A stretch of 64,000 nucleotides of DNA from Capnocytophaga sputigena (GTDB taxonomy: Bacteria > Bacteroidota > Bacteroidia > Flavobacteriales > Flavobacteriaceae): contig NZ_UAVP01000007.1 of assembly GCF_900446695.1 (NCBI RefSeq), forward strand, positions 310,001 to 374,000, given 5' to 3'. The notes below the pieces were generated by a model. It was not told where the DNA came from. It was given only the letters and a program-made list of their open reading frames with translations, and did not search any database. Position numbers and translations under genes: made by a program. This document shows, piece by piece, positions 1-64,000 of this stretch. Every line of letters begins with the position of its first letter. Position 1 is the stretch's first letter.

Positions 1-2144
1 TTTACCAGTTTCATTTCGTTTAACAGATAGCCTGCTCCAGCGTATTTATCAATGATGAAAAGCACATAGCGCATATCTACCATTATGTTGCGACATATTT
101 TAGGATCGTAGTGAATATCACTCATTGTGCCTTCCCATACGCGGTCGAAATTAAGCCCGATGAGGTTGCCTTGCGCATCAATAGCAGGACTTCCTGAGTT
201 TCCTCCTGTGGTGTGATTGGTCGCTATAAAGCACACTGGCATTTTACCATTAACGCCATAGATGCCATAGTCCTTTTTCTCGTAGAGTTCACGCAATTTA
301 GCAGGTACATCAAACTCGTAATCGTTCGGTACATATTTTTCCATTACCCCATCTAAATAAGTCATATAATCATAAGTTACAGCGTCTAAAGGTGAATAGC
401 CCGCTACCTTGCCATAAGTAACGCGCAAGGTGCTATTAGCATCGGGGAAGATACGGTCTTGAGGTTTAGAAAACTCTAAAATGGCTTTCATATAGGTACG
501 TTGTAGAGCTGTAATTTCATCATCTAAGTTTTGATAAGTAGGCATTACAGTTTCGTAGAAATGAGAGATGATTTGCTCTACAAACTGCACTCCCACATCG
601 TTTTTGAGGCGTTTTTCAAAAGCATCATCGGGGAGGTTAAGCACTTTATCCATTTCGGCTTTAGAGGCTAAAAACGATTCTTTGTAGAGTTTATCAGCCA
701 AAGTGTGCGCGTCAAATTGCTGAAGATTAGGAGATAGCAAGGCTTTAGGCATTGTTTTAGCGTAGTAGTTAATCGCTTGTTCAAACACAGCTTTATCTAC
801 ATTGAGGTCGTAGTTTTTAAATACAGTTTCAAAGTTGTTTAAAAGGTTTTTCTTGCGATCAACGAACGATTGAGAGCCTTTTTCGCGTAGCGCATTGCGA
901 AGTTGGAGTATTTTGTAACCATTGGCAATTAGGTCGATATTGCGTTGAGCGAGTTCCCAATAGAGGTCGGCTGCTAAAGCATAATCTTGTATTTTAGCAT
1001 ATTTTTCAGCAAATTGAGGTAAAATATGTCCGTATTCAGCAGTTTTACCGCGTTTTTCAACTTCTTTTATAAATTTCTGTTCTTGAGCGCGTTTGATAGC
1101 CACAGCATTCGATTTTTTCAAACCTTGAGTTTCGCCTATCCATTTTTTCCAATAGTTAGCAACACTGGCATATTTAGAGGCATATTTGATTTTTATTTCG
1201 TTATTGGCGCGCATAAATCCGTCTTGGGTTTTGAGAATCACATCGCGAATACCTATTTTAGCAGGGTTGAGTACATTCACAATTTGCTCTACGGCTACGG
1301 CAGGAAGGTACTCTTCAGTACGACCTGGATAGCCAAAGACCATTGTGAAATCACCGGCTTTCACGCCTTTGAGTGAGATGGGGAAGAAGTGTTTAGGGCG
1401 ATAGGGGACATTGTCTTTGGAGTACTCGGCAGGGCGATTGTTTTTATCGGCATAGACACGGAAGAGAGAGAAGTCACCCGTATGGCGAGGCCACACCCAG
1501 TTATCAGTGTCAGAACCAAATTTACCAATAGAGGAAGGGGGAGCGCCTACTAAGCGTACATCTTTAAAGGTCTCAACTATAAAAAGGATATATTGGTTGC
1601 CTTCATAAAAGGCACGAATGCGGTTTTCTTGCCAGCTTTCTTTAGGTGAGTTTTTTACTAAAGAGGCAATATTTCTTTGTATTTGGGCTTTACGTAGGGT
1701 TTCATCACTGAGGTTTTGTGTGTCGGCGAGTACTTTTTTGGTTACATCTTCAATGCGAACGATAAAGGTAACTACCAAATTCTTGTTAGGTAATTCTTCC
1801 GATAGATTTTTAGCCCAAAAACCATCAGTAAGATAGTCGTTTTGCACAGACGAATGTGCCTGTATTTGTCCGTAACCACAGTGGTGGTTTGTAAGCAAGA
1901 GTCCTTGATTAGAAATTATTTCGGCAGTACAACCGCCATTGAAATGAGGTACAGCATCTTTCAAGCTTGATTTGTTGATGCTATAAATATCGCTTACTGA
2001 CATTTTCATACCTAAGGATTTCATTTCCTTAGCATTCATACCTTCGAGAAGAGAGGGTATCCACATACCACCTTGTTGAGCTGTTAAAGTAAAAGGTAAG
2101 AAGTAAAAGGTAAGAAGTAGTAGAATAAAGTTGATTTTTTTCAT
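1..2144 (-). CDS. S46 family dipeptidyl-peptidase, DPP11-like (Asp/Glu-specific), 3' end cut by window
   Basis: Secreted serine exopeptidase that removes dipeptides from extracellular peptides. About 714 codons are visible, which is nearly the usual S46 length of about 720, so only the last few residues are missing. The start at 2144 opens a signal peptide (MKKINFILLLL, ending near TAQ). The catalytic His lies in LLLTNHHCGYGQ and the catalytic Ser in TTGGNSGSP. Eighteen residues after that Ser is an Arg (in LIGLNFDRVWEG). In the characterised Porphyromonas enzymes an Arg here (Arg673, with Ser655) distinguishes acidic-P1-specific DPP11 from DPP7. A minus-strand promoter motif lies just upstream. 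Family is certain; the DPP11 assignment rests on that one residue. Confidence 0.93.
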   Translation of the reverse strand, partial: MKKINFILLLLTFYFLPFTLTAQQGGMWIPSLLEGMNAKEMKSLGMKMSVSDIYSINKSSLKDAVPHFNGGCTAEIISNQGLLLTNHHCGYGQIQAHSSVQNDYLTDGFWAKNLSEELPNKNLVVTFIVRIEDVTKKVLADTQNLSDETLRKAQIQRNIASLVKNSPKESWQENRIRAFYEGNQYILFIVETFKDVRLVGAPPSSIGKFGSDTDNWVWPRHTGDFSLFRVYADKNNRPAEYSKDNVPYRPKHFFPISLKGVKAGDFTMVFGYPGRTEEYLPAVAVEQIVNVLNPAKIGIRDVILKTQDGFMRANNEIKIKYASKYASVANYWKKWIGETQGLKKSNAVAIKRAQEQKFIKEVEKRGKTAEYGHILPQFAEKYAKIQDYALAADLYWELAQRNIDLIANGYKILQLRNALREKGSQSFVDRKKNLLNNFETVFKNYDLNVDKAVFEQAINYYAKTMPKALLSPNLQQFDAHTLADKLYKESFLASKAEMDKVLNLPDDAFEKRLKNDVGVQFVEQIISHFYETVMPTYQNLDDEITALQRTYMKAILEFSKPQDRIFPDANSTLRVTYGKVAGYSPLDAVTYDYMTYLDGVMEKYVPNDYEFDVPAKLRELYEKKDYGIYGVNGKMPVCFIATNHTTGGNSGSPAIDAQGNLIGLNFDRVWEGTMSDIHYDPKICRNIMVDMRYVLFIIDKYAGAGYLLNEMKLV

Positions 2145-2166
2145 AGTATTGATTTAAATTAGTGCG

Positions 2167-2174
2167 CAAATGTA
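2167..2174 (-). promoter_or_regulatory. -7 promoter element of the S46 peptidase gene
   Basis: Reads TACATTTG on the minus strand, matching the Bacteroidota -7 consensus TAnnTTTG, 22 nt before the start codon. No clear -33 TTG is seen. Confidence 0.5.
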
Positions 2175-2216
2175 AGGAATATTTTTCTAATAAATCATTA
2201 ATTTACAAATTATTTG

Positions 2217-2224
2217 TATTTTTG
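2217..2224 (+). promoter_or_regulatory. -7 promoter element of the dGTPase gene
   Basis: TATTTTTG matches TAnnTTTG and lies about 55 nt before the dgt start. The leader between holds a small AT-rich inverted repeat (caattgttaattg). Confidence 0.5.
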
Positions 2225-2279
2225 CGGATTGAATACTACGTAGGTTAATTTTTAATAGTCAATTGTTAATTGAAAAAAT

Positions 2280-3623
2280 ATGAATTGGGAAAATTTACTT
2301 TCATTAAATAAATACGGCGATATTACTCCACGACCTCGCCTCAAAGAGGACGAAACACGTCTCAGTTTTGATATGGACTACGATCGTGTGGTCTTTTCAA
2401 GTGCTTTTCGCAGTCTGCAAGATAAAACACAGGTAATTCCGCTTTCTAAAACAGGTTTTGTGCATACCCGCCTCACTCATAGTATAGAAGTGTCGGTGGT
2501 AGGGCGCAGTTTGGGGCGTTCGGTAGGTAAACATCTGCTCAACAAATACCCTCATTTGCGCGAATTGGGGTATCAAACCAATGATTTTGGGGCTATTATT
2601 GCAGCAGCAGCTGTAGCACACGATATTGGTAATCCACCTTTTGGGCATAGTGGTGAAAAAGCGATAGGTGAGTTTTTTCAGTTTAAAAAAGGAACAGCTA
2701 TCAAGCACCTGCTCAGTGATGCCGAGTATGCCGATTTGTGTAACTTCGAGGGGAATGCCAATGGTTTTAGAATTCTCAACGAAACGCGCTTAGGAGTAGA
2801 AGGAGGTTTGCGCCTTACCTATGCTACTTTGGGGGCTTTTACTAAATATCCTAAAGAATCATTGCCTATACGCCCAACCAATAGAATAGCCGATAAAAAA
2901 TATGGATTCTTCCAAGGCGATAAGGCTTTCTTTAAAGAAGTAGCAGAAACTTTAGGACTCAAATCGAATAGTGAGGCAGGGGAATTGCGTTATGCGCGCC
3001 ATCCGTTGGCTTTCTTGGTAGAGGCTGCCGATGATATTTGCTATACTATTATTGATTTTGAAGATGGTATCAACTTGGGGCTCATCAGCGAAGAATTAGC
3101 ATTAGAATATTTAGGGGCTATTATCGATAATCGTATCAATACTCAAAAATACACTAAACTGCAAACCAAAGAAGAGCGTATTGCCTATTTGCGTGCTGTA
3201 GTGATTGGGGCATTGGTACAAGATGCTACCGACATTTTCTTACAAAATGAAGAGGCGATTCTCGCAGGTGATTTTCATCAGTCCTTATTATATAATAGTA
3301 AATACCGTCATCAAATCACCGATGTAATCGATTGCAGTGTGGAACGCATCTACCAATCGGACGAAGTAGTAGAGAAAGAAGTTTCGGGTTATGTGATTTT
3401 ACAACATCTATTAGACATCTTTTTTACGGCAATTATCAACAGTGAGAATGGAAGGGAAACATCATTTGACAAACTTTTGCTAAAAAAACTACCTGAAAAG
3501 TACCGTAAAGAGGGGTCGATATACGATAAAGTGATGGGCATTACCTGCTATGTAGCGAGCCTTACCGATAGCAATGCACTGGAATTACACCTAAAAACTG
3601 CCAGTCGCACCTCAAATATGTGA
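2280..3623 (+). CDS. dgt: deoxyguanosinetriphosphate triphosphohydrolase (dGTPase)
   Basis: HD-superfamily metal-dependent hydrolase that converts dGTP to deoxyguanosine and tripolyphosphate in the cytoplasm, helping to control dNTP pools. The 447-aa protein has the family N-terminus (TPRPRLKEDETR, residues 17-28) and AFRSLQDKTQV near residue 42. The HD metal ligands are His67 (VHTRLTHSIE) and His114-Asp115 (AVAHDIGNPPFGHSGE), with a further Asp in EAADDICYTIIDFEDG near residue 250. The length is normal. It has its own promoter and is followed by a tRNA gene, so it is probably monocistronic. Confidence is high. Confidence 0.95.
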   Translation: MNWENLLSLNKYGDITPRPRLKEDETRLSFDMDYDRVVFSSAFRSLQDKTQVIPLSKTGFVHTRLTHSIEVSVVGRSLGRSVGKHLLNKYPHLRELGYQTNDFGAIIAAAAVAHDIGNPPFGHSGEKAIGEFFQFKKGTAIKHLLSDAEYADLCNFEGNANGFRILNETRLGVEGGLRLTYATLGAFTKYPKESLPIRPTNRIADKKYGFFQGDKAFFKEVAETLGLKSNSEAGELRYARHPLAFLVEAADDICYTIIDFEDGINLGLISEELALEYLGAIIDNRINTQKYTKLQTKEERIAYLRAVVIGALVQDATDIFLQNEEAILAGDFHQSLLYNSKYRHQITDVIDCSVERIYQSDEVVEKEVSGYVILQHLLDIFFTAIINSENGRETSFDKLLLKKLPEKYRKEGSIYDKVMGITCYVASLTDSNALELHLKTASRTSNM

Positions 3624-3696
3624 TAATGCAAAACATTCATTATCAGTGGTGTTTGAAAAAAGTTTAAAAAAAAATGAAAAAAAGTCTTCAAAAAAT

Positions 3697-3726
3697 TTGC
3701 AGGTATTGAAAATAGTTGTACTTTTG
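3697..3726 (+). promoter_or_regulatory. promoter of tRNA-Asp
   Basis: TTG (3697-3699), a 19-nt spacer, then TACTTTTG (3719-3726): a textbook Bacteroidota vegetative promoter. It is nearly the same sequence as the one before tRNA-Arg (TTGCAGG followed by GTTGTACCTTTGCA). Confidence 0.8.
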
Positions 3727-3768
3727 CAACCGCAATGAAGAAATGAATTGCACAATTTACTGATAAAT

Positions 3769-3842
3769 GGTCTGGTAGTTCAGTTGGTTAGAATACATGC
3801 CTGTCACGCATGGGGTCGCGGGTTCGAGTCCCGTCCAGACCG
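3769..3842 (+). tRNA. tRNA-Asp (GTC)
   Basis: A 74-nt cloverleaf. The acceptor stem GGTCTGG pairs with CCAGACC, followed by discriminator G. The anticodon stem CATGC/GCATG encloses loop CTGTCAC with anticodon GTC. The T arm is CGGGTTCGAGTCCCG. No CCA is encoded. Confidence 0.97.
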
Positions 3843-3907
3843 CTTCATAAGATTTAGTTGTGTTGTTTTGTGTAAATATTTTTACACGGGTTTATAGTAA
3901 ACCAATG

Positions 3908-3940
3908 AAAGCTTTCCTTTCTCCAAGGAGAGCTTTTCTT
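3908..3940 (+). terminator. hairpin terminator after tRNA-Asp
   Basis: Twelve-base-pair stem AAAGCTTTCCTT / AAGGAGAGCTTT (one G-T pair) around a 5-nt loop, then TCTT. It separates the tRNA from the HAD phosphatase gene. Confidence 0.7.
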
Positions 3941-3994
3941 ATTTTAACATCAATACATTAAAATAATTAGAAAATCGACAAACAGCATTATAAT

Positions 3995-4783
3995 ATGATC
4001 AAGCTTATTGTTTCCGATATAGATGGTACTTTGGTGAATAACCAAAAGGAAATCCCCGATAGCTTTTGGGAAGTGTTCAAAACTATTGAACAGAAAGGTA
4101 TTCTTTTTTGTGCAGCAAGTGGTAGACAACTACAGAGTTTGCACGAGCTTTTTGCACCTATCAAAGAGCGAATAGCCTATGCTCCTGATAATGGGGCATC
4201 ACTTGTGTATCAAGGTAAGACACTTTTTGAGCGACCTATCGCTTTTACTTCTTTTTTTCCTATTTTGCGCACTTGTAATGAGATTCAGCAAATAGGGGTA
4301 GCCCTTTGTGGAAAGAAAAGCGCTTATGTAAAAACTGATGACGAGTGGATTTTTGATGAGATTGCTCGCCATTATCCCGCCCACACTCGTGTAACCGATT
4401 TTGCAGCTATAGACGATGATATTTTTAAGATAACAGTGTGTGATAGAGGTATTTCTCGTCTCAATTCATATCAGTATCTCAAACAGTATAGCAATGAGTT
4501 TAACGTAGTGGTATCAGGGGAAATATGGCTTGATATCACTGCTAAAGATGTGAATAAAGGAGATGCTATTGCTCATCTGCAATCACAATTGAAAATCACT
4601 CCTGAAGAAACTGTAGTATTTGGCGACCATTTAAACGATGTAGAACTTATTCAGCAGGCAACCTATAGTTATGCAATGCTTAATGCTCAAGAGGAACTCA
4701 AAGCACTTGCTAACTATGTAACTGAATACGACAACAATCACGCAGGAGTGGTGCGTACCCTCGAAAAATTATTGCAATCATAA
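3995..4783 (+). CDS. Cof-type HAD-IIB family hydrolase (sugar/cofactor phosphatase)
   Basis: Cytoplasmic haloacid-dehalogenase-type phosphatase, 262 aa. Motif I is VSDIDGTLV with the nucleophile Asp8 and Asp10. A motif II Ser lies in FCAASGRQ. The motif III Lys is near VNKGDAI, and motif IV is VFGDHLNDVELI near residue 208. The C2 cap (type IIB) between residues 85 and 180 fits the Cof/YbjI group, which acts on sugar phosphates and flavin or PLP phosphates. The substrate cannot be read from sequence. It is followed after 19 nt by a thioesterase gene in the same orientation, so it probably begins a four-gene operon. Confidence 0.88.
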   Translation: MIKLIVSDIDGTLVNNQKEIPDSFWEVFKTIEQKGILFCAASGRQLQSLHELFAPIKERIAYAPDNGASLVYQGKTLFERPIAFTSFFPILRTCNEIQQIGVALCGKKSAYVKTDDEWIFDEIARHYPAHTRVTDFAAIDDDIFKITVCDRGISRLNSYQYLKQYSNEFNVVVSGEIWLDITAKDVNKGDAIAHLQSQLKITPEETVVFGDHLNDVELIQQATYSYAMLNAQEELKALANYVTEYDNNHAGVVRTLEKLLQS

Positions 4784-4802
4784 ACCTATAAAACATATTA
4801 CA

Positions 4803-5567
4803 ATGGAACACGATAAGACTATTTTCACCGAAACCTATAAAGTGCGTAGCACTCAAGTGAATTTAAATAATCAGTTGGGACTTTATGGAGTACTTGGAAT
4901 GCTCCAAGATATCGCTGCTGAACACGCTGCTTATTTAGGATTTGGTTACAAACAATTAGTGCAAAAAGGCTTCTTCTGGGCACTGATTCAGCAAAAACTT
5001 AAAATGAACTACTGGCCTCAGTGGAATGAGCGTATCACTGTGAAAACTTGGTCGTTACCAGTACAAGGGGTCTATGCTTTCCGCGAGTTTGAACTCTATT
5101 ACAACGACCAAAAAATAGGCGAATGTGCTAGCACTTGGATTACAATGGACATAGCAACCCGCCGCCCTATAGAACTCACTGAACAACAAGAAATTTTTTA
5201 CCCACGTACCGATGGAGGTCTTAATTTCCGCACCGAACGCATTGCTTTACCCGATGATATGCAACAAGTGAACCAATTTAAAGTGCGTGTGAGCGACCTT
5301 GATATGAATGCTCACGTGAACAATGTGAAATACACTCAATGGGCATTGGATATGATGACTGAACGCAACCACCGTGAGTTTACAATCAAAGAGTACGATA
5401 TCAACTTCCTTTCCGAAACTTTTATGGGCGACAAAATGCAAGGCTTTAAAAGCAAAGGCAGGTATTTAGACGATGCTCATAATTTAGTAGAACTCTATCA
5501 CTATGCTCAGAAAATAGGAGGAGCAAAACCCGCCTTCATTTCTCATTGGATAGCCGAAAGAATTTAA
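4803..5567 (+). CDS. acyl-ACP thioesterase (double hotdog)
   Basis: Hydrolyses acyl-ACP to free fatty acid and ends acyl chain growth. The 254-aa protein has two hotdog halves. The N-terminal half contains LGMLQDIAAEHA and GFFWALIQQK, which are characteristic of PF01643. The C-terminal half carries DLDMNAHVNNVKY (residues 165-177), with the expected catalytic Asp165, Asn169 and His171. It has no signal peptide. It is 15 nt from the following glycosidase gene and follows the HAD gene closely, so it is probably co-transcribed, although a functional link to the glycosidases is not obvious. Confidence 0.92.
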   Translation: MEHDKTIFTETYKVRSTQVNLNNQLGLYGVLGMLQDIAAEHAAYLGFGYKQLVQKGFFWALIQQKLKMNYWPQWNERITVKTWSLPVQGVYAFREFELYYNDQKIGECASTWITMDIATRRPIELTEQQEIFYPRTDGGLNFRTERIALPDDMQQVNQFKVRVSDLDMNAHVNNVKYTQWALDMMTERNHREFTIKEYDINFLSETFMGDKMQGFKSKGRYLDDAHNLVELYHYAQKIGGAKPAFISHWIAERI

Positions 5568-5582
5568 CAAAAAACACCAAAT

Positions 5583-7220
5583 ATGAAACCAGCTATTATC
5601 ATCACCCTCACTGCCTTGCTTTTCAGCTCTTGCCAAAGCGTACATTATCTTCCTACAACAACTCATTATACTATCAATCAAACAATTGACAAAGAGTTGT
5701 ACATCTCCAATCACGACCAAACTAACCCTAAAAAAGTAGCTTTCTACTACGAAAATCTGCACAATGTAGTCATTGATGGAAAGGGACAGAATTTAGTGTT
5801 TCACGGTACGATTTTGCCTTTTGTAGTGAAAAATTGTAGCAATCTCACTCTTCGTAACTTCTCAATAGATTTTGCAACCCCTTACCTCCGACAGTTACAA
5901 ATTACCGAGGTAGATAGCCTCCACAACAGTATAAAGGCGCAACTCTACCCTCAAGGAAACTACAAAATTGAGAATGAAAAACTCTACTTCACAGGTGAAG
6001 ATTATCAGGAAATGCCTTTTGGAGGAATGGTTTTTGCTCCAAATAAACACTTGGCTTACCGCTGTATCGATGTCCCTTTCTCACCTACAAAAATTGTTGA
6101 ACTTGCTCCTAACGAATTTTATATAGAGGGAATGGGCAAATTGCCCTATCTACAAGTAGGTGAGCGCTTTGTGTTACGTACTTATTCCCGACCTACACCT
6201 GCTATTTTCGTAACCGAAAGCAAAAATATAACTCTTGAAAATATCACAGTACACAACGTACAAGGGATGGGGCTGTTGGCTCAACTCACTGAAAATATGA
6301 CTCTTGATAAGTTTCGAGTAGCGATAGAGGAGGGGAGCGAACGTTTTTTCACTACTCAAGCCGATGCTACCCATTTTTCAGCTTGTAAAGGAAAAATACG
6401 CTCGGTAAATGGTTTGTATGAAGGTATGGCTGATGATGCTATCAATGTGCACGGCACTTACTTGAAAGTCATTACTCGTGAGAATGATTATACTATCAAA
6501 GCGCAATATATGCACCCTCAATCGTGGGGATTTCTTTGGGGAAATAAGGGTGACCAAGTGCAATTTGTCGCTGCTAAAACAATGGAAACTATAGGTGATA
6601 AAACTTATAAAATTCACCAGATAAAAGCTGTTGATAAACCTACTGAAGTAGGGGCGAAAATTTTTGAAATTACTTTTGATAAGCCTTTACCTGCTGAGGT
6701 AAACCCCGATACTGCTTGTGGAGTAGAAAATCTCACTTGGACACCTAAGGTACTTTTCAAAAATAATATTGTGCGCAACAATCGGGCACGTGGGGCACTT
6801 TTTAGTACCCCTAAAAAAGTGATGTGCAGTAATAATCTATTCGATCATACCCACGGGGCAGCTATCTTGCTCTGTGGCGATTGCAACGGCTGGTACGAAA
6901 CGGGTGCTTGCCGCAATGTAAGCATCAAAAACAACCATTTTGTCAATGCACTTACTGCCAATTATCAGTTTACGAATGCTATTATCTCTATCTACCCCGA
7001 AATCCCTAATTTAGAGGCACAACAAAAATATTTTCACTCTAATATACGCATTGAGGACAATGTTTTTGAAACTTTCGATGAACCTATTCTCTATGCTAAA
7101 TCAGTAGAAAATCTTATCTATCGCAATAATAAGATTATCAAAAATCAGGACTTCAAACCCTTTCATTGGAATAAAGAACGCTTTAAGTTAGAACGCACTA
7201 AAAATGTGAAAATTAAATAA
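5583..7220 (+). CDS. GH110 family alpha-1,3-galactosidase-like lipoprotein
   Basis: Predicted exo-alpha-1,3-galactosidase of the blood-group-B-cleaving GH110 type. The 545-aa protein begins with a lipoprotein signal (FSSCQS, Cys17), so it is probably anchored in the outer membrane or periplasm. It then shows right-handed beta-helix repeats (NVVIDGKG, NLTLRNFSIDF, NITLENITVHN). Stretches typical of GH110 are FFTTQADATHFSACKG (residues 255-270), MADDAINVHGTYLKV (282-296) and the following MHPQSWGF segment. It is somewhat shorter at the N-terminus than Bacteroides GH110 enzymes. It lies directly upstream of a GH20 hexosaminidase. Exact linkage specificity is inference from family. Confidence 0.88.
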   Translation: MKPAIIITLTALLFSSCQSVHYLPTTTHYTINQTIDKELYISNHDQTNPKKVAFYYENLHNVVIDGKGQNLVFHGTILPFVVKNCSNLTLRNFSIDFATPYLRQLQITEVDSLHNSIKAQLYPQGNYKIENEKLYFTGEDYQEMPFGGMVFAPNKHLAYRCIDVPFSPTKIVELAPNEFYIEGMGKLPYLQVGERFVLRTYSRPTPAIFVTESKNITLENITVHNVQGMGLLAQLTENMTLDKFRVAIEEGSERFFTTQADATHFSACKGKIRSVNGLYEGMADDAINVHGTYLKVITRENDYTIKAQYMHPQSWGFLWGNKGDQVQFVAAKTMETIGDKTYKIHQIKAVDKPTEVGAKIFEITFDKPLPAEVNPDTACGVENLTWTPKVLFKNNIVRNNRARGALFSTPKKVMCSNNLFDHTHGAAILLCGDCNGWYETGACRNVSIKNNHFVNALTANYQFTNAIISIYPEIPNLEAQQKYFHSNIRIEDNVFETFDEPILYAKSVENLIYRNNKIIKNQDFKPFHWNKERFKLERTKNVKIK

Positions 7221-7257
7221 TAAATTAGTAAATCGACAAATTGACAAATCTATTATT

Positions 7258-8700
7258 ATGAAACTATATTATGTATTACTGCTTTTGGTTTTTCCTCTTT
7301 CAGCACAAATAAATGTAGTGCCACAGCCTAATGAAGTACATTACTATAAAGGCAGTTGCAAGGTAAATACTCCTATTACTTATGTAAAAGAACCTGCTAT
7401 TGCCAATCCCGAAGGCTATCAGTTAGTTATCCAGCCTCGGAAAATTATCATTAAGTACAGCGCTGAAGCTGGGAAATACTATGCTACACAAACACTTAAG
7501 CAATTGATATTTCAGGTAAAAAAAGAACGCAAGGACTCCTTGCCTTGTCTCACCATTACCGATGCCCCTCGTTTTGCTTATCGCGCCCTAATGGTAGACC
7601 CCGCACGCCACTATTGGAAAATAGAGGATTTGAAAAAGTATATCGATGTAATGTCGCAATACAAATTCAACTACTTACATTTGCATCTCAACGACGATCA
7701 AGGCTGGCGCATAGAGATAAAAAAATACCCCAAGCTAACAGAAGTAGGTGCTAAACGAACAGATTTTGAGGGAAGCAAGCGCAATAATGAAGGCTTTTAT
7801 ACCCAAGAAGAAATGAAAGACTTAGTGCGCTATGCTTTAGAGCGCAATGTGCAACTTATCCCCGAGTTTGATGTGCCTGGTCATAATGATGCGGCAGTGG
7901 CAGCTTACCCATTTCTCAGTTGTAATGATACGATTATAGGGGTGCGTACTACAGCAGGGGTTTCTAAGAATTTGTTATGTGTATCCAAAAAAGAAGTTTT
8001 TACTTTTATAGATGATATTATCAGTGAGTTATCAGAGGTATTTCCTTGTAAATATTTTCATATAGGTGGCGATGAAGCTCCTTTGGATAAATGGCTTGAA
8101 AATCCGAAAGTGCAACAGCTTAAAAAAGAACTACAAATTACGAACAACCAGCAACTGATGAGTGAGTTTTTCAAAAGGGTAAATGAGTCCTTAGCGAAAA
8201 ATGGCAAGCAGCCTCTCATTTGGATGGAACTCGAAGTGCCAACTTATCCTCAAAATAGTGTAATGTATTTGTGGCGAATGCACACTACCCCACAGGTATT
8301 AGAACGCGCTAAAAAAGATAACTTCAAAGTAATATGCTCACCGGGAGAGTATGCTTATTTTGATTATCCTCAAGCCAAAGATGATTTGCCTAATGTAGAC
8401 TGGATGCCTACCCTCACGCTACAACAAGTATATAAATTTAACCCTGCTTTTTCTCTTACTTCACAAGAAGAAAAACAGTATATTTTAGGAGTAGAAGCTA
8501 CCTTATGGGGCGAAAGTGTAAAAGACCTTTTTAGGGCTTTTTATATGACCTATCCGCGTGCACTTGCCCTCTCCGAAGTAGGCTGGACACAAATGCAACA
8601 GCGTTCTTGGAAATCGTTTACTGATAGGTTAGAAGGACAACTCAGTTACTTATTACATCAAGGAGTGAATTATAGACCTCCTGTGGAGTTAGCCAATTAA
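7258..8700 (+). CDS. GH20 beta-N-acetylhexosaminidase
   Basis: Removes terminal beta-linked GlcNAc or GalNAc from glycans by substrate-assisted catalysis. The 480-aa protein has a signal peptide ending SAQ (residue 17). The GH20 N-terminal domain (residues 20-105) is followed by the TIM barrel, which starts FAYRALMVDPARHYW. Active-site features are HLHLNDDQGWRIE (141-153), EFDVPGHN (203-210) and HIGGDEAP (268-275) with the catalytic pair Asp272-Glu273. The protein ends soon after the barrel, without a C-terminal binding domain. With the GH110 gene 37 nt upstream it forms a glycan-trimming pair that fits mucin or glycoprotein use. Confidence 0.95.
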   Translation: MKLYYVLLLLVFPLSAQINVVPQPNEVHYYKGSCKVNTPITYVKEPAIANPEGYQLVIQPRKIIIKYSAEAGKYYATQTLKQLIFQVKKERKDSLPCLTITDAPRFAYRALMVDPARHYWKIEDLKKYIDVMSQYKFNYLHLHLNDDQGWRIEIKKYPKLTEVGAKRTDFEGSKRNNEGFYTQEEMKDLVRYALERNVQLIPEFDVPGHNDAAVAAYPFLSCNDTIIGVRTTAGVSKNLLCVSKKEVFTFIDDIISELSEVFPCKYFHIGGDEAPLDKWLENPKVQQLKKELQITNNQQLMSEFFKRVNESLAKNGKQPLIWMELEVPTYPQNSVMYLWRMHTTPQVLERAKKDNFKVICSPGEYAYFDYPQAKDDLPNVDWMPTLTLQQVYKFNPAFSLTSQEEKQYILGVEATLWGESVKDLFRAFYMTYPRALALSEVGWTQMQQRSWKSFTDRLEGQLSYLLHQGVNYRPPVELAN

Positions 8701-8714
8701 ATGTCAATTATCAA

Positions 8715-8744
8715 TTGCTAATTATCAATTATTTACTATCTTTG
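8715..8744 (+). promoter_or_regulatory. promoter of the OstA-like gene
   Basis: TTG (8715-8717), 19-nt spacer, TATCTTTG (8737-8744). It lies only 8 nt before the first ATG of the reading frame (8753), which favours the next ATG at 8768 as the start. Confidence 0.7.
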
Positions 8745-8767
8745 CATTCTGAATGAAAAATTTCTGG

Positions 8768-10450
8768 ATGAAAAAAACATTTTTTTACATATTACTTTTA
8801 ATTTTTGTTTGTGGTGCACAAAATATTGTAGCACAGAACAATGAGCCTAAAACTAAACGTATAGAAATTGTCTATGGGGGTGAATTTACTATTGATAATG
8901 TAAAATACCCTGGAGCGACTATTTTTAAATCGGATGGGCAGCGAGTGCAGTTTCGCCATCAAGGATTAGATGTATGGTGTGATTTGGCAGTGCTTTATGA
9001 GGAGAAAAATGAGGTAATCGCTCACGGCAATGTAGTGTTGCAACAAGGCGATACTTTGCAGATGAACAGTCAATATATATCGTATAAAGGAAATACTAAA
9101 ACAGCAGTAGCTCGTGAGGGGGTGGTGTTGCGCAATGGCAATATGACTCTTGAGACCGAAGAACTCTTTTTCGATCGCAACAAACAAGAGGCTTACTACA
9201 ATAATTTTGGTAAAATAACCGACCCCGAGAATGAACTTACTAGCCAAACGGGGAAATATTATGTAACTACTAAAAAAAATCAGTTTACCAATTCAGTAAA
9301 GATTGTCAATCGTGATTTTACAGTCAATTCTCAGGTGTTAGACTATTATCACAATTCTGGTAATGCCTATTTTTATGGTAAAACTACCATTGCAGGCGCT
9401 GATTATAAGGTGTATTGTGAGCGTGGTTTTTATGATACAAAGCGAGAGCAAGGCTATTTTATGAAGCACGCTAAAATAGAGTACAACCTCAAAACTTTAG
9501 TGGGAGACAGCTTGTATTTTGATAAACGCCGACAGTTTTCATCGGGTTCTAACAATATTTTCATTTCGGATACTATAAACAAGACCTTTGTGCGTGGTCA
9601 TTACGGCGAGATTCACAAGGCAAAAGATTCGATGTTTATCACCAAAAAAGCGGTTGTAATTACCTTAGTAGAGAAGGATTCGATGTATATGCACGGCAAG
9701 CGTATTTTGGTTACAGGCAAACCTCAACACCGCGTGATTCGCGCTTACCCCGATGCTCGTATCTTCAAAAGCGATATGCAAGCCAAATGCGATTCCATCC
9801 ACTCTAACGAAGCTAACGGGCTCACACAATTGGTAGGCAAACCTGTAGCGTGGACAGGGGAAAGCCAAATGACGGGCGACAATATCCACCTGATAGCCAA
9901 TACAAAAACTCAACAGTTAGACTCCCTCAAAGTGTTCAACAATGCTTTGGTGGTAGAAAAAGATACTTTGGGCGATGGTTATAACCAAGTGAAAGGTAAG
10001 CTCTTGTATGGCAAGTTTAAAGATAATGCATTGCGACAGATAGACTTTTTGCAGAATACTGAGTCTATTTACTACGTGTACAACGATGCTAAAGAGTTGG
10101 TAGGTATCAACAAACTCACTTGCAGCCATATCAAGCTCTATTTAGATAAAAAACAGCAACTACAACAAACTGTGTTTATTACACAACCTTCGGGGAATTT
10201 ATACCCAGAAGAAAAATTGCACGTGAACGATCGCAAGTTTAAGGAATTTATCTGGCGAGGCGACGAGCGTATTCGCAGTAAAGAACAGATATATAGTGAT
10301 GCTGAGAAGAAGATAAAACCTAAAGAAATAAAGGGAATGAAGTCCCCTGAGGAGATAGATGAAGACGAAATGATATTAGCCAATCCATCTCTGAAAAAAG
10401 AACTCAAAAACGCTAAAGAGAAATCCAAAGCCAAGCAAAAAAACAAATAA
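8768..10450 (+). CDS. OstA/LptA-domain envelope protein
   Basis: Periplasmic or outer-membrane-associated protein with OstA/LptA-like repeats, probably taking part in lipopolysaccharide transport. It is 560 aa from this start. The signal peptide MKKTFFYILLLIF ends near VAQ. Repeated beta strands typical of the OstA fold (VIAHGNVVLQQGDTLQMNS, TAVAREGVVLRNGNMTLE) occupy residues 70-430. The C-terminal 60 residues are charged and Lys-rich. An in-frame ATG at 8753 would add five residues, but it sits so close to the -7 element that its transcript would have almost no leader. Family assignment is good; the exact place in the Lpt pathway is inferred. Confidence 0.85.
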   Translation: MKKTFFYILLLIFVCGAQNIVAQNNEPKTKRIEIVYGGEFTIDNVKYPGATIFKSDGQRVQFRHQGLDVWCDLAVLYEEKNEVIAHGNVVLQQGDTLQMNSQYISYKGNTKTAVAREGVVLRNGNMTLETEELFFDRNKQEAYYNNFGKITDPENELTSQTGKYYVTTKKNQFTNSVKIVNRDFTVNSQVLDYYHNSGNAYFYGKTTIAGADYKVYCERGFYDTKREQGYFMKHAKIEYNLKTLVGDSLYFDKRRQFSSGSNNIFISDTINKTFVRGHYGEIHKAKDSMFITKKAVVITLVEKDSMYMHGKRILVTGKPQHRVIRAYPDARIFKSDMQAKCDSIHSNEANGLTQLVGKPVAWTGESQMTGDNIHLIANTKTQQLDSLKVFNNALVVEKDTLGDGYNQVKGKLLYGKFKDNALRQIDFLQNTESIYYVYNDAKELVGINKLTCSHIKLYLDKKQQLQQTVFITQPSGNLYPEEKLHVNDRKFKEFIWRGDERIRSKEQIYSDAEKKIKPKEIKGMKSPEEIDEDEMILANPSLKKELKNAKEKSKAKQKNK

Positions 10451-10508
10451 GAGATAATCTTGGCACTTTTATTGTAACATATTCATTAATTATAAAACAT
10501 AAACTAGT

Positions 10509-11381
10509 ATGAAAAAATTTATTATCGCACTATCGATGTTGGCATTAGTTACCACATCGTGTGTATCTAAAAAGAAGTATGCTGAGTTAGAAGCGAGAAA
10601 CAAACAAACTGAAGATTTGCTAAACACTGCTACCGTAAAACTCAATATGTGTTTAGATGAAAAGAATAACTTGTCATACAAATTAGAAAGTCTTAAAAAC
10701 CAAAACGATTTGCTCAAAGAGAACAATCAGCAGCTCATCAACAATATGGGCAACCTCACTACACTTACCCAAAAAGGTGCTGAAAACCTCGAAAAATCAT
10801 TGGAAAGTTTGCGCGAAAAAGATTTAACTATCAAAAACTTGCGCGATGCAGTTACCCGTCGTGACTCTGTAAATCTGGCTTTGGTGCAAAGTCTCAAAGG
10901 TGTATTGGGTAACTTGGACGATCAAGATGTAGATGTGAAAGTAGAAAAAGGAGTGGTATTCATCAATATCTCCGATAAAATGCTCTTTAGCAGTGGTAGC
11001 TACACCATCTCTAAAAACGCTAAGAGCGTACTCGAAAAAGTAGCTAAAGTAGTGAAAAACAAACCTGACTTTGAGTTTATGGTAGAAGGTCACACCGATA
11101 ACGTGAATATCAAAACAGGTTGTATCCGTGACAACTGGGATTTGAGCGTAATGCGCGCTACCGAGATTGTACGTGTATTGCAAAAAGATTTTGGCGTTGC
11201 TCCTGAACGTATGACTGCAGCGGGTCGTAGCTACTATGTACCATTAGCAAGCAATGGCGATGCCAATGGACGTGCTCTAAACCGCCGTACTCGTATTGTA
11301 GTATTGCCTAAACTCGACCAATTCTATACTATGATTGAAGAGGGAATGAAAGACCCTGCCATAGGAGGAAAAGGAAAATAA
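10509..11381 (+). CDS. OmpA-family lipoprotein with coiled coil
   Basis: Cell-wall-linking outer-membrane lipoprotein of 290 aa. The lipobox VTTSC gives Cys18. Residues 25-120 form a long coiled coil (KKYAELEARNKQTEDLL onward). The OmpA peptidoglycan-binding domain covers about residues 150-270, with FMVEGHTDN and NRRTRIVV as its diaminopimelate-binding motifs. There is an internal Cys pair (Cys45, and Cys in TGCIRDNW). It follows the OstA-like gene by 58 nt and is closed by a strong terminator. Family is certain. Confidence 0.93.
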   Translation: MKKFIIALSMLALVTTSCVSKKKYAELEARNKQTEDLLNTATVKLNMCLDEKNNLSYKLESLKNQNDLLKENNQQLINNMGNLTTLTQKGAENLEKSLESLREKDLTIKNLRDAVTRRDSVNLALVQSLKGVLGNLDDQDVDVKVEKGVVFINISDKMLFSSGSYTISKNAKSVLEKVAKVVKNKPDFEFMVEGHTDNVNIKTGCIRDNWDLSVMRATEIVRVLQKDFGVAPERMTAAGRSYYVPLASNGDANGRALNRRTRIVVLPKLDQFYTMIEEGMKDPAIGGKGK

Positions 11382-11424
11382 TGCGAGCCGCACAGATAAT
11401 TAAATTAACAAAATGAAATAAGAG

Positions 11425-11459
11425 TCAGCAGTTAGTTTTAACTAATTGCTGATTTTTTT
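11425..11459 (+). terminator. terminator after the OmpA-like gene
   Basis: TCAGCAGTTAGTT pairs with AACTAATTGCTGA (one G-T pair) and is followed by seven T residues. Confidence 0.85.
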
Positions 11460-11503
11460 GTATAGGAAAAGCTTCTTTTGGTATAGAGAATCAGAAACTT
11501 ATT

Positions 11504-11533
11504 TTGTGTTAAAAGTTTTTATTTGTACTTTTG
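11504..11533 (+). promoter_or_regulatory. promoter of the first TonB-dependent receptor gene
   Basis: TTG (11504-11506), exactly 19 nt, TACTTTTG (11526-11533), 26 nt before the ATG at 11560. Upstream in-frame starts would lie in or before this promoter and are therefore rejected. Confidence 0.8.
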
Positions 11534-11559
11534 CCCCTGAAAAAAATAATAATTATTTT

Positions 11560-13926
11560 ATGAAAAAGTGCTTTCTACTACTTTTTTTAGTAGCTACAAC
11601 TGCTGTATTTGCACAACACAAGTACACCCTTAGCGGTTCTATTTCCGATGCTTCTAATGGTGAAAAATTATTAGGGGTAAACTTCATTGTCAAAGAACTC
11701 CATACGGGTACTTCTACGAATGAGTATGGCTTCTATTCTATTACTTTACCCGAAGGTAAATATACTATTGTGATTGACTATATAGGTTTTGGCTCCTACC
11801 AAGAAACTATAGAGCTCAACAAAAATATCCGTAAGGACTACAAATTAAAACCTGAGGCTATAGAGCTTAAAGGTGTGGAACTCAATGCTCATTCTGCTCC
11901 TAAAGCGGCTGTACGCAAACCCGAAATGAGCGTTGCTACAATTCCTATTACTACCGTCAAGAAACTTCCTGTATTGGTGGGTGAGGTGGATATTATCAAA
12001 ACCTTAATGCAAATGCCTGGGGTGAGCAATGCGGGTGAAGCGTCCTCTGGATTTAACGTGCGTGGTGGCGCTGCCGACCAGAACTTGGTACTCCTCGACG
12101 AAGCTACAATTTTTAATGCATCTCACCTTTTTGGATTCCTCAGTGTCTTCAATGCCGATGCTGTGCGCGATATGAAGCTCTACAAAGGCGGCATCCCTGC
12201 GCGCTATGGCGGACGTATCGCTTCAGTTTTGGATATTTATCAAAAAGAAGGTAATAAAAATAAATTCGCTGCAACGGGCGGTATAGGGGTACTTTCCTCA
12301 CGCTTGCTTGCCGAAGGTCCTATCGTGAAAGACAAAGCTTCATTTTTAGTAGGAGGTCGCGCCTCTTACGCTCACCTCTTCCTTAAACTGAGTGACAATA
12401 AAAATTCAGCTTATTTCTACGATCTCAACACCAAACTTTCTTACCAACTCAACGAAAACAATGCGCTCTATCTTTCTGGCTATTTTGGTAGAGATAGGTT
12501 TATTCTCAGCGAGAACCTCACCAATACTTATGGCAATGCCTTAGTGAATTTGCGTTGGAATCACTTGTTTACCGATAAACTCTTCTCTAATCTCTCGGCT
12601 ATCTACAGCAACTACGACTATAAGTTTGATTTTAGTTTTATTGATATGAAATGGACGTCGGGAATTGAGAATTTTAACCTCAAATACGACTTCAAAAACT
12701 ATATTTCCGAAAAATTCAAACTTACTTACGGAGTACAGGGCTTGTACTACATATTCAAACCAGGGAAAATTGTGCCTAAAACTTCAGCTTCTACTATCAA
12801 AGAACGCATACTCGAACATCGTTATGCTGCCGAAATGGGCTTCTATGCCGATGTAGAACAAAAATTAGCTGAAGCTCTTACGGTGTCTTACGGCTTGCGC
12901 TTTAGTAATTTCTACAGTTTGGGCAAACGCACCGTGAATGTTTATCCTAATGACAATCCCGTGGGTTATAATGCTAACCGACAAGTGTATTACCAAGGTA
13001 CTGCTATAGCTACTAAATACTACGGCAGTAACCGTATTATCGATTTGTACTCTAATTTTGAACCGCGTTTTACAATGAGTTATGCTTTTAGCGATACCAA
13101 ATCAGTAAAAGCGAGTTATGCCCGCACTGCTCAATATGTACATCTCATTTCTAACACAGCCTCTCCTTCACCTTTGAATGTATGGACGCCTAGCGATGAG
13201 TTTATCAAACCTCAAATCGCCGACCAAGTGGCATTAGGTTATGCTTCTAATGTTTTTGACGATAAATACAGCATAGAGGTAGAAACTTACTACAAAAAGG
13301 TGCAAAATCGTTTGGATTATATCAATGGGGCAAACTTAATAGCTAATGAAGCTATTGAACGTGTGTTGCTCTCAGGAGAAAACAGAGCTTATGGCTTGGA
13401 AGTGCTCTTGCGTAAAAATACAGGTAGACTTACCGGTTGGATTGCCTATACACTCTCAAAATCGGAAATGCAAACCAAAGGTCGTACCCCTGAAGAAATA
13501 GGTATCAACTACGGCGATTGGTATAATGCTCCTTATGATAAGCCTCACGACCTCTCGATTACAGCTACTTACGAACTTTCGCCTAAATGGACGTTTGGCG
13601 CTATATTCAACTTGCAATCGGGATTGCCTGCAAACTACCCTGTAGGGCGCTATTCTTACTTAGGACAAACTGTCCCCGATTATAGCAAGCGCAACGAATA
13701 CCGCTTGCCTACCTATCACCGTTTAGACCTCTCGGCTACCTATACCCCTCAGCGTGCTAACAAGCGCTGGAAAAGTGAATGGGTATTTGGCGTGTACAAT
13801 GTGTATAACCGCAAAAATGCCGTAAGTGTTTCCTTCCGTGAAAACGAAGATACTCATAAAAATGAAGCGGTGAAACTCTCTATCTTTGGTATCATACCTA
13901 GTGTAACTTATAACTTTAGTTTCTAA
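11560..13926 (+). CDS. TonB-dependent receptor with carboxypeptidase-like N-terminal domain
   Basis: Outer-membrane active transporter, 788 aa from this start. The signal peptide MKKCFLLLFLVATT ends FAQ. A carboxypeptidase-regulatory-like domain (residues 20-100, with LLGVNFIVKELHTGTS) is followed by the plug (LMQMPGVSNAG, GFNVRGGAADQNLVLLDEA, GGIPARYGGRIASVLDI) and a 22-strand barrel ending in the aromatic SVTYNFSF. Reading further upstream gives 38 residues of non-signal-like sequence overlapping the promoter, so ATG 11560 is chosen. The next gene is a DUF4249 lipoprotein, the usual partner of this receptor class. The substrate is unknown. Confidence 0.93.
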   Translation: MKKCFLLLFLVATTAVFAQHKYTLSGSISDASNGEKLLGVNFIVKELHTGTSTNEYGFYSITLPEGKYTIVIDYIGFGSYQETIELNKNIRKDYKLKPEAIELKGVELNAHSAPKAAVRKPEMSVATIPITTVKKLPVLVGEVDIIKTLMQMPGVSNAGEASSGFNVRGGAADQNLVLLDEATIFNASHLFGFLSVFNADAVRDMKLYKGGIPARYGGRIASVLDIYQKEGNKNKFAATGGIGVLSSRLLAEGPIVKDKASFLVGGRASYAHLFLKLSDNKNSAYFYDLNTKLSYQLNENNALYLSGYFGRDRFILSENLTNTYGNALVNLRWNHLFTDKLFSNLSAIYSNYDYKFDFSFIDMKWTSGIENFNLKYDFKNYISEKFKLTYGVQGLYYIFKPGKIVPKTSASTIKERILEHRYAAEMGFYADVEQKLAEALTVSYGLRFSNFYSLGKRTVNVYPNDNPVGYNANRQVYYQGTAIATKYYGSNRIIDLYSNFEPRFTMSYAFSDTKSVKASYARTAQYVHLISNTASPSPLNVWTPSDEFIKPQIADQVALGYASNVFDDKYSIEVETYYKKVQNRLDYINGANLIANEAIERVLLSGENRAYGLEVLLRKNTGRLTGWIAYTLSKSEMQTKGRTPEEIGINYGDWYNAPYDKPHDLSITATYELSPKWTFGAIFNLQSGLPANYPVGRYSYLGQTVPDYSKRNEYRLPTYHRLDLSATYTPQRANKRWKSEWVFGVYNVYNRKNAVSVSFRENEDTHKNEAVKLSIFGIIPSVTYNFSF

Positions 13927-13948
13927 TCCTATAAAATAGTAGAATAAA

Positions 13949-14821
13949 ATGAAAAACCTTTATATCATACTCCTCAGTGCCTTTGCTTTGACTTCTTGCG
14001 AAGAAGTTATCGATTTGAATTTGGATACTGCTCCTAAGAAATTAGTGATTGATGCAGCTCTCGACTGGAAAAAAGGAGAAGCCAAAGCCTACCCAATAGT
14101 CGATATCAGCTATACTGAAGCCTATTTTGGCGAAACACATTCACCTGCGGTAAATAATGCAGTGGTGAAGATAGTTTCAGGTACCCAAACTTATAGTCTT
14201 ACCCTTTGGGATGGTACCACTACTATCACATCTGATAATCTAAATGAATTAAAAGGTGGCAGCCGTTATGTGTTCCCTGCGGGTATTACCCCTGAGTTAG
14301 GAAAAGATTATGAATTGATTGTAGAGCTCGACGGACAAACTTATACCGCCAAAGATAAAATGCTCGAAGCCCCCGTAGTACCTTCTGATAGAATTGTACA
14401 GAAAGAAAACGGAGGCTTTTTAAAAGATCGCAAAGAGGTGCGTTTCTATTTTGATGGTATCAATGATGGGGTTGCTAATGCTTATCTACTAAAGTTGTCA
14501 CAGAGTAATATTTCTAAAACTGTTTATGGCACCTTAGACGATAATTACATAGCTAATAATAAATTCTTCTTTGTAATGACAGGGGTTGATAATGATAATA
14601 AACTCAAAAAAGATGATGTAGTGAATATTATTCTCTACCGTATTCATCCTCAATATAAGGAGTTTGTGCAAATGCTAGTTAGACTATCAGAAGGACAAAG
14701 CCCATTTTCTATTCCTACGCGCCCCATAGGCAACATCGTGAATACAACTAACAAACGTGAAAACCCTCTTGGTGCTTTTCGTGTTGCCCAATACACTACA
14801 CTTCAATATACAGTAAAATAA
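13949..14821 (+). CDS. DUF4249 domain-containing lipoprotein
   Basis: Surface or periplasmic lipoprotein of 290 aa that probably works with the receptor encoded 22 nt upstream. The lipobox LTSCEE gives Cys17. The conserved start VIDLNLDTAPKKLVIDAAL, then a beta-rich body with PVVPSDRI and FYFDGINDGVANAYLLKL, are typical of DUF4249. The function of the family is not established; its fixed pairing with this type of TonB receptor suggests substrate capture. It is convergent with the PorP/SprF gene 18 nt away. Confidence 0.87.
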   Translation: MKNLYIILLSAFALTSCEEVIDLNLDTAPKKLVIDAALDWKKGEAKAYPIVDISYTEAYFGETHSPAVNNAVVKIVSGTQTYSLTLWDGTTTITSDNLNELKGGSRYVFPAGITPELGKDYELIVELDGQTYTAKDKMLEAPVVPSDRIVQKENGGFLKDRKEVRFYFDGINDGVANAYLLKLSQSNISKTVYGTLDDNYIANNKFFFVMTGVDNDNKLKKDDVVNIILYRIHPQYKEFVQMLVRLSEGQSPFSIPTRPIGNIVNTTNKRENPLGAFRVAQYTTLQYTVK

Positions 14822-14839
14822 TCGCCTGTGTGGCTCACA

Positions 14840-15769
14840 CTACCATTTGAATTGTACTAAGAACTCGTGAGAGTTACGCGATTGCAAGTTGAGATGGGTT
14901 TGGAAGTAACTTTCAAACCCATAACCTATTGCTACATAGTAATCAGGGATTTCAAAGAATACATAAGCATTTACAGCTTTATCAGTGCGATAAGTGACAC
15001 CTAATTCGGCGCGATTAGCAAAATTGCCTGCCACAGTAAGGTCGATAGAAGGTTTTTCACCTTTGCCAAATCGCGTTTGGAAACGTGGTTTTATAGTGAA
15101 ATCGGTAGTTGCACGCCAATAGTAGCCCACCATAGAATAGAAGAACATATTATCGGCAATAGAAGTCATTACTTCATCATCCATACGCACTTTATCAGAA
15201 GCTAACATATTAGGAATCGCCATACCTATATAGAAATCAGGATGGTCGTAGTAGAGTCCCGCACCAAAGTTGGTTTGAAACTTCCCTGAAATACTTTGCA
15301 AATAAGGGTCGTTGTAGTAAGTGGGGTGCTTACGATTTCCATTAGGGTAATACATATTATACAAATTGTTGTAGGTGCGCAAATCACTGCCATCTACATT
15401 AAAAAAATCTCCCCCAAACTTTATACCTCCTATCAAATTAGAGTTGTAAGTAATAGGGATTGAGTAGGAAAAATCGGCATAGATACCGGCTTGTTTCTGT
15501 ATAAAAACTTTGTTATTAGCAAGCGAAAGTCCCACCCCTACGCGATCGGAAAGGCGGTGAGTGGTGAAGAAAGTTTGCGTTTGAGGCGCTTCGGTCATTC
15601 CGCGCCATTGGTTGCGTATATCCACCGAGATGGTGTGCCCTCTCTCTAAGCCTACAGCTGCTGGGTTTACCAAGTTTTGGTGCTGATAGTAGAATATATA
15701 AGAGGGGTCGATAGTTTGTGCTTGAGCTACCCCAGCGAGTAATAGGGCACTTAAAAATATCTTTTTCAT
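14840..15769 (-). CDS. PorP/SprF family type IX secretion outer-membrane protein
   Basis: Outer-membrane protein of 309 aa with a signal peptide ending AQAQ. The family-specific start is DPSYIFYYQHQNLVNPAAVG, followed by ISVDIRNQWRGM and HRLSDRVGVGLSL. It is a beta-barrel ending FLVQFKW. Proteins of this family are encoded beside, and help attach, T9SS substrates with type-B (gliding motility C-terminal) sorting domains, and just such a substrate gene lies 13 nt upstream. A dedicated partner role is therefore likely. Confidence 0.93.
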   Translation of the reverse strand: MKKIFLSALLLAGVAQAQTIDPSYIFYYQHQNLVNPAAVGLERGHTISVDIRNQWRGMTEAPQTQTFFTTHRLSDRVGVGLSLANNKVFIQKQAGIYADFSYSIPITYNSNLIGGIKFGGDFFNVDGSDLRTYNNLYNMYYPNGNRKHPTYYNDPYLQSISGKFQTNFGAGLYYDHPDFYIGMAIPNMLASDKVRMDDEVMTSIADNMFFYSMVGYYWRATTDFTIKPRFQTRFGKGEKPSIDLTVAGNFANRAELGVTYRTDKAVNAYVFFEIPDYYVAIGYGFESYFQTHLNLQSRNSHEFLVQFKW

Positions 15770-15782
15770 AGTTTATCTTCTT

Positions 15783-18374
15783 TTAATAATTGATGTAAAT
15801 CCAGTATTTAGTTTGTTTTTCGTCAGAGCCATCGATGCTAAATATCGCTATATACGAGCCTCGAGCTACCAATGTTCCATTAGACATTTTGCCGTCCCAC
15901 TGGTTCTTGTAGCCTCTTGCTTCATATACTAACTGACCTAAATTGTTATACACATAAAGGGTGTTACGCGGATATTTTTCGGCGTGAGCAATCGTATAAG
16001 TATCGTTGATGCCATCACCATTAGGGGTAAAGGCATTGGAAATGAGTACGTAATCCACTTGAGGGTCTTCTTTATTTGGAATACCATCTCCATCGATATC
16101 ATCATCGCAGCTGTCACCTATCCCATCACTGTCGAGGTCAGCTTGGTCAGGGTTGTAAATTAGCGGACAGTTGTCTTGAGCGTTAGGAATGCCATCACCA
16201 TCAATATCATTATCACAAACATCGCCTATACCATCGTTGTCGCTATCTTGTTGGGTAGTGTTAGATGCGGTAGGGCAATTGTCGAAAGCGTTGAGAATGC
16301 CATCGCCATCGATATCATCATCACAAGCATCACCTATACCGTCGCCATCAGTGTCTTTTTGGTCGGGATTGGCTACAAACGGACAGTTATCAACACTGGA
16401 CATTATGCCATCGCCATCGGTATCTTCATCTTCTTTTATAGTGATAGTCCCCGCATTTACGGCTAAAAAGATGTTCTCTTCAGCTTTGATCATAAAATGC
16501 CCTTGAGTAGTTTTTAGACTTGCCGGTATTGTTACTTCAGCTTTGCCATTATTAGCTAAGCTAGTAGCCAAAGTATGTGGAAAAGTAGCTCCGTTATCAG
16601 TAGAAAAGAGGATTTTCACTTTATTTACCGATACGGGAGCTTTATTAGTATTGGCAACATCCCATTCGATTTTCACCTTCTGTCCTACTACCCAAGTGCT
16701 ATTTTGGTTATGAGAAGTTACTTTAAAAGGACCTGCATCGGCACTTACTACTACCTCAATGGTTTTATAAACAGTATTTCCCGTTTGGTTACTTGCTAAA
16801 GGACGGTCGATTACCATAAACGTCCAATGGAGGGTGCGCCCAATGTTGAGTACCGTTTCCCAAGCATCGCCTTTTCTGGGGTTCTGCTGGGTGAGTGTGC
16901 CTGCTACAATCCGCTCTAAGCGAGGTATATAGCGATACGATTGTGTAGAGGGGTTCATAGAGCGGGCTGTAGCTCCAAAACGCATCGTAGGTGAAAAATA
17001 GTAGCTGTTAGAAGTAGTATAATTATCGGCTTGTTCCCAAGTGTATAACAAGGCATCACCATCAGCATCGGTGGCAGAACCTTCTAACAGATAGGCAGTG
17101 CCGTACGGAATGGTATAGCTTTTTAGGTCGGGTATTTCAGGAGGTGTGTTACCCGTAGGATTTTCAGTAGCGCACGATTTGCTTTGCAGGTTCTCGGTAA
17201 TATCGTACACTGTACGGTGGTGCAAGTAAGGGTCAGAGAATTGTTGTACGTCGTAATCACGTGTAACTCCAGCATAACTCATTATGGTAGTGCCACTTCC
17301 TGGTTCCATTTGTGAGCCAGAAGCAAACTCTCTGCGGTATGAAAAAGTATGTCGTGCTCCCATTTGATGTCCTATTTCGTGAGCGACTACATTTGTAGCA
17401 AAAGCACTGCGAAATCGTCCCATTCTTGCAAATGGATAAGAGGAAAAAGCTTGTCCTTTTTCACCATTTTCACACACACAACCTATACAGCCTGCGTTAC
17501 CACCATCATTGCCATTATGAAATAAATGCCCTATATCATAGTTAGAGCTACCTATCTTATTATCAAGTACTTGCTGTAATATTTCAGATTTATATTCCCA
17601 ATCTCTATATTTAATACCCTTAAATGGGTCGGTGTTTTCATTGTCAAAAACGATACTGTCGTCTGAGACCAACTGAAAGTCTATGGAAAGTTGTTGCCCA
17701 TATACCTCATTCACTTTGTTTAAAGTATTTACTATTTCTGCAAAAGCAGAAGTTTTACCCAAAAAGTAATCGGTATACTCGTGAGTACAAGCAATTGCAA
17801 TTCTAAAAGTGCGATGCACATTAGCACTTGAAAAAGTGGCGCGTTGTAGCGATTGACTTTCTGCTACAAGTGCTGGTACATCCAAAGTCTTGCAGTCTAC
17901 CAAAGGTTTTTCGGTATTTTCATATTTATAAACTCTATAATGAACTCCTTCTTGATCTTCAGCTTCTACAAAACTATAATACAAATTTTGTTGCATAATA
18001 GCATCCAATCCATAATCACTCCACGTAAAGCGGATATGTTGAGTAGCATCCTCTACCCCTTTGCCCACAAAGGTTTTAATAGAAGGAAATTTGCGTGCTA
18101 CTGCTTCCGAGAGCACTTGAGTAGGGGTAATATAATAGTTGATGAGTTTTCCCTCGGCATTAGGAATGGCAATGATAGCAGCACTTCGGCTTGTTTCACT
18201 TGCTTGTAACGCACGCGCAAAAGCCGCCTTATCTAAAGTGAAATACTGAAAAGAAGGGTCAGTGGAATGAGTGCTACGCTGGGTAGTGAAATTGGTTTTG
18301 CGCCAATAACTTTGCGCTGACACTCGTCCTACCCATAGAGAACAAAATAATAAGAAGATTAAAAATTGCTTCAT
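15783..18374 (-). CDS. secreted reprolysin-like metalloprotease with T9SS type-B sorting domain
   Basis: Large secreted zinc protease, 863 aa. Signal peptide residues 1-21; propeptide-like N-terminus; metallopeptidase domain about 187-390 with HEIGHQMGARH (His332, Glu333, His336, His342) and a Met-turn candidate in TIMSYAG. PKD/fibronectin-like modules follow. Four thrombospondin type-3 Ca-binding repeats (about 650-775, of the type DTDGDGIGDACDDD) precede the C-terminal type-B sorting domain (ISNAFTPNGDGINDTYTI, then VYNNLGQLVYE and WDGKMSNG). It is expected to cross the outer membrane through T9SS and be attached with the neighbouring PorP/SprF protein. It starts 20 nt after aroB. Confidence 0.94.
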   Translation of the reverse strand: MKQFLIFLLFCSLWVGRVSAQSYWRKTNFTTQRSTHSTDPSFQYFTLDKAAFARALQASETSRSAAIIAIPNAEGKLINYYITPTQVLSEAVARKFPSIKTFVGKGVEDATQHIRFTWSDYGLDAIMQQNLYYSFVEAEDQEGVHYRVYKYENTEKPLVDCKTLDVPALVAESQSLQRATFSSANVHRTFRIAIACTHEYTDYFLGKTSAFAEIVNTLNKVNEVYGQQLSIDFQLVSDDSIVFDNENTDPFKGIKYRDWEYKSEILQQVLDNKIGSSNYDIGHLFHNGNDGGNAGCIGCVCENGEKGQAFSSYPFARMGRFRSAFATNVVAHEIGHQMGARHTFSYRREFASGSQMEPGSGTTIMSYAGVTRDYDVQQFSDPYLHHRTVYDITENLQSKSCATENPTGNTPPEIPDLKSYTIPYGTAYLLEGSATDADGDALLYTWEQADNYTTSNSYYFSPTMRFGATARSMNPSTQSYRYIPRLERIVAGTLTQQNPRKGDAWETVLNIGRTLHWTFMVIDRPLASNQTGNTVYKTIEVVVSADAGPFKVTSHNQNSTWVVGQKVKIEWDVANTNKAPVSVNKVKILFSTDNGATFPHTLATSLANNGKAEVTIPASLKTTQGHFMIKAEENIFLAVNAGTITIKEDEDTDGDGIMSSVDNCPFVANPDQKDTDGDGIGDACDDDIDGDGILNAFDNCPTASNTTQQDSDNDGIGDVCDNDIDGDGIPNAQDNCPLIYNPDQADLDSDGIGDSCDDDIDGDGIPNKEDPQVDYVLISNAFTPNGDGINDTYTIAHAEKYPRNTLYVYNNLGQLVYEARGYKNQWDGKMSNGTLVARGSYIAIFSIDGSDEKQTKYWIYINY

Positions 18375-18394
18375 ATAGTTATTGGTTATGGTTA

Positions 18395-19468
18395 TTAACT
18401 GAGGTAATATTCAAAAGCCTTATAAATCTCTTCAAAAGGAACAATACAGTCAATTTTTGGTTTGCCAATGGCTTCTAAAAGTACAAAATAAACATTGCCG
18501 CCCACGTTTTTCTTATCAAAACGCATCAGCTGACAAATATCGGTAATTTCTTCATTAGAAAAAGATTGCTTGCGGAAGTATTCAGCTAAAACAGCTTTGA
18601 TATGGTCGCATTCAGCTTGCGGGAATCCCAATTCTCTTACTGAAAGATAAGTAGCGAGCACCATTCCAATAGCAACAGCTTCTCCGTGTAACAAGCGTTC
18701 TCTTTCAGGGTTTTGCAAACAATACGATTCTATAGCGTGCCCCAAAGTATGACCATAGTTCAGCGTTTTGCGCAAACCTTTTTCGGTAGGGTCTTGGCGT
18801 ACAACCTCATTTTTTATCACTACCGATTCACGAATGAGCACTCCCAAATACTCTGCAGGAAGTTCATTTAGCTGACACATTTGTTGCCAATATTCAGGTG
18901 AACTGATGAGACCGTGTTTGAACATTTCTGCCATTCCGCTGCGGAGTTCTTCAGCAGGTAGGGTTGCCAAAAAGCGAGTATCGACCACAACCCCTAACGG
19001 ATTGTTGATTACCCCTATAAGGTTTTTTAAAGCACCCAAATCTACCCCAGTTTTACCACCTACCGAGGCATCAACCATTGCCAGCAGACTCGTAGGCACG
19101 TTTATAAAATCGATACCGCGCATAAAAGTAGAGGCGACAAAGCCCCCCAAATCGGTAACAACGCCCCCACCTATATTGATGAGCAATGATTTGCGGTCAG
19201 CCCCCAATTCAGAAAGGGCATACCACACTTGGGTACAAGTATCGATGTTTTTATTAGGTTCACCCGCTTCTATTTCTATAATTTCTAACGGAATATCGGT
19301 AGCCAAATCGGGGAGGAATACTGGCAAACAGTGTTCGTTAGTATGGCTATCTACTAAAAGGAAGAGTTTAGAGGGGCGACGCTCAGCTATCAAATCATTG
19401 ATAAAACGCGTCCCTTCTTCGTTGAAATATATGCAGTAGTTCTGTGCTTCAATTGTAGTGCTTCCCAT
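18395..19468 (-). CDS. aroB: 3-dehydroquinate synthase
   Basis: Second step of the shikimate pathway: DAHP to 3-dehydroquinate, using NAD and a divalent metal. It is 357 aa from ATG 19468. The NAD site is in INIGGGVVTDLGGFVAST; the active-site stretch VPTSLLAMVDASVGGKTGVD follows; metal ligands are in MAEMFKHGL, NYGHTLGHAIE and LLHGEAVAIGM. The frame runs 41 codons further upstream, but that stretch crosses a minus-strand TACCTTTG promoter, so the internal ATG is the start. The two T9SS genes follow within 20 nt and could be co-transcribed. Confidence 0.95.
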   Translation of the reverse strand: MGSTTIEAQNYCIYFNEEGTRFINDLIAERRPSKLFLLVDSHTNEHCLPVFLPDLATDIPLEIIEIEAGEPNKNIDTCTQVWYALSELGADRKSLLINIGGGVVTDLGGFVASTFMRGIDFINVPTSLLAMVDASVGGKTGVDLGALKNLIGVINNPLGVVVDTRFLATLPAEELRSGMAEMFKHGLISSPEYWQQMCQLNELPAEYLGVLIRESVVIKNEVVRQDPTEKGLRKTLNYGHTLGHAIESYCLQNPERERLLHGEAVAIGMVLATYLSVRELGFPQAECDHIKAVLAEYFRKQSFSNEEITDICQLMRFDKKNVGGNVYFVLLEAIGKPKIDCIVPFEEIYKAFEYYLS

Positions 19469-19490
19469 AAGTTTTTTTATTTCTAATGGG

Positions 19491-19498
19491 CAAAGGTA
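19491..19498 (-). promoter_or_regulatory. -7 promoter element of aroB
   Basis: Reads TACCTTTG on the minus strand, 22 nt before the ATG at 19468. It shows that aroB has its own promoter and fixes its start downstream of this site. Confidence 0.65.
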
Positions 19499-19538
19499 AA
19501 AAATAATTACGAATAACGAGTTATGAATGACTATTTTT

Positions 19539-20447
19539 TTACGAGGACTGATACTGTTCGTAAGCGGCTTTGTGGTAGTGAGCAACCTCATCAGCTAAAG
19601 ATTGAGGTGCGATAACCTTTACCGAACAGCTAAACGAACAGAGTTTCATCACCAAATCGTAGGGAGCTTTACCATTAGGAAAAGCAAGAGTGAGTTGCAC
19701 GCGTAGTTCGTCCTCATTATCTATTAGAGTTACTTGGGAAGGATGTAGTTTTAGTGATTTGATATACTTACCTTGTTCATAATCAAAGGAAAGTACTACC
19801 TTTTGCAAGGGCTCGCCTTCAGCAATAGCAACCCCATAGAAATGATCAAAAAACGACTCCATATCTATTTTTTTGCGTTTCACTTGGATGTCGATTACCT
19901 CTAAGTTGCTGATACGGTCGAGAGCAAAAGCTTTGAGTTTGATAGGCTGTTTGTTATCAGTCGCAATGAGATACCAACGACCTTGATATTCTTTCACTGC
20001 ATAAGGCAGTACCTGATATGCTTTAGTAGTTTCCCAGCCAAAGGAAGTATGAGTAAAGGTAATCAATACATTTTGAGAAATAGCAGTAAGGATAGGGTCG
20101 AGCATTTCCAAGCCCTTTTCAGGTTGTACTTCTAAGAGGAGAGTACCCGTATTTTTTGCCTTGCGGTGCGCATCTACTAACAACAGATGGTCTAATATGC
20201 TTTGTTTATTGGCAATGCTATCGGGGTTGATAGCCCATACTTTTTCCTTTGCATTAAGGGTGATATCAATACCAAAAGCGATGTATATATCGTCGAAATC
20301 CCTGCGAATAGTGCGGTTACTGAAAGCATATTCATCGCCTTCATCAGCCAAATAATCAGCAATACTCTGAGCTGATAGTCCATTTTTATGAGTAGTAAGC
20401 AATCTAATGATATGCACCAAACGTGCTATTTGGATAGGTTTTGCCAT
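19539..20447 (-). CDS. WYL-domain transcriptional regulator
   Basis: DNA-binding regulator of 302 aa. The N-terminal winged helix-turn-helix (residues 5-75) includes LSAQSIADYL and SNRTIRRDFDDI as recognition region. A WYL domain follows at about 125-195, with RWYLIATDNK (157-166) and AFALDRISNLEV, and a WCX-like C-terminal part reaches residue 300. WYL proteins sense ligands, often nucleic-acid-derived, and many control defence or DNA-damage genes. It lies 23 nt behind the cPPRD-like gene in the same direction, under a promoter with a 17-bp inverted repeat that recurs before two other operons in this window. Autoregulation through that site is inference. Confidence 0.9.
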   Translation of the reverse strand: MAKPIQIARLVHIIRLLTTHKNGLSAQSIADYLADEGDEYAFSNRTIRRDFDDIYIAFGIDITLNAKEKVWAINPDSIANKQSILDHLLLVDAHRKAKNTGTLLLEVQPEKGLEMLDPILTAISQNVLITFTHTSFGWETTKAYQVLPYAVKEYQGRWYLIATDNKQPIKLKAFALDRISNLEVIDIQVKRKKIDMESFFDHFYGVAIAEGEPLQKVVLSFDYEQGKYIKSLKLHPSQVTLIDNEDELRVQLTLAFPNGKAPYDLVMKLCSFSCSVKVIAPQSLADEVAHYHKAAYEQYQSS

Positions 20448-20470
20448 AATAAGTGAAAAGTGTTAAGTAG

Positions 20471-20776
20471 TTAAATTGCCTTTAAAATTGTTTTTTGTTG
20501 TTCTTTGAAATTATTTAGCAACCGCTCAATATTTTCTTTGCCCACAGGGTTTTGGCTATGCACTGCAAAATCAGGCAAAGGCAACTGACGGTCTAAGCAG
20601 TAATCCACCAAATATTTAGCACAGTCATAACCCGAAAACTCTTCCCCTAAATCGTGGTCAAACGAGATAAAATCAGGCAAACCATAACGCTGAAGATAAG
20701 CTACAAATTCCTCGTAGCTATACACACGCTCAAAGCCCTCAGGAGTAGGGCGGAGGTCGTCTAAGTAAAGATTCAT
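20471..20776 (-). CDS. small cPPRD-like protein (cyclic-phosphate processing receiver domain)
   Basis: A 101-aa single-domain protein without signal peptide. Its receiver-like layout has acidic Asp6-Asp7 after the first strand (MNLYLDDLRPTPEGF), then DFISFDHDLGEEFSGYDCAKYLVDY with the DHDLG motif, and a final strand DFAVHSQNPVGKENI. This is the pattern of the Pfam family named cyclic-phosphate processing receiver domain, predicted to act on cyclic phosphates in RNA or nucleotide metabolism; I assign it by motif only. It is the first gene of an operon with the WYL regulator and has the shared operator in its promoter. Confidence 0.75.
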   Translation of the reverse strand: MNLYLDDLRPTPEGFERVYSYEEFVAYLQRYGLPDFISFDHDLGEEFSGYDCAKYLVDYCLDRQLPLPDFAVHSQNPVGKENIERLLNNFKEQQKTILKAI

Positions 20777-20801
20777 TGTATTACTTTAAATAATTACACT
20801 G

Positions 20802-20809
20802 CAAAGATA
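20802..20809 (-). promoter_or_regulatory. -7 promoter element of the cPPRD-WYL operon
   Basis: Reads TATCTTTG on the minus strand, 25 nt before the start at 20776. The -33 position is occupied by the inverted repeat at 20820-20836 rather than by TTG. Confidence 0.65.
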
Positions 20810-20819
20810 CAATATTAAA

Positions 20820-20836
20820 TGGACAAACTATGACCG
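20820..20836 (-). promoter_or_regulatory. candidate operator, copy 1
   Basis: On the gene strand it reads CGGTCATAGTTTGTCCA, an imperfect GGTC/GWCC inverted repeat with core TAGTTTG, exactly 10 nt upstream of TATCTTTG. Two further copies with the same spacing lie at 25525 and 29390. Confidence 0.6.
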
Positions 20837-20854
20837 ATGATGGTGTTTTTTGAA

Positions 20855-20883
20855 AAAATATCCCCACTTTTTTAGGAGTGGGG
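20855..20883 (-). terminator. terminator of the PD-(D/E)XK nuclease gene
   Basis: On the minus strand CCCCACT pairs with AGTGGGG around an 8-nt loop and is followed by ATATTTTTTC. Confidence 0.7.
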
Positions 20884-20899
20884 AGGGGCTTAATAGTTG

Positions 20900-21916
20900 T
20901 TATTTTAGAATTTCTTCTCGTAAGAATTTTAGATATTTAGTTAGGTTTTCAACTACTTTTTGAGTATTTACAAAACCTTTTTCATTGGCTAACCAGTTTT
21001 CTTTATCAACAACAGCAACCGTCATATATTTGCCATTACCAAATCTATCAGGTTTTCTAATTTCGTCTAATCCTAAAATGCTTGCTTTTTCAATAATTAA
21101 ATTGTAAAGCTCATTACGGGTGTTTGCTCTATCGAAATTATCAGGCAAATCAATATCGTCAGGATCTGTAGATAATTTAAAACACAATTTTCCTTCTTCA
21201 AGTTGTATATATACAGGATAATCACCCCAATACTCCCAATTAAGAATAGCATTCCAAAAACCTCCATTTGGATTGTTTACATAATGCCATTTTAGTATAT
21301 TGATTTTAGTTTCGATAAGCTTGAAAAAACCTTGCCAATCATTGCCATTCCATTCATCTAAAGGCTTGTTTTCAAAGTCAGTACTTAACTTTTCTAAGTT
21401 GATCATACGTTCATAAAAATCAATAAAAATATTGTTTTTAATCTCTTTATGGTTGTTAAGTAAAGTTATGAAGTCTGTTCTATCAAAGATGGCAAACCCT
21501 TTTTCTTTTATTGCATTAAAAATGTTCAAACTTTCGTTACCTGTTTTAAGGTAAATACAAATAGGTGTTTCATATTTGTTTTCTGAACACCATTTTTCTG
21601 CTATTTCCTTATAACGTTCTAATTGATTAGAATGTTCTGAACTAATGGTTTTATCTTCTATTATAATAAGATATTTACCATTTACTTCCGCCCATACATC
21701 AATGTTTTCCCACTGACGCCCTGCTTCAACTGTAAGTATGGGCTCATTAAAATTTGGAATTTGTTTTTTTATGAGCATAGAAACAAATTCTTTTGCACAT
21801 AGGTTCAATTCCTTATCATATTGCTGATTGTCATTATCAGCAAAAGCCAATAGCCAAGTGATAAAAGCATCCTGACTAAGTTCTTTAGTGGCAATGTCAA
21901 AAATATTTGGTTTCAT
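20900..21916 (-). CDS. PD-(D/E)XK nuclease superfamily protein
   Basis: A 338-aa protein with a nuclease core near the N-terminus: Asp73 in ENIDVWAEVNG, then IIIEDK with Glu87 and Lys89, and the QxxxY motif at Gln98-Tyr102 (NQLERY). The opening MKPNIFDIATKELSQDAFIT resembles the PDDEXK_4 group. The C-terminal half is beta-rich and unassigned. It has its own promoter and terminator and no methyltransferase or helicase partner, so it is not a classical restriction gene. Its setting among accessory genes is compatible with a defence role, which is not shown by the sequence. Confidence 0.82.
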   Translation of the reverse strand: MKPNIFDIATKELSQDAFITWLLAFADNDNQQYDKELNLCAKEFVSMLIKKQIPNFNEPILTVEAGRQWENIDVWAEVNGKYLIIIEDKTISSEHSNQLERYKEIAEKWCSENKYETPICIYLKTGNESLNIFNAIKEKGFAIFDRTDFITLLNNHKEIKNNIFIDFYERMINLEKLSTDFENKPLDEWNGNDWQGFFKLIETKINILKWHYVNNPNGGFWNAILNWEYWGDYPVYIQLEEGKLCFKLSTDPDDIDLPDNFDRANTRNELYNLIIEKASILGLDEIRKPDRFGNGKYMTVAVVDKENWLANEKGFVNTQKVVENLTKYLKFLREEILK

Positions 21917-21947
21917 AAGAATACTTTATATGATTATATTAACGCTA

Positions 21948-21955
21948 CAAATATA
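21948..21955 (-). promoter_or_regulatory. -7 promoter element of the PD-(D/E)XK gene
   Basis: Reads TATATTTG on the minus strand, 31 nt before the start at 21916. It has no copy of the inverted-repeat operator. Confidence 0.55.
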
Positions 21956-21995
21956 CAATTTTTTTTAATACAACATTAACTTTTTTATATTTTTT

Positions 21996-22808
21996 TTACA
22001 CCTCTACCCATCGTTCCCAATCAAATCCTTCGTGTTCATCTCGCATTACGTAGCCTAATTGGTTGGTGAGTAGCTGGGTGTTACCTACCTTAAAGTTGGG
22101 CTGGTTAAAATGGTGATGCCCATAAATCCAATAATCTATAGGGTTTGAGACAATAAAATCGGTCAGGTCTTGCGCAAAAGCTTCATTTAGCGGACTGTCC
22201 AAGTATATTTCAGGGTAATGCTCTTTGGTGGGTACGTAATGGGTGGCAACCAATATACGCTCTATCTCGCCAGCTTGCTTGGCTTTAGCCGCTTTTTTCA
22301 CTTCTTTCTTCAAGAAACGCACCGCTTCTTTGTTAAAATAGTTAAAATCAGCTATTTCCAAAGAATCTATTTCACCTCCTTTAGTTGGGTTTAGCACAGT
22401 AATATAACGGAAATCATTCATTCCGTACTTTATAGCTTTCTCGTTCTTTTTGCTGATATGGCTCCACATCGTGCTGAATATCAGCTGGGTGTTACCTATA
22501 TGTTCACTGTAGTTGTCTACCAAGTAGAGATTAGGCACCTCCTTCAACGGTTGTTCACAACGACTGCTGTCGTAGTGGTGTGTATAGAGGTAATACTCGT
22601 GGTTACCGGGTAACCAAAATACTTTCTCAAAACCCTTACAAAGGTCGGCTATCTCACTTTTATAGAGGGCTTTAGAGAGATTTACAAAAGGGACAAGGTC
22701 GCCTGCAATAATAAGAATATCACCCACTCGTTTTATAGGGTAGTTGTCTAAAAAGTTTAGGTTATCTTCAAATTCGAGGTGTAAGTCCGAACAGTATTGT
22801 ATTTTCAT
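21996..22808 (-). CDS. calcineurin-like metallophosphoesterase
   Basis: A 270-aa cytoplasmic phosphoesterase with all family motifs: SDLHLEF (Asp8, His10), IIAGDLVPF, WLPGNHEYY, VATHYVPT and IYGHHHFN. These six blocks form a dimetal centre. The substrate is unknown; such enzymes act on phosphodiesters, nucleotides or phosphoproteins. It has its own promoter and follows the last of the YD-like paralogues by 54 nt. Confidence 0.88.
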   Translation of the reverse strand: MKIQYCSDLHLEFEDNLNFLDNYPIKRVGDILIIAGDLVPFVNLSKALYKSEIADLCKGFEKVFWLPGNHEYYLYTHHYDSSRCEQPLKEVPNLYLVDNYSEHIGNTQLIFSTMWSHISKKNEKAIKYGMNDFRYITVLNPTKGGEIDSLEIADFNYFNKEAVRFLKKEVKKAAKAKQAGEIERILVATHYVPTKEHYPEIYLDSPLNEAFAQDLTDFIVSNPIDYWIYGHHHFNQPNFKVGNTQLLTNQLGYVMRDEHEGFDWERWVEV

Positions 22809-22828
22809 TTTCTTAGTTAAATAAAGGA

Positions 22829-22836
22829 CAAAGTTA
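22829..22836 (-). promoter_or_regulatory. -7 promoter element of the metallophosphoesterase gene
   Basis: Reads TAACTTTG on the minus strand, 20 nt before the start at 22808. Confidence 0.5.
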
Positions 22837-22862
22837 AGAAATAAAAATTATTCAAACGGTGT

Positions 22863-24209
22863 TTAAACAATTTCTTTTACAGTAACTTTTAAATGTTCTT
22901 CGTATTCATCATCTTTAACATAAAAATGATGGGTAGTAAGGTATTCAATATCGGTTTCAATACCCTCATCAGCACGCCATTTTTTCAGTTCCTCACGAGT
23001 GAGGTTACCCTCAGAGTCATAGTAGTAAAGAGTATGCTCTAAAAATATTTTATCTTTGTATACAATTTTTAGGTTAGGGCGTTCTCCTATAGTCTCCAAA
23101 CTATTTTTATATTCCCATTTTTCATTACGCTCTACTTTTTGTCCTTGATCATTATAGAGAATGATTTCTGTACTATAAGAGCCATCAGAGATAAATTCTT
23201 CATTAAAAAAATGCCGCCTCACTTCTTTTACAAGTACTCCTGCTTCGTTATAAGTGTATTCTTCAGACCATTCACGATGTACTTCTTTTTTGAGGGCATA
23301 CTTTCCTTTTCTAATTTTTTCCCATTTTTTATAATAGGTACGTTTTACTTTTTTTACTAACCTTTTTTTATGGTCGAAAGTAGAGATCGTCTCTTCGATC
23401 CTACGTTCATCTGATTTGTACTCAGTTGTTTCTGTATAATTATCCTTTCTTATAGTACGAATATAGCCTTTTGGAATAAAAGTTCGAGGGTCTGGGAATG
23501 TTAATAAACTAACATTCTCTCGGTTGTATTGATAGTGTACTCCGTTTTTCTCCAATAGTCTATTCTTATCATCATAAATAGAAATTTCTTCTATAGTTAG
23601 TAACCTATCAGTAACCCAAGACTCTCTCTCCATAATTGTATTGCCATTGTGGTCGAAAGTATAGCGCCTAAATCTTTTTTCGCCCCAAGCGCAATCGTAC
23701 TCTTCTATGAAAAGCTTTTTCCCCTTTTTATCATAAGTAAAGCTTTCTAAATCAGTTCTATTTCCTTTGGTAAAGAACCCTTCACAATGCGTCCAAACTT
23801 CTTGTGAGGTAAGACTTTTTTTGTCATCACACTTTTGGTGGAATACAATTTTCTCAATCTGCTCAGGGGGAAAGCCTAATTGCAATATCTTTTCTTTAAT
23901 GGGGGTAAACATACTACGCTTTTCTTCATCAGTGTAGAAAGGCAGAATAAAATTGAGAATTTCCTCGCCAAGTTCATAGAAAGAACAGTTTATATACGAG
24001 TGCTCGTAGTCGTATACTTCACGTAATTTTAGACCTTTGCTGTTAGGATATACAAAGCGGCGTTCACTAAGGCGTCCTTCACTGTCGAATTTTTTTTCTT
24101 CTTCAGTAGCATATTGACGGTCAAGAGTGAGGTTGCCGCAGGTCATTGTCTCAAAGGCATCAGCAAAGATGAGTTTTTGGATATCGGTAAAGTTGTCTAA
24201 GGTTATCAT
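22863..24209 (-). CDS. YD-repeat-like paralogue 4 (unknown function)
   Basis: A 448-aa protein of a family I do not recognise; three more copies lie upstream. No signal peptide or membrane segment, so cytoplasmic by default. The N-terminus (MITLDNFTDIQKLIFADAFEA) and ERRFVYP are shared family features. The middle has short YD/RHS-like units (YDDKNRLLEKNG, YNEAGVLVKEV, YNDQGQKVERN, YDSEGNLTREE). The last 60 residues are almost the same as in two other copies. Its start overlaps the previous gene's stop by 4 nt (ATGA), so the two are translationally coupled. Confidence 0.85.
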   Translation of the reverse strand: MITLDNFTDIQKLIFADAFETMTCGNLTLDRQYATEEEKKFDSEGRLSERRFVYPNSKGLKLREVYDYEHSYINCSFYELGEEILNFILPFYTDEEKRSMFTPIKEKILQLGFPPEQIEKIVFHQKCDDKKSLTSQEVWTHCEGFFTKGNRTDLESFTYDKKGKKLFIEEYDCAWGEKRFRRYTFDHNGNTIMERESWVTDRLLTIEEISIYDDKNRLLEKNGVHYQYNRENVSLLTFPDPRTFIPKGYIRTIRKDNYTETTEYKSDERRIEETISTFDHKKRLVKKVKRTYYKKWEKIRKGKYALKKEVHREWSEEYTYNEAGVLVKEVRRHFFNEEFISDGSYSTEIILYNDQGQKVERNEKWEYKNSLETIGERPNLKIVYKDKIFLEHTLYYYDSEGNLTREELKKWRADEGIETDIEYLTTHHFYVKDDEYEEHLKVTVKEIV

Positions 24210-25477
24210 TCTTTTACAGTAATTTTTAAATGCTCTTCGTATTCATCATCTTTAACGTAAAAATGATAGGTAGTAAAGTGTTCAACATCGGTTTCAATAC
24301 CCTCATCAGCACGCCATTTTTTCAGTTCCTCACGAGTGAGATTCCCCTCAGAGTCGTAGTAGTAAAGAGTTTGCTCTAAAAATATTTTGTATTTAGGTCC
24401 AAAACCATTTTTATACTCAGTTTTTTCATTGCGCTCTACTATTTGTCCTTGCTCATTATAGTTAAAAGTTTCAACACTATAACTATCTATTTGAGATTCA
24501 TCATCATAAAAAAGTATATATTCTCGTTTTACTAATAAGCCTGCAACGTTATAGGTGTTCTGTTCTATAGTTTCGTTGATAATATCTTTCTTGCGAGGTC
24601 TGTATCTCTTTTTGTTTTTTCCGTAATTGCAATAGGTAGTATCTACTTTTCTAACTAACTGATGGTTTTGGTTAAAAGTAGAAACTATTTTTTCAGTTTT
24701 CCCAAATTCAGTAATACATTTAGTGGTTTCAGTAAAAGTGCCTTTCTTTTGAGTATGTAAGTAACCTATTTCGCTGTATTTTCTCGGTTTTTCAGGATAC
24801 ATTCTGATACAATTAGCTTTGTTCTTGTGGTAGTATTCGTAGCACAAATCTCCTTCTTGTACTAACCTGTCTTTCTCATCATAACTAAAAAACTTTACTG
24901 AAGGGTCACATATATCATAAAATATTTTTTCCATTATTTTTTTTCCAGTATGTTCAAATACATAACGCCCTTTGCTTTTTTCAAGGTAATAGGATTCGTA
25001 GTTTTCTTTCCAAAAACTCCTTCCTTCCTTGTCATAAGTGGTGTTTTCAATATTAAAGGATTCTCTATAAATTGAAGATTTATTTATCAAAACTTTTTGT
25101 TCAGTGAGGTTTTTAGGGTCGTTACACTGTTGAGAAAGTGACAGTCTTTCAATATTCTCTAATGAAAAACCTAATTGCTGTATCCTTTCTTTGAGAGGGG
25201 TAAACATAGTGCGCTGCTCATCATCGGTATAGAGAGGGACAGTAAGGCGGAGAAGTTCTTCATTATTTTCAAAGAAAAACTTGGTAACGCGTGATCGCTT
25301 ATAGTCGTAAGCTTCGCGTACTTTTAGGCTGCCATCAGGATATACAAAACGCCGTTCGCTGAGGCGACCTTCACTATCAAAGTCTTTTTCTTCTTGGTAG
25401 TAATTATCACAAATGATTGCCTTAAAAGCATCTACAAAAATAAGTTTTTGGATAGGAGTAAAGTTATCTAATGTCAT
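24206..25477 (-). CDS. YD-repeat-like paralogue 3 (unknown function)
   Basis: A 423-aa paralogue and first gene of a two-gene operon. It starts MTLDNFTPIQKLIFVDAFKA. The family blocks ERRFVYPDGSLKVREAYDY and VPLYTDDEQRTMFTPLKERI are present, then a diverged middle (residues 130-330) and the shared C-terminal block (LYYYDSEGNLTREELKKW, then FYVKDDEYEEHL). It has no signal peptide. Its promoter carries the inverted-repeat operator. Possible roles include immunity or antitoxin-like function by analogy with other repeated accessory families, but nothing in the sequence proves that. Confidence 0.85.
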   Translation of the reverse strand: MTLDNFTPIQKLIFVDAFKAIICDNYYQEEKDFDSEGRLSERRFVYPDGSLKVREAYDYKRSRVTKFFFENNEELLRLTVPLYTDDEQRTMFTPLKERIQQLGFSLENIERLSLSQQCNDPKNLTEQKVLINKSSIYRESFNIENTTYDKEGRSFWKENYESYYLEKSKGRYVFEHTGKKIMEKIFYDICDPSVKFFSYDEKDRLVQEGDLCYEYYHKNKANCIRMYPEKPRKYSEIGYLHTQKKGTFTETTKCITEFGKTEKIVSTFNQNHQLVRKVDTTYCNYGKNKKRYRPRKKDIINETIEQNTYNVAGLLVKREYILFYDDESQIDSYSVETFNYNEQGQIVERNEKTEYKNGFGPKYKIFLEQTLYYYDSEGNLTREELKKWRADEGIETDVEHFTTYHFYVKDDEYEEHLKITVKE

Positions 25478-25506
25478 TTTTTTTGAGTATTATTCTTTTC
25501 TTGTGG

Positions 25507-25514
25507 CAAAGATA
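25507..25514 (-). promoter_or_regulatory. -7 promoter element of the YD-like operon 3-4
   Basis: Reads TATCTTTG on the minus strand, 29 nt before the start at 25477, with the operator copy 10 nt further upstream. Confidence 0.65.
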
Positions 25515-25524
25515 CAGTGAGAAT

Positions 25525-25541
25525 TGGTCAAACTACGTCCT
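25525..25541 (-). promoter_or_regulatory. candidate operator, copy 2
   Basis: On the gene strand AGGACGTAGTTTGACCA, 10 nt upstream of TATCTTTG. It shares the core TAGTTTG and the right half-site with copies 1 and 3; the left half-site is imperfect. Confidence 0.6.
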
Positions 25542-25565
25542 GTAAAATAAAAAATATCAATTTAA

Positions 25566-25597
25566 ATAAAAAAAGCACGACTTTTAGAATCGTGCCT
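25566..25597 (-). terminator. terminator of the UDG-like gene
   Basis: On the minus strand GCACGA pairs with TCGTGC and is followed by a run of seven T residues. Confidence 0.75.
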
Positions 25598-25619
25598 TGT
25601 AAAGTTGGTAAGTGATAAG

Positions 25620-26678
25620 TTATTGCTGTGCTTTAATAGCGTTTAGAAGAGAGAGGAGGTCAGAAATCACTTCTTGTTCTACATTATTCTCTGAATAAAC
25701 GTAAAGATTCTTTCGCCCTATCCAATGTGGTGTAGTCTCTGCCTTAGGGAAATGTTCTAAATAGAAATCCTTAGCATTTAGGTTTAAAAAATCTTTTTGG
25801 TTTGAAGAACGAAAAGCAATATAAGGAATTTTGTCTTGTAAGTCAATACGAAAATCCAACTCATCATTGTTAAGTCCTTTTGTTATAAATTTGTAATATT
25901 CCCCCTTTGGTAGTTTGGTAAACTCAAAGCCTTGTTCCTTGAGTGCAGATAAAACATTTTGTATGTTTATCTTATTGTCAAGATTGATAGGAGTAACTTC
26001 TTTTCCTTCTAAAAGTTCACCCAAACGTTTGTTGATAATATTTTTATCCAAATAGCTTTTGAGTCTTGAAGGGTGGAATATAGCAAAGGCTTTTCTTCCT
26101 GAAATGTTCCCTTCAACTACTAATTTAGCATTGTTACCTTGCAGAATAGTCTTCTTATTGGTAACTAACTTATCACTTGCGGTTACACCTAACACAATAA
26201 TTTGCTTAGGATTAATGATTTCTATAAATTTTTCAGTAAGGGCAACGCAAGTTTCTTCTATGCTTTTGAATTCTTTTAAACTTTTTAGGGCATTTTCATC
26301 CTTTGTAGAAAAGAAAATATAGTTCATAAAACAATAATTACCACTTTCTATTGACCTTTTAACAAAGTCAATATTTTCTATTCCTTCAATGACAGTCCAA
26401 GTGTCTTTTTCAGAATAGCAAGGATTGCCTTTTAACAAGCGTTCTGTACTCATCTTACCATCTTTGAACTCCCATATTGAGTTGTTTTTTTGACTCTCAA
26501 GACGAGCTTCTTTTTCATCTACTGCTCTTGGGTTTAACCCAATAATCAAGAGTTTGGGGTTCATTTTAGCTTCTGTTTGTAGAGGATAGTAAGCTAAATC
26601 AATTTGTTCGGCAAAGGGGGTGATTTTCTCTATCACTTCAGCTGCCCATTGTTCTAATTCGGGTGTAAATTTACTCAT
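25620..26678 (-). CDS. uracil-DNA-glycosylase-like protein with extra C-terminal domain
   Basis: A 352-aa protein. Residues 1-235 look like the UDG fold: KLLIIGLNPRAVDEKEA (motif 1 position), CFMNYIFFSTKDENA, PKQIIVLGVTASDKL, and a C-terminal IFHPSRLKSY resembling the DNA-minor-groove HPS motif. Residues 250-350 form a separate domain (VLSALKEQGFEFTKLPKG to the end). The general UDG-superfamily call is by motif and order; glycosylase activity is not certain because the motif 1 catalytic residue is not obvious. It has its own promoter and terminator and sits between two pairs of YD-like paralogues. Confidence 0.65.
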   Translation of the reverse strand: MSKFTPELEQWAAEVIEKITPFAEQIDLAYYPLQTEAKMNPKLLIIGLNPRAVDEKEARLESQKNNSIWEFKDGKMSTERLLKGNPCYSEKDTWTVIEGIENIDFVKRSIESGNYCFMNYIFFSTKDENALKSLKEFKSIEETCVALTEKFIEIINPKQIIVLGVTASDKLVTNKKTILQGNNAKLVVEGNISGRKAFAIFHPSRLKSYLDKNIINKRLGELLEGKEVTPINLDNKINIQNVLSALKEQGFEFTKLPKGEYYKFITKGLNNDELDFRIDLQDKIPYIAFRSSNQKDFLNLNAKDFYLEHFPKAETTPHWIGRKNLYVYSENNVEQEVISDLLSLLNAIKAQQ

Positions 26679-26703
26679 ATTGGTTTGTTTTTGTTTTACG
26701 TTG

Positions 26704-26711
26704 CAAATATA
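26704..26711 (-). promoter_or_regulatory. -7 promoter element of the UDG-like gene
   Basis: Reads TATATTTG on the minus strand, 25 nt before the start. It lacks the inverted-repeat operator present before its neighbours. Confidence 0.55.
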
Positions 26712-26737
26712 AGGATTAAATTTGATTTAAATTAGGT

Positions 26738-28120
26738 TTAAATATTTTCTTTTACAATAACTTTTAAATGTTCTTCACATTCATCTTCTTTAAAATAAAA
26801 ATGGTGAGTAGTAAGAAGTTCAACATTGGTTTCACCCCCCTCATCAGCACGCCATTTTTTCAGTTCTTCACGGGTGAGGTTACCCTCAGAGTCGTAGTAG
26901 TAAAGAGTGCGTTCTAAGAATATATTATCTTTTGTTTCAAATTTGAGATTAGGGCGTTTACCTATAATCTCCAAACTATTTTTATATTCCCGTTTTTCAT
27001 TGCGCTCTACTTTTTGTCCTTGCTCATTATATAGAATGATTTCTGTACTATAAGAGCCATCAGACCAGGAAATATCTTCATTATCTTTATCAACATATCG
27101 CCTCACTTCTTTTACAAGCACTCCTGCTTCGTTATAAGTGTATTCTTGAACTGTTTTATTTGTTATTTCATCACTTCGCACTTCTTTCTCTCCTATCCAT
27201 TTTTCGTATTTTACTAAATAATTAGTCTTTATTTTTTTTATGATTTTACCAGTGGAGTTAAAGGTAGTAACTTCTTCTTTACCTCTATGGTCATCTTCTG
27301 TACAAATAGTTTCGTGAGTTTTGTCCCCTATTTTTTCTGTGAGTTTGCGACTTTCTTCAACAATCTTTTTAGGATTATGAAGATACATTTTTGTGCGAAT
27401 CACTTCATTTTCTTTATAAGAGTAATATGTTATCCCCTTAAAATCTCCATAGCGATTGGTGTCTATGCGTTGCGTTACTCGGTTTTGCTCATCATATAGT
27501 GATACTTCTATAGAGCTTAAAGTATCTTCTTCCCAAGAATGTGCTTGAAAAATTCGGTTGTTTTGAGCATCAAAACTACGATACTCTATGCGTTGTTCTC
27601 CCCAAGAAGATACATATTCTTCTATAGTACATATATTATCTCTCTCATCACAAGCGATATTATCTATACTTGTTCTGTGAGCTTTTTCAAAGTACCCTTC
27701 ACAACCATGCCAAGTTTCCTGTTGTATACCTCCAATTTTGTCAGTACTTTTTATCTCAAGGCTAATTTCTGCTACCTGCTCAGGCACAAATCCTAAGTTT
27801 TGTACCCGTTCTTTAATAGGAATATGTTTAGCTCTCAATTCCTGCTCACTGTATAAGGGCAGACTGAAATGGAGAATCTCACGACCAAATTCATAAAATG
27901 ACTTATGTACTATCCCTTTGTTGTAGTCATAGTGTTCTACTAATCTGGATTTTCCATAATGTACAAAGCGTCTTTCTAATAGGCGTCCATTTTCGTCAAA
28001 ATCTTTTTCTTCTAAAGCGGGCTCTTTGTAGTCTATACTGCTGGGTATATTGCAGGTCATTGCCTCAAAAGCATCAGCAAAGGCTATTTTATGTTTCTCT
28101 GAAAAATAAGCTAAGGTCAT
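26738..28120 (-). CDS. YD-repeat-like paralogue 2 (unknown function)
   Basis: A 460-aa paralogue, second gene of its operon, overlapping the preceding gene by 4 nt (ATGA). It starts MTLAYFSEKHKIAFADAFEA and has HCEG-like (WHGCEGYFEK) and WGEQRIEYRSFD family blocks, then YD-like units and the near-identical C-terminal block shared with paralogues 3 and 4 (YYYDSEGNLTREELKKW). It lacks a signal peptide. The middle is much more diverged than the C-terminus, which suggests gene conversion at the 3' end. Confidence 0.85.
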   Translation of the reverse strand: MTLAYFSEKHKIAFADAFEAMTCNIPSSIDYKEPALEEKDFDENGRLLERRFVHYGKSRLVEHYDYNKGIVHKSFYEFGREILHFSLPLYSEQELRAKHIPIKERVQNLGFVPEQVAEISLEIKSTDKIGGIQQETWHGCEGYFEKAHRTSIDNIACDERDNICTIEEYVSSWGEQRIEYRSFDAQNNRIFQAHSWEEDTLSSIEVSLYDEQNRVTQRIDTNRYGDFKGITYYSYKENEVIRTKMYLHNPKKIVEESRKLTEKIGDKTHETICTEDDHRGKEEVTTFNSTGKIIKKIKTNYLVKYEKWIGEKEVRSDEITNKTVQEYTYNEAGVLVKEVRRYVDKDNEDISWSDGSYSTEIILYNEQGQKVERNEKREYKNSLEIIGKRPNLKFETKDNIFLERTLYYYDSEGNLTREELKKWRADEGGETNVELLTTHHFYFKEDECEEHLKVIVKENI

Positions 28121-29343
28121 AATTGAATATTTTGTAAGTTTGTTTTTACCGTAATTTCCAAATGTTCATCATAATCATCTGTTAAGGTGTAAAAATGATG
28201 AGTAAGGTGTGTAGGAGTGCTTTCTAATAAAAGTTTTCCCTCTGTATCGTAAGTATAAACAGTCTTTTCTAAAGTATAAACTTCTCTGTTTGAGTTTTTA
28301 CGCCTATAGATACGTTCTATTTTTTGCCCTTGTGGGTTGTAAAGCAAAATTTCAAGTTCAGTAAAACCATCGGTGCTGAGGTGTATTTCCTTTGTAAGCA
28401 CGCCTTGTTCGTTGTAAATATACCTACTGATTTTCTCGCTACTTTTTTTGTGTCTATCGGTATAGGCAGTATTTATTCTATGTACTACTTTGTTATACTC
28501 GTTAAAAGTAGTAAGCTGTTTAACAGTTTCAAAGTTATCATTATAATGTTCAGCTATTTGGGTGAGAGTACCTTTTTTTAAAGTATGTGTATACCCTTCT
28601 TTTTTACTTTTAGTAGGGTTTTTAGGGTCTATTTTTATTACCTTTGTTTTGTTTTTTCGCGGTTCAGGAGTATAATTCAGAATATTGCAAACACCCTCTC
28701 GGTTAGTAATAATTTTCTGTCTAAGTTTCTTATTAGCATCGTAATGATAAACCTCTACTGTACTAAAAGTGTTCTCATCCCAAGAACTTAATTCAATAAG
28801 GGTCTGACCATTCAAATCAACTGTTCGCAGTATATTTCGTTTTTCGTTCCAATAAGCATTAAAACCCTCACTAGAATAGAGATTATGTCTTTCATCATAG
28901 CGGATATTATCTATTCCCATACTGCCTTTTTCTGCAAAAAATCCCTTACACCAATTGTAAGTTTCTTGCAGTTTTTGTCCTTTTTTGTTGTAGTTTTTTA
29001 GGTGTACAGTTATTTTGGTGATTTCTTCAGGCTGAAATCCTAAATTCAGTATACGTTCTTTGATAGGCAGATAAAAGGCTCTTTGTCTTTCTTCTGTATA
29101 AATAGGGTAGATAAGGTGTACTATTTCCTCGTTATAAGGATATAGTTTTTTATGTACATAATTGCGCTGATAATCATATATTTCTCTAAAGAGGAGCTTG
29201 TTATTGTTGTACAAGCGGCGTTCGGTAAGTCGATTTTGTTCATCGAAGTCTTTTTCTTCACGAGTATCTTGGCAGACCATAGCTTCCAGTATATCAGCAT
29301 AAGCTATTTTTAGTTTGTCACTAAAGTTGTCTAAAATCATCAT
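28117..29343 (-). CDS. YD-repeat-like paralogue 1 (unknown function)
   Basis: First gene of the second paralogue pair, 408 aa from ATG 29343. It is the most diverged copy: it keeps MILDNFSDKLKIAYADILEA, EEKDFDEQNRLTERR and YDTEGKLLLE, but has lost most of the conserved C-terminal block (it ends near THHFYTLTDDYDEHLEITV). The frame extends upstream to a GTG, but that stretch crosses the promoter at 29372-29379, so an ATG at 29343 or 29340 is used, matching the start of the paralogues. The operator copy with the best symmetry lies upstream. Confidence 0.82.
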   Translation of the reverse strand: MMILDNFSDKLKIAYADILEAMVCQDTREEKDFDEQNRLTERRLYNNNKLLFREIYDYQRNYVHKKLYPYNEEIVHLIYPIYTEERQRAFYLPIKERILNLGFQPEEITKITVHLKNYNKKGQKLQETYNWCKGFFAEKGSMGIDNIRYDERHNLYSSEGFNAYWNEKRNILRTVDLNGQTLIELSSWDENTFSTVEVYHYDANKKLRQKIITNREGVCNILNYTPEPRKNKTKVIKIDPKNPTKSKKEGYTHTLKKGTLTQIAEHYNDNFETVKQLTTFNEYNKVVHRINTAYTDRHKKSSEKISRYIYNEQGVLTKEIHLSTDGFTELEILLYNPQGQKIERIYRRKNSNREVYTLEKTVYTYDTEGKLLLESTPTHLTHHFYTLTDDYDEHLEITVKTNLQNIQL

Positions 29344-29371
29344 AAAAGCATTTTTATTGTTTTTCTGCCGG

Positions 29372-29379
29372 CAAAAATA
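29372..29379 (-). promoter_or_regulatory. -7 promoter element of the YD-like operon 1-2
   Basis: Reads TATTTTTG on the minus strand, 28 nt before ATG 29343, with the operator 10 nt upstream. Confidence 0.65.
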
Positions 29380-29389
29380 CACCCCTAAC

Positions 29390-29406
29390 TGGTCAAACTA
29401 CGACCA
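29390..29406 (-). promoter_or_regulatory. candidate operator, copy 3 (best symmetry)
   Basis: TGGTC-N7-GACCA; on the gene strand TGGTCGTAGTTTGACCA, 10 nt upstream of TATTTTTG. It covers the place where the -33 element would be. Confidence 0.65.
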
Positions 29407-29428
29407 GCTAATTAGAAAAATTGCTAAT

Positions 29429-29458
29429 TTGCTAATTTCTCAATTATTACTACCTTTG
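29429..29458 (+). promoter_or_regulatory. promoter of tsaE
   Basis: TTG (29429-29431), 19 nt, TACCTTTG (29451-29458); divergent from the YD-like operon 1-2. Confidence 0.75.
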
Positions 29459-29480
29459 CCCAATAAAAGAAACAAACCTT

Positions 29481-29897
29481 ATGGAATTTACTTATACTTT
29501 ATCCGAAATAGATACCATTGCCGAAAAAATCCTTCCTTATTTGCATTCCAAAGTAGTGATTTTCAAGGGAGGAATGGGCTTTGGTAAAACAACCCTTATC
29601 AAGGCTTTGGTACGAGCTTTAGGCAGTACCGATAATGTGAGCAGTCCTACTTTTAGTTTGGTGAACCCTTATGAAGGCGCTAATGATAAGATTTACCACT
29701 TCGATTTCTATCGTATCAAAAATGAGGAAGAGGCTTTTGATATAGGTTTTGAAGAATACCTCTACTCTGGTGATTGGTGTTTTATTGAATGGGCAGAAAG
29801 AGTTGAAAAATACTTGCCAGAGACTTACACCATAGTCGAATTGATACAGATAGATAAAAATCATAGAAAATTAAGAATTAGCGAATTAGCAAATTGA
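29481..29897 (+). CDS. tsaE: tRNA threonylcarbamoyladenosine biosynthesis ATPase TsaE
   Basis: P-loop ATPase that works with TsaB and TsaD to attach threonylcarbamoyl to A37 of ANN-decoding tRNAs. It is 138 aa, of normal length. Walker A is GGMGFGKTT (30-38), followed by SSPTFSLVNPYEG and the family signature HFDFYRI...EEAFDIGFEEYL and WCFIEWAERVEKYLP. It has a well-formed promoter, and menC follows after 4 nt, so the two are co-transcribed. Confidence 0.95.
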   Translation: MEFTYTLSEIDTIAEKILPYLHSKVVIFKGGMGFGKTTLIKALVRALGSTDNVSSPTFSLVNPYEGANDKIYHFDFYRIKNEEEAFDIGFEEYLYSGDWCFIEWAERVEKYLPETYTIVELIQIDKNHRKLRISELAN

Positions 29898-29901
29898 TAT
29901 T

Positions 29902-30927
29902 ATGATTAAACATATTCTCAATTTTAAACGTCCGTCGGGGACATCAAGAGGGGTGCTTACCTCCAAAGAAACCTTCTTTTTGGCAATAGATCAAGAGGGC
30001 AAAAAAGGCATAGGGGAATGCAACCTCTTTCGTGGATTGAGTGCTGATGATGTACCTGATTATGAAGCAAAACTGCAATGGGTAGAACAACACCTGCATT
30101 TGGGTGAAGAGGCATTACTCAAAGAACTCGTTGCCTTTCCTTCTATACAATTCGGTGTGGAACAAGCCTTTAGATCGGTAGCGGCATCACAGTGGTACGA
30201 ACTTTTTCCTTCCGATTTTACAACGGGAAAAGACGCAATTCCTATCAACGGACTTATCTGGATGGGCTCTCCCGACTTTATGAAAGCGCAGATAAAAGAA
30301 AAACTCGCTCAGGGATTTCGTTGCATCAAAATGAAGATAGGCGCCATTGATTTTGAAGAGGAATATCGTATTTTAAAAGCCTTGCGCAATGAGTTTTCAG
30401 CAAGTGATATAGAGATAAGGGTGGATGCTAATGGTGCATTTCAAGCAACTGAAGCTCTAGTCTATTTGGAGCGATTAGCTGCCTTGCAATTGCACTCTAT
30501 TGAACAGCCTATACGCGCAGGACAGTGGGAAGCTATGGCTGAACTATGTGAACAAACACCCCTGCCGATCGCCCTTGATGAGGAATTGATAGGGGTATTT
30601 ACTTCTGAAGAAAAACAACGACTTTTAAGAGAGATACAACCGCAGTATATCATTTTAAAACCTTCGCTCATAGGAGGTTATCAAGGTTCTGAAGAGTGGA
30701 TAACGCTTGCCGAAACATTGGGTATAGGTTGGTGGGTAACCTCAGCTTTGGAGAGCAATATAGGGCTCAATGCTATTGCACAGTGGACGTACACACTTCG
30801 CAGTCCAATGCCTCAAGGTTTAGGTACTGGAGCATTGTATACTAATAACTTATCCTTTCCGCTTTATGTGGAAAACGGACATTTGGGCTTTAATCCTTGT
30901 GAGCGCGTAACATTTCCCTTTTCATAG
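29902..30927 (+). CDS. menC: o-succinylbenzoate synthase (enolase superfamily)
   Basis: Dehydrates SHCHC to o-succinylbenzoate in menaquinone synthesis, the main quinone in this phylum. The 341-aa protein has the superfamily layout: Lys143/Lys145 (IKMKIG), metal ligands Asp175 (RVDANGAF), Glu201 (SIEQP) and Asp226 (LDEE), and the second catalytic Lys253 (ILKPS). Dipeptide epimerase is the main alternative in this superfamily, but the short length and overall pattern fit MenC. Its 3' end overlaps the convergent mnmD by 38 nt. Confidence 0.85.
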   Translation: MIKHILNFKRPSGTSRGVLTSKETFFLAIDQEGKKGIGECNLFRGLSADDVPDYEAKLQWVEQHLHLGEEALLKELVAFPSIQFGVEQAFRSVAASQWYELFPSDFTTGKDAIPINGLIWMGSPDFMKAQIKEKLAQGFRCIKMKIGAIDFEEEYRILKALRNEFSASDIEIRVDANGAFQATEALVYLERLAALQLHSIEQPIRAGQWEAMAELCEQTPLPIALDEELIGVFTSEEKQRLLREIQPQYIILKPSLIGGYQGSEEWITLAETLGIGWWVTSALESNIGLNAIAQWTYTLRSPMPQGLGTGALYTNNLSFPLYVENGHLGFNPCERVTFPFS

Positions 30928-31549
30928 GCGGTCCAGGTAATCGTTCCACTGTAAAACCACAAGCCTGCATCGCACGGCGCACACTACCTTTGGCAGCGTA
31001 GGTTACCAAATAGCCTCCTTGTTTGAGGGCAGTGTACATTTGTTGGAAAATAGCTTCTTGCCACAGTTCTGGTTGTACTTGCGCCCCAAAAGCATCGAAA
31101 TAAATAAGGTCGAAAGTGTCGACATCATTAATAGTTTCAAAGCGTTGTAGTCGTTTTTTGAAGCTGAAGGTAGGAGAGAGAGCAACAGTTTCATCCCACG
31201 GGCAGCAGTGCATCTGTTCAAAAATAGGGGATAGGGTAGGGGAGAGCACTTCCGAAAAATTCATTTGTGAGGCTTCCTCCCACGGAATAGGATAGGCTTC
31301 TACCGTTTCGTAGTGAATGTTCAGCTGCAAGACTTTGTGTTCCTTGTAAGTAACCAAAGCATTGAGCCCTGTGCCAAAGCCAATTTCTAAGATAGAGATG
31401 CTCTGTTGTTCAAATAGTTGCAGTCCGTTTTTGATAAACACGTGCTGAGTTTCTTGAAGTGCGCCGTGTACTGAGTGATAGGTCTCATCTAACTGCGGAA
31501 TATAGAGGCTGGTAGAGCCATCGGAGGTTTTTATAAGTTCGTGAGTCAT
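30890..31549 (-). CDS. mnmD: tRNA 5-methylaminomethyl-2-thiouridine methyltransferase, MnmD-type
   Basis: SAM-dependent methyltransferase acting on the wobble uridine of certain tRNAs, as a stand-alone domain instead of the fused MnmC found in enterobacteria. It is 219 aa. N-terminal TSDGSTSLYIPQLDETYHS and HGALQETQHVFI are family signatures; the SAM site is ILEIGFGTGLNAL; FDLIYFDAFGAQVQPELW and the ending RLPGPPMKREMLRA match MnmD. It lies 31 nt behind a secreted-protein gene. Confidence 0.92.
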   Translation of the reverse strand: MTHELIKTSDGSTSLYIPQLDETYHSVHGALQETQHVFIKNGLQLFEQQSISILEIGFGTGLNALVTYKEHKVLQLNIHYETVEAYPIPWEEASQMNFSEVLSPTLSPIFEQMHCCPWDETVALSPTFSFKKRLQRFETINDVDTFDLIYFDAFGAQVQPELWQEAIFQQMYTALKQGGYLVTYAAKGSVRRAMQACGFTVERLPGPPMKREMLRAHKD

Positions 31550-31580
31550 TGTTTAGCTAACAAGTGAAAATTGTAATATA

Positions 31581-32738
31581 TTACATCTTTAGGTATATAT
31601 TTTGCATAATCTCAGCATCTAATTTTTTAATTTTTATAGTACTTTTCTTTTTATTATTGCCATTATAGCAGTCGATTTGATAGGTTTTATCAGGTAAGGG
31701 AGTGATTTTTGTGCCGTAAAGCTTTCCATCTTCATTGATTAAGAACCCTATAACTTGTTCATTTTTTAAAAGCTTTGTAAATTCTTCTTCACTTTTATTG
31801 AGTAGATAAGATAAAAAATTAAGACGTTCTTTAGAAGAGATAGCTTCTGTTTCAAAAGCATTGTTGAGTCCTTTTACTAAATCACTAAAAGCTTCAGTAA
31901 TAGAGTGTTTATATGTTATAGGTAAAAGAGTGTACAAGGAGGTAATGAAAATATCAGAAGCTATTGTTTCTTCATTGTCATATCTTTTTATTAAAAAAAA
32001 GTATTCTTTAAGTTGTTGCTTGTCGTCTAAATAGTAGTATATACTTGCGTTAGGCGTTCCTTTTTCTACAGTGATACTATGTTTTCTTGTATGAAAAGTA
32101 CGTCCTCCTGACAGTAAATCACCTACTAATTCATCGTCTTTTTTATAGATTTTTAGGTTCATCAAATCTTCCTTATCCTCATAAGCTACTGTAATAAAAT
32201 CCTTTTCTAAACTAAACAACCAAGCGTTGATTATATCGTGATACATTACAAACAAACACTTATGCGGACTGCCATTTTTGTAATTAGTGATTGTTAGATA
32301 AGTAACTTTGTCAATTTTTCTTTCTTTAAATACAGTGCCATCGGTTACAGCCTGCCCGTTTTCTACTTTTGCTATCTCATCTAACTTGATGGGATAGTTA
32401 TTATTTTCTTTTCCAAGAGGAGCAAAGCAGTATTCTTTTATTTTTTTACCCTTTTCGTACTCATCTACTCGAAAGTTTAAAGGCATTTTACCTTTTTGAA
32501 TGAAAAAACCTTCATAAGGTTGTCCTTTTTGATAAGTTCCCATATATGAAGATTGCGGTTTTTTAAGAATAGTAAAAACGTTGCTATGTGTAGTTAGTTT
32601 TTCACCCTTGGCGTTAAGGCGGTATAGTTCATAAAAATTTTGAGGGTACTCCCATCCTCCTACAATAGAATCGCGTTCCTGTGCTGAGGTATATCCTATG
32701 AAAAAAGAGATAATAAGTATACTATAAATTGTTTTCAT
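31581..32738 (-). CDS. secreted protein of unknown function
   Basis: A 385-aa protein that I do not recognise. A clear signal peptide (MKTIYSILIISFFIG, cleavage after SAQ) precedes a soluble, charged, beta-rich body with repeated short units (KLDEIAKVENGQAV, GTPNASIYYYLDDKQQL). Residues 20-70 (VGGWEYPQNFYELY) resemble lipocalin-like start segments only weakly. It has its own promoter, divergent from ilvE, and mnmD follows in the same direction. Confidence 0.75.
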   Translation of the reverse strand: MKTIYSILIISFFIGYTSAQERDSIVGGWEYPQNFYELYRLNAKGEKLTTHSNVFTILKKPQSSYMGTYQKGQPYEGFFIQKGKMPLNFRVDEYEKGKKIKEYCFAPLGKENNNYPIKLDEIAKVENGQAVTDGTVFKERKIDKVTYLTITNYKNGSPHKCLFVMYHDIINAWLFSLEKDFITVAYEDKEDLMNLKIYKKDDELVGDLLSGGRTFHTRKHSITVEKGTPNASIYYYLDDKQQLKEYFFLIKRYDNEETIASDIFITSLYTLLPITYKHSITEAFSDLVKGLNNAFETEAISSKERLNFLSYLLNKSEEEFTKLLKNEQVIGFLINEDGKLYGTKITPLPDKTYQIDCYNGNNKKKSTIKIKKLDAEIMQNIYLKM

Positions 32739-32827
32739 TTGTTTAAAAAGTGTTATTTGTTAAATATAATTGTTTCATAGTTAGTGTATTGAAGAACACA
32801 CAATAAAGATTTTTGTCTTTTAAACGA

Positions 32828-32835
32828 CAAAGTTA
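32828..32835 (-). promoter_or_regulatory. -7 promoter element of the 31581-32738 gene
   Basis: Reads TAACTTTG on the minus strand, back to back with the ilvE promoter 12 nt away. Confidence 0.45.
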
Positions 32836-32847
32836 AAAAATATTTCG

Positions 32848-32855
32848 TACCTTTG
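32848..32855 (+). promoter_or_regulatory. -7 promoter element of ilvE
   Basis: TACCTTTG, 32 nt before the ilvE start. Confidence 0.6.
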
Positions 32856-32887
32856 ACAAAAATTTAAGAATTAAAAACTAAAACAAT

Positions 32888-33940
32888 ATGAATTTAAAGA
32901 TTGAAAAAGTAAAAGAAAGTCGTATCAACGAAATAGACTTTTCAAAACTGAGTTTTGGTAAAACTTTTGCTGACCATATGTTTATCTGTGAATACACAGA
33001 TGGACAGTGGCAAAACCCAACCATCAAACCTTATGCTCCTATTACCCTTGAACCTTCAGCAAGCGTATTCCACTACGGGCAGGCTGTTTTCGAGGGAATG
33101 AAAGCTTATAAAGATGACAACGGACACGTTTTTCTCTTCCGTCCACAAGAAAATTACAAACGTATCAATAAATCCTGCTCACGATTGGCAATGCCTGAGT
33201 TCCCTGAAGAATGGTTTGATCAAGCTCTCCGCACTCTTGTAGATATCGATAGTGAGTGGATAAAACCTGGATTTGGCAATGCGCTCTATTTGCGTCCGTT
33301 TATGATTGCTACTACTGCTGGTGTGCAAGCTGCCCCTGCTAAAAACTACCTCTTTATGATTATTACCGCCCCAGTACAGGCTTATTACAAAGGCGATGTG
33401 AAAGTAAAAATAGCCGACTATTACAGCCGTGCGGCTAATGGTGGTTTTGGTTTTGCTAAAGCTGCAGGTAACTACGCAGGTCAGTTTTTCCCTACCCAAG
33501 AAGCTGCTAATGAAGGTTATCAACAAGTGATGTGGACAGACGATGCTACGCACCAATTCTTAGAAGAAGCAGGTACAATGAACCTATGGTTTCGTTTTGG
33601 TGATACCCTTGTTACTTGCCCTACCAGTGAGCGTATTCTTGATGGGGTAACTCGTAAAAGTATCATTGCAGTAGCCGAAAAATTAGGTATCAAAACCGAA
33701 ATTCGTCCAGTGAAAGTAACTGAACTTATCGAAGCGGCTGAAAAAGGTGAATTGAAAGAAGCATTCGGTTGTGGAACGGCTGCGGTGATTAGCCCTATCT
33801 CTGGATTTGGCTATAAAGGCAAGGATTACAGTGTAAATCGTCCTGCTGAATTATATACCGATAAAATCAAACAAGCTATACTTAACATTCAGTATAACAA
33901 GGCTGAAGACCCATTTGGATGGAGAGTACAAGTGAAGTAA
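32888..33940 (+). CDS. ilvE: branched-chain amino acid aminotransferase
   Basis: PLP-dependent class IV aminotransferase that interconverts leucine, isoleucine and valine with their 2-oxo acids. It is 350 aa, the normal length of the BCAT type II group. VFHYGQAVFEGMKAY (60-74) and LFRPQENYKRINKSC precede LYLRPFMIATTAGVQ. The PLP Lys is Lys191 in GFGFAKAAGNYAG, and the phosphate-binding glycine stretch is in AFGCGTAAVISPIS. It has a single-gene layout between two promoters. Confidence 0.95.
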   Translation: MNLKIEKVKESRINEIDFSKLSFGKTFADHMFICEYTDGQWQNPTIKPYAPITLEPSASVFHYGQAVFEGMKAYKDDNGHVFLFRPQENYKRINKSCSRLAMPEFPEEWFDQALRTLVDIDSEWIKPGFGNALYLRPFMIATTAGVQAAPAKNYLFMIITAPVQAYYKGDVKVKIADYYSRAANGGFGFAKAAGNYAGQFFPTQEAANEGYQQVMWTDDATHQFLEEAGTMNLWFRFGDTLVTCPTSERILDGVTRKSIIAVAEKLGIKTEIRPVKVTELIEAAEKGELKEAFGCGTAAVISPISGFGYKGKDYSVNRPAELYTDKIKQAILNIQYNKAEDPFGWRVQVK

Positions 33941-33974
33941 GAAAAAAATAATTGAAAAAAAGTTGTTAAAAAAT

Positions 33975-34004
33975 TTGCAGGTTTCAAAAAAGGTTGTACC
34001 TTTG
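33975..34004 (+). promoter_or_regulatory. promoter of tRNA-Arg
   Basis: TTG (33975-33977), 19 nt, TACCTTTG (33997-34004); nearly a copy of the tRNA-Asp promoter. Confidence 0.8.
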
Positions 34005-34028
34005 CACCCGTAAAACAAAAACAACAAT

Positions 34029-34102
34029 GGCCTCGTGGCGCAACTGAATAGCGCATCTGATTACGGCTCAGAAGGTTACAGGTTTGAATCCTGTCGAGGT
34101 CA
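34029..34102 (+). tRNA. tRNA-Arg (ACG)
   Basis: A 74-nt cloverleaf. Acceptor GGCCTCG pairs with CGAGGTC (one G-T pair), discriminator A. Anticodon stem TCTGA/TCAGA encloses TTACGGC with anticodon ACG, expected to be edited to ICG. T arm ACAGGTTTGAATCCTGT. No CCA encoded. Confidence 0.96.
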
Positions 34103-34104
34103 CT

Positions 34105-34136
34105 AAAAGCTCTAACAAAAGTTAGAGCTTTTTTAT
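34105..34136 (+). terminator. terminator of tRNA-Arg
   Basis: AAAAGCTCTAAC and GTTAGAGCTTTT form a 12-bp stem with an AAAA loop, then further T residues. Confidence 0.9.
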
Positions 34137-34572
34137 TGTACTTTGAATAATATTTTTTCCATTAGAACTTTCTGCAACCTTAATATCTACATATTTCATA
34201 GTTATTAATATGAATCAATAGTTGAAAAATAATAATCCCTGATTGACAGAATGTTATCTCTTTTGCATCATTACATTTTGTCAAAGTCTAAGGATTTTGA
34301 CAAAGTCTATAAAACTGATAATCAATTACTCTTAAAGTATGTTATGTAGGGGCGTTTTGCAAACGCCCCCTTAAAAATAAACTCATTTATTTGTGATCTA
34401 TTTTTGTTTAACTATAAATTGAAAGTATCACAATTTTTATTTTCATCCTCAATACCTTCTATATTTCTAATATACTAACAAATCCACAAATCGTCAAATT
34501 AGCAAATTGTTATCAACACCTTATTAACAATCTATGTGAGTAAATAATTAGAGCAAGTATCATTCTTTTTTG
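34137..34572. other. gene-free spacer between tRNA-Arg and dnaB
   Basis: About 435 nt with no convincing gene. It contains a GC-rich hairpin (34350-34370), two DnaA-box-like nonamers (TTATCAACA at 34510, TTATTAACA at 34521) and, at its end, the dnaB promoter-like motif. No riboswitch or small RNA could be recognised. Confidence 0.6.
34350..34370. repeat. GC-rich perfect hairpin
   Basis: GGGGCGTTT and AAACGCCCC form a 9-bp perfect stem around a TGC loop in otherwise very AT-rich sequence. It resembles REP-type intergenic elements; no second copy was seen in this window. Confidence 0.5.
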
Positions 34573-34580
34573 TACTTTTG
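34573..34580 (+). promoter_or_regulatory. -7 promoter-like element immediately before dnaB
   Basis: TACTTTTG ends 4 nt before the ATG at 34585, so a transcript from it would be leaderless or nearly so. No -33 TTG at the standard distance. Confidence 0.5.
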
Positions 34581-34584
34581 CGCT

Positions 34585-36159
34585 ATGAATGAATCTGAAA
34601 ATATAATAGTTCCTGAAATTACACCTCAATACCAGCGTTTTACTCAGCAACAGACGAGTATTGAACGCGGTAAACTCCCACCGCAAAACCTCAATGCCGA
34701 AGAAGTAGTACTCGGCGCTATGCTCATTGATAAACGCGGTGTTGACAATGCTATCGATATGCTTAGCCCTGATGTGTTCTACAAAAAACAACATCAATTA
34801 ATTTATCAAGCTATCTTTGAACTTTTCAACCAGTCGTTACCTATCGACCTTATCACGGTTTCTGAACAATTGCGCAAAGATGGCAACTTAGAAGCTGCAG
34901 GAGGAGAACTCTATCTTATCAACCTCACTCAGCGCGTATCGTCGTCTGCCAATGTGGAGTTCCACTCCCAATTGATTTTGCAGACGTTTATCAAACGCCG
35001 ATTGATAGAACTTTCGTCTGAAATTATAGAAGATGCTTACGATGAAACTACCGATACTTTTGTGCTGCTCGACCAAGCGGAACAAAAACTCTATGAGGTT
35101 ACCCAAAACAACCTAAAACGCTCTACTGAAACAGCAGGTGATTTGGTGTATAAAGCGGTAAAGAAAATCGAAGAATTGTCTAATAAAACAGATGGATTTA
35201 GTGGAGTGCCATCAGGCTTTACAAAATTAGATGAACTCACTTCGGGGTGGCAAGCGAGTGACCTTATTATTGTGGCAGCGCGCCCTGGTATGGGGAAAAC
35301 AGCCCTCACGCTCTCTATGGCACGCAATATTGCTGTAGGGCAAAAAATACCGGTGGCTTTCTTCTCTTTGGAAATGTCGTCAGTACAGCTTATTACTCGT
35401 TTAATCTCCTCAGAAACAGGACTTTCCTCCGAAAAACTTCGTACTGGTAAACTGGAAGCTTACGAATGGGATGTGCTCAACAACCGCGTGAAAGACCTCG
35501 AAAAAGCACCACTTTTTATAGATGATACGCCTTCTATTTCTATTTTCGACCTTCGAGCTAAAGCACGCCGACTTTCCTCACAGTATGGCATTCAGCTAAT
35601 TGTAATTGATTATTTGCAGCTGATGACTGCCGGAGGTAGCAAAGGAGCTGGTAATCGTGAGCAGGAAATTTCTACCATTTCGCGTAACCTTAAGGCACTT
35701 GCCAAAGAGCTCAATATACCGGTAATTGCACTTTCTCAATTGTCGCGTAACGTAGAGGCACGCCCTGGTCACAAACGTCCTCAACTATCCGATTTGCGTG
35801 AATCAGGAGCGATTGAGCAAGATGCTGATATTGTATCGTTTATTTATCGTCCTGAGTATTACAAAATAATGGAGTGGGACGACGAAGCTCAAACGCCTAC
35901 GGCCGGACAAGCCGAATTTATCGTAGCAAAACACCGTAATGGGGGCTTAGACAATATACGTTTGAAGTTTGAAGGACATTTAGGTAGATTTGCAAATTTA
36001 GATGAATATAGCAGTGGAGGTTTCTTATCGGCAGTACCTCAAGAGTTTACTTCTAAAATGAACCAAAATGTAGCTTTTGATGCCGTGCCAATGGCAAATC
36101 CTGCTCAGGCTTTTGGTGCTCCTTCCACCACCTCACCCGAGGGCGATATACCTTACTAA
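34585..36159 (+). CDS. dnaB: replicative DNA helicase
   Basis: Hexameric helicase that unwinds the parental duplex ahead of the replication fork. It is 524 aa from ATG 34585. The N-terminal primase-interaction domain starts PPQNLNAEEVVLGAMLID. The RecA-like domain has Walker A ARPGMGKTAL, VAFFSLEMSS, Walker B LIVIDYLQLM and the tail motif PVIALSQLSRNVEAR, then DLRESGAIEQDADIV. The frame can be read five codons further to a TTG, but this lies in the promoter-like motif. Its end overlaps the convergent neighbour by 4 nt. Confidence 0.97.
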   Translation: MNESENIIVPEITPQYQRFTQQQTSIERGKLPPQNLNAEEVVLGAMLIDKRGVDNAIDMLSPDVFYKKQHQLIYQAIFELFNQSLPIDLITVSEQLRKDGNLEAAGGELYLINLTQRVSSSANVEFHSQLILQTFIKRRLIELSSEIIEDAYDETTDTFVLLDQAEQKLYEVTQNNLKRSTETAGDLVYKAVKKIEELSNKTDGFSGVPSGFTKLDELTSGWQASDLIIVAARPGMGKTALTLSMARNIAVGQKIPVAFFSLEMSSVQLITRLISSETGLSSEKLRTGKLEAYEWDVLNNRVKDLEKAPLFIDDTPSISIFDLRAKARRLSSQYGIQLIVIDYLQLMTAGGSKGAGNREQEISTISRNLKALAKELNIPVIALSQLSRNVEARPGHKRPQLSDLRESGAIEQDADIVSFIYRPEYYKIMEWDDEAQTPTAGQAEFIVAKHRNGGLDNIRLKFEGHLGRFANLDEYSSGGFLSAVPQEFTSKMNQNVAFDAVPMANPAQAFGAPSTTSPEGDIPY

Positions 36160-37844
36160 AAATACTCTTGGAGCGTGTGAATATCCAAGAAACCTTTTTT
36201 GCCATTCTTCTCTATTGCATAAAATGATGTTGAGAGAGGAATGGCTTTGTCATATTGGGTTGAGGTTTGCAGGTAGAATCCTATCTTGCCGTCCTTGTAT
36301 AAGTAGATCACATCGTTTTCTTTCTGCTCAATTTTATCGAATACAAAAGGCAATAACTGTTTGCCTTTCATATATTTTATAACAGTAGGGAGCATCCCAA
36401 GTATAAAGACGGAGCTTCCTTCTTTGTCTTTAAAAAAGAAATTGTTGTAGAGATTTTGTATTTCTTCATCTGTATAGTTTGTAGCTTTTGAATAATCGTA
36501 GTAAAAAAGACCTACTTTTCCCTTGCGTTTTACACTGACTAAGTGCGGGAATAAACGCGTTCTTTGCTCTTCTTTTTTATCCCAACTTAAGTAGCTTCTC
36601 TCGTAATAGTCTCTTGCATTTATAAAAGCGATTTCCTCTTCAGCATTGCGGTCTATGAGGCGGTATCTCTCGTCAGCTACTTCACTGTCACTTATCAGAG
36701 GAGTATCTTTAAAATCTATATAATGAGTAATGTTTTTCTCAATCGTATCTTTATTGAGGCGATACACTTCCTCGCGAAAACTGAGCCCACAATAACCTCT
36801 ATAAGCTTTTGGTAATTTTGCAACTTTCTGTCCATCCATATCGTATAGTTCTACTCCTTTTTCAGTAAGAGCTTCTATACCTATGTTGTATAAATACGCT
36901 ACTTTTACCCCTTTGAATTTGATAGGTTGATGCTGGTAATTATAAAACTCTAAAGAATTTTTATTCTTGCCAATGACTCCGTATTCATTGTAGTAAATGG
37001 TGTCATAGGATTTAGGTAACACTTTGTGGTTAAAGCGATTTACCAACTCATATTGTTTTCCTTGGGGTCGAAGTGTTAAAAACTCATTTACATTCCAATA
37101 GTTTATCCATTTGGTATAACGCATCTCTATAGGAGGCAGTTCTTCCATTTTGCTAATGTTTTCTTGCCAACTATAGCGATCTAATGCTGCAATTGTATTT
37201 TTTTCTTTTGGAGGAAAATAAATTTTTGAGATATAAGGAATGTTATCTCTGCCTTTTAAGTCGGAGAGTAAGAAAAGGTATCTTCCTTTACCTGCATCTA
37301 AAACGAAATAAGCATAATATTGAAATTCGTAAGATTCCCATCGCGGTAGTGTGTCTTTAACAATATGAGACCACCCCTCCTTGTCTTCAAGGATAAGTCT
37401 CTCACCCTTATATGCTTTGGTTTCAAATTCTAATTTTCTTTCGCTGGCTACCGAAGAATTGAGCAAACTAAAGCAATGTGTCTTCTGCTTTTTTAGCATC
37501 ACAGTAGGGTTACCAAAGTTTTTGCCAATCATTTCATCAAGTATAGTAGGTCGCACATCTTTCATTTCAATAAAAGCGTCTTTTCGCAAGTGTAAATCAT
37601 TGTAGCTAAGTTCTTTGTCATCCATTTTCCAATAAGGAGTATAGGCATAGAAAGTACTATCGGGCAAGGATTCCCTGCGAAAGTTGAGTAGCATAGCCAC
37701 ATAGCTACCGTTCTTCTTTTGATGATAAAAATGAAATTCTTTATCGATAACTGCTATGAGCGAAATTTCTTTAGAAGGAAGAATAAATTGCGCTTGTAAG
37801 GGCAATATCCCACACAAAACGCATAAAATTAGTGCTTTCATCAT
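36156..37844 (-). CDS. secreted WG-repeat-like protein of unknown function
   Basis: A 562-aa protein with a signal peptide (MMKALILCVLCGILPLQA, cut near QAQ). The body has widely spaced WG-like units of the form (K-G-K-V/I-G-F/L) seen in VKRKGKVGLFYYD, YKDGKIGFYL and IEKNGKKGFLDI, plus EYGVIGKNKNSLEFY. WG-repeat proteins are common in this phylum and lack a known biochemical role. Both ATG codons at 37844 and 37841 are possible starts. The neighbour on the other strand starts 50 nt away, divergently. Confidence 0.75.
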   Translation of the reverse strand: MMKALILCVLCGILPLQAQFILPSKEISLIAVIDKEFHFYHQKKNGSYVAMLLNFRRESLPDSTFYAYTPYWKMDDKELSYNDLHLRKDAFIEMKDVRPTILDEMIGKNFGNPTVMLKKQKTHCFSLLNSSVASERKLEFETKAYKGERLILEDKEGWSHIVKDTLPRWESYEFQYYAYFVLDAGKGRYLFLLSDLKGRDNIPYISKIYFPPKEKNTIAALDRYSWQENISKMEELPPIEMRYTKWINYWNVNEFLTLRPQGKQYELVNRFNHKVLPKSYDTIYYNEYGVIGKNKNSLEFYNYQHQPIKFKGVKVAYLYNIGIEALTEKGVELYDMDGQKVAKLPKAYRGYCGLSFREEVYRLNKDTIEKNITHYIDFKDTPLISDSEVADERYRLIDRNAEEEIAFINARDYYERSYLSWDKKEEQRTRLFPHLVSVKRKGKVGLFYYDYSKATNYTDEEIQNLYNNFFFKDKEGSSVFILGMLPTVIKYMKGKQLLPFVFDKIEQKENDVIYLYKDGKIGFYLQTSTQYDKAIPLSTSFYAIEKNGKKGFLDIHTLQEYF

Positions 37845-37864
37845 ATTGAAATTAAAAAAAGTAG

Positions 37865-37872
37865 TATCTTTG
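37865..37872 (+). promoter_or_regulatory. -7 promoter element of the GH3-like gene
   Basis: TATCTTTG, 21 nt before the ATG at 37894. Confidence 0.6.
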
Positions 37873-37893
37873 CGGAGTCAAACAGACTTCATT

Positions 37894-39396
37894 ATGATCA
37901 AATCATATTTATCCAAAATATTTGCCTCTATCGTTAAAAAAAAGATAGACCGTTGGGCTAAGGCTCCAATAGACACACAACAAAAAGTATTCCAGTCACT
38001 TATAGAACAAGCTAAAAATACGGCTTTTGGGCGTGACCATCATTTTGAGGAAATCAAAACCTATCAAGATTTTGTGGTTCGCGTACCTATACGTGATTAT
38101 GAAGCCTTGCGCCCTTATATCGATAGGGTAGTGGAGGGCGAAAAAGATGTACTTTGGAAAGGAAAACCGCTCTACTTTGCCAAAACTTCGGGTACTACCA
38201 GCGGGGCGAAGTATATCCCTATTACCAAAGCCTCGATGCCCTTCCATATTCAGGCAGCACGCGATGCGATTTTGTGTTATATAAACGAAACTAAAAAAGC
38301 CGATTTTGTAGAAGGAAAGATGATTTTCTTACAAGGAAGTCCTATTTTAGGTGAAAAAAACGGTATCAAAACAGGGCGACTTTCGGGTATAGTAGCACAC
38401 TATGTACCTGCTTATTTGCAGCGCAATCGTATGCCGTCATACAAAACCAATTGCATAGAAGATTGGGAAACCAAAGTAGAAGCTATTGTTACTGAAACTT
38501 TTTCTAAAAAAATGACCCTCATCAGCGGGATTCCTTCGTGGGTGCTGATGTACTTCGAGCGATTGTACACGCGTTCAGGTATCAAGATAGGAAAATTGTT
38601 TCCTAATTTCAATTTATTTATTTATGGAGGCGTGAATTTTGAGCCTTATCGCCAACAGTTTGAGCATCTTATTGGTCGCAAAGTGGATAGCATAGAACTC
38701 TATCCTGCCAGCGAGGGATTCTTTGCCTATCAAGATAGCCAGAAAGAGAAGGGAATGCTCTTATTGCTCAATTCAGGTATTTTCTACGAGTTTGTAGAAG
38801 CCGATACTTTCTTCAGCGATGTGCCCAAACGAGTGGCTTTGCAGGATGTACAACTGGGGGTAAATTATGCGCTTATTATATCTACCAATGCCGGACTTTG
38901 GGGTTATAACATAGGCGACACCGTGCAATTTACCTCATTAGTGCCTTACCGTATAGTAGTTACGGGGCGCATCAAACATTTTATTTCGGCTTTTGGCGAA
39001 CACGTGATTGGCAAAGAAGTGGAAGAGGCAATGCGTGAGGGCTTAGAGGCTACGGGAGCGCGTATTACAGAATTTACGGTTGCCCCTCAGGTGAATCCGG
39101 CAGGAGGTGAATTGCCTTATCACGAATGGTTTGTAGAATTTGAGCAAAAACCTACTGATATGAAACGTTTTGCCCAAGTGATAGATGAGGCATTGCAAAA
39201 ACAGAATATGTACTATTACGACCTTATACAAGGAAAAGTACTCCAACCGCTCAAAATTACTGAAGTCTCCGAAGGTGGTTTTGCCTCTTATATGAAGTCA
39301 CAAGGCAAACTCGGTGGACAGAACAAAATACAACGATTAGCAAACGATAGAAGCGTGGTGGAGCGATTAGTTGTTAGTAGTCCGGTTAGGCATTAG
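37894..39396 (+). CDS. GH3 auxin-responsive-promoter family protein (acyl-adenylate-forming)
   Basis: A 500-aa cytoplasmic enzyme of the GH3/JAR1 fold, related to acyl-CoA synthetase-type adenylating enzymes that couple carboxylic acids to amines. Key stretches: YFAKTSGTTSGAKYIPIT (the P-loop-like ATP site), LISGIPSWVLMYF, LYPASEGFFAYQ and the hinge region VVTGRIKHFISAFGEHV. Bacterial members have no settled substrate. The frame extends 46 codons upstream, but that part lies before a promoter, so ATG 37894 is taken. No obvious functional link with neighbours. Confidence 0.88.
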   Translation: MIKSYLSKIFASIVKKKIDRWAKAPIDTQQKVFQSLIEQAKNTAFGRDHHFEEIKTYQDFVVRVPIRDYEALRPYIDRVVEGEKDVLWKGKPLYFAKTSGTTSGAKYIPITKASMPFHIQAARDAILCYINETKKADFVEGKMIFLQGSPILGEKNGIKTGRLSGIVAHYVPAYLQRNRMPSYKTNCIEDWETKVEAIVTETFSKKMTLISGIPSWVLMYFERLYTRSGIKIGKLFPNFNLFIYGGVNFEPYRQQFEHLIGRKVDSIELYPASEGFFAYQDSQKEKGMLLLLNSGIFYEFVEADTFFSDVPKRVALQDVQLGVNYALIISTNAGLWGYNIGDTVQFTSLVPYRIVVTGRIKHFISAFGEHVIGKEVEEAMREGLEATGARITEFTVAPQVNPAGGELPYHEWFVEFEQKPTDMKRFAQVIDEALQKQNMYYYDLIQGKVLQPLKITEVSEGGFASYMKSQGKLGGQNKIQRLANDRSVVERLVVSSPVRH

Positions 39397-39460
39397 AGGC
39401 TAATGGCTGTAACGATATGAGCTATGGATGAAAACCACAAGGTTACAAATAGAAGCAAGT

Positions 39461-39928
39461 TTAATCTTCCAAACTAAATTTGATAGGGCATCGAAAACGC
39501 ACCGCTATTGGCTTACCACGTTGGAGAGCGGGAATGAAACAAGGTAAACTTTCAATTAGGAATTTAGCTTCTGCTTTGAGGTCTTTATCAGTGCCAATAA
39601 CTTCAAGTACTTTTACGGTACCATTTTTCCTGATAGCAAACTCTACTACCACCTTCTCTTGTATTCCTTTCCTTAAAGCTCTTTTAGGATAGCGAAGATG
39701 AGTGATAATATGTTCGTTGAGATGTTGCTTGAAACAATGTTCTTGTTCGTTTTTATCTACATCCTTACAAGCCTCAAACATAGGTTTTTGCTCTATAATA
39801 GCAAAAGGAATGTCGTATATACCTTCATCTTCATCTTCTTGTGTATAGCTATTGGCTGTGATAGAATTAGAGCTTTTACAAGCTATTATCAGTACTGCCA
39901 TTACAAATAAAAGTGCAATTTTTTTCAT
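39461..39928 (-). CDS. TonB C-terminal-domain lipoprotein (mini-TonB A)
   Basis: A 155-aa protein made of a lipoprotein signal (LIIACKSS), a short acidic linker and a TonB C-terminal domain. The conserved Cys pair lies in FEACKDV and HCFKQHL; the domain core is YPKRALRKGIQEKVVVEF and ends GKPIAVRFRCPIKFSL. It has no membrane anchor that would contact ExbB/ExbD. It has its own promoter and stands 100 nt apart from the five-gene run upstream. Lipid anchoring sets it apart from the other mini-TonBs. Confidence 0.85.
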   Translation of the reverse strand: MKKIALLFVMAVLIIACKSSNSITANSYTQEDEDEGIYDIPFAIIEQKPMFEACKDVDKNEQEHCFKQHLNEHIITHLRYPKRALRKGIQEKVVVEFAIRKNGTVKVLEVIGTDKDLKAEAKFLIESLPCFIPALQRGKPIAVRFRCPIKFSLED

Positions 39929-39947
39929 AAATATAAATTTAAAGAAG

Positions 39948-39955
39948 CAAAGATA
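39948..39955 (-). promoter_or_regulatory. -7 promoter element of mini-TonB A
   Basis: Reads TATCTTTG on the minus strand, 20 nt before the start at 39928. Confidence 0.6.
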
Positions 39956-40029
39956 GGAATGATTGGCTAATTAGCAATTACCAAATTAGTTAATTCTATT
40001 GACGATGTGTTTCTTGTAGCTGTCTTTTA

Positions 40030-40572
40030 TTATTGAATGACAAAATTAATAGGGTAAGCAAAAGTTGCTGTTATGGGCTTTCCTTTTATTTTTCCTACAG
40101 TAAAATGGGGTAATGCTTCAATAATGCGTTTGGCTTCGCGCTTCAAACTTTCATCTTTACCGCGTGTAGCGAGCACTGTTACAGAGCCATTAGTATTGAT
40201 ACAGAATTGTACAATAACCCTTCCTTGTGTCATTTCACAAGCAGTCTCTTGAGGTACAATCTTACGTATATATGTATTTACGTGTTTGTCTAACTGCTTT
40301 TTAAAGCACTCCAATTGTTGTACCTCTGGAATATCTTCACACTCCTTAAATCGCGGTTTTTCCTCTACCCAATGATAAGGAATCGTGTCATTTTCTTCTA
40401 TTTCAGTAGGAGCACTATAATAAGTATTATCATTGTATTTAGGTAAAGTACACGTTTGTATATCTACCTTCAATATTGGTAGTGGAGTAGCCTTGTTCTT
40501 TTTCTTTTGTCCATAACTATTACCTATTTCCATCAGTAAAAGTACTAAAAATATAAAGATACTATTTCGCAT
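40030..40572 (-). CDS. secreted TonB C-terminal-domain protein (mini-TonB B)
   Basis: A 180-aa protein from ATG 40572: signal peptide MRNSIFIFLVLLLMEIG (cut after SYGQ), a basic then mixed 50-residue linker, and a TonB C-terminal domain with the Cys pair FKECEDI / ECFKKQL and the core GRVIVQFCINTNGSV. The frame extends 32 codons upstream, but this would overlap mini-TonB C and lacks a signal sequence. It is the last gene of a five-gene run. Confidence 0.82.
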   Translation of the reverse strand: MRNSIFIFLVLLLMEIGNSYGQKKKNKATPLPILKVDIQTCTLPKYNDNTYYSAPTEIEENDTIPYHWVEEKPRFKECEDIPEVQQLECFKKQLDKHVNTYIRKIVPQETACEMTQGRVIVQFCINTNGSVTVLATRGKDESLKREAKRIIEALPHFTVGKIKGKPITATFAYPINFVIQ

Positions 40573-40586
40573 AATATAAAAAATCG

Positions 40587-41042
40587 TTAGTGTTGAACTA
40601 TAAACTTCACAGGATAACCAAAAGTTACAGCTACGGGTTTTCCATTTTGTTGACCAGGAATAAGACACGGTAAACTTTCGATAATGCGTTTAGCTTCTTC
40701 TTCAAATACTTTAGGTAATCCAAAACTATTTACTCTCAATACTTTTGAAAAACCATCAGTACCTATACAAAAACTTACAAGCACTCTACCTTGCCCGCAA
40801 AATTCTATAGGGTAGCACAAATGTGTTGCGATATGTTTGTCAAGCTGTTGTTTAAAACAAAGAAGTTGTTCATTGTTAGCTAAGTTTTCGCATTCTTTAA
40901 ATATTGGCTTTTTTTCTACTATCCCATAAGGAATCGTATCAAGATTTGATACATCTGAAGCTATTGGTTCTCCACAACGTGCTTGTGAGTAACTTGTTAA
41001 AGTTACAAAAAAGAATATTATAAAGGTAATTATTGCTTTCAT
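40587..41042 (-). CDS. secreted TonB C-terminal-domain protein (mini-TonB C)
   Basis: A 151-aa protein with a signal peptide (MKAIITFIIFFFVTLTSYSQ) and a TonB C-terminal domain: IFKECENL / LCFKQQL Cys pair, GQGRVLVSFCIGTDG core, ending GKPVAVTFGYPVKFIV. It has additional Cys residues (ARCGEP, LCYPIEFCG). It lies 15 nt after the previous gene of the run. Confidence 0.84.
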   Translation of the reverse strand: MKAIITFIIFFFVTLTSYSQARCGEPIASDVSNLDTIPYGIVEKKPIFKECENLANNEQLLCFKQQLDKHIATHLCYPIEFCGQGRVLVSFCIGTDGFSKVLRVNSFGLPKVFEEEAKRIIESLPCLIPGQQNGKPVAVTFGYPVKFIVQH

Positions 41043-41057
41043 TAGTATCTTTAGTTT

Positions 41058-41477
41058 TTAAAATAGCTCAAATCGTATAGGCCACAGCATTTTTACTACT
41101 ACAGGTTTCCCATTCTGTTTGGCAGGAATAAAAGGCGGAAGACTTTCAATAATAGATTGTGCGACAACTTCCCAATCTTTATCTGTACTTTTCATTTGAA
41201 GGACTTTAGTTGTGCCATCGGGATTGATACAGAAACTCACATTCACCCTTCCTTGAATAAAGCCGCAAGTCCCTTGAGAGGTGATGCTTTTGATATATTC
41301 CCTTATAATTTTATCCATCTGTTCTTTGAAACACTGGATTTCTTGAGTTTTAGCTACCTCTTTACATTCTGCGAATCTCGGTTTTTCCTCTACATTAGCA
41401 TAGAAAAGGGTATCAGTTTGCGAATAGCTGTTGTAGTAAGTAATTGCAAATAAAAGTATTAGTAATAACTTTTTCAT
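41058..41477 (-). CDS. secreted TonB C-terminal-domain protein (mini-TonB D)
   Basis: The shortest of the set, 139 aa. The signal peptide ends NSYSQ and is followed almost directly by the TonB C-terminal domain, with virtually no linker (TDTLFYANVEEKPRF). Cys pair FAECKEV / QCFKEQM; core QGRVNVSFCINPDGTT; ends NGKPVVVKMLWPIRFELF. Spacing to its neighbours is 8 and 15 nt. Confidence 0.84.
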   Translation of the reverse strand: MKKLLLILLFAITYYNSYSQTDTLFYANVEEKPRFAECKEVAKTQEIQCFKEQMDKIIREYIKSITSQGTCGFIQGRVNVSFCINPDGTTKVLQMKSTDKDWEVVAQSIIESLPPFIPAKQNGKPVVVKMLWPIRFELF

Positions 41478-41485
41478 ATTTGTTA

Positions 41486-41932
41486 TTAATCGTTTGTTAG
41501 TTTGAAATTGATAGGACAGCTAAATTTTACAGCTATAGGTTTGCCGCGCTTTTTACCAGGGATAAGTCGGGGTAAACTCTCAATAACAGATCTTGCTGCT
41601 GCTTTGAGCTCCTTGTCAGTACCTGTTATTTTGAGAATTTTGACAGTTCCATTAATTTGGACTGTAAAATCTACTACTACTCTGTCTTGTATTCCTTCTT
41701 CTAATGCTTTTTTGGGGTAGCAGAAATGCGTTTTGATATGTTTTTCTAATTGTTCTTCAAAGCATTGAAATTGTTTATCCCATCCTAAGTCTTTACAATC
41801 CACAAATAAAGGTTTTTGTTCATAAATTAAACAAAGCACACTATAATTTGTTTCTTCATCATTATCTTGCTGGGCATAACTATTCGCTATGACAGCAAAA
41901 CACAATAAGAATACAAAAGTTTTAGCTTTCAT
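41486..41932 (-). CDS. secreted TonB C-terminal-domain protein (mini-TonB E)
   Basis: A 148-aa protein with a signal peptide ending NSYAQ and a TonB C-terminal domain: LFVDCKDL / QCFEEQL, RVVVDFTVQINGTVKIL, KKRGKPIAVKFSCPINFKL. It starts one nucleotide after the end of mini-TonB F, consistent with translational coupling. Confidence 0.84.
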   Translation of the reverse strand: MKAKTFVFLLCFAVIANSYAQQDNDEETNYSVLCLIYEQKPLFVDCKDLGWDKQFQCFEEQLEKHIKTHFCYPKKALEEGIQDRVVVDFTVQINGTVKILKITGTDKELKAAARSVIESLPRLIPGKKRGKPIAVKFSCPINFKLTND

Positions 41933-41933
41933 T

Positions 41934-42395
41934 TTAGTTACTCAATTTGAAATTGATAGGATAATTAAAGGTTACTGGCACAGGTTTTCCGCCTTGTTTG
42001 CCTGGAATAAAAGTAGGTAGTTTTTCAAAAATCTCTTTGGCAGCAACTTCTAAGAGTTTGCTAATTCCACGAACATCCCTAATGGTTACAGAGCCATTAG
42101 AGTTAATTTGAAAACTTACATTTACCCTGCCTTGTATACCTTTGTCAAGCGCTTCTTTAGGGTAATAGAAATACCTAATTATGTGTTTGTTGAGCTGTTC
42201 TTTAAAACACTCTGTTTCTTTTTCTTTGGGAACATCTTCACAAGCCATAAATTTAGGTTTTTCTTCTACTAATAGAAAAGGAATAGGGTCTTCTTTTTCT
42301 TGCACTCCTTTAGCATTAAAATGGCGACTTACTATTTGTGCATAGCTATAACCTACAAAAAGAAATGTAAATAGTATGAATATCTTTGTTTTCAT
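41934..42395 (-). CDS. secreted TonB C-terminal-domain protein (mini-TonB F)
   Basis: A 153-aa protein, first gene of the five-gene run behind the second full tonB. Signal peptide MKTKIFILFTFLFVGYSYAQ; Cys pair FMACEDV / ECFKEQL; core KGIQGRVNVSFQINSNG; ends GKPVPVTFNYPINFKL. No promoter motif is seen in the 80-nt spacer, only the hairpin at 42421-42463, so expression probably depends on read-through. Confidence 0.85.
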   Translation of the reverse strand: MKTKIFILFTFLFVGYSYAQIVSRHFNAKGVQEKEDPIPFLLVEEKPKFMACEDVPKEKETECFKEQLNKHIIRYFYYPKEALDKGIQGRVNVSFQINSNGSVTIRDVRGISKLLEVAAKEIFEKLPTFIPGKQGGKPVPVTFNYPINFKLSN

Positions 42396-42420
42396 TGGGT
42401 TTAAAATTGTTTATAAAAAT

Positions 42421-42463
42421 AGTCGTTAGTAATTGGTTGTTAAACAACACAATACTAACGACT
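42421..42463 (-). terminator. strong hairpin between tonB 2 and its mini-TonB run
   Basis: AGTCGTTAGT pairs with ACTAACGACT, with further inner pairing (GTTGTT / AACAAC). On the minus strand T residues follow. It is placed directly after the full tonB. Confidence 0.75.
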
Positions 42464-42475
42464 AAGGTTTAAAAA

Positions 42476-43198
42476 TTAATGACTTAATTTGAAATTGATA
42501 GGATAAGCAAAAGTTACAGCAGTAGGTTTGTCGCGCTGTTTGCCAGGAATCAGTTTAGGAATAGAACTGATGATGCGTTTTGCTTCGTCCTCTAATATTC
42601 TATCGGTACCACGCACACCCAAAATACTGATAGAGCCATCGGTATTGATGCGGAAACTCACATTCACACGTCCTTCAATGCCCATATCAAGAGCAGCTTG
42701 TGGATATCTGAAGTTGTTTTTCACGTGTTTGTCTAAGTGTTCTTTAAAACAACTCATTTGCTCACTTCTAGGTACATTTTTACATTCTTGGAAAAGAGGT
42801 TTGTCTTCAATTACTGCAAAAGGTACTACTATTTCTGGATTTTCATCTTCTACCACTGGGATACTTTCAGGTGGCGCAGGGGGAGTAGGATCACTAGGGT
42901 CAGTACTCCCGATAGGCACTTCATCCACAGGATCGGTACCGTGAACTACTTCTATTTCCTGAACAAGCTGTGGTGGAGGGGCTTGTTGAGGCATTTCGGG
43001 GGTAGGCAATTCGATGATAGGGTCTGGTTCTTCACAAACTACTATTTTATCATCTATATAATAATTCGGGTTGCCTTCATTATAAGTTTTTGCCTCAAAT
43101 CCCCATAAGGTAAACCCAGAGATAGCGGCAAAACCAATTGCAAAGAACAACCCACTTTGTTTAGCCAAATCGGCTTTAGGGTTCTTTTTGAGTTGCAT
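42476..43198 (-). CDS. energy transducer TonB (second copy)
   Basis: Complete TonB, 240 aa: cytoplasmic MQLKKNPKADLAKQSG, one membrane anchor (about residues 14-33, LFFAIGFAAISGFTLWGF), a Pro/Glu-rich periplasmic linker (residues 55-125, PTPEMPQQAPPPQLVQEI), and the C-terminal domain with Cys pair FQECKNV / SCFKEHL and core GIEGRVNVSFRINTDGS, ending TAVTFAYPINFKL. It couples the proton gradient to outer-membrane receptors. Its N-terminus and even its upstream sequence (ttgcataatgatttttcttt) nearly match those of the other tonB, showing duplication. Confidence 0.93.
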   Translation of the reverse strand: MQLKKNPKADLAKQSGLFFAIGFAAISGFTLWGFEAKTYNEGNPNYYIDDKIVVCEEPDPIIELPTPEMPQQAPPPQLVQEIEVVHGTDPVDEVPIGSTDPSDPTPPAPPESIPVVEDENPEIVVPFAVIEDKPLFQECKNVPRSEQMSCFKEHLDKHVKNNFRYPQAALDMGIEGRVNVSFRINTDGSISILGVRGTDRILEDEAKRIISSIPKLIPGKQRDKPTAVTFAYPINFKLSH

Positions 43199-43318
43199 AA
43201 TGATTTTTCTTTAAAAGGTTATTAAAATACTATCAACAAAGGTTTAAAAAGCTTTCTAACTGTTTGTTATAAGCTGTAATTCAACAAGTGTGCCAAAGTA
43301 TAAGAGGGTTAAAAATTA

Positions 43319-43753
43319 CTAACCGTGAAGGTCAAAGTTGATAGGATAATTTAGTGTTATTTCTACTGGTTTCCCATCTTTATCTTTGGCAGGAATAAGT
43401 ATAGGGAGACTCTCAATAATACGTTTACCTTCATTTTCTAGAAGTTTATGAGGACCTTTAATACTTATAACACTAATACTCCCATCAGTGCGGATACAAA
43501 AAGTTATGTAAACCCTACCTGTTATATGTTCCTTTATAGCTTCTTCAGGATATTCAAAAATTTTTCCTACATGCCTATCTAAGTTTTTTATAAAACAAAT
43601 ATATTGTTCTTTTTTTGACATTTTATCATTTTCACATTCTTTAAATTGGGGAAATGTTACTACTTCAGTAGTTTTTTCTTTTTTATCCTCTGTTTGTGCA
43701 TAGCTAAAACCTACAAAAAGTAGTGTTAAGAGTATAAGTATATATTTTTTCAT
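43319..43753 (-). CDS. secreted TonB C-terminal-domain protein (mini-TonB H)
   Basis: A 144-aa protein. The signal peptide MKKYILILLTLLFVGFSYAQ is almost the same as that of its neighbour mini-TonB I, so the two are recent duplicates. The linker is Lys/Glu-rich. The Cys pair is spaced two residues wider than in the others (FKECENDK ... ICFIKNL). Core ITGRVYITFCIRTDGS; ends GKPVEITLNYPINFDL. Last gene of a three-gene run. Confidence 0.84.
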   Translation of the reverse strand: MKKYILILLTLLFVGFSYAQTEDKKEKTTEVVTFPQFKECENDKMSKKEQYICFIKNLDRHVGKIFEYPEEAIKEHITGRVYITFCIRTDGSISVISIKGPHKLLENEGKRIIESLPILIPAKDKDGKPVEITLNYPINFDLHG

Positions 43754-43793
43754 TTCAAAAAGATTTGAAAGTTATTATCTAATCAGTTGATAA

Positions 43794-44219
43794 CTATAAT
43801 TTAAAAAAAATAGGGTAAGCAATAGTTACAGTTATAGGTTTCCCGTTTTGTTTGGCAGGAATAAGTTTAGGCATACTTTCGATAATGCGTTTAGCCTCTT
43901 GTTCTAAAAGTTTATCAACACCTCTTAGTCCTATAACTTCTGTACTGCCATCTTTTTTAATGCGAAAAGATACATTTACTCTTCCTTCTATCCCAACCTC
44001 TTTAGCATCAGTAGGATATTTTAGTGTGTTTTCTATGTGTTTGTTCAGTACTTCTTGAAAACATTTGAAAGTTTCACCTTCAGGAACATCTTTACATTCC
44101 TGAAATCTTGGTTTTTGTTCTACTCTGGAGTAGGGTATATCAGTTTCTTCTTCTTTGTTTTGTGCGTAGCTAAAACCTACAAAAAGTAGTGTTAAGAGTA
44201 TAAGTGTATATTTTTTCAT
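43794..44219 (-). CDS. secreted TonB C-terminal-domain protein (mini-TonB I)
   Basis: A 141-aa protein with a signal peptide ending GFSYAQ and almost no linker before IPYSRVEQKPRF. Cys pair FQECKDV / KCFQEVL; core GIEGRVNVSFRIKKDGS; ends GKPITVTIAYPIFFKL. It starts 13 nt after mini-TonB J. Confidence 0.84.
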   Translation of the reverse strand: MKKYTLILLTLLFVGFSYAQNKEEETDIPYSRVEQKPRFQECKDVPEGETFKCFQEVLNKHIENTLKYPTDAKEVGIEGRVNVSFRIKKDGSTEVIGLRGVDKLLEQEAKRIIESMPKLIPAKQNGKPITVTIAYPIFFKL

Positions 44220-44232
44220 TTTTTGGAGAATT

Positions 44233-44658
44233 TTAAAAGTTATTGCCTAATAAGTAATTAATAGGGTAAGCAAACATTATAGGGGTAGGAATTCCGTTTT
44301 CTTCAGCAGGAATCAATTGTGGAAGTTTTTCAATAAGACGTCTTGCGTTTTCCTCGAAGATTTTATCGGTTGCACTAACATTAATGATTTCAACTTTCCC
44401 TTGGGCATTGATACAAAAAGAAACGATAGCTTTCCCTTGTAGTCCTTTTTCTTTAGCTTTTTTAGGGTAGATAAAATGTCTTTTCACGAATTTGTTTAAT
44501 TCTGTTTTAAAGCACAACGCTGCCTCTTCTTCAGTTGCATTTTTACATTTGTCGAATTTAGGGTAACGACTGATAAGATTACCGTCAGGGTCTTTTAATT
44601 GAGCATAGCTAACAATAGTGAAGAACATAGCTAAAAGTGTAAAGATTAGATTTTTCAT
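44233..44658 (-). CDS. secreted TonB C-terminal-domain protein (mini-TonB J)
   Basis: A 141-aa protein, first gene behind tonB 1 and its hairpin. Signal peptide MKNLIFTLLAMFFTIVSYAQ; Cys pair FDKCKNA / LCFKTEL; core GLQGKAIVSFCINAQG; ends IPTPIMFAYPINYLL. No promoter motif is seen in the 98-nt spacer upstream. Confidence 0.84.
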   Translation of the reverse strand: MKNLIFTLLAMFFTIVSYAQLKDPDGNLISRYPKFDKCKNATEEEAALCFKTELNKFVKRHFIYPKKAKEKGLQGKAIVSFCINAQGKVEIINVSATDKIFEENARRLIEKLPQLIPAEENGIPTPIMFAYPINYLLGNNF

Positions 44659-44704
44659 AATGATATGAATGGTGATAGGGGTTGATAAAAGTTGTGTAAT
44701 TAAA

Positions 44705-44739
44705 AAAGTCAGTAGTAAGGAGTCCTCACTACTGACTTT
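44705..44739 (-). terminator. strong hairpin between tonB 1 and its mini-TonB run
   Basis: AAAGTCAGTAGT pairs perfectly with ACTACTGACTTT, with an inner AGGA/TCCT pairing; on the minus strand a T-run follows. Confidence 0.85.
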
Positions 44740-44756
44740 ATATTTTGTTAATTTAA

Positions 44757-45488
44757 TTAGTTAGAAAGTGTAAAGTTGATAGGGTAAGCGAACGTTACAG
44801 GGGTAGGTTTACCACGTTGTTTACCAGGAATCAATTTAGGTATAGACTTGATGATGCGTTTAGCTTCTTCTTCAAGTAATTTATCAGTACCACGAACACC
44901 AAGAATAGATACAGTACCATCAGTATTGATACGGAAACTCACATTCACACGTCCTTGGATACCCATTTCAAGAGCAGCTGGTGGATATTTGAAGGTGTTT
45001 TTCACGTGTTTGTCCAAGTTCTCTTTGAAGCATTGCATTTGTTTGTCTTTAGGAACGTTTTTGCAAACTTCAAACATTGGTTTATCTTCAATTACAGCAA
45101 AAGGCACATCAATAGCAACTTCTTCTTCTTGAGGAGTTTCAATTTTTTGTACAGCTACTACTTCTTCTTTTTTGCTGGTTTCGGTACTAGCGAGAATTTC
45201 TTCTTTAATATCAGTTTTGTTATCTACCACTTTCACATCTTCTACAACAGCAGGAGCTGGTGGTGGTGGCGGTGGCGGTGGAGTGTCGGGGTGCTCCATT
45301 ACGAATTGTTCCTGTTCTTCGTCGAGGTTTTTGTCGGCATCGGATAAGGTGACTTTATCTGGCCCTTTGTCTTCGCGAGTGTACTCAAAAGCGAAAAGAG
45401 ATAGTCCAGAAACAAGAGCAAATCCTATTGCAAAGAACAATCCACTGCTTTTAGCCAAGTCGGCTTTTGGATTTTTTTTAGGTTGCAT
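44757..45488 (-). CDS. energy transducer TonB (first copy)
   Basis: Complete TonB, 243 aa: MQPKKNPKADLAKSSG, one membrane anchor (about 14-33), a linker with PDTPPPPPPPPAPAVVED (residues 67-84) and acidic stretches, and the C-terminal domain with Cys pair FEVCKNV / QCFKENL and core GIQGRVNVSFRINTDG, ending GKPTPVTFAYPINFTL. It lies 43 nt behind vanZ-like and gcvH genes with no promoter between, so it is probably in the gcvH operon. Confidence 0.94.
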   Translation of the reverse strand: MQPKKNPKADLAKSSGLFFAIGFALVSGLSLFAFEYTREDKGPDKVTLSDADKNLDEEQEQFVMEHPDTPPPPPPPPAPAVVEDVKVVDNKTDIKEEILASTETSKKEEVVAVQKIETPQEEEVAIDVPFAVIEDKPMFEVCKNVPKDKQMQCFKENLDKHVKNTFKYPPAALEMGIQGRVNVSFRINTDGTVSILGVRGTDKLLEEEAKRIIKSIPKLIPGKQRGKPTPVTFAYPINFTLSN

Positions 45489-45531
45489 AATGATTTTTCT
45501 TTTTAAAGGTTACTAATATAGTTGAAAGAAA

Positions 45532-45912
45532 TTATTTAAATAATTCTTTATATCTTGCTATAAATATTAAAGCAACAATTGTGCCAAATGTATTGAAAAG
45601 CATATCTATAGGGTCGGCACTACGAGTAGTGGTGAGCACCCCTTGTAAAATCTCCATTGTAGTTCCTAATAAAAGGGCAGTAACAAGTGCCCATAGGTAT
45701 ACTTTTTTAATAGGTTGTATCCATCGTGTTTCTTTCCCAAATGAGAGTACAAACAAGGTGGTATAACTAAAATAAAACCCAAAATGCACTATCTTATCAG
45801 CATAAGGAATACGCGGAGGTTTGGGCATTTTGTTAGAGGAGATGAGACTCAAGCAGATAACTGCTATGGTACAAATCACCCATAACCAAGAGTATTTATA
45901 ATTTTTAAGCAT
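45532..45912 (-). CDS. VanZ-like family membrane protein
   Basis: A 126-aa membrane protein with four predicted helices. The VanZ-like signature is ADKIVHFGFYF (helix 2 entry) and the C-terminal stretch GTTMEILQGVLTTTRSADPIDMLFNTFGT. The family is widespread and poorly characterised; only a subset is linked to teicoplanin resistance. The ATG at 45912 overlaps the gcvH stop by 8 nt; an ATG at 45933 is also in frame but overlaps more. Confidence 0.87.
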   Translation of the reverse strand: MLKNYKYSWLWVICTIAVICLSLISSNKMPKPPRIPYADKIVHFGFYFSYTTLFVLSFGKETRWIQPIKKVYLWALVTALLLGTTMEILQGVLTTTRSADPIDMLFNTFGTIVALIFIARYKELFK

Positions 45913-46285
45913 TGATAAGGGATTGATAATCACTTGCAGAAAGCAAGTTATCCCACTCTTGTGGTGCGCTAATTTTTATTTGTATCATCCAGCCCTCACC
46001 ATAAGGGTCGGTATTTACCATTTCAGGTTTTTTAATTAAGGCTTCGTGAAAGGTAAGCACCTCACCACTCATTGGCATAAAGAGGTCTGAAATAGTTTTA
46101 ATAGCTTCAACAGTACCAAAAATAGTGTCTTTAGCTAATGTACTTCCTACGGTTTCTACTTCAACATATACAATATCACTGAGTTGCTCTTGAGCAAAAT
46201 CGGTAATACCTACAGTTGCAATATCACCTTCAAGGCGAATCCAAGCGTGATCGGCGGTATATTTCAGTTCAGTAGGGAAAGTCAT
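45905..46285 (-). CDS. gcvH: glycine cleavage system H protein
   Basis: Lipoyl carrier protein that shuttles the aminomethyl group between the P and T proteins. It is 126 aa, normal length. LKYTADHAWIR starts the domain, VGITDFAQEQLSDIVYVE follows, and the lipoylated Lys63 lies in GTVEAIKTISDLFMPMSGEV. First gene of a likely gcvH-vanZ-like-tonB operon; its other glycine-cleavage partners are not in the window. Confidence 0.96.
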   Translation of the reverse strand: MTFPTELKYTADHAWIRLEGDIATVGITDFAQEQLSDIVYVEVETVGSTLAKDTIFGTVEAIKTISDLFMPMSGEVLTFHEALIKKPEMVNTDPYGEGWMIQIKISAPQEWDNLLSASDYQSLINA

Positions 46286-46312
46286 AGAAAATAATATTTT
46301 TTAAAAACGAGC

Positions 46313-46320
46313 CAAAGGTA
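46313..46320 (-). promoter_or_regulatory. -7 promoter element of the gcvH operon
   Basis: Reads TACCTTTG on the minus strand, 28 nt before the gcvH start. Confidence 0.65.
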
Positions 46321-46403
46321 AGATGTTTTTTTGAAACTGCCAAATTTTTCTTAAAAAAAGTTTATAAAAAGAAATTGGCTAATTGTTAAATATCGGTTGT
46401 TAA

Positions 46404-46434
46404 TTGTTAAATGTCAATTATTTTACTATCTTTG
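46404..46434 (+). promoter_or_regulatory. promoter of the 46453 gene
   Basis: TTG (46404-46406), 20 nt, TATCTTTG (46427-46434). An in-frame ATG at 46411 lies inside this promoter and cannot be the start. Confidence 0.65.
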
Positions 46435-46452
46435 TCCCTAAAAAATAGCGTT

Positions 46453-47469
46453 ATGAAAAACAAAACTCTTATACCACTCATTTTTTTAATGCTTTTTGGT
46501 GTGCTTTCTGCTCAAAATAAAGATTTAGTGGGAAGTTACAAAGGTAGAGGAGGAGGAATTTTTCTCTTTCCTAACAAAATGTTTGCGCTATATGGGTATA
46601 TGACTATGATACCAGGTACTTATGAAGTGCTCCCCGATGGAATAGTACTCTTTAAACCTAAGAAGAGTCCTCTCTTTTTAGTTTATGGCAATCACAACAA
46701 AAACTTAAAACCAGATGAGGTACGTATTCGATTTGCCAACTTTGAAGATGGAAAAAATTATCTTCAGTATGAGAACGGCAAAACGTTCTCTGTGTTCAAT
46801 GAGAATCCTAATTGTTTACCAAGTCGTTACGTACATACATTTAGTAAAAAAGAGATAGGCAATACCCTAACACTTATTGCTGATTTTTCAAATGAGTTGC
46901 CTTTGCTAACGCAAGGACTTAAAAATACAGCTCGTTTTACTTTGAATGACAATAATGATTTTCTCATTTGGTATGGCGAGCGTTCTCATTATCAACTTGA
47001 TGGAGCAGGAGCTTTGGTAGAAAAAGAAGGGCATACTTGTTTGATTTTTATCAATGTGGGGACACTTGAACAGAATCAAGAAGCTGTAAGAAGTATTAAA
47101 AAGCAAATAAAAAAAATACCTATAGAGGAACTTAGTGAATTCGCTTTTGCTAAAGAAGACGAGGATGAAGTTGATAAAGAGCTGGAAGAAATGCTTCGAT
47201 TTGATGTATTAAACGATCCTCAAGCAATGTATATGGAGCTTAAAGATGAGACAGTTTCGTCTGATATTGAAGACTCTTTTTTGCAGTATGACGCCTCTAA
47301 AAATGTTTATAAAGATCCTTATAACAATATTGAGTATCACAAGTTTAAAATATTAGAACTGCAACAAAGTACTACAGATCTTAAAAAGCTGAAAATAGAG
47401 CCTCAAACTATTTTTCACTACGAATGTGAACAACCTTCAAAACGCAGAATATATGGCACCTCAAACTAA
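46453..47469 (+). CDS. secreted protein of unknown function
   Basis: A 338-aa protein from ATG 46453 with a signal peptide (MKNKTLIPLIFLMLFGVLS, cut after SAQ). The first 60 mature residues are Gly-rich and hydrophobic (VGSYKGRGGGIFLFPNKMFALYGYM), the rest acidic (KEDEDEVDKELEEML around residue 235). No family recognised. It has some likeness in layout to the secreted 31581-32738 protein (short N-terminal beta unit followed by a charged body), but no clear sequence match. Confidence 0.75.
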   Translation: MKNKTLIPLIFLMLFGVLSAQNKDLVGSYKGRGGGIFLFPNKMFALYGYMTMIPGTYEVLPDGIVLFKPKKSPLFLVYGNHNKNLKPDEVRIRFANFEDGKNYLQYENGKTFSVFNENPNCLPSRYVHTFSKKEIGNTLTLIADFSNELPLLTQGLKNTARFTLNDNNDFLIWYGERSHYQLDGAGALVEKEGHTCLIFINVGTLEQNQEAVRSIKKQIKKIPIEELSEFAFAKEDEDEVDKELEEMLRFDVLNDPQAMYMELKDETVSSDIEDSFLQYDASKNVYKDPYNNIEYHKFKILELQQSTTDLKKLKIEPQTIFHYECEQPSKRRIYGTSN

Positions 47470-47485
47470 AATTGTTACTCGTTCA

Positions 47486-47515
47486 TTGTCAATTGTTAAT
47501 TAATTTATATCTTTG
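47486..47515 (+). promoter_or_regulatory. promoter of accA
   Basis: TTG (47486-47488), 19 nt, TATCTTTG (47508-47515), 35 nt before the accA start. Confidence 0.7.
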
Positions 47516-47550
47516 CCCTCTGAAAATAAACCAAATTAATAGTTAAGTCT

Positions 47551-48504
47551 ATGGAATATTTAGATTTTGAACAGCCAATCAAAGAGTTAGAAGAACAAAT
47601 GCAAAAGTGTCAAACCATTGGAGATGAGAGTGATGTGGATATGACCGACGCTTGCAAAAAAATAGAAAAGAAGCTCAACCAAGTAAAAAAAGAGATTTAT
47701 GGTAACCTTACGGCTTGGCAAAGGGTGCAAATCTCTCGACACCTTGAGCGTCCTTATACTTTGGATTATATTAAGGCGCTTGCAGGTGATACATTCTTAG
47801 AATTGCACGGTGATCGTACTGTAAAAGACGACAAGGCAATGATAGGAGGTTTTGGCAAAATAGATAATCAAAGTTTTTTATTTATTGGTCAACAAAAAGG
47901 ATCAAATACTAAGATGCGCCAATATCGCAATTTTGGTATGGCTAACCCTGAGGGATATCGCAAAGCCCTCCGTTTGATGAAACAAGCCGAGAAATTTAAT
48001 ATTCCTGTAGTGTGTTTTGTAGATACCCCAGGTGCTTTCCCTGGTATTGAAGCCGAAGAACGCGGACAAGGGGAAGCTATTGCTCGTAATCTTTTGGAAA
48101 TGGCTCGGCTCAAAGTACCTACGATTGTGTTTATCATAGGTGAAGGCGCCTCAGGAGGAGCATTGGGTATCGGTATTGGTGATAAGGTATATATGCTTGA
48201 AAACACGTGGTATTCAGTAATTTCACCAGAATCTTGTTCTTCTATTTTATGGCGTAGTTGGGAGTATAAAAAAGAGGCTGCTGAAGCTCTTAAACTTACC
48301 GCTCCTGATATGAAAAAACTCAAACTCATTGACGAAATCATCAAAGAACCTCTTGGAGGGGCACATCACGATCGTGAAATGATGTTCAATACAGTGCGCA
48401 AGGTAATTCTCGACGCCTATAAAGAACTCAAAAAACTTCCTGCCGACCGCTTAGTTGAAAAGCGTATGAACAAATACCTCAATATGGGAGTGTATAAAGA
48501 GTAG
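47551..48504 (+). CDS. accA: acetyl-CoA carboxylase carboxyltransferase subunit alpha
   Basis: Alpha half of the carboxyltransferase that makes malonyl-CoA for fatty acid synthesis. It is 317 aa, normal length. The N-terminal helical part ends [22 protein letters not shown]; the crotonase-like core has [48 protein letters not shown] and [15 protein letters not shown] (oxyanion region), then [12 protein letters not shown]. lysS follows by 32 nt, so they may share a transcript. There is no accD in the window. Confidence 0.97.
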
Positions 48505-48536
48505 TATCAATCATTGAACATTAATCATTAAAAAAA

Positions 48537-50225
48537 ATGTTATCAGAACAAGAAATCATTCGTAGAGAAAAACTCTCTAAATTGAAAGAATTAGGGATTA
48601 ATCCATATCCCGCTCCATTATATCCTGTCGATACTACTTCTAAGGATGTAGCCGATCATTATGAAGAAGGCAAGCAAGTAGTGGTTGCCGGTCGTTTGAT
48701 GTCGTTGCGCGTACAAGGAAAAGCTTCGTTTGCTACTTTGCAAGACAGCGAGGGCACAATGCAGTTGTATTTCAATCGCGATGAGATGTGCCCTGGGGAA
48801 GATAAAACACTCTACAACGAGGTATTTAAAAAACTCCTCGACTTAGGCGACTTTATAGGTGTAGAAGGTTATTTATTCATCACCAAGATGGGTGAGAAAA
48901 CTGTAGCCGTTAAGAACTTTACTCTCTTGTCTAAAGTATTGCGCCCACTGCCAATGCCTAAAGTAGATGCCGATGGCAAAGTGCACGATGCTTTCACCGA
49001 CCCTGAACAACGCTACCGTATGCGTTACGTAGATTTGGTAGTAAATCCACACGTGAAAGAGGTGTTTATCAAGCGTACGAAACTGTTCAATGCGATGCGT
49101 CAGTTTTTTAACGATGCAGGTTATTTGGAGGTAGAAACACCTGTGTTGCAAGCGATTCCAGGGGGAGCTAGTGCGCGTCCGTTTATCACTCACCACAATG
49201 CGTTGGATATTCCACTCTATATGCGTATTGCCAACGAACTCTATCTAAAACGCCTTATTGTAGGAGGTTTTGATGGGGTGTATGAGTTTTCTAAAAACTT
49301 CCGCAATGAGGGAATGGATAGAACTCATAACCCAGAATTTACTGCGATGGAAATCTATGTGGCTTATAAAGATTACCATTGGATGATGAACTTCACCGAG
49401 CGTTTGCTTGAACACTGTGCTATGGCAGTGAATGGTACTACCAAAGCTACTTTTGGTAAACACGAAGTAGACTTTAAAGCTCCTTATCCTCGTGTTACAA
49501 TGACCGACGCTATCAAACACTTTACAGGTTTTGATATCACAGGGAAAACAGAAGAAGAATTAAGAGCCTTTGCACATTCTATTGGTATTGCAGTAGATGA
49601 AACAATGGGCAAGGGCAAGCTCATAGATGAGATATTTGGCGAAAAATGCGAGGGCAACTTCATTCAGCCTACTTTCATCACTGATTATCCTAAAGAGATG
49701 TCGCCACTTACCAAAGAACACCGTGACAACCCTGCACTTACTGAGCGTTTTGAACTAATGGTATGTGGTAAAGAGATTGCTAATGCTTACTCTGAACTCA
49801 ATGACCCTATCGACCAACGAGAGCGTTTTGAAGAACAATTGCGACTCTCTGAGAAAGGTGATGATGAGGCTATGTTCATCGATCAAGATTTCTTGCGCGC
49901 TCTTGAATATGGTATGCCACCTACTTCTGGTTTGGGTATCGGTATGGATAGATTGATTATGTTCCTTACCAATAATGAAAGCATACAAGAAGTACTTTTC
50001 TTCCCACAAATGCGTCCTGAAAAGAAAGCGGTAGAGTTGTCAGAAGATGAAAAAGTAGTGTTCGAACTACTAAAAACTTCAGAAAAACTTCTTTTAGAAA
50101 CTCTTAAAACGCAAACAGCTTTCTCTAACAAGAAATGGGATAAGGCTATCAAAGGACTTACTAGCAAGAAAGTTGCTAAAGTAGTAAAAGAAGGAGAAGA
50201 ACTGTTTGTAGAATTAACAAATTAG
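48537..50225 (+). CDS. lysS: lysyl-tRNA synthetase (class II)
   Basis: Charges tRNA-Lys. It is 562 aa: an OB-fold anticodon domain (residues 45-150, VVAGRLMSLRVQGKASFATL), motif 2 FRNEGMDRTHNPEFTAMEIY, and motif 3 GLGIGMDRLIMFLT. A C-terminal extension of about 65 residues after motif 3 (KVVFELLKTSEKLLLETL onward) makes it longer than the E. coli enzyme; such extensions are common in the Bacteroidota. A terminator follows. Confidence 0.97.
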   Translation: MLSEQEIIRREKLSKLKELGINPYPAPLYPVDTTSKDVADHYEEGKQVVVAGRLMSLRVQGKASFATLQDSEGTMQLYFNRDEMCPGEDKTLYNEVFKKLLDLGDFIGVEGYLFITKMGEKTVAVKNFTLLSKVLRPLPMPKVDADGKVHDAFTDPEQRYRMRYVDLVVNPHVKEVFIKRTKLFNAMRQFFNDAGYLEVETPVLQAIPGGASARPFITHHNALDIPLYMRIANELYLKRLIVGGFDGVYEFSKNFRNEGMDRTHNPEFTAMEIYVAYKDYHWMMNFTERLLEHCAMAVNGTTKATFGKHEVDFKAPYPRVTMTDAIKHFTGFDITGKTEEELRAFAHSIGIAVDETMGKGKLIDEIFGEKCEGNFIQPTFITDYPKEMSPLTKEHRDNPALTERFELMVCGKEIANAYSELNDPIDQRERFEEQLRLSEKGDDEAMFIDQDFLRALEYGMPPTSGLGIGMDRLIMFLTNNESIQEVLFFPQMRPEKKAVELSEDEKVVFELLKTSEKLLLETLKTQTAFSNKKWDKAIKGLTSKKVAKVVKEGEELFVELTN

Positions 50226-50251
50226 TCAATTTTTCAATTAGTAAATTATAG

Positions 50252-50290
50252 ATGCCAAAGGTTGTATTATAATCTTTGGCATTTTCTTCT
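50252..50290 (+). terminator. terminator of the accA-lysS unit
   Basis: ATGCCAAAG pairs with CTTTGGCAT around a 13-nt loop, then TTTTCTTCTTT. Confidence 0.85.
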
Positions 50291-50303
50291 TTAAAATATA
50301 GTA

Positions 50304-50954
50304 ATGAATATCACTGAAAAAATAGCTTATAAAGAAAGATTAATTACCCGAACAAAAGTGATTTTAGCACAAGGGAAATACCCTACTGAACTCCTTGAAC
50401 AGATTAAAGATGAACGTTTGCTCAAAGAGGTAATGAAGGAAATGATGCCCTCAGCAGGAACAGCTTACGAGCTTTTAAACGATGAAGAAAAACAACAACG
50501 TGACCGTTTGTTGGCTCTAAATATAAAGTTTAAAGATTATTTATATGGATTTATGTTGTGCAAAAATATAGGTTATTTACTTTTGATAACAGCTATATTA
50601 GTAGGAATTAGTGTTGTGATGCAATTCAACAACAATGGTATTTTTGGTGTATTGAGCTTGCTAAACAGCGCTTTGCTGTTGTATTTGGCTACAGAGAAAA
50701 AGAAGTTGTTGCATTACCACTGGCAGTTATTTTATGTATTTCTATTGTTTTATATTATAGAACTAATAGTATGGCAAGTCCCCTCTCCTTTTTTGTATTT
50801 TATTGATGCCGATGTGCTTGCTTCAAGACACGAAGCTAAAATGAAGTTGGCAAATTTAGCAACCCCATTGGTTTATGAAGGGGTGAGATTGGCAGCACTT
50901 TTAGGAATTTATAAAGGATTCAAAAAAATCAGCCAATTTGTTAAAGCAAATTAA
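50304..50954 (+). CDS. membrane protein of unknown function
   Basis: A 216-aa protein that I do not recognise. The first 80 residues are charged and soluble (ERLITRTKVILAQGKYPTEL). Three to four hydrophobic segments follow: about 86-105 (NIGYLLLITAILVGISVVM), 112-130, 140-160 (FYVFLLFYIIELIVW) and a weaker one near 190. The arrangement (cytoplasmic N-terminal domain then membrane part) fits a small sensor or regulator but offers no function. The ATG lies only 14 nt after the lysS terminator. Confidence 0.7.
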   Translation: MNITEKIAYKERLITRTKVILAQGKYPTELLEQIKDERLLKEVMKEMMPSAGTAYELLNDEEKQQRDRLLALNIKFKDYLYGFMLCKNIGYLLLITAILVGISVVMQFNNNGIFGVLSLLNSALLLYLATEKKKLLHYHWQLFYVFLLFYIIELIVWQVPSPFLYFIDADVLASRHEAKMKLANLATPLVYEGVRLAALLGIYKGFKKISQFVKAN

Positions 50955-50998
50955 CAGATTTTTTTGTCAATTAGCAATTATGAATTATCAATTGAAAA

Positions 50999-52318
50999 TC
51001 ATCTACTGCTTTTGTAGAATCCAAAGAAAGTGATATAACCATAACACGCTACTAAGGTGAGAAAAGCCAAAATAAATCCTACTTGGTCGGTAAAGAAACC
51101 AAATAAGATAGGAATCAGTCCGCCACCTACAATCATAGTACATAATAGTCCAGAAGCCTGAGATTTCAGTTCGTCAATACCCTCACAAGCCAAAGCAAAA
51201 ATAGTAGGGAACATAATAGAATTGAAAAGGCCTACTGATAGCAAACTTATCATTGAAAAAAGGCCTGTAGTGTTGATAGCTAGTAAGATGAGCGCAACAT
51301 TGCATAAAGCTACTGTCGTCAGCATTTTAGAGGGAGAAAAACGCCGGCTAATTCGTGCTCCTATAAATCTTCCTACCATAGCTCCCCCCCAATAGAAACA
51401 CAAGAATATGGCAACCATAGCCTTTGGATCGGCATTGATGAGGTTGGGATTGTCGAAAATGACTCCTAAGGCTTGCCACATAGGTTCTCCTATAGGGCAT
51501 TCCGATATTTCAGCCATATTGATTTTTACTAGATAATTAATAGTAAAACTCCCTATAACAACTTCAGCACCTACATATAAAAAAATAGCAATGCTCCCTA
51601 AAAGCAATGATTTTCTTTTTAAAAGAGAAAAATAATTAGTGTGATTTATAGTTTCTTCCTCCTCGGCGGGATGACAAGGCAGTTTCGCAATACTAAATGC
51701 AATAGCCAAAGCAATTACTATTAATGAAATATATAGAAAAGGAATTTGTACAGCTAGTGCCTCATTTTGTAAATAGATACTTTTTTCAAAAGAATCTAAA
51801 AGTTGTATTTCGCCCCCTGTTTTCACTTTATCCCTTAATAAATAGACGCCCCCAATAATAGGAGCCAAAGTAGTCCCTAAAGCGTTGAAAGCTTGAGAGA
51901 AAGTGAGTCTTCTGGGGGTAGAGCTTTCCCTGCCTAAGGCAGCAATGTAAGGGTTAGCGGCTACTTGTAAGAAGGTAATGCCACTACCTAGTATAAAAAT
52001 AGCTGTCATAAATGCCCAAAAAGAGCGTATTTCGGCAGCAGGGTAAAAAAGCATAGCACCTAGGGCAACAATAATAAGTCCTAAGGTAATACTTCGTTGA
52101 TATCCTATTTTGTTGATAATCAATCCTGCAGGGATGGAAAATAACAAATAAGGTAAAAAGAAAAAAAAGAGTATAAGTCCTGCTTGAGTGTAATTGAGTT
52201 CAAAAATATCTTTTAGGTAGGGAACTAATAGTTGTACTAATACTGTAATACCACCAAATAAGAAAAATAGAATTCCAATAAATACAAAAGTTTTAATACA
52301 TTTTTTTGTTTTATTCAT
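50999..52318 (-). CDS. FucP-type sugar MFS transporter
   Basis: Inner-membrane proton-linked sugar symporter, 439 aa, about 12 helices. The family start FLFGGITVLVQLLVPYLKDIF, the ATP-independent signature GITFLQVAANPYIAALG after helix 4, and IGARISRRFSPSKML in the second half match the fucose/glucose-galactose permease group (FucP/GluP). The region between helices 6 and 7 is a charged loop (HPAEEEETINHT). Its promoter region is divergent from a TonB receptor, so the two may belong to one nutrient-uptake route; the sugar cannot be read. Confidence 0.88.
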   Translation of the reverse strand: MNKTKKCIKTFVFIGILFFLFGGITVLVQLLVPYLKDIFELNYTQAGLILFFFFLPYLLFSIPAGLIINKIGYQRSITLGLIIVALGAMLFYPAAEIRSFWAFMTAIFILGSGITFLQVAANPYIAALGRESSTPRRLTFSQAFNALGTTLAPIIGGVYLLRDKVKTGGEIQLLDSFEKSIYLQNEALAVQIPFLYISLIVIALAIAFSIAKLPCHPAEEEETINHTNYFSLLKRKSLLLGSIAIFLYVGAEVVIGSFTINYLVKINMAEISECPIGEPMWQALGVIFDNPNLINADPKAMVAIFLCFYWGGAMVGRFIGARISRRFSPSKMLTTVALCNVALILLAINTTGLFSMISLLSVGLFNSIMFPTIFALACEGIDELKSQASGLLCTMIVGGGLIPILFGFFTDQVGFILAFLTLVACYGYITFFGFYKSSR

Positions 52319-52342
52319 TGTAATTGGTCAAATTTTAGCCTG

Positions 52343-52350
52343 CAAAAATA
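52343..52350 (-). promoter_or_regulatory. -7 promoter element of the sugar transporter gene
   Basis: Reads TATTTTTG on the minus strand, 24 nt before the start. Confidence 0.5.
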
Positions 52351-52543
52351 CATTTTATATCTAAATAAACGTTAAATTTTAACAATATATTTTTGTTATA
52401 ATTGCAACTAATAAATGTAAGCGTCTTATTATCAACCTTGTTGTGGTTTTTTATTGTTAGAGATAAAATTTATAAATTACCTATATATTCAATGCTTGAT
52501 AATATGTTGATTACTCTGTTTATAAAAAAACCAACAAAAAAGT

Positions 52544-52572
52544 TTGCATTTCATAAAAAAACACTAATTTTG
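52544..52572 (+). promoter_or_regulatory. promoter of the second TonB-dependent receptor gene
   Basis: TTG (52544-52546), 18 nt, TAATTTTG (52565-52572). The leader before the ATG at 52673 is about 100 nt, longer than usual here. Confidence 0.6.
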
Positions 52573-52672
52573 CCGCTGAAATAAGAAGTGAAACGGCTTT
52601 TTGTTTTTTTAGTCACTTTGTGTATGAGCAATCTACTAACTATCGGCTGAGAAACTAATTAACTAAATATAA

Positions 52673-55549
52673 ATGAAAAGCTGGTTTTTAAATGTCGCAA
52701 TTTTATTGCTTGCAACAATTACCTATGCCCAAAGCGGAACAATAACGGGTGAAGTAATTGATGGTGAGTACAATGCACCTCTGATGGGGGCTAATGTATT
52801 GGTTAAGGGTACCTCCCACGGTGTCTCCACCGATATGCAGGGTAAGTATTCCTTAAATGTAAATGCCCCTACAGGCACCTTGGAGTTTTCATACCTCGGG
52901 TATGTAACCAAGACCGTTCCTTACAAATTAGTAAACGGTAAAGCACACGTAAAGGTTACTCTTTCTACCGACCAACAATCGTTGGGCGAAGTAGTCGTAA
53001 CTGCAAAAAGTACGCTGTTAGACATTGCTAAAGAGCGTAAAACACCAGTAGCTGTCTCTACTATTCAAGCTACTGAAATTGTCGAAAAATTGGGTACACG
53101 TGAACTTCCTGAAGTACTCAATCGCACACCTTCTGTCTACGCCACCAAAGGCGGAGGAGGATTTGGCGACTCTAAAATCAATATGCGCGGTTTTGATAGT
53201 AAAAACATTGCTGTAATGGTAAATGGTATGCCTGTAAACGATATGGAAGGCGGTACCGTATACTTCAGTAACTGGTCAGGACTTTCAGATGTAACTTCTG
53301 CAATGCAAGTACAACGCGGCTTGGGAGCTTCTAAGTTAGCAATTGCATCAGTAGGGGGAACTATGAACTTTATTTTGCGCGCTTCCGATATGCAAGAAGG
53401 CGGAAATATTGCCTTTAATTATGGTACTAACAAAGAGTATAAAGGTACTGTTTCTTACAATACAGGGAAAAGCCTCACTGGTTGGTCTGCTTCTGTATTA
53501 TTCAGCAAAAATACTGGACGTAAATATGTTGATGGAACTCAGTTCGATGGCTATAGCTATTATTTTGCATTAGGTTATGAACCTTCTAAAAAACACAGTT
53601 TCCAATTTACCTTCACAGGGGCTCCTCAATGGCATAATCAACGCAATGTGAGCCCGCTTATCTCCGATTATCAAAAATATGGTTCTGAAGATAAACCTAA
53701 CCGTCGATACAATTCTGATTGGGGATACTTAAATGGTGAAGAACATACTATTAAAAAGAATATTTACCACAAACCCGTAGCAATGCTCAACTGGGATTGG
53801 AATATCAACGAAAGTACTTCTCTTAGTACCGTGATATATGGTTCATTAGGTCGTGGTATGGGTACAAACTCATCAGGGGTAGCACACTCAATCTCTTCAA
53901 AAACTTCTAGTGGTACTACTACTTATTCACTTCAAAAAAACTATCTAAATTCTTTCCGTAAAGATGACGGGCAAATAGATTTTGATAAAGTAGTACGCTA
54001 TAATAACGGTGAAACTGTAGATAATTTGCTACCTATGCAACACCCAAGAGAAGCTGGTAAGAACGTAACAATAGCTAACCCAGGTGGTGGTCGTGCATTT
54101 ACAGGTTATGGTGAAGGCTTTACCTTAAATGGCTCAGTAAATTCACACGACTGGTATGGTATCCTTACTAACTTGCAACACCAAATTAATGACCGTTTCA
54201 CTGTGAATATGGGATTAGATGGTCGTTATTACTATGGTTATCACTATCAAGTAGTAACTGATTTGTTGGGTAACAACAGTTATACCGATAATACACGAAA
54301 TAACAACAAGAATTTGGCAACTCCTACTGTAATTCGCTCTGCGGTATCTACTAAGCCTTCTTGGAATCCTTTCCAAAAAGTAGAACCTCTTGAAAATCGT
54401 ATAGGTTATAGTAGTGAAGGAGAGGTGAAATGGATGGGACTTTTCTCTCAATTTGAATACTCTGATGACCATTTTTCAGCTTTCGTACAAGGATCTACCT
54501 CAATGCAGTCCTACCAGCGTATCGATAACTTTTTGAAAGATGGAGTTTCTCGTGCTGTAACTACAAATCCTAATACAGTAATGTATACTAAAACAGGATT
54601 TAAAAACTTAATAGGTTATAATATCAAAGGAGGAGTGAATTATAATATCAACGAACAACATAATGTATATGCTAACATAGGATATTATTCTAAACAACCT
54701 TTCTTTAACTCTGTATATCCTAACAATCTAAACTATTTAAATCCTTCACTTACCAATGAAAAAATATTTGGAGTAGAAGCTGGATATGGTTTTAAATCAA
54801 GAGTTTTTAGTGGTAATTTAAACCTTTATCACACTACTTGGAAAGATAGATTCCTTCGTCAAACTTATATTATCGAAAATTTCTCAGGTAGAGGTAGCAA
54901 TACAGGATTTGCCAATATTTTGGGTATCCAAGAGATACACAATGGGGTAGAAGTAGATTTCAAAGCTACTATCACCGATTACTTAAAGCTCAATGGTATG
55001 TTCTCATTTGGTGATTGGTATTACAAAGGAGATGCTTCAGGTACCCTTTTGAATGAAAATGGTAATGCAATAGATTTACAAGGTAATGAGGTGCCTGCTG
55101 GTAGAGCTGCTGAACTTAAATTATACTTAGATAAAGCAAAAGTAGGACAAACAGCTCAAACTACAGCTGCTTTAGGGTTATCTTTCCTCCCTCGTTTTGC
55201 TAAAGGATTAAATATTGATGTAGATTGGCGTTATGTAGATAATCTATATGCTAATTTGAATATAGGTACTTTTTCTAAAAAAGAAGTAGCCGAAAAAGGA
55301 GCTATAAAATTACCTGCTTATCATTTGTTTGACCTTTCAGCTTCTTATAAATGGCAACTTACTGATAAACAACGTCTCACTTTCTCAGCTCACGCTTATA
55401 ACCTATTAGATACTTACTACATCGCTGAATCATACACAAGTATCCATACTACTGATCGTAGTAAAACTTATCAAGGTATCGATGTAAGAAACCAAGTATA
55501 CTTCGGCGAAGGTCGTACCTTTAGCTTTGCTGTACGATATAACTTCTAA
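52673..55549 (+). CDS. TonB-dependent receptor with carboxypeptidase-like N-terminal domain
   Basis: Large outer-membrane transporter, 958 aa. Signal peptide ends TYAQ (residue 19). The regulatory-like domain (20-105, MGANVLVKGTSHGVSTDMQG) is followed by a linker LGEVVVTAKS, a plug with VLNRTPSVYATKGGGGFGDS, KINMRGFDSKNIAVMVNGMP and GLGASKLAIASVGGTMNFIL, and a long barrel ending FSFAVRYNF. No SusD-like partner follows. It is divergent from a FucP-like transporter, so sugar uptake is possible, but its class is also used for metal and peptide uptake. Confidence 0.95.
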   Translation: MKSWFLNVAILLLATITYAQSGTITGEVIDGEYNAPLMGANVLVKGTSHGVSTDMQGKYSLNVNAPTGTLEFSYLGYVTKTVPYKLVNGKAHVKVTLSTDQQSLGEVVVTAKSTLLDIAKERKTPVAVSTIQATEIVEKLGTRELPEVLNRTPSVYATKGGGGFGDSKINMRGFDSKNIAVMVNGMPVNDMEGGTVYFSNWSGLSDVTSAMQVQRGLGASKLAIASVGGTMNFILRASDMQEGGNIAFNYGTNKEYKGTVSYNTGKSLTGWSASVLFSKNTGRKYVDGTQFDGYSYYFALGYEPSKKHSFQFTFTGAPQWHNQRNVSPLISDYQKYGSEDKPNRRYNSDWGYLNGEEHTIKKNIYHKPVAMLNWDWNINESTSLSTVIYGSLGRGMGTNSSGVAHSISSKTSSGTTTYSLQKNYLNSFRKDDGQIDFDKVVRYNNGETVDNLLPMQHPREAGKNVTIANPGGGRAFTGYGEGFTLNGSVNSHDWYGILTNLQHQINDRFTVNMGLDGRYYYGYHYQVVTDLLGNNSYTDNTRNNNKNLATPTVIRSAVSTKPSWNPFQKVEPLENRIGYSSEGEVKWMGLFSQFEYSDDHFSAFVQGSTSMQSYQRIDNFLKDGVSRAVTTNPNTVMYTKTGFKNLIGYNIKGGVNYNINEQHNVYANIGYYSKQPFFNSVYPNNLNYLNPSLTNEKIFGVEAGYGFKSRVFSGNLNLYHTTWKDRFLRQTYIIENFSGRGSNTGFANILGIQEIHNGVEVDFKATITDYLKLNGMFSFGDWYYKGDASGTLLNENGNAIDLQGNEVPAGRAAELKLYLDKAKVGQTAQTTAALGLSFLPRFAKGLNIDVDWRYVDNLYANLNIGTFSKKEVAEKGAIKLPAYHLFDLSASYKWQLTDKQRLTFSAHAYNLLDTYYIAESYTSIHTTDRSKTYQGIDVRNQVYFGEGRTFSFAVRYNF

Positions 55550-55580
55550 TAAGTAATTAAGTAACAAATAATAAGTAATA

Positions 55581-55612
55581 AAAAGGCTGTCCATCACTTG
55601 GGCAGCTTTTTT
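55581..55612 (+). terminator. terminator of the second TonB receptor gene
   Basis: AAAAGGCTGTCC and GGGCAGCTTTT form a long stem (G-T pairs) with a 7-nt loop, then TT. Confidence 0.8.
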
Positions 55613-55629
55613 ATTGATAAATTAACAAA

Positions 55630-55660
55630 TTGGGGAATTGACAAATTTTTCGTATCTTTG
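55630..55660 (+). promoter_or_regulatory. promoter of the SpecificRecomb-family gene
   Basis: TTG (55630-55632), 20 nt, TATCTTTG (55653-55660), 28 nt before the ATG. Confidence 0.6.
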
Positions 55661-55688
55661 CCCCATTCTAAATTATTAATTGTAAAAT

Positions 55689-57719
55689 ATGTTGCTATTC
55701 GCAAAAAAATATAAATCTATCTATGAAATCTTTGAGACTTATATGTACTCATCTAACTACGAAGATATAGACTTCGTGTTTGATGTAGTGAACTACTTTC
55801 GCCGCAAAAGTAAAGATAAAAAATCTCCTTTTAATATCGATGAGCTCATCGCTGAAATAAAACACGAACCCGAGCGTATCGCTTTCTTCCGAGAAAAACT
55901 CCACAATGTATTTGCTAACAAACAAAAAGTACTTCTATTCACCGATGCAGGCTTGCTCAACAGCGTTTCATTTTTTAAGGAATTGCGCCGCCGTATCAGT
56001 AGGCAACTCCTGCCCGATCAGCCTTCACAAGAAAATATTCAATACGTACTAAATCAGATTTTTTACAGCCCTTCCGATGCTAAATGGGTGTTGCAAATCC
56101 CGTTAGATAATTGGAAAGAGCTTTTTGATATCCTCACTGTACCTACTTTTTATGAGGATAGTGAAATCAAAGCTACCTCTAAGCAAATTCTTTTGGCAAT
56201 AATGATTCTCTCACAACGTATGGGAGGATTTGCTTTGCAAACCGATGTACACCGTATGGTGCCTGAATACGCTCACCTAAACAGTCCTTTTATCGCTCTT
56301 GACGACGAACTGAACCAACTTGCGCGTACCCTTGATGAAGAAGATAAACCTTACCTTTATATACAAGAACACGAATTAGACTACAAACAACTAAATATCT
56401 TAGCTGCCCAATGTGAAGACTTTGTAAATAAAGCCGATGCTAACGCCGAAAAATATGGGGTAACCTTTAGCGTGAACCAAACACTTTTGCTTATCCGTCA
56501 GCAGATTAAACGCATCAAGCGTCTTTATAACTACTTGTTTATAGAAAAAGAAGCTGATAAACGCGAAAAAGCAATTGCTTTCTATTTAGATATGGTAAAA
56601 ACCAATTCTAAGAAAAACAATATTCGCAAATTGATAAATGATAGTGTTTACAACATTACCTACGAGATTACAAATTATACCGGTAAAACGGGGGAACATT
56701 ACATCACTTCCACAGGTAGGGAGTATTTCAAAATGCTCAAAACCGCTTTATGGGGAGGGGTAATTGTGAGTTTTATGTGCTTGATAAAGCTCTATATGTC
56801 TATGGTACCTGACCAAAGTGCGTTTTTCCGTGCTTTGAACTATAGTTTAAACTATGCTATTGGTTTTGTGATTATTTACCTCACAGGATCTACTTTAGCT
56901 ACCAAGCAACCTGCAATGACGGCTTCTACCATTGCCAAAACCTTAGAGAACCTAAATGACAACAATGATAAACAAAAACGCCGTCAATATACTGAGTTCT
57001 CAGCACTCTTCACGCGTTTATTCCGTTCGCAGTTCATCGCTTTTGTGGGCAATGTGTTTGGAGCTTTCCCCGTGTCAATGCTTTTGGTGATAGGAATGAG
57101 TTATTTAGAGGGCTATAATATTGCCACTAAAAAGAGTTTGCATCTGTTAGAAGATCTCAATATATGGCACTCACCAGTATTTTTACACGCTTGTATTGCT
57201 GGGGTATTTTTGTTTTTATCGGGTATTATTGCCGGTAATGTTGCCAGTGTGAATAACTTCAATAACTTCTATTACCGCCTATCCGAGCACCCTTTCCTCA
57301 AAGGATTTTTTGGCAAAATGCGTATGCAACGCGTTGCCAATTGGATGCAAAAAAAGTGGCCAAGTATTGTTTCAAATATTTGGTTTGGAGTGTTTATGGG
57401 GAGCGCTTGGGCTGTAGGTGAGTTCTTTGGTTTACCTATCGATATACGCCACATCACTTTTTCAAGCGGTAATTTCGCTTATGGCTTGTATGGTATGAAT
57501 TTTATCATCAGTTTAGAAAATATCCTTTGGTGTGTTTTTGGAATAGGTATCATTGGTTTAGGGAATTTTATAGTGAGTTTTGGTCTGTCGTTGTGGATAG
57601 CCTTGCGCTCTCGTGAAGTTCCAGCTTCCGAGCTCAAATACTTAGTTAGGTGTGTATGGCAAGCCTTCAAAGAACGCCCCAGAGCTTTTTTCTTCCCCGT
57701 AAGAAATAAAAAATCTTAA
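55689..57719 (+). CDS. SpecificRecomb (Gcr-like) family membrane protein
   Basis: A 676-aa protein. Residues 1-340 are soluble and helical; residues 350-660 carry about six membrane segments. The conserved C-terminal part includes GIIAGNVASVNNFNNFYYRL, RVANWMQKKWPSIVSNIWFG and GLPIDIRHITFSSGNFAYGL, which are diagnostic of this family. The family is called site-specific recombinase from an early report on a gonococcal gene, but these are integral membrane proteins and have no known recombinase catalytic residues. The role should be regarded as unknown. Convergent with the ABC permease operon 11 nt away. Confidence 0.82.
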   Translation: MLLFAKKYKSIYEIFETYMYSSNYEDIDFVFDVVNYFRRKSKDKKSPFNIDELIAEIKHEPERIAFFREKLHNVFANKQKVLLFTDAGLLNSVSFFKELRRRISRQLLPDQPSQENIQYVLNQIFYSPSDAKWVLQIPLDNWKELFDILTVPTFYEDSEIKATSKQILLAIMILSQRMGGFALQTDVHRMVPEYAHLNSPFIALDDELNQLARTLDEEDKPYLYIQEHELDYKQLNILAAQCEDFVNKADANAEKYGVTFSVNQTLLLIRQQIKRIKRLYNYLFIEKEADKREKAIAFYLDMVKTNSKKNNIRKLINDSVYNITYEITNYTGKTGEHYITSTGREYFKMLKTALWGGVIVSFMCLIKLYMSMVPDQSAFFRALNYSLNYAIGFVIIYLTGSTLATKQPAMTASTIAKTLENLNDNNDKQKRRQYTEFSALFTRLFRSQFIAFVGNVFGAFPVSMLLVIGMSYLEGYNIATKKSLHLLEDLNIWHSPVFLHACIAGVFLFLSGIIAGNVASVNNFNNFYYRLSEHPFLKGFFGKMRMQRVANWMQKKWPSIVSNIWFGVFMGSAWAVGEFFGLPIDIRHITFSSGNFAYGLYGMNFIISLENILWCVFGIGIIGLGNFIVSFGLSLWIALRSREVPASELKYLVRCVWQAFKERPRAFFFPVRNKKS

Positions 57720-57730
57720 TCTCCTAAAAC

Positions 57731-58576
57731 CTATTCTGGCATTGCCTTCCACTGCTGAATATGGTAATTGTATAGAAATATAAATAGGAAAGCCACAGCT
57801 AAAAGTTGGTAGTAAAGTGATTGAGAAAATTGGTCGATACCTACTTTTAGCAAAGCAATGGTGAAAATAGCAGCAGGGAAGAGCAATAGGCTGAAACAGA
57901 TGAGAATACCACTATAGAGTTTGGGAAGCAAAGGTGCTCCTATAACCGAGGCTATCGCTACAGCAAAGTAAGCAAATAGATATATCCATACAACTAACTG
58001 AAAATCAATATTACCTACAATAGCAATTATAATGCACAACATCGCTAAAATGAGTGCTAAAATACTGGTGAAAACAATGGTGAGTAAGAAAGTTCGCAAT
58101 TTGGTAATATACACACAAAAGATGATAAGTGCAATCCCTAAGGCAAAAAGTGAAAAAGGAGCTTTGGTGATAAACAAATGAATATCAGTTAAATCACTAA
58201 TCTCGGTGCCTGCAAAAGAAGAAGTGCATAACACCCCTAAAGCAAATGATACTGGCAAACCAATCACACTGAGCGTTACAAGAAAAAAGAGTACAAAAGT
58301 TCCAAACAACTTTAGCGGACTGTTAGGATAAAACCAATTAAAGGCATTGAATCTGTACAAATCCATCAGCCATTTTACAAAGAAGACGATAAGTCCAATG
58401 CGATAGATTTCAAACGGAAGTGCCCAAAAGTCTTCAGCAAACCCCATTCCTCCTCTGTTAGAAGCAATAAGTCCTAACAAAAAGAATAACAAATGCGCGC
58501 CAAGAGCTACAATTAGCATTGGCACTGCTCGCGTACTCCAAATTAATGGATAATGTTCTAAAAGATACTTTTTCAA
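57731..58576 (-). CDS. ABC-transporter-associated membrane protein, paralogue 4
   Basis: A 281-aa protein with seven to eight predicted helices, the last of four paralogues behind an ABC ATPase gene. Shared marks are the start MKKYLLEHYPLIWSTRAVPML and the end QQWKAMPE. The short form lacks the periplasmic insert found in paralogues 1 and 2. Probably a permease subunit of the encoded ATPase; no substrate can be inferred. Confidence 0.78.
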   Translation of the reverse strand: MKKYLLEHYPLIWSTRAVPMLIVALGAHLLFFLLGLIASNRGGMGFAEDFWALPFEIYRIGLIVFFVKWLMDLYRFNAFNWFYPNSPLKLFGTFVLFFLVTLSVIGLPVSFALGVLCTSSFAGTEISDLTDIHLFITKAPFSLFALGIALIIFCVYITKLRTFLLTIVFTSILALILAMLCIIIAIVGNIDFQLVVWIYLFAYFAVAIASVIGAPLLPKLYSGILICFSLLLFPAAIFTIALLKVGIDQFSQSLYYQLLAVAFLFIFLYNYHIQQWKAMPE

Positions 58577-58642
58577 TTGATAATCAACAATTAATAATTA
58601 ATAAAATCTGCCTCCTAAAACCTGACACCTAGCACCTGACCC
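58577..58642 (-). repeat. TCAGG-repeat spacer (permease 3 to 4)
   Basis: On the coding strand the spacer begins right after the stop codon with GGGGTCAGGTGCTAGGTGTCAGG and ends in an AATT-rich stretch before the next ATG. The same two-part layout occurs in the two neighbouring spacers. Confidence 0.6.
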
Positions 58643-59506
58643 CTATTCTGGCACTGCTCTCCATTGGTGCAGTACGGGAGCGTATAACAATATGAAAAGG
58701 AAATTAGACAAGAGTACCCCATAATTCAATACAGGCATATTGTCAAAAGTCTCTTCTTTGAAAATTAATAAGATAGCTCCGTAAAGGGCAGGAGTAAAGA
58801 ACAGCAGTGAAAAGTTGATGAGAATCCCCGAAAAGAGTTTGGGCATTGTTGCTAAATTAGTGACAACTATCAATATAGCAATAAAAGGAATTGCCACATA
58901 CATCCAAACAACAAGTGAAAAAAACAAATTGGCATCAGAAAAAATACTGAATAAAAATGCCGACACCGTCCCTAACGCGAGTGATAATACCCCCGAAAAT
59001 ACAATTGTAAGCAATAAGGTTCTAACCTCAGTAATCCGTACACAAAGCACTAACAGTGAGATAAAAAGCGATGCGATGAGCAGCCCTTGCACAATAGTTC
59101 CTTCCTCAGCGCCATAAAACGGTCTATCAATCACAAGTAAGTGCGTTTTTTCACCAGCCATAAACGAAAGAGAGAAAGTGAGTACCGCAAATATAATTAT
59201 AAAGTATTGTGTATATAAACCGATTAATTGCAGCTGATTGCTGGGGTAAAAATGTTTAAAAGCATTGTTTTTAGAGAGTTGCATTAGCCAGAACACTAAT
59301 AGCAAGATACTCACAATAAGGTGTAACAAAAAAGGAAGAGGGAAAAATTCTTCTCCTATGGTATAAACTCTTTCATATATACTGCCTTTATCAACGATAT
59401 AGCCCAACAGAAAGAAAAAAACGTGTCCGCAAGCAGCGAGACCTAACATTGGCAACAACTTAGTGTTCCAAATCAACGGATAATTTTCTAATAAATATTT
59501 TTTCAA
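58643..59506 (-). CDS. ABC-transporter-associated membrane protein, paralogue 3
   Basis: A 287-aa protein: start MKKYLLENYPLIWNTKLLPML, seven to eight helices, with the conserved stretch ITEVRTLLLTIVFSGVLSLAL, end LHQWRAVPE. It is separated from its neighbours by spacers with TCAGG repeats. Same family as paralogues 1, 2 and 4. Confidence 0.78.
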   Translation of the reverse strand: MKKYLLENYPLIWNTKLLPMLGLAACGHVFFFLLGYIVDKGSIYERVYTIGEEFFPLPFLLHLIVSILLLVFWLMQLSKNNAFKHFYPSNQLQLIGLYTQYFIIIFAVLTFSLSFMAGEKTHLLVIDRPFYGAEEGTIVQGLLIASLFISLLVLCVRITEVRTLLLTIVFSGVLSLALGTVSAFLFSIFSDANLFFSLVVWMYVAIPFIAILIVVTNLATMPKLFSGILINFSLLFFTPALYGAILLIFKEETFDNMPVLNYGVLLSNFLFILLYAPVLHQWRAVPE

Positions 59507-59578
59507 TTTACAATTTACAATTAATAATTAACAATTTACCCCCCTGACACCTGACCCCTGACCCCTGAAACCTAACCT
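59507..59578 (-). repeat. TCAGG-repeat spacer (permease 2 to 3)
   Basis: On the coding strand: several units of the form GGGGTCA and GGTGTCA, then AATTG/TAAATTG words before the ATG of the next gene. Confidence 0.65.
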
Positions 59579-60604
59579 CTACTCTGGCATTGCCTTCCAT
59601 CGTTTGATAACTCCCGTATAGAGTCCTACAAACACAAGTGAAAGCAATATTCCAATTCCCCAAAGGATAAGTATTTTTATATCATTCTTAATAGGATCTA
59701 AATAATATTCTATAAACTCCCACAAATTGTACCTATCTTCTATAATTACAAAAGTAATAACTATAGCAGGAAAAAAGCCAAATAGAGAGGCATTCATTGC
59801 GATGCCTCGGTATAGTTTCTTTTTAGATGTAATTGATAGGAAAACCACCGATAGATAGCTAATCCATAGCAGGGATAAAGCAGCAAATATTTTGAATTTT
59901 ATACTTGTGTCTACATATACAATAAGTGTTACTACTAAGGAAAGCAGCAAACACAACAATCCGCTAAATACAATAGAGAGTAACACTGTACGCAATGAGG
60001 TAATACGTACCGCAAAGAGTAATAATGTGAGTAAAAAAGCGATAATAATTATAAAGTTAATTTGCGCATCAAATTTTTCTATAAACACTCGCTCTTTTAT
60101 AAGTGATGCATTATGAGCTATGTAATACTCTTCTCGCTGAGCTTCAGAAAATTGTTTCATTTCAGAATCGCTAATATACTCAGGATATTGTTGTAGCACA
60201 CTGTGAAGGTAACTATCAGTATACCGCCAATATACTTTAGCTTTCTCGCCTGTCATAAATGAAAAACCAGTACTGATAATCCCCAAAATAACAGCGAAAT
60301 ACACTACAAAACGCCAAAACAATTGCCAACGACTCACAGGGTAGAAACGATCAAAAGCATTGTTTCTAAACAAATAGATAAACCACCCTACCAATAGCAA
60401 AACAATTATAATAAAGTTTAACAACATTGGTAAGCCATTAAACGAGTCCCCCCACGGGTAATACCCCTTACATAACTTTCCGTCGGTGAGCATTATAAAT
60501 CCCAAAGCGAAAAAGACTAAATGAGATAAGAATATCAGTGGTAATAACAGTACCACCTGCGTATTCCAAATTGCTGGATAACGTTCTAATAAATATTTTT
60601 TCAA
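59579..60604 (-). CDS. ABC-transporter-associated membrane protein, paralogue 2
   Basis: A 341-aa protein, long form: start MKKYLLERYPAIWNTQVVLLL, the block ITSLRTVLLSIVFSGLLCLLL, and a periplasmic insert (about residues 125-180, with KVYWRYTDSYLHSVLQQYPE) between helices 4 and 5. End GVIKRWKAMPE. The insert is shared with paralogue 1 and absent from 3 and 4, so the four genes form two pairs. Confidence 0.78.
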   Translation of the reverse strand: MKKYLLERYPAIWNTQVVLLLPLIFLSHLVFFALGFIMLTDGKLCKGYYPWGDSFNGLPMLLNFIIIVLLLVGWFIYLFRNNAFDRFYPVSRWQLFWRFVVYFAVILGIISTGFSFMTGEKAKVYWRYTDSYLHSVLQQYPEYISDSEMKQFSEAQREEYYIAHNASLIKERVFIEKFDAQINFIIIIAFLLTLLLFAVRITSLRTVLLSIVFSGLLCLLLSLVVTLIVYVDTSIKFKIFAALSLLWISYLSVVFLSITSKKKLYRGIAMNASLFGFFPAIVITFVIIEDRYNLWEFIEYYLDPIKNDIKILILWGIGILLSLVFVGLYTGVIKRWKAMPE

Positions 60605-60678
60605 TTTACAATTTACAATTTACAATTAATAATTAACAATTTACCCCCCCTGACACCTGACCCCTGACCACTGACACT
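60605..60678 (-). repeat. TCAGG-repeat spacer (permease 1 to 2)
   Basis: On the coding strand: GTGTCAGTGG, GTCAGGGGTCAGGTGTCAGG, a G-run, and a triple TAAATTG word before the ATG. It closely matches the spacer at 59507-59578. Confidence 0.65.
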
Positions 60679-61713
60679 CTACTCCGGCATTGCCTTCCAT
60701 CGTTTGATAACTCCCGTATAGAGTCCTATAAACACAAGTGAAAGCAGTATTCCTCCTATCGAAACTATAAGTTCTTTTATATCGTACCAAAAGTAATAAT
60801 AAACCTCCTCAGTAATTGATGAAGGATACCACCAATCATATCTCTCACAGATAGCTATTAGAGTAGTGATTGTTATAGGCAAAAAACCAAATAGTGAAAT
60901 ATTCATTGCAATACCTCGATATTGTTTTTTATCAGAGAAAATAGATAAAGCAATTATTGAAAGGTAAGTCAACCATAAAATTTCCAGCACTACATATACA
61001 TCTCGCATTCCAAACATATTGCTACTCAAAACAAATATGAGCACTAAGCCGAGCAGCAAGCACAGCACTCCACCACAAACAATAGAGAGTAACACTGTAC
61101 GCAACGAGGTAATACGTACAGCAAAGAGCAATAATGTGAGCACAAAAGTAGCTGTTGCAACCATTGTGATTTCCTCATCGTGCCCCACTATAAATAAACG
61201 TTCTTTGATATCTTTAGCATTGTTGGCTATGTGGTATTCCCTTTGTTGTGCTTCAGGAAGTCTCTCTACATCCTCAAAGTTAAAATTTTCAGGATATTGT
61301 CGTAATACATTGTGTATATAGCTGTCGGTGTATCGCCAATGCACTTTAGTATTCTCGCCTACCATAAATGAAAGTCCTGAACTGAGTATGCCTCCCATAA
61401 TAAACAGATATATCACAAACTGCCTGAATAGTTGCCATCGGCTCACAGGGTAAAAGCGTTCAAAAGCATTATTCCTAAATAAGCGAATGAGCCATCCCAC
61501 TAATAGCAATACAATGGCGATAAAGTTCATCACCATAGGCAAGCCTTCAAATCGGTTTCTCGAACTGAAATAATAGTTACCCATAGCCTCATCAGTAACC
61601 ATAGTAAACCCCCACGTAAAAAAGAACAAGTGGGTCGCGAGAATAAGAGGCAACGCCCATATTAAATGGGTGTTCCAAACCAAAGGAAAGCGTTCTAATA
61701 AATATTTTTTCAA
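60679..61713 (-). CDS. ABC-transporter-associated membrane protein, paralogue 1
   Basis: A 344-aa long-form paralogue, the first membrane gene after the ATPase. Start MKKYLLERFPLVWNTHLIWAL; insert with KVHWRYTDSYIHNVLRQYPE; block ITSLRTVLLSIVCGGVLCLLL; end GVIKRWKAMPE. Its 3' half is nearly the same as that of paralogue 2 at the DNA level (for example the last 45 nt), a recent duplication. Confidence 0.78.
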   Translation of the reverse strand: MKKYLLERFPLVWNTHLIWALPLILATHLFFFTWGFTMVTDEAMGNYYFSSRNRFEGLPMVMNFIAIVLLLVGWLIRLFRNNAFERFYPVSRWQLFRQFVIYLFIMGGILSSGLSFMVGENTKVHWRYTDSYIHNVLRQYPENFNFEDVERLPEAQQREYHIANNAKDIKERLFIVGHDEEITMVATATFVLTLLLFAVRITSLRTVLLSIVCGGVLCLLLGLVLIFVLSSNMFGMRDVYVVLEILWLTYLSIIALSIFSDKKQYRGIAMNISLFGFLPITITTLIAICERYDWWYPSSITEEVYYYFWYDIKELIVSIGGILLSLVFIGLYTGVIKRWKAMPE

Positions 61714-61772
61714 TTGATAATGAGTGTTTTATAATTAATAACCTATACCTCCTAAAACCTAACACCTGACCC

Positions 61773-62927
61773 CTAACTCACAAAAAATCTCCTTGTACTA
61801 GCCGAAATATTTCGTATATAAGTGAGCTCTATTTTAGCTTTACCAAGAGCTTCTAACACAGTAGAATATTCTGTACCTTCAGCAAAATAAGCGATGTAAA
61901 TACCTCCATTGTACTGCAATTTTTCAAGATTAAAAGTGCTAAATACTGCTAATAATTCCTCTCTGCTGTTAGTAGTGTCAATTTCTACGATGAGTGGGGT
62001 AGGGGTGTTCTCTTGGGTAGTCTCAACATTTTCGCGGTATTGTCCGTTTTTGAGGAAAATTACCTTGTCAGATATTTTTTCCACTTCAAAGAGTTGTTGA
62101 GAGCTCAATATCAAAGCGATAGGGTGATTTACTGAGTTGGCTATCATTTTGAGGTCTTCTAATATTACCTGTTGTGCCAATACATCTAAGTTCCCTAAAG
62201 GCTCGTCTAAAAGCAATAATTCTGGCTGACGTAATAGGGTGCGCGCTAATTCAAAACGCATTTTATACCCTGATGATAGCGCATTCCAGTTTAGATTGCG
62301 GTATTTCCACAAACCTAAACGGGCAATCATTAGCAGAGTGCGTGGTTCGTTTTCTTCAGCAGGGATACCATAGCACGCCAAAGTAAATTTGAGATTGTCT
62401 TTCAAACTACCATACCATTTGTCGGTGCGTTGGGGAATGTAAGCTAATTTAGTGCGTAAATCGTATTCATTAGTGGGCGTTTTTTTGAAGTAATAGGTTA
62501 TTTCGCCCGAATTATAAGAGAGGTCGTGTGCTAAGATGCGCAAAAGGGTTGTTTTCCCATTGCCATTTTCACCTACTAAGCCATAAACTTGTCCTTTATT
62601 AATAGTAAGTGATACAGGACCTAATGAAAACATTCCCGAATTGTAGGTTTTTTTAATGTCTTTAGCAACAAGCACAGCTTTTTCAGTTATTACCTCCTCT
62701 ACGGTGCATCGCCCTACTTCTTCAAGTAAGGCAGAAGCCTTTTCTGTAAGTTGATCCAACTCATTAGGATTGTTTTCCTTCCAGTTGGTAAGTTCTATAG
62801 CCTTTAGGTAGAGAGGCATTTGTTGTGTGTCGGCTACACAATCTAAGAGTTTGCGAAAGCCTAATTCAGTATCTTTTTGTGTAAAGAATTTAAGAGCGTC
62901 TTGCACGCGGAGTTGATGTTTTGTCAT
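61773..62927 (-). CDS. ABC transporter ATP-binding protein
   Basis: A 384-aa ATPase from ATG 62927. Unusually, about 90 helical residues precede the ATPase domain. Walker A is GLVGENGNGKTTLL, the signature is LSSGYKMRFELAR and Walker B is LLLLDEPLGNLD, with a Q-loop in AYIPQRTDKWYG. A C-terminal 90-residue tail follows (PLIVEIDTTNSREELLAVF). A TTG-initiated frame extending to 62960 overlaps the promoter at 62948-62955 and is rejected. It leads an operon with four permease-like genes, so it is the shared motor of that exporter or importer. Confidence 0.92.
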   Translation of the reverse strand: MTKHQLRVQDALKFFTQKDTELGFRKLLDCVADTQQMPLYLKAIELTNWKENNPNELDQLTEKASALLEEVGRCTVEEVITEKAVLVAKDIKKTYNSGMFSLGPVSLTINKGQVYGLVGENGNGKTTLLRILAHDLSYNSGEITYYFKKTPTNEYDLRTKLAYIPQRTDKWYGSLKDNLKFTLACYGIPAEENEPRTLLMIARLGLWKYRNLNWNALSSGYKMRFELARTLLRQPELLLLDEPLGNLDVLAQQVILEDLKMIANSVNHPIALILSSQQLFEVEKISDKVIFLKNGQYRENVETTQENTPTPLIVEIDTTNSREELLAVFSTFNLEKLQYNGGIYIAYFAEGTEYSTVLEALGKAKIELTYIRNISASTRRFFVS

Positions 62928-62947
62928 AAACGAATGGTTTGATGCGA

Positions 62948-62955
62948 CAAAAGTA
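62948..62955 (-). promoter_or_regulatory. -7 promoter element of the ABC operon
   Basis: Reads TACTTTTG on the minus strand, 20 nt before the ATG at 62927. Confidence 0.65.
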
Positions 62956-63008
62956 GTCAATAATTAGTAAATTAGCAAATTAACGATAAAAAAAATCACT
63001 TTCGTAAC

Positions 63009-63037
63009 TTGTAATTCGCAATAATTTATTACCTTTG
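63009..63037 (+). promoter_or_regulatory. promoter of the phosphohexomutase gene
   Basis: TTG (63009-63011), 18 nt, TACCTTTG (63030-63037), 41 nt before the ATG. Confidence 0.7.
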
Positions 63038-63078
63038 CGCTTATTAATTCTAAATTATAAAATTTTAATTGTAAGAAT

Positions 63079-64000
63079 ATGTCTCTAATAAAATCTATAT
63101 CAGGCATTCGCGGTACTATAGGGGGAGTACCCGATGACAACTTAACCCCCATTGATGCTGTAAAATTTGCCGCTGCTTATGGCACTTGGCTCAAAAAACA
63201 TATTTATAAAACCCGTGTGAAGGTGGTTGTAGGTCGCGATGCACGTATTTCGGGTGAAATGGTGCAGAATCTCGTCCAATACACCCTTGTAGGTTTAGGA
63301 ATTGATGTGGTAGATATAGGCTTGAGTACCACCCCTACTGTGGAAGTGGCGGTTATTATGGAACAAGCCGATGGCGGTATTATCCTCACTGCCAGTCATA
63401 ATCCTAAACAGTGGAATGCCCTCAAATTGCTGAACAACAAAGGTGAGTTTCTCAACGCTCAGGAAGGCGAAGAAATCTTGCGCATTGCTGCTGCCAATGA
63501 GTTTACTTTTGCCGAAGTAGATGCACTAGGGCATATCACTCACAACGATACTTATATACAACGCCATATCGATGCGGTGCTTTCGCTCTTGCCATTAGCA
63601 ACTTTGGAAGCTATTCGCAAACGCAAATTCAAAGTAGCGGTCGATGCTGTAAACTCTACTGGAGGTATTGCTATCCCACTTTTGTTAGAACGCTTGGGTG
63701 CTGAGGTGGTACCACTCTACTGTGAACCTAACGGTCAGTTCCCGCATAATCCCGAACCTCTTAAAGAATATCTTTCTGATATTTGTGCTAAGGTATTGGA
63801 AGTAAAAGCCGATTTAGGGGTGGTGGTAGACCCCGATGTAGACCGCCTTGCGCTTATTACCGAAGAAGGCGAAATGTTTGGTGAAGAATATACCCTTGTT
63901 GCCTGCGCCGATTATTACCTCGGTAAAAAGAAAGGAAATGTGGTGTCTAATCTCTCCTCTTCACGTGCTTTGCGCGATATAGCCGAAAAACACGGGGTAG
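63079..64000 (+). CDS. glmM: phosphoglucosamine mutase / phosphomannomutase family, 5' part
   Basis: Alpha-D-phosphohexomutase; the Bacteroidota form usually serves to make glucosamine-1-phosphate for UDP-GlcNAc. 307 codons are visible and the gene runs off the window. The start is MSLIKSISGIRGTIGG. The phosphorylated catalytic Ser106 is in ILTASHNPKQWNALKL, and the metal-binding loop VVVDPDVDRLALI is near residue 255. Whether the preferred sugar is glucosamine or mannose phosphate cannot be decided from this part alone. Confidence 0.9.
   Translation, partial: MSLIKSISGIRGTIGGVPDDNLTPIDAVKFAAAYGTWLKKHIYKTRVKVVVGRDARISGEMVQNLVQYTLVGLGIDVVDIGLSTTPTVEVAVIMEQADGGIILTASHNPKQWNALKLLNNKGEFLNAQEGEEILRIAAANEFTFAEVDALGHITHNDTYIQRHIDAVLSLLPLATLEAIRKRKFKVAVDAVNSTGGIAIPLLLERLGAEVVPLYCEPNGQFPHNPEPLKEYLSDICAKVLEVKADLGVVVDPDVDRLALITEEGEMFGEEYTLVACADYYLGKKKGNVVSNLSSSRALRDIAEKHGV

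Follow-up and report, generated by a model that had tools for sequence, protein, structure and literature searches.

Anchorless TonB C-terminal domain proteins encoded in tandem with tonB in Capnocytophaga: possible periplasmic partners of TonB-dependent transporters

The closest described relatives of the proteins analyzed here are TonB proteins, whose C-terminal domain (CTD; TonB_C, PF03544) is represented by structures from H. pylori (5lw8/6sly) and from the P. aeruginosa TonB-FoxA complex (6i97). The YP motif of this domain contacts the TonB box. Three TonBs of R. anatipestifer are reported to lack YP (PMC4446302); elsewhere, the TonB box is described as pairing with beta-3 of the CTD (PMC11658791). 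The array described below shares with these proteins the domain, its predicted fold, and its final (edge) strand, whereas nine of its members have a signal peptide or a lipobox in place of the transmembrane (TM) anchor and linker. A free TonB CTD in the periplasm, as these nine are predicted to be, also has a precedent in the laboratory: in E. coli, transport through FhuA and FecA is reportedly inhibited by pieces of TonB placed in the periplasm (Howard et al. 2001), although such pieces are constructs with no natural gene.

The window (the whole 64-kb stretch of DNA that was analyzed) contains 11 intact ORFs with a TonB CTD on the minus strand at 39461-45488. As the preliminary description stated, two of them encode anchored TonBs and nine encode anchorless proteins, eight with a signal peptide and one a lipoprotein; we refer to the nine as minis. 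The features are as follows (bit scores are for TonB_C, and the arrow marks the predicted cleavage site):

44757-45488, minus strand: anchored TonB-A, 243 aa; N-terminal TM anchor, Pro-rich linker, TonB_C (58.8 bits)
44705-44739, minus strand: terminator-like hairpin after TonB-A; 16-pair stem, then a T run
44233-44658, minus strand: mini m1, 141 aa; signal peptide VSYA↓Q; 52.0 bits
43794-44219, minus strand: mini m2, 141 aa; signal peptide FSYA↓Q; 55.7 bits
43319-43753, minus strand: mini m3, 144 aa; signal peptide FSYA↓Q; C-x12-C; 42.6 bits
42476-43198, minus strand: anchored TonB-B, 240 aa; TM anchor, Pro-rich linker, TonB_C (54.9 bits)
42420-42464, minus strand: hairpin and T run after TonB-B, found by eye in the intergenic sequence; the loop exceeds the limit of the hairpin scan
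41934-42395, minus strand: mini m4, 153 aa; signal peptide YSYA↓Q; 61.0 bits
41486-41932, minus strand: mini m5, 148 aa; signal peptide NSYA↓Q; 56.9 bits
41058-41477, minus strand: mini m6, 139 aa; signal peptide NSYS↓Q; no YP, two extra Cys; 35.7 bits
40587-41042, minus strand: mini m7, 151 aa; signal peptide TSYS↓Q; seven Cys, TonB_C the most divergent of the array; 26.2 bits
40030-40572, minus strand: mini m8, 180 aa; signal peptide NSYG↓Q; no YP, three extra Cys; 38.5 bits
39948-39977, minus strand: promoter-like site TTG-N19-TANNTTTG, just upstream of the lipoprotein gene
39461-39928, minus strand: lipoprotein mini, 155 aa; lipobox LIIA↓C followed by KSSN; 52.6 bits (genome search)

The gene for m8 had previously been read from a GTG as a 212-aa ORF (40030-40668), which overlaps its neighbor m7; the ATG at 40572 is the likelier start. 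The TonB-A gene is preceded by a vanZ-like gene and gcvH, an order found in 14 of 18 Capnocytophaga genomes and also in other Flavobacteriaceae genera. We take TTG-N19-TANNTTTG to be the Bacteroidota promoter consensus; because 24 such sites occur over both strands of the 64-kb window, the one upstream of the lipoprotein gene is weak evidence for a promoter. Sigma-70-type sites are fewer in the array than in shuffled sequences (10 versus 25.5) and are uninformative.

All 10 array proteins scanned against Pfam matched TonB_C above its gathering score of 24.6 bits, from m7 at the lower end to m4 at the upper, and the eleventh, the lipoprotein, scored above it in the genome search, in agreement with the original domain assignment. 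The NCBIfam model TIGR01352 is weaker: its cut-off was reached by 7 of the 10 proteins scanned with it (all but m8), with m3, m6, and m7 below. Twelve columns are invariant in the alignment of the array. Part of the motif pattern ascribed to all members in the preliminary description is among them, namely a pair of cysteines, spaced C-x10-C in 10 of 11 proteins and C-x12-C in m3, and the phenylalanine after it; the YP motif, however, is kept in 9 of 11 members and absent from m6 and m8, an observation that counts against a role on TonB-dependent transporters (TBDTs), though the R. anatipestifer TonBs mentioned above are reported to lack YP as well. Compared with the TonB CTD, m6-m8 carry additional cysteines, and those of m5 overlap the Cys pair, so that the pattern used for counting pairs missed m5 though it has one. 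The suggestion that the Cys pair tunes dimerization proved weak, since all 43 anchored TonB rows checked (some of them duplicates) have the pair too. Because anchored TonBs share it, a structural role is likelier, and the pair probably forms an intradomain disulfide.

As read from the sequence, a TM anchor and a Pro-rich linker are present only in TonB-A and TonB-B. The N-termini of the nine minis have no TM anchor but signal-peptidase-I-like sites or a lipobox instead, and no Pro-rich linker able to span the periplasm was found in any of them; in the eight exported minis, 18-56 residues separate the predicted mature N-terminus from the first Cys of the pair. All eight signal peptides end in SY(A/S/G)↓Q, and Gln at +1 after cleavage fits the Q-rule as described for Bacteroidetes (PMC5837995). 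The nine minis should thus be free in the periplasm or lipid-anchored, as originally proposed. The lipoprotein mini retains NSYTQ, which is similar to a signal-peptidase I site. Its mature N-terminus, C-K-S-S-N, does not contain the K-(D/E)2 surface-export signal; C-X-K-(D/E)2 is presented as the surface-export signal of lipoproteins defined in C. canimorsus (PMC5080379).

Single-chain models were obtained for a typical mini (m4; pLDDT 84 overall, about 95 in the CTD) and for the most divergent one (m7; pLDDT 82), and in both the predicted fold is that of the TonB CTD. The m4 model matched H. pylori TonB with Z 9.7 and FoxA-bound P. aeruginosa TonB (6i97_D) with Z 9.6; the corresponding values for m7 were 8.6 and 8.5. 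TolA domain III (1lr0) was also among the fold matches of the two models (Z 7.5 for m4 and 7.3 for m7), below the best TonB rows yet above some others.

The preliminary description knew of no system of this form. We detected exported TonB_C proteins in at least 16 other Flavobacteriaceae genera (the 16 family loci inspected were picked for short frames), as well as other tandem runs of such genes outside the Capnocytophaga array; for both reasons, the parts of the array are less unique than that description supposed. As for the count of such arrays in related genomes, the full array beside tonB is confined to 2 of 18 Capnocytophaga genomes. One family-wide type (about 144 aa, WPGC...CF) resembles the minis in having a signal-peptide-like start, one TonB_C, no anchor, and the Cys pair, and its gene follows thymidylate synthase in 3 of 3 loci looked at. 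A second type, adjoining a PAPS_reduct (cysD-like) gene in Capnocytophaga, has the same make-up but, unlike the array minis, no Cys pair. Both types occur as one or two copies at other loci, not as a large array beside tonB. In titles and abstract openings, with most subscription journals outside the coverage, we found no account of anchorless TonB_C arrays or of their pairing with TBDTs.

A third type, which we term 'LNSITKC', comes from the Flavobacteriaceae genus g121 (e.g., G225, G473, and G457). Like the minis, these proteins have a signal-peptide-like start, no anchor, and TonB_C with the C...CF element (14 of 14 proteins), and they include single and double CTDs and tandem runs; unlike the minis, they have an extra N-terminal region of about 100 residues, and many are paired with TBDT genes. 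A TBDT gene lies directly downstream of 13 of 14 'LNSITKC' loci, the 14th being cut by a contig end. None of 16 other TonB_C loci, used as a control, had a TBDT gene directly downstream in a four-query TBDT search, which is known to miss receptors; the queries were four TBDT N-termini, two of them from g121, a bias that affects both this control and the search of Capnocytophaga loci described below. Three longer g121 stretches, chosen because they hold exported TonB_C genes, contain seven TBDTs, each preceded by its own exported TonB_C gene. In one case, an exported two-domain TonB_C gene precedes a TBDT gene that is followed by a SusD gene. In G225, chosen for its highest TonB_C copy number, 3 of the 19 TonB_C ORFs have a Plug on the same strand no more than 600 bp downstream, with 0.06 expected. 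Many other exported TonB_C genes in the g121 stretches fetched are not adjacent to a TBDT gene. The TBDT-paired proteins have the extra region just described, stem from a single genus, and do not group with the window minis with support in the CTD tree, all of which counts against a TBDT role of the minis. The same four-query search of Capnocytophaga loci, with its tendency to miss receptors, revealed no TBDT gene beside the array minis. Among the remaining Capnocytophaga loci retrieved, G010 comes closest: its mini is 784 bases away from the gene of an OMP_b-brl_3 barrel protein, which the TBDT queries missed and a Pfam scan revealed.

A clear C. periodontitidis orthologue could be assigned to six of the nine minis, and five of these have dN/dS of 0.04-0.35: m1 (0.13), m4 (0.29), m6 (0.04), m7 (0.35), and the lipoprotein (0.09, on four substitutions only). 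The sixth, m8, has 0.56 on six substitutions; the anchored TonB-A and TonB-B have 0.03 and 0.27. The counterpart of m2 in this species is an m2/m3-like hybrid with a broken frame, and the place of m5 is taken by another paralogue (41% identity). Minis can thus be lost, which is an observation against a TBDT role. The CTD tree (133 rows, with seventeen loci left out as duplicates or distant taxa, and with topology labels that follow a rough sequence pattern) places m5 and the lipoprotein mini as sisters (support 99/95); orthologue pairs are firm in it, but the deeper branching is not, with 42 forks left open and a bootstrap that had not settled. We found only two anchored TonBs, TonB-A and TonB-B, in this Capnocytophaga genome, versus 42 Plug matches. 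Across 18 Capnocytophaga genomes, excluding G015 and G018, which have no TonB_C match, TonB_C and Plug counts were not correlated (Spearman 0.23, p 0.37), a further point against a TBDT role.

Our best reading, drawn from gene context, is that the minis are periplasmic TonB-box-binding partners of TBDTs that rival anchored TonB at the receptor or take its place there. The nine small genes encode exported TonB CTDs without anchor or linker. These would act on TBDTs from the periplasmic side of the outer membrane, each offering the edge strand that TonB uses to pair with the TonB box but unable to pull; the minis would therefore cap or hold the TonB boxes of idle receptors or, alternatively, vie with TonB-A and TonB-B over a common receptor pool, and the outcome of such competition would be a bias in which of this genome's transporters get driven. 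That related exported proteins in g121 are encoded beside uptake receptors suggests that the minis work on receptors. The preliminary description had named receptor occupation or gating as one option; the g121 pairing appears to lend it indirect weight, but in the four-query search none of the array minis had a TBDT gene next to it. We infer that Capnocytophaga minis bind TBDTs by pairing of beta-strands and that they gate receptors or compete for them instead of transferring energy. We hold this reading tentatively, at somewhat less than an even chance.

It competes with the idea that the domain has been reused and that the minis act on a target other than a TBDT, such as peptidoglycan, another outer-membrane system with a TolA-like role, or envelope sensing. 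The match to TolA domain III, the anchorless copies in unrelated neighborhoods (beside the PAPS_reduct gene in the genus and thymidylate synthase in the family), and a fusion of TonB_C to an M56 membrane protein in L072 all point in this direction; yet the best TolA row scores under the best TonB rows, the g121 context favors TBDTs, and we regard such a target as rather unlikely. It is also unlikely, in our view, that the minis are adaptors of TonB itself, which would pair with the CTD of TonB-A or TonB-B in domain-swapped or side-by-side dimers and alter receptor choice. On the one hand, minis and TonBs have the CTD in common, the mini genes lie between and after the tonB genes, and several exported proteins in Capnocytophaga and g121 have two CTDs per chain. 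On the other hand, the partner gene in g121 is that of a TBDT and not tonB.

The broken hybrid and the replaced copy seen in C. periodontitidis, the similar signal peptides of m2 and m3, the missing full array in 16 of 18 genomes, and the dN/dS of m8 would fit a view of the minis as mostly by-products of tandem duplication, either kept as a pool of sequence from which gene conversion of the TonB-A and TonB-B CTDs could draw or drifting to loss. This is improbable, however, given the low dN/dS of m1, m6, m4, and the lipoprotein, the eleven intact frames, and the export signals retained in all nine minis. Finally, each mini has a single hydrophobic stretch at its N-terminus, and the signal peptides might stay uncleaved, making the minis short anchored TonBs in contact with ExbB/ExbD; but with eight of eight matching the Q-rule, no linker to span the periplasm, and anchors in TonB-A and TonB-B that are quite different in sequence, we give this very little credence.

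Taken further, our preferred reading of the minis as TBDT partners leads to a broader and more doubtful picture, in which the TonB system of Bacteroidota would have a second half on the receptor side. It would consist of periplasmic CTDs, free or tethered by a lipid, some one-to-one with particular transporters (g121) and some pooled and fast-changing behind tonB (Capnocytophaga), that may occupy TonB boxes and decide which receptors the few anchored TonBs drive. Dozens of transporters have to share a small number of TonBs, a problem that is acute in transporter-rich Bacteroidota (here, 42 Plug matches against two anchored TonBs). Natural anchorless TonB CTDs destined for export are a ready-made candidate for this allocation, and the gene pairing in g121 supplies defined protein-receptor pairs for a direct test.

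Each of eleven minus-strand genes at 39461-45488 of the window ends in a TonB C-terminal domain (CTD). Two of the encoded proteins carry a transmembrane (TM) anchor and a Pro-rich linker; the other nine, which we call minis, are exported proteins with neither. The genes are arranged as follows:

44757-45488, minus strand: TonB-A, with TM anchor and Pro-rich linker; first in transcription order
Between TonB-A and TonB-B, minus strand: minis m1-m3; second to fourth in transcription order
42476-43198, minus strand: TonB-B, with TM anchor and Pro-rich linker
After TonB-B, minus strand: minis m4-m8; sixth to tenth in transcription order
39461-39928, minus strand: lipoprotein mini, with lipobox LIIA↓C; last in transcription order

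This division into two anchored and nine anchorless proteins had been put forward in the preliminary description, and it is borne out here, with all eleven frames intact. In the HMM search proposed there, all 10 array proteins scanned with Pfam scored above the gathering score of PF03544, as did the eleventh in the genome search; with TIGR01352 (NCBIfam), the cut-off was reached by seven of 10 array proteins scanned. The signal peptides of the eight exported minis all end in SY(A/S/G)↓Q, which matches the Bacteroidetes Q-rule as stated in PMC5837995. In the lipoprotein mini, the lipobox is followed by KSSN; it lacks K-(D/E)2, which PMC5080379 gives as the signal directing C. canimorsus lipoproteins to the surface, and the protein is therefore predicted to face the periplasm. 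It retains NSYTQ downstream of the lipobox, resembling the SPI site of m5, its sister in the tree (support 99/95); this motif looks like a relic.

An AlphaFold2 model of m4, with the window's own eleven sequences as the input alignment, had a mean pLDDT of 84 (about 95 across the domain), and its two PDB matches in Foldseek at E ≤0.001 were both TonB. A second structure comparison placed the H. pylori TonB-CTD among the best matches (Z 9.7, 2.1 Å, 91 residues), together with the FoxA-bound P. aeruginosa TonB CTD (Z 9.6, 2.0 Å, 88 residues). The model of m7, the most divergent member, also matches TonB (5lw8, Z 8.6; 6i97_D, Z 8.5). In the comparisons of the two models, TolA entries reached Z 7.5 and 7.3, under the top TonB entries though higher than some others. 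The final strand of the TonB CTD, the one that pairs with the TonB box according to PMC11658791, is retained. The sequence pattern that the array was thought to share stood only in part: the C-x10/12-C pair is invariant, but YP is present in nine of the eleven members and absent from m6 and m8. PMC4446302 describes YP as a TonB-box contact and reports three flavobacterial TonBs without it. Extra cysteines occur in m6, m7, and m8. Because the Cys pair is also found in 43/43 anchored TonB rows checked (some duplicates), it is, by this comparison, not a mini-specific feature.

The array nearest to that of the window is in C. periodontitidis, and we compared the two by the Nei-Gojobori method. The dN/dS values were 0.03 for TonB-A and 0.27 for TonB-B, and 0.13, 0.29, 0.04, and 0.35 for m1, m4, m6, and m7, respectively; few substitutions underlie the values for the lipoprotein mini (0.09, four) and m8 (0.56, six). 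Five other nearby genes gave 0.02-0.37. Judging by these ratios, most of the comparable minis appear to be kept by selection. In C. periodontitidis, the place of m2 and m3 is taken by a single gene (L047 7301-7902) with an m2-like start and an m3-like end, its frame broken within the signal peptide, and m5 is replaced by a paralogue (41% identity); gain, fusion, and loss of tandem copies are under way. For m8 and the lipoprotein mini (39461-40572 versus L047 10524-11639), dS is only 0.02-0.03, whereas the remaining genes in the comparison range from 0.13 to 0.51; this end may have undergone recombination or transfer recently. A 562-residue protein encoded beyond the array (36156-37844, minus strand) has no Pfam match and has a C. 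periodontitidis orthologue (dN/dS 0.25).

Across the 3.05 Mb of the C. sputigena genome, Pfam TonB_C gives 13 matches, eleven of them in the array. Outside the array are a 147-residue exported protein on contig C9 and a sub-cut-off match in a 545-residue frame on C4. The array profile detected one further exported member on C4 that has no Pfam TonB_C match, an exported-looking mini-TonB of 149 residues (G000:C4:200854-201291; L208 3352-3849, minus strand; E 3.7e-25). The only two anchored TonBs found in this genome are inside the array; Pfam counts two MotA_ExbB, three ExbD, and 42 Plug domains, the last used to count TonB-dependent transporters (TBDTs). Terminator-like hairpins lie 3' of TonB-A and of TonB-B, and the gaps of 1-15 bases from m4 to m8 suggest that these genes share one transcript.

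We surveyed the main tonB loci of 18 Capnocytophaga genomes, the window's and 17 others. The order gcvH, vanZ-like gene, tonB was seen in 14 of the 18, and also at loci in Robertkochia, Zhouia, and Galbibacter. Counting arrays in related genomes, as had been proposed, gave a full array in two of the 18. Beside tonB, G008 has a second TonB and one short TonB_C gene with an unclear start, G009 has one extra TonB_C gene, and G014 has three minis and a two-domain exported-looking protein, the latter directly 3' of tonB (L050 9958-10731). Other exported minis of the genus sit at other loci, where G005 and G006 also have proteins with three domains by the array profile. Exported mini-TonBs without the Cys pair occur in one or two copies at L054, L063, L067, L070, and L059; in several species they adjoin a cysD-like gene (PAPS_reduct domain in L054), and at L070 (G010) the mini has an OMP_b-brl_3 outer-membrane barrel gene 784 bases upstream of it, in the same orientation. 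Two drafts kept apart from the survey, G015 and G018 (88-89% complete), have no Pfam TonB_C match despite 43 and 51 Plug matches, and searching them with the array profile turned up a single weak hit in G015 (E 2.2e-4) and none in G018; TonB is divergent or missing there, or falls in assembly gaps.

The preliminary description knew of no comparable system elsewhere, a view that the wider survey does not support. Exported-looking TonB_C proteins were found at 16/16 family loci from 16 other genera (loci picked for short frames); thymidylate synthase precedes the gene in the three inspected more closely. At L103, L105, and L109, the gene lies between thymidylate synthase and an egtB-like FGE-sulfatase-domain gene (Pfam: L105), and at L105 it is present as a pair. 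Tandem runs occur in G154 (L118 6024-9189; five short ORFs with eight domains, three with a signal-peptide-like start) and G172 (L119 5745-7129; three ORFs, each with an N-terminal hydrophobic stretch that could be signal or anchor), the latter with apparent chemotaxis genes nearby, as judged by eye. The window's genome had the most TonB_C matches (13; next 9) in a 120-genome family sample that did not include the richest genus, and six genomes of a 296-genome phylum sample (at most 18 candidates per genome scored) exceed it, with 23, 20, 18, 18, 17, and 14 matches on full re-search; G154 and G172 are among these six. Thus, exported TonB_C proteins as building blocks are ordinary, and what is rare is their large array behind tonB.

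In another Flavobacteriaceae genus, g121, exported TonB_C genes are paired with TBDT genes. In one genome (G225), such genes lie about 50 and 30 bases 5' of TBDT genes, recognized by their Plug and CarboxypepD_reg domains, and three of 19 TonB_C ORFs are within 600 bases upstream of a same-strand Plug (expected 0.06, P 3e-5). Searching 58 g121 genomes with one TBDT-paired exported protein returned 30 loci, one per genome and, all being from one genus, not independent. The exported type was present at 14, with a TBDT gene directly downstream in 13 and a contig end in the 14th; the same TBDT queries found none directly downstream at the 16 other loci (anchored TonBs, M56-like fusions, other frames). 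In three longer stretches picked for such genes, 7/7 TBDTs are each preceded by their own exported TonB_C gene (one pairing confirmed by Pfam). One exported protein with two domains is encoded ahead of a receptor that has a Plug domain, and a SusD gene follows that receptor. In six other stretches (L195-L200), exported-looking ORFs stand in tandem in groups of two to four, some of them encoding a pair of domains, and no TBDT lies within the stretch fetched. The TBDT-paired proteins differ from the window's minis in an extra N-terminal region, whereas their CTD shares the C...CF element (14/14 checked).

What might the minis do? Because a free CTD can pair with the TonB box but cannot pull, a receptor-side role is our leading, still tentative, reading: minis would hold or cap TonB boxes or, alternatively, compete for them with anchored TonB. 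Periplasmic TonB fragments reportedly inhibit transport in E. coli, a laboratory precedent for such a role. On the other hand, two observations speak against it: in the window, a search with TBDT queries found no receptor gene adjoining an array mini (the two TBDT-like ORFs found are 7 and 26 kb away), and TonB_C and Plug numbers are uncorrelated across Capnocytophaga. That the minis act on something other than TBDTs seems unlikely, and that they are adaptors of TonB somewhat more so. Non-functional turnover, to be set beside both the fusion and loss of copies and the dN/dS values, is improbable, and uncleaved signal peptides serving as anchors, given sites that match the Q-rule, would be very surprising.

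Literature titles and abstract starts (few subscription journals covered) contained no description of such arrays or TBDT pairings. The domain is known; its anchorless, expanded form is unusual, and the pairing of TonB_C and TBDT genes provides a testable clue to mini function.
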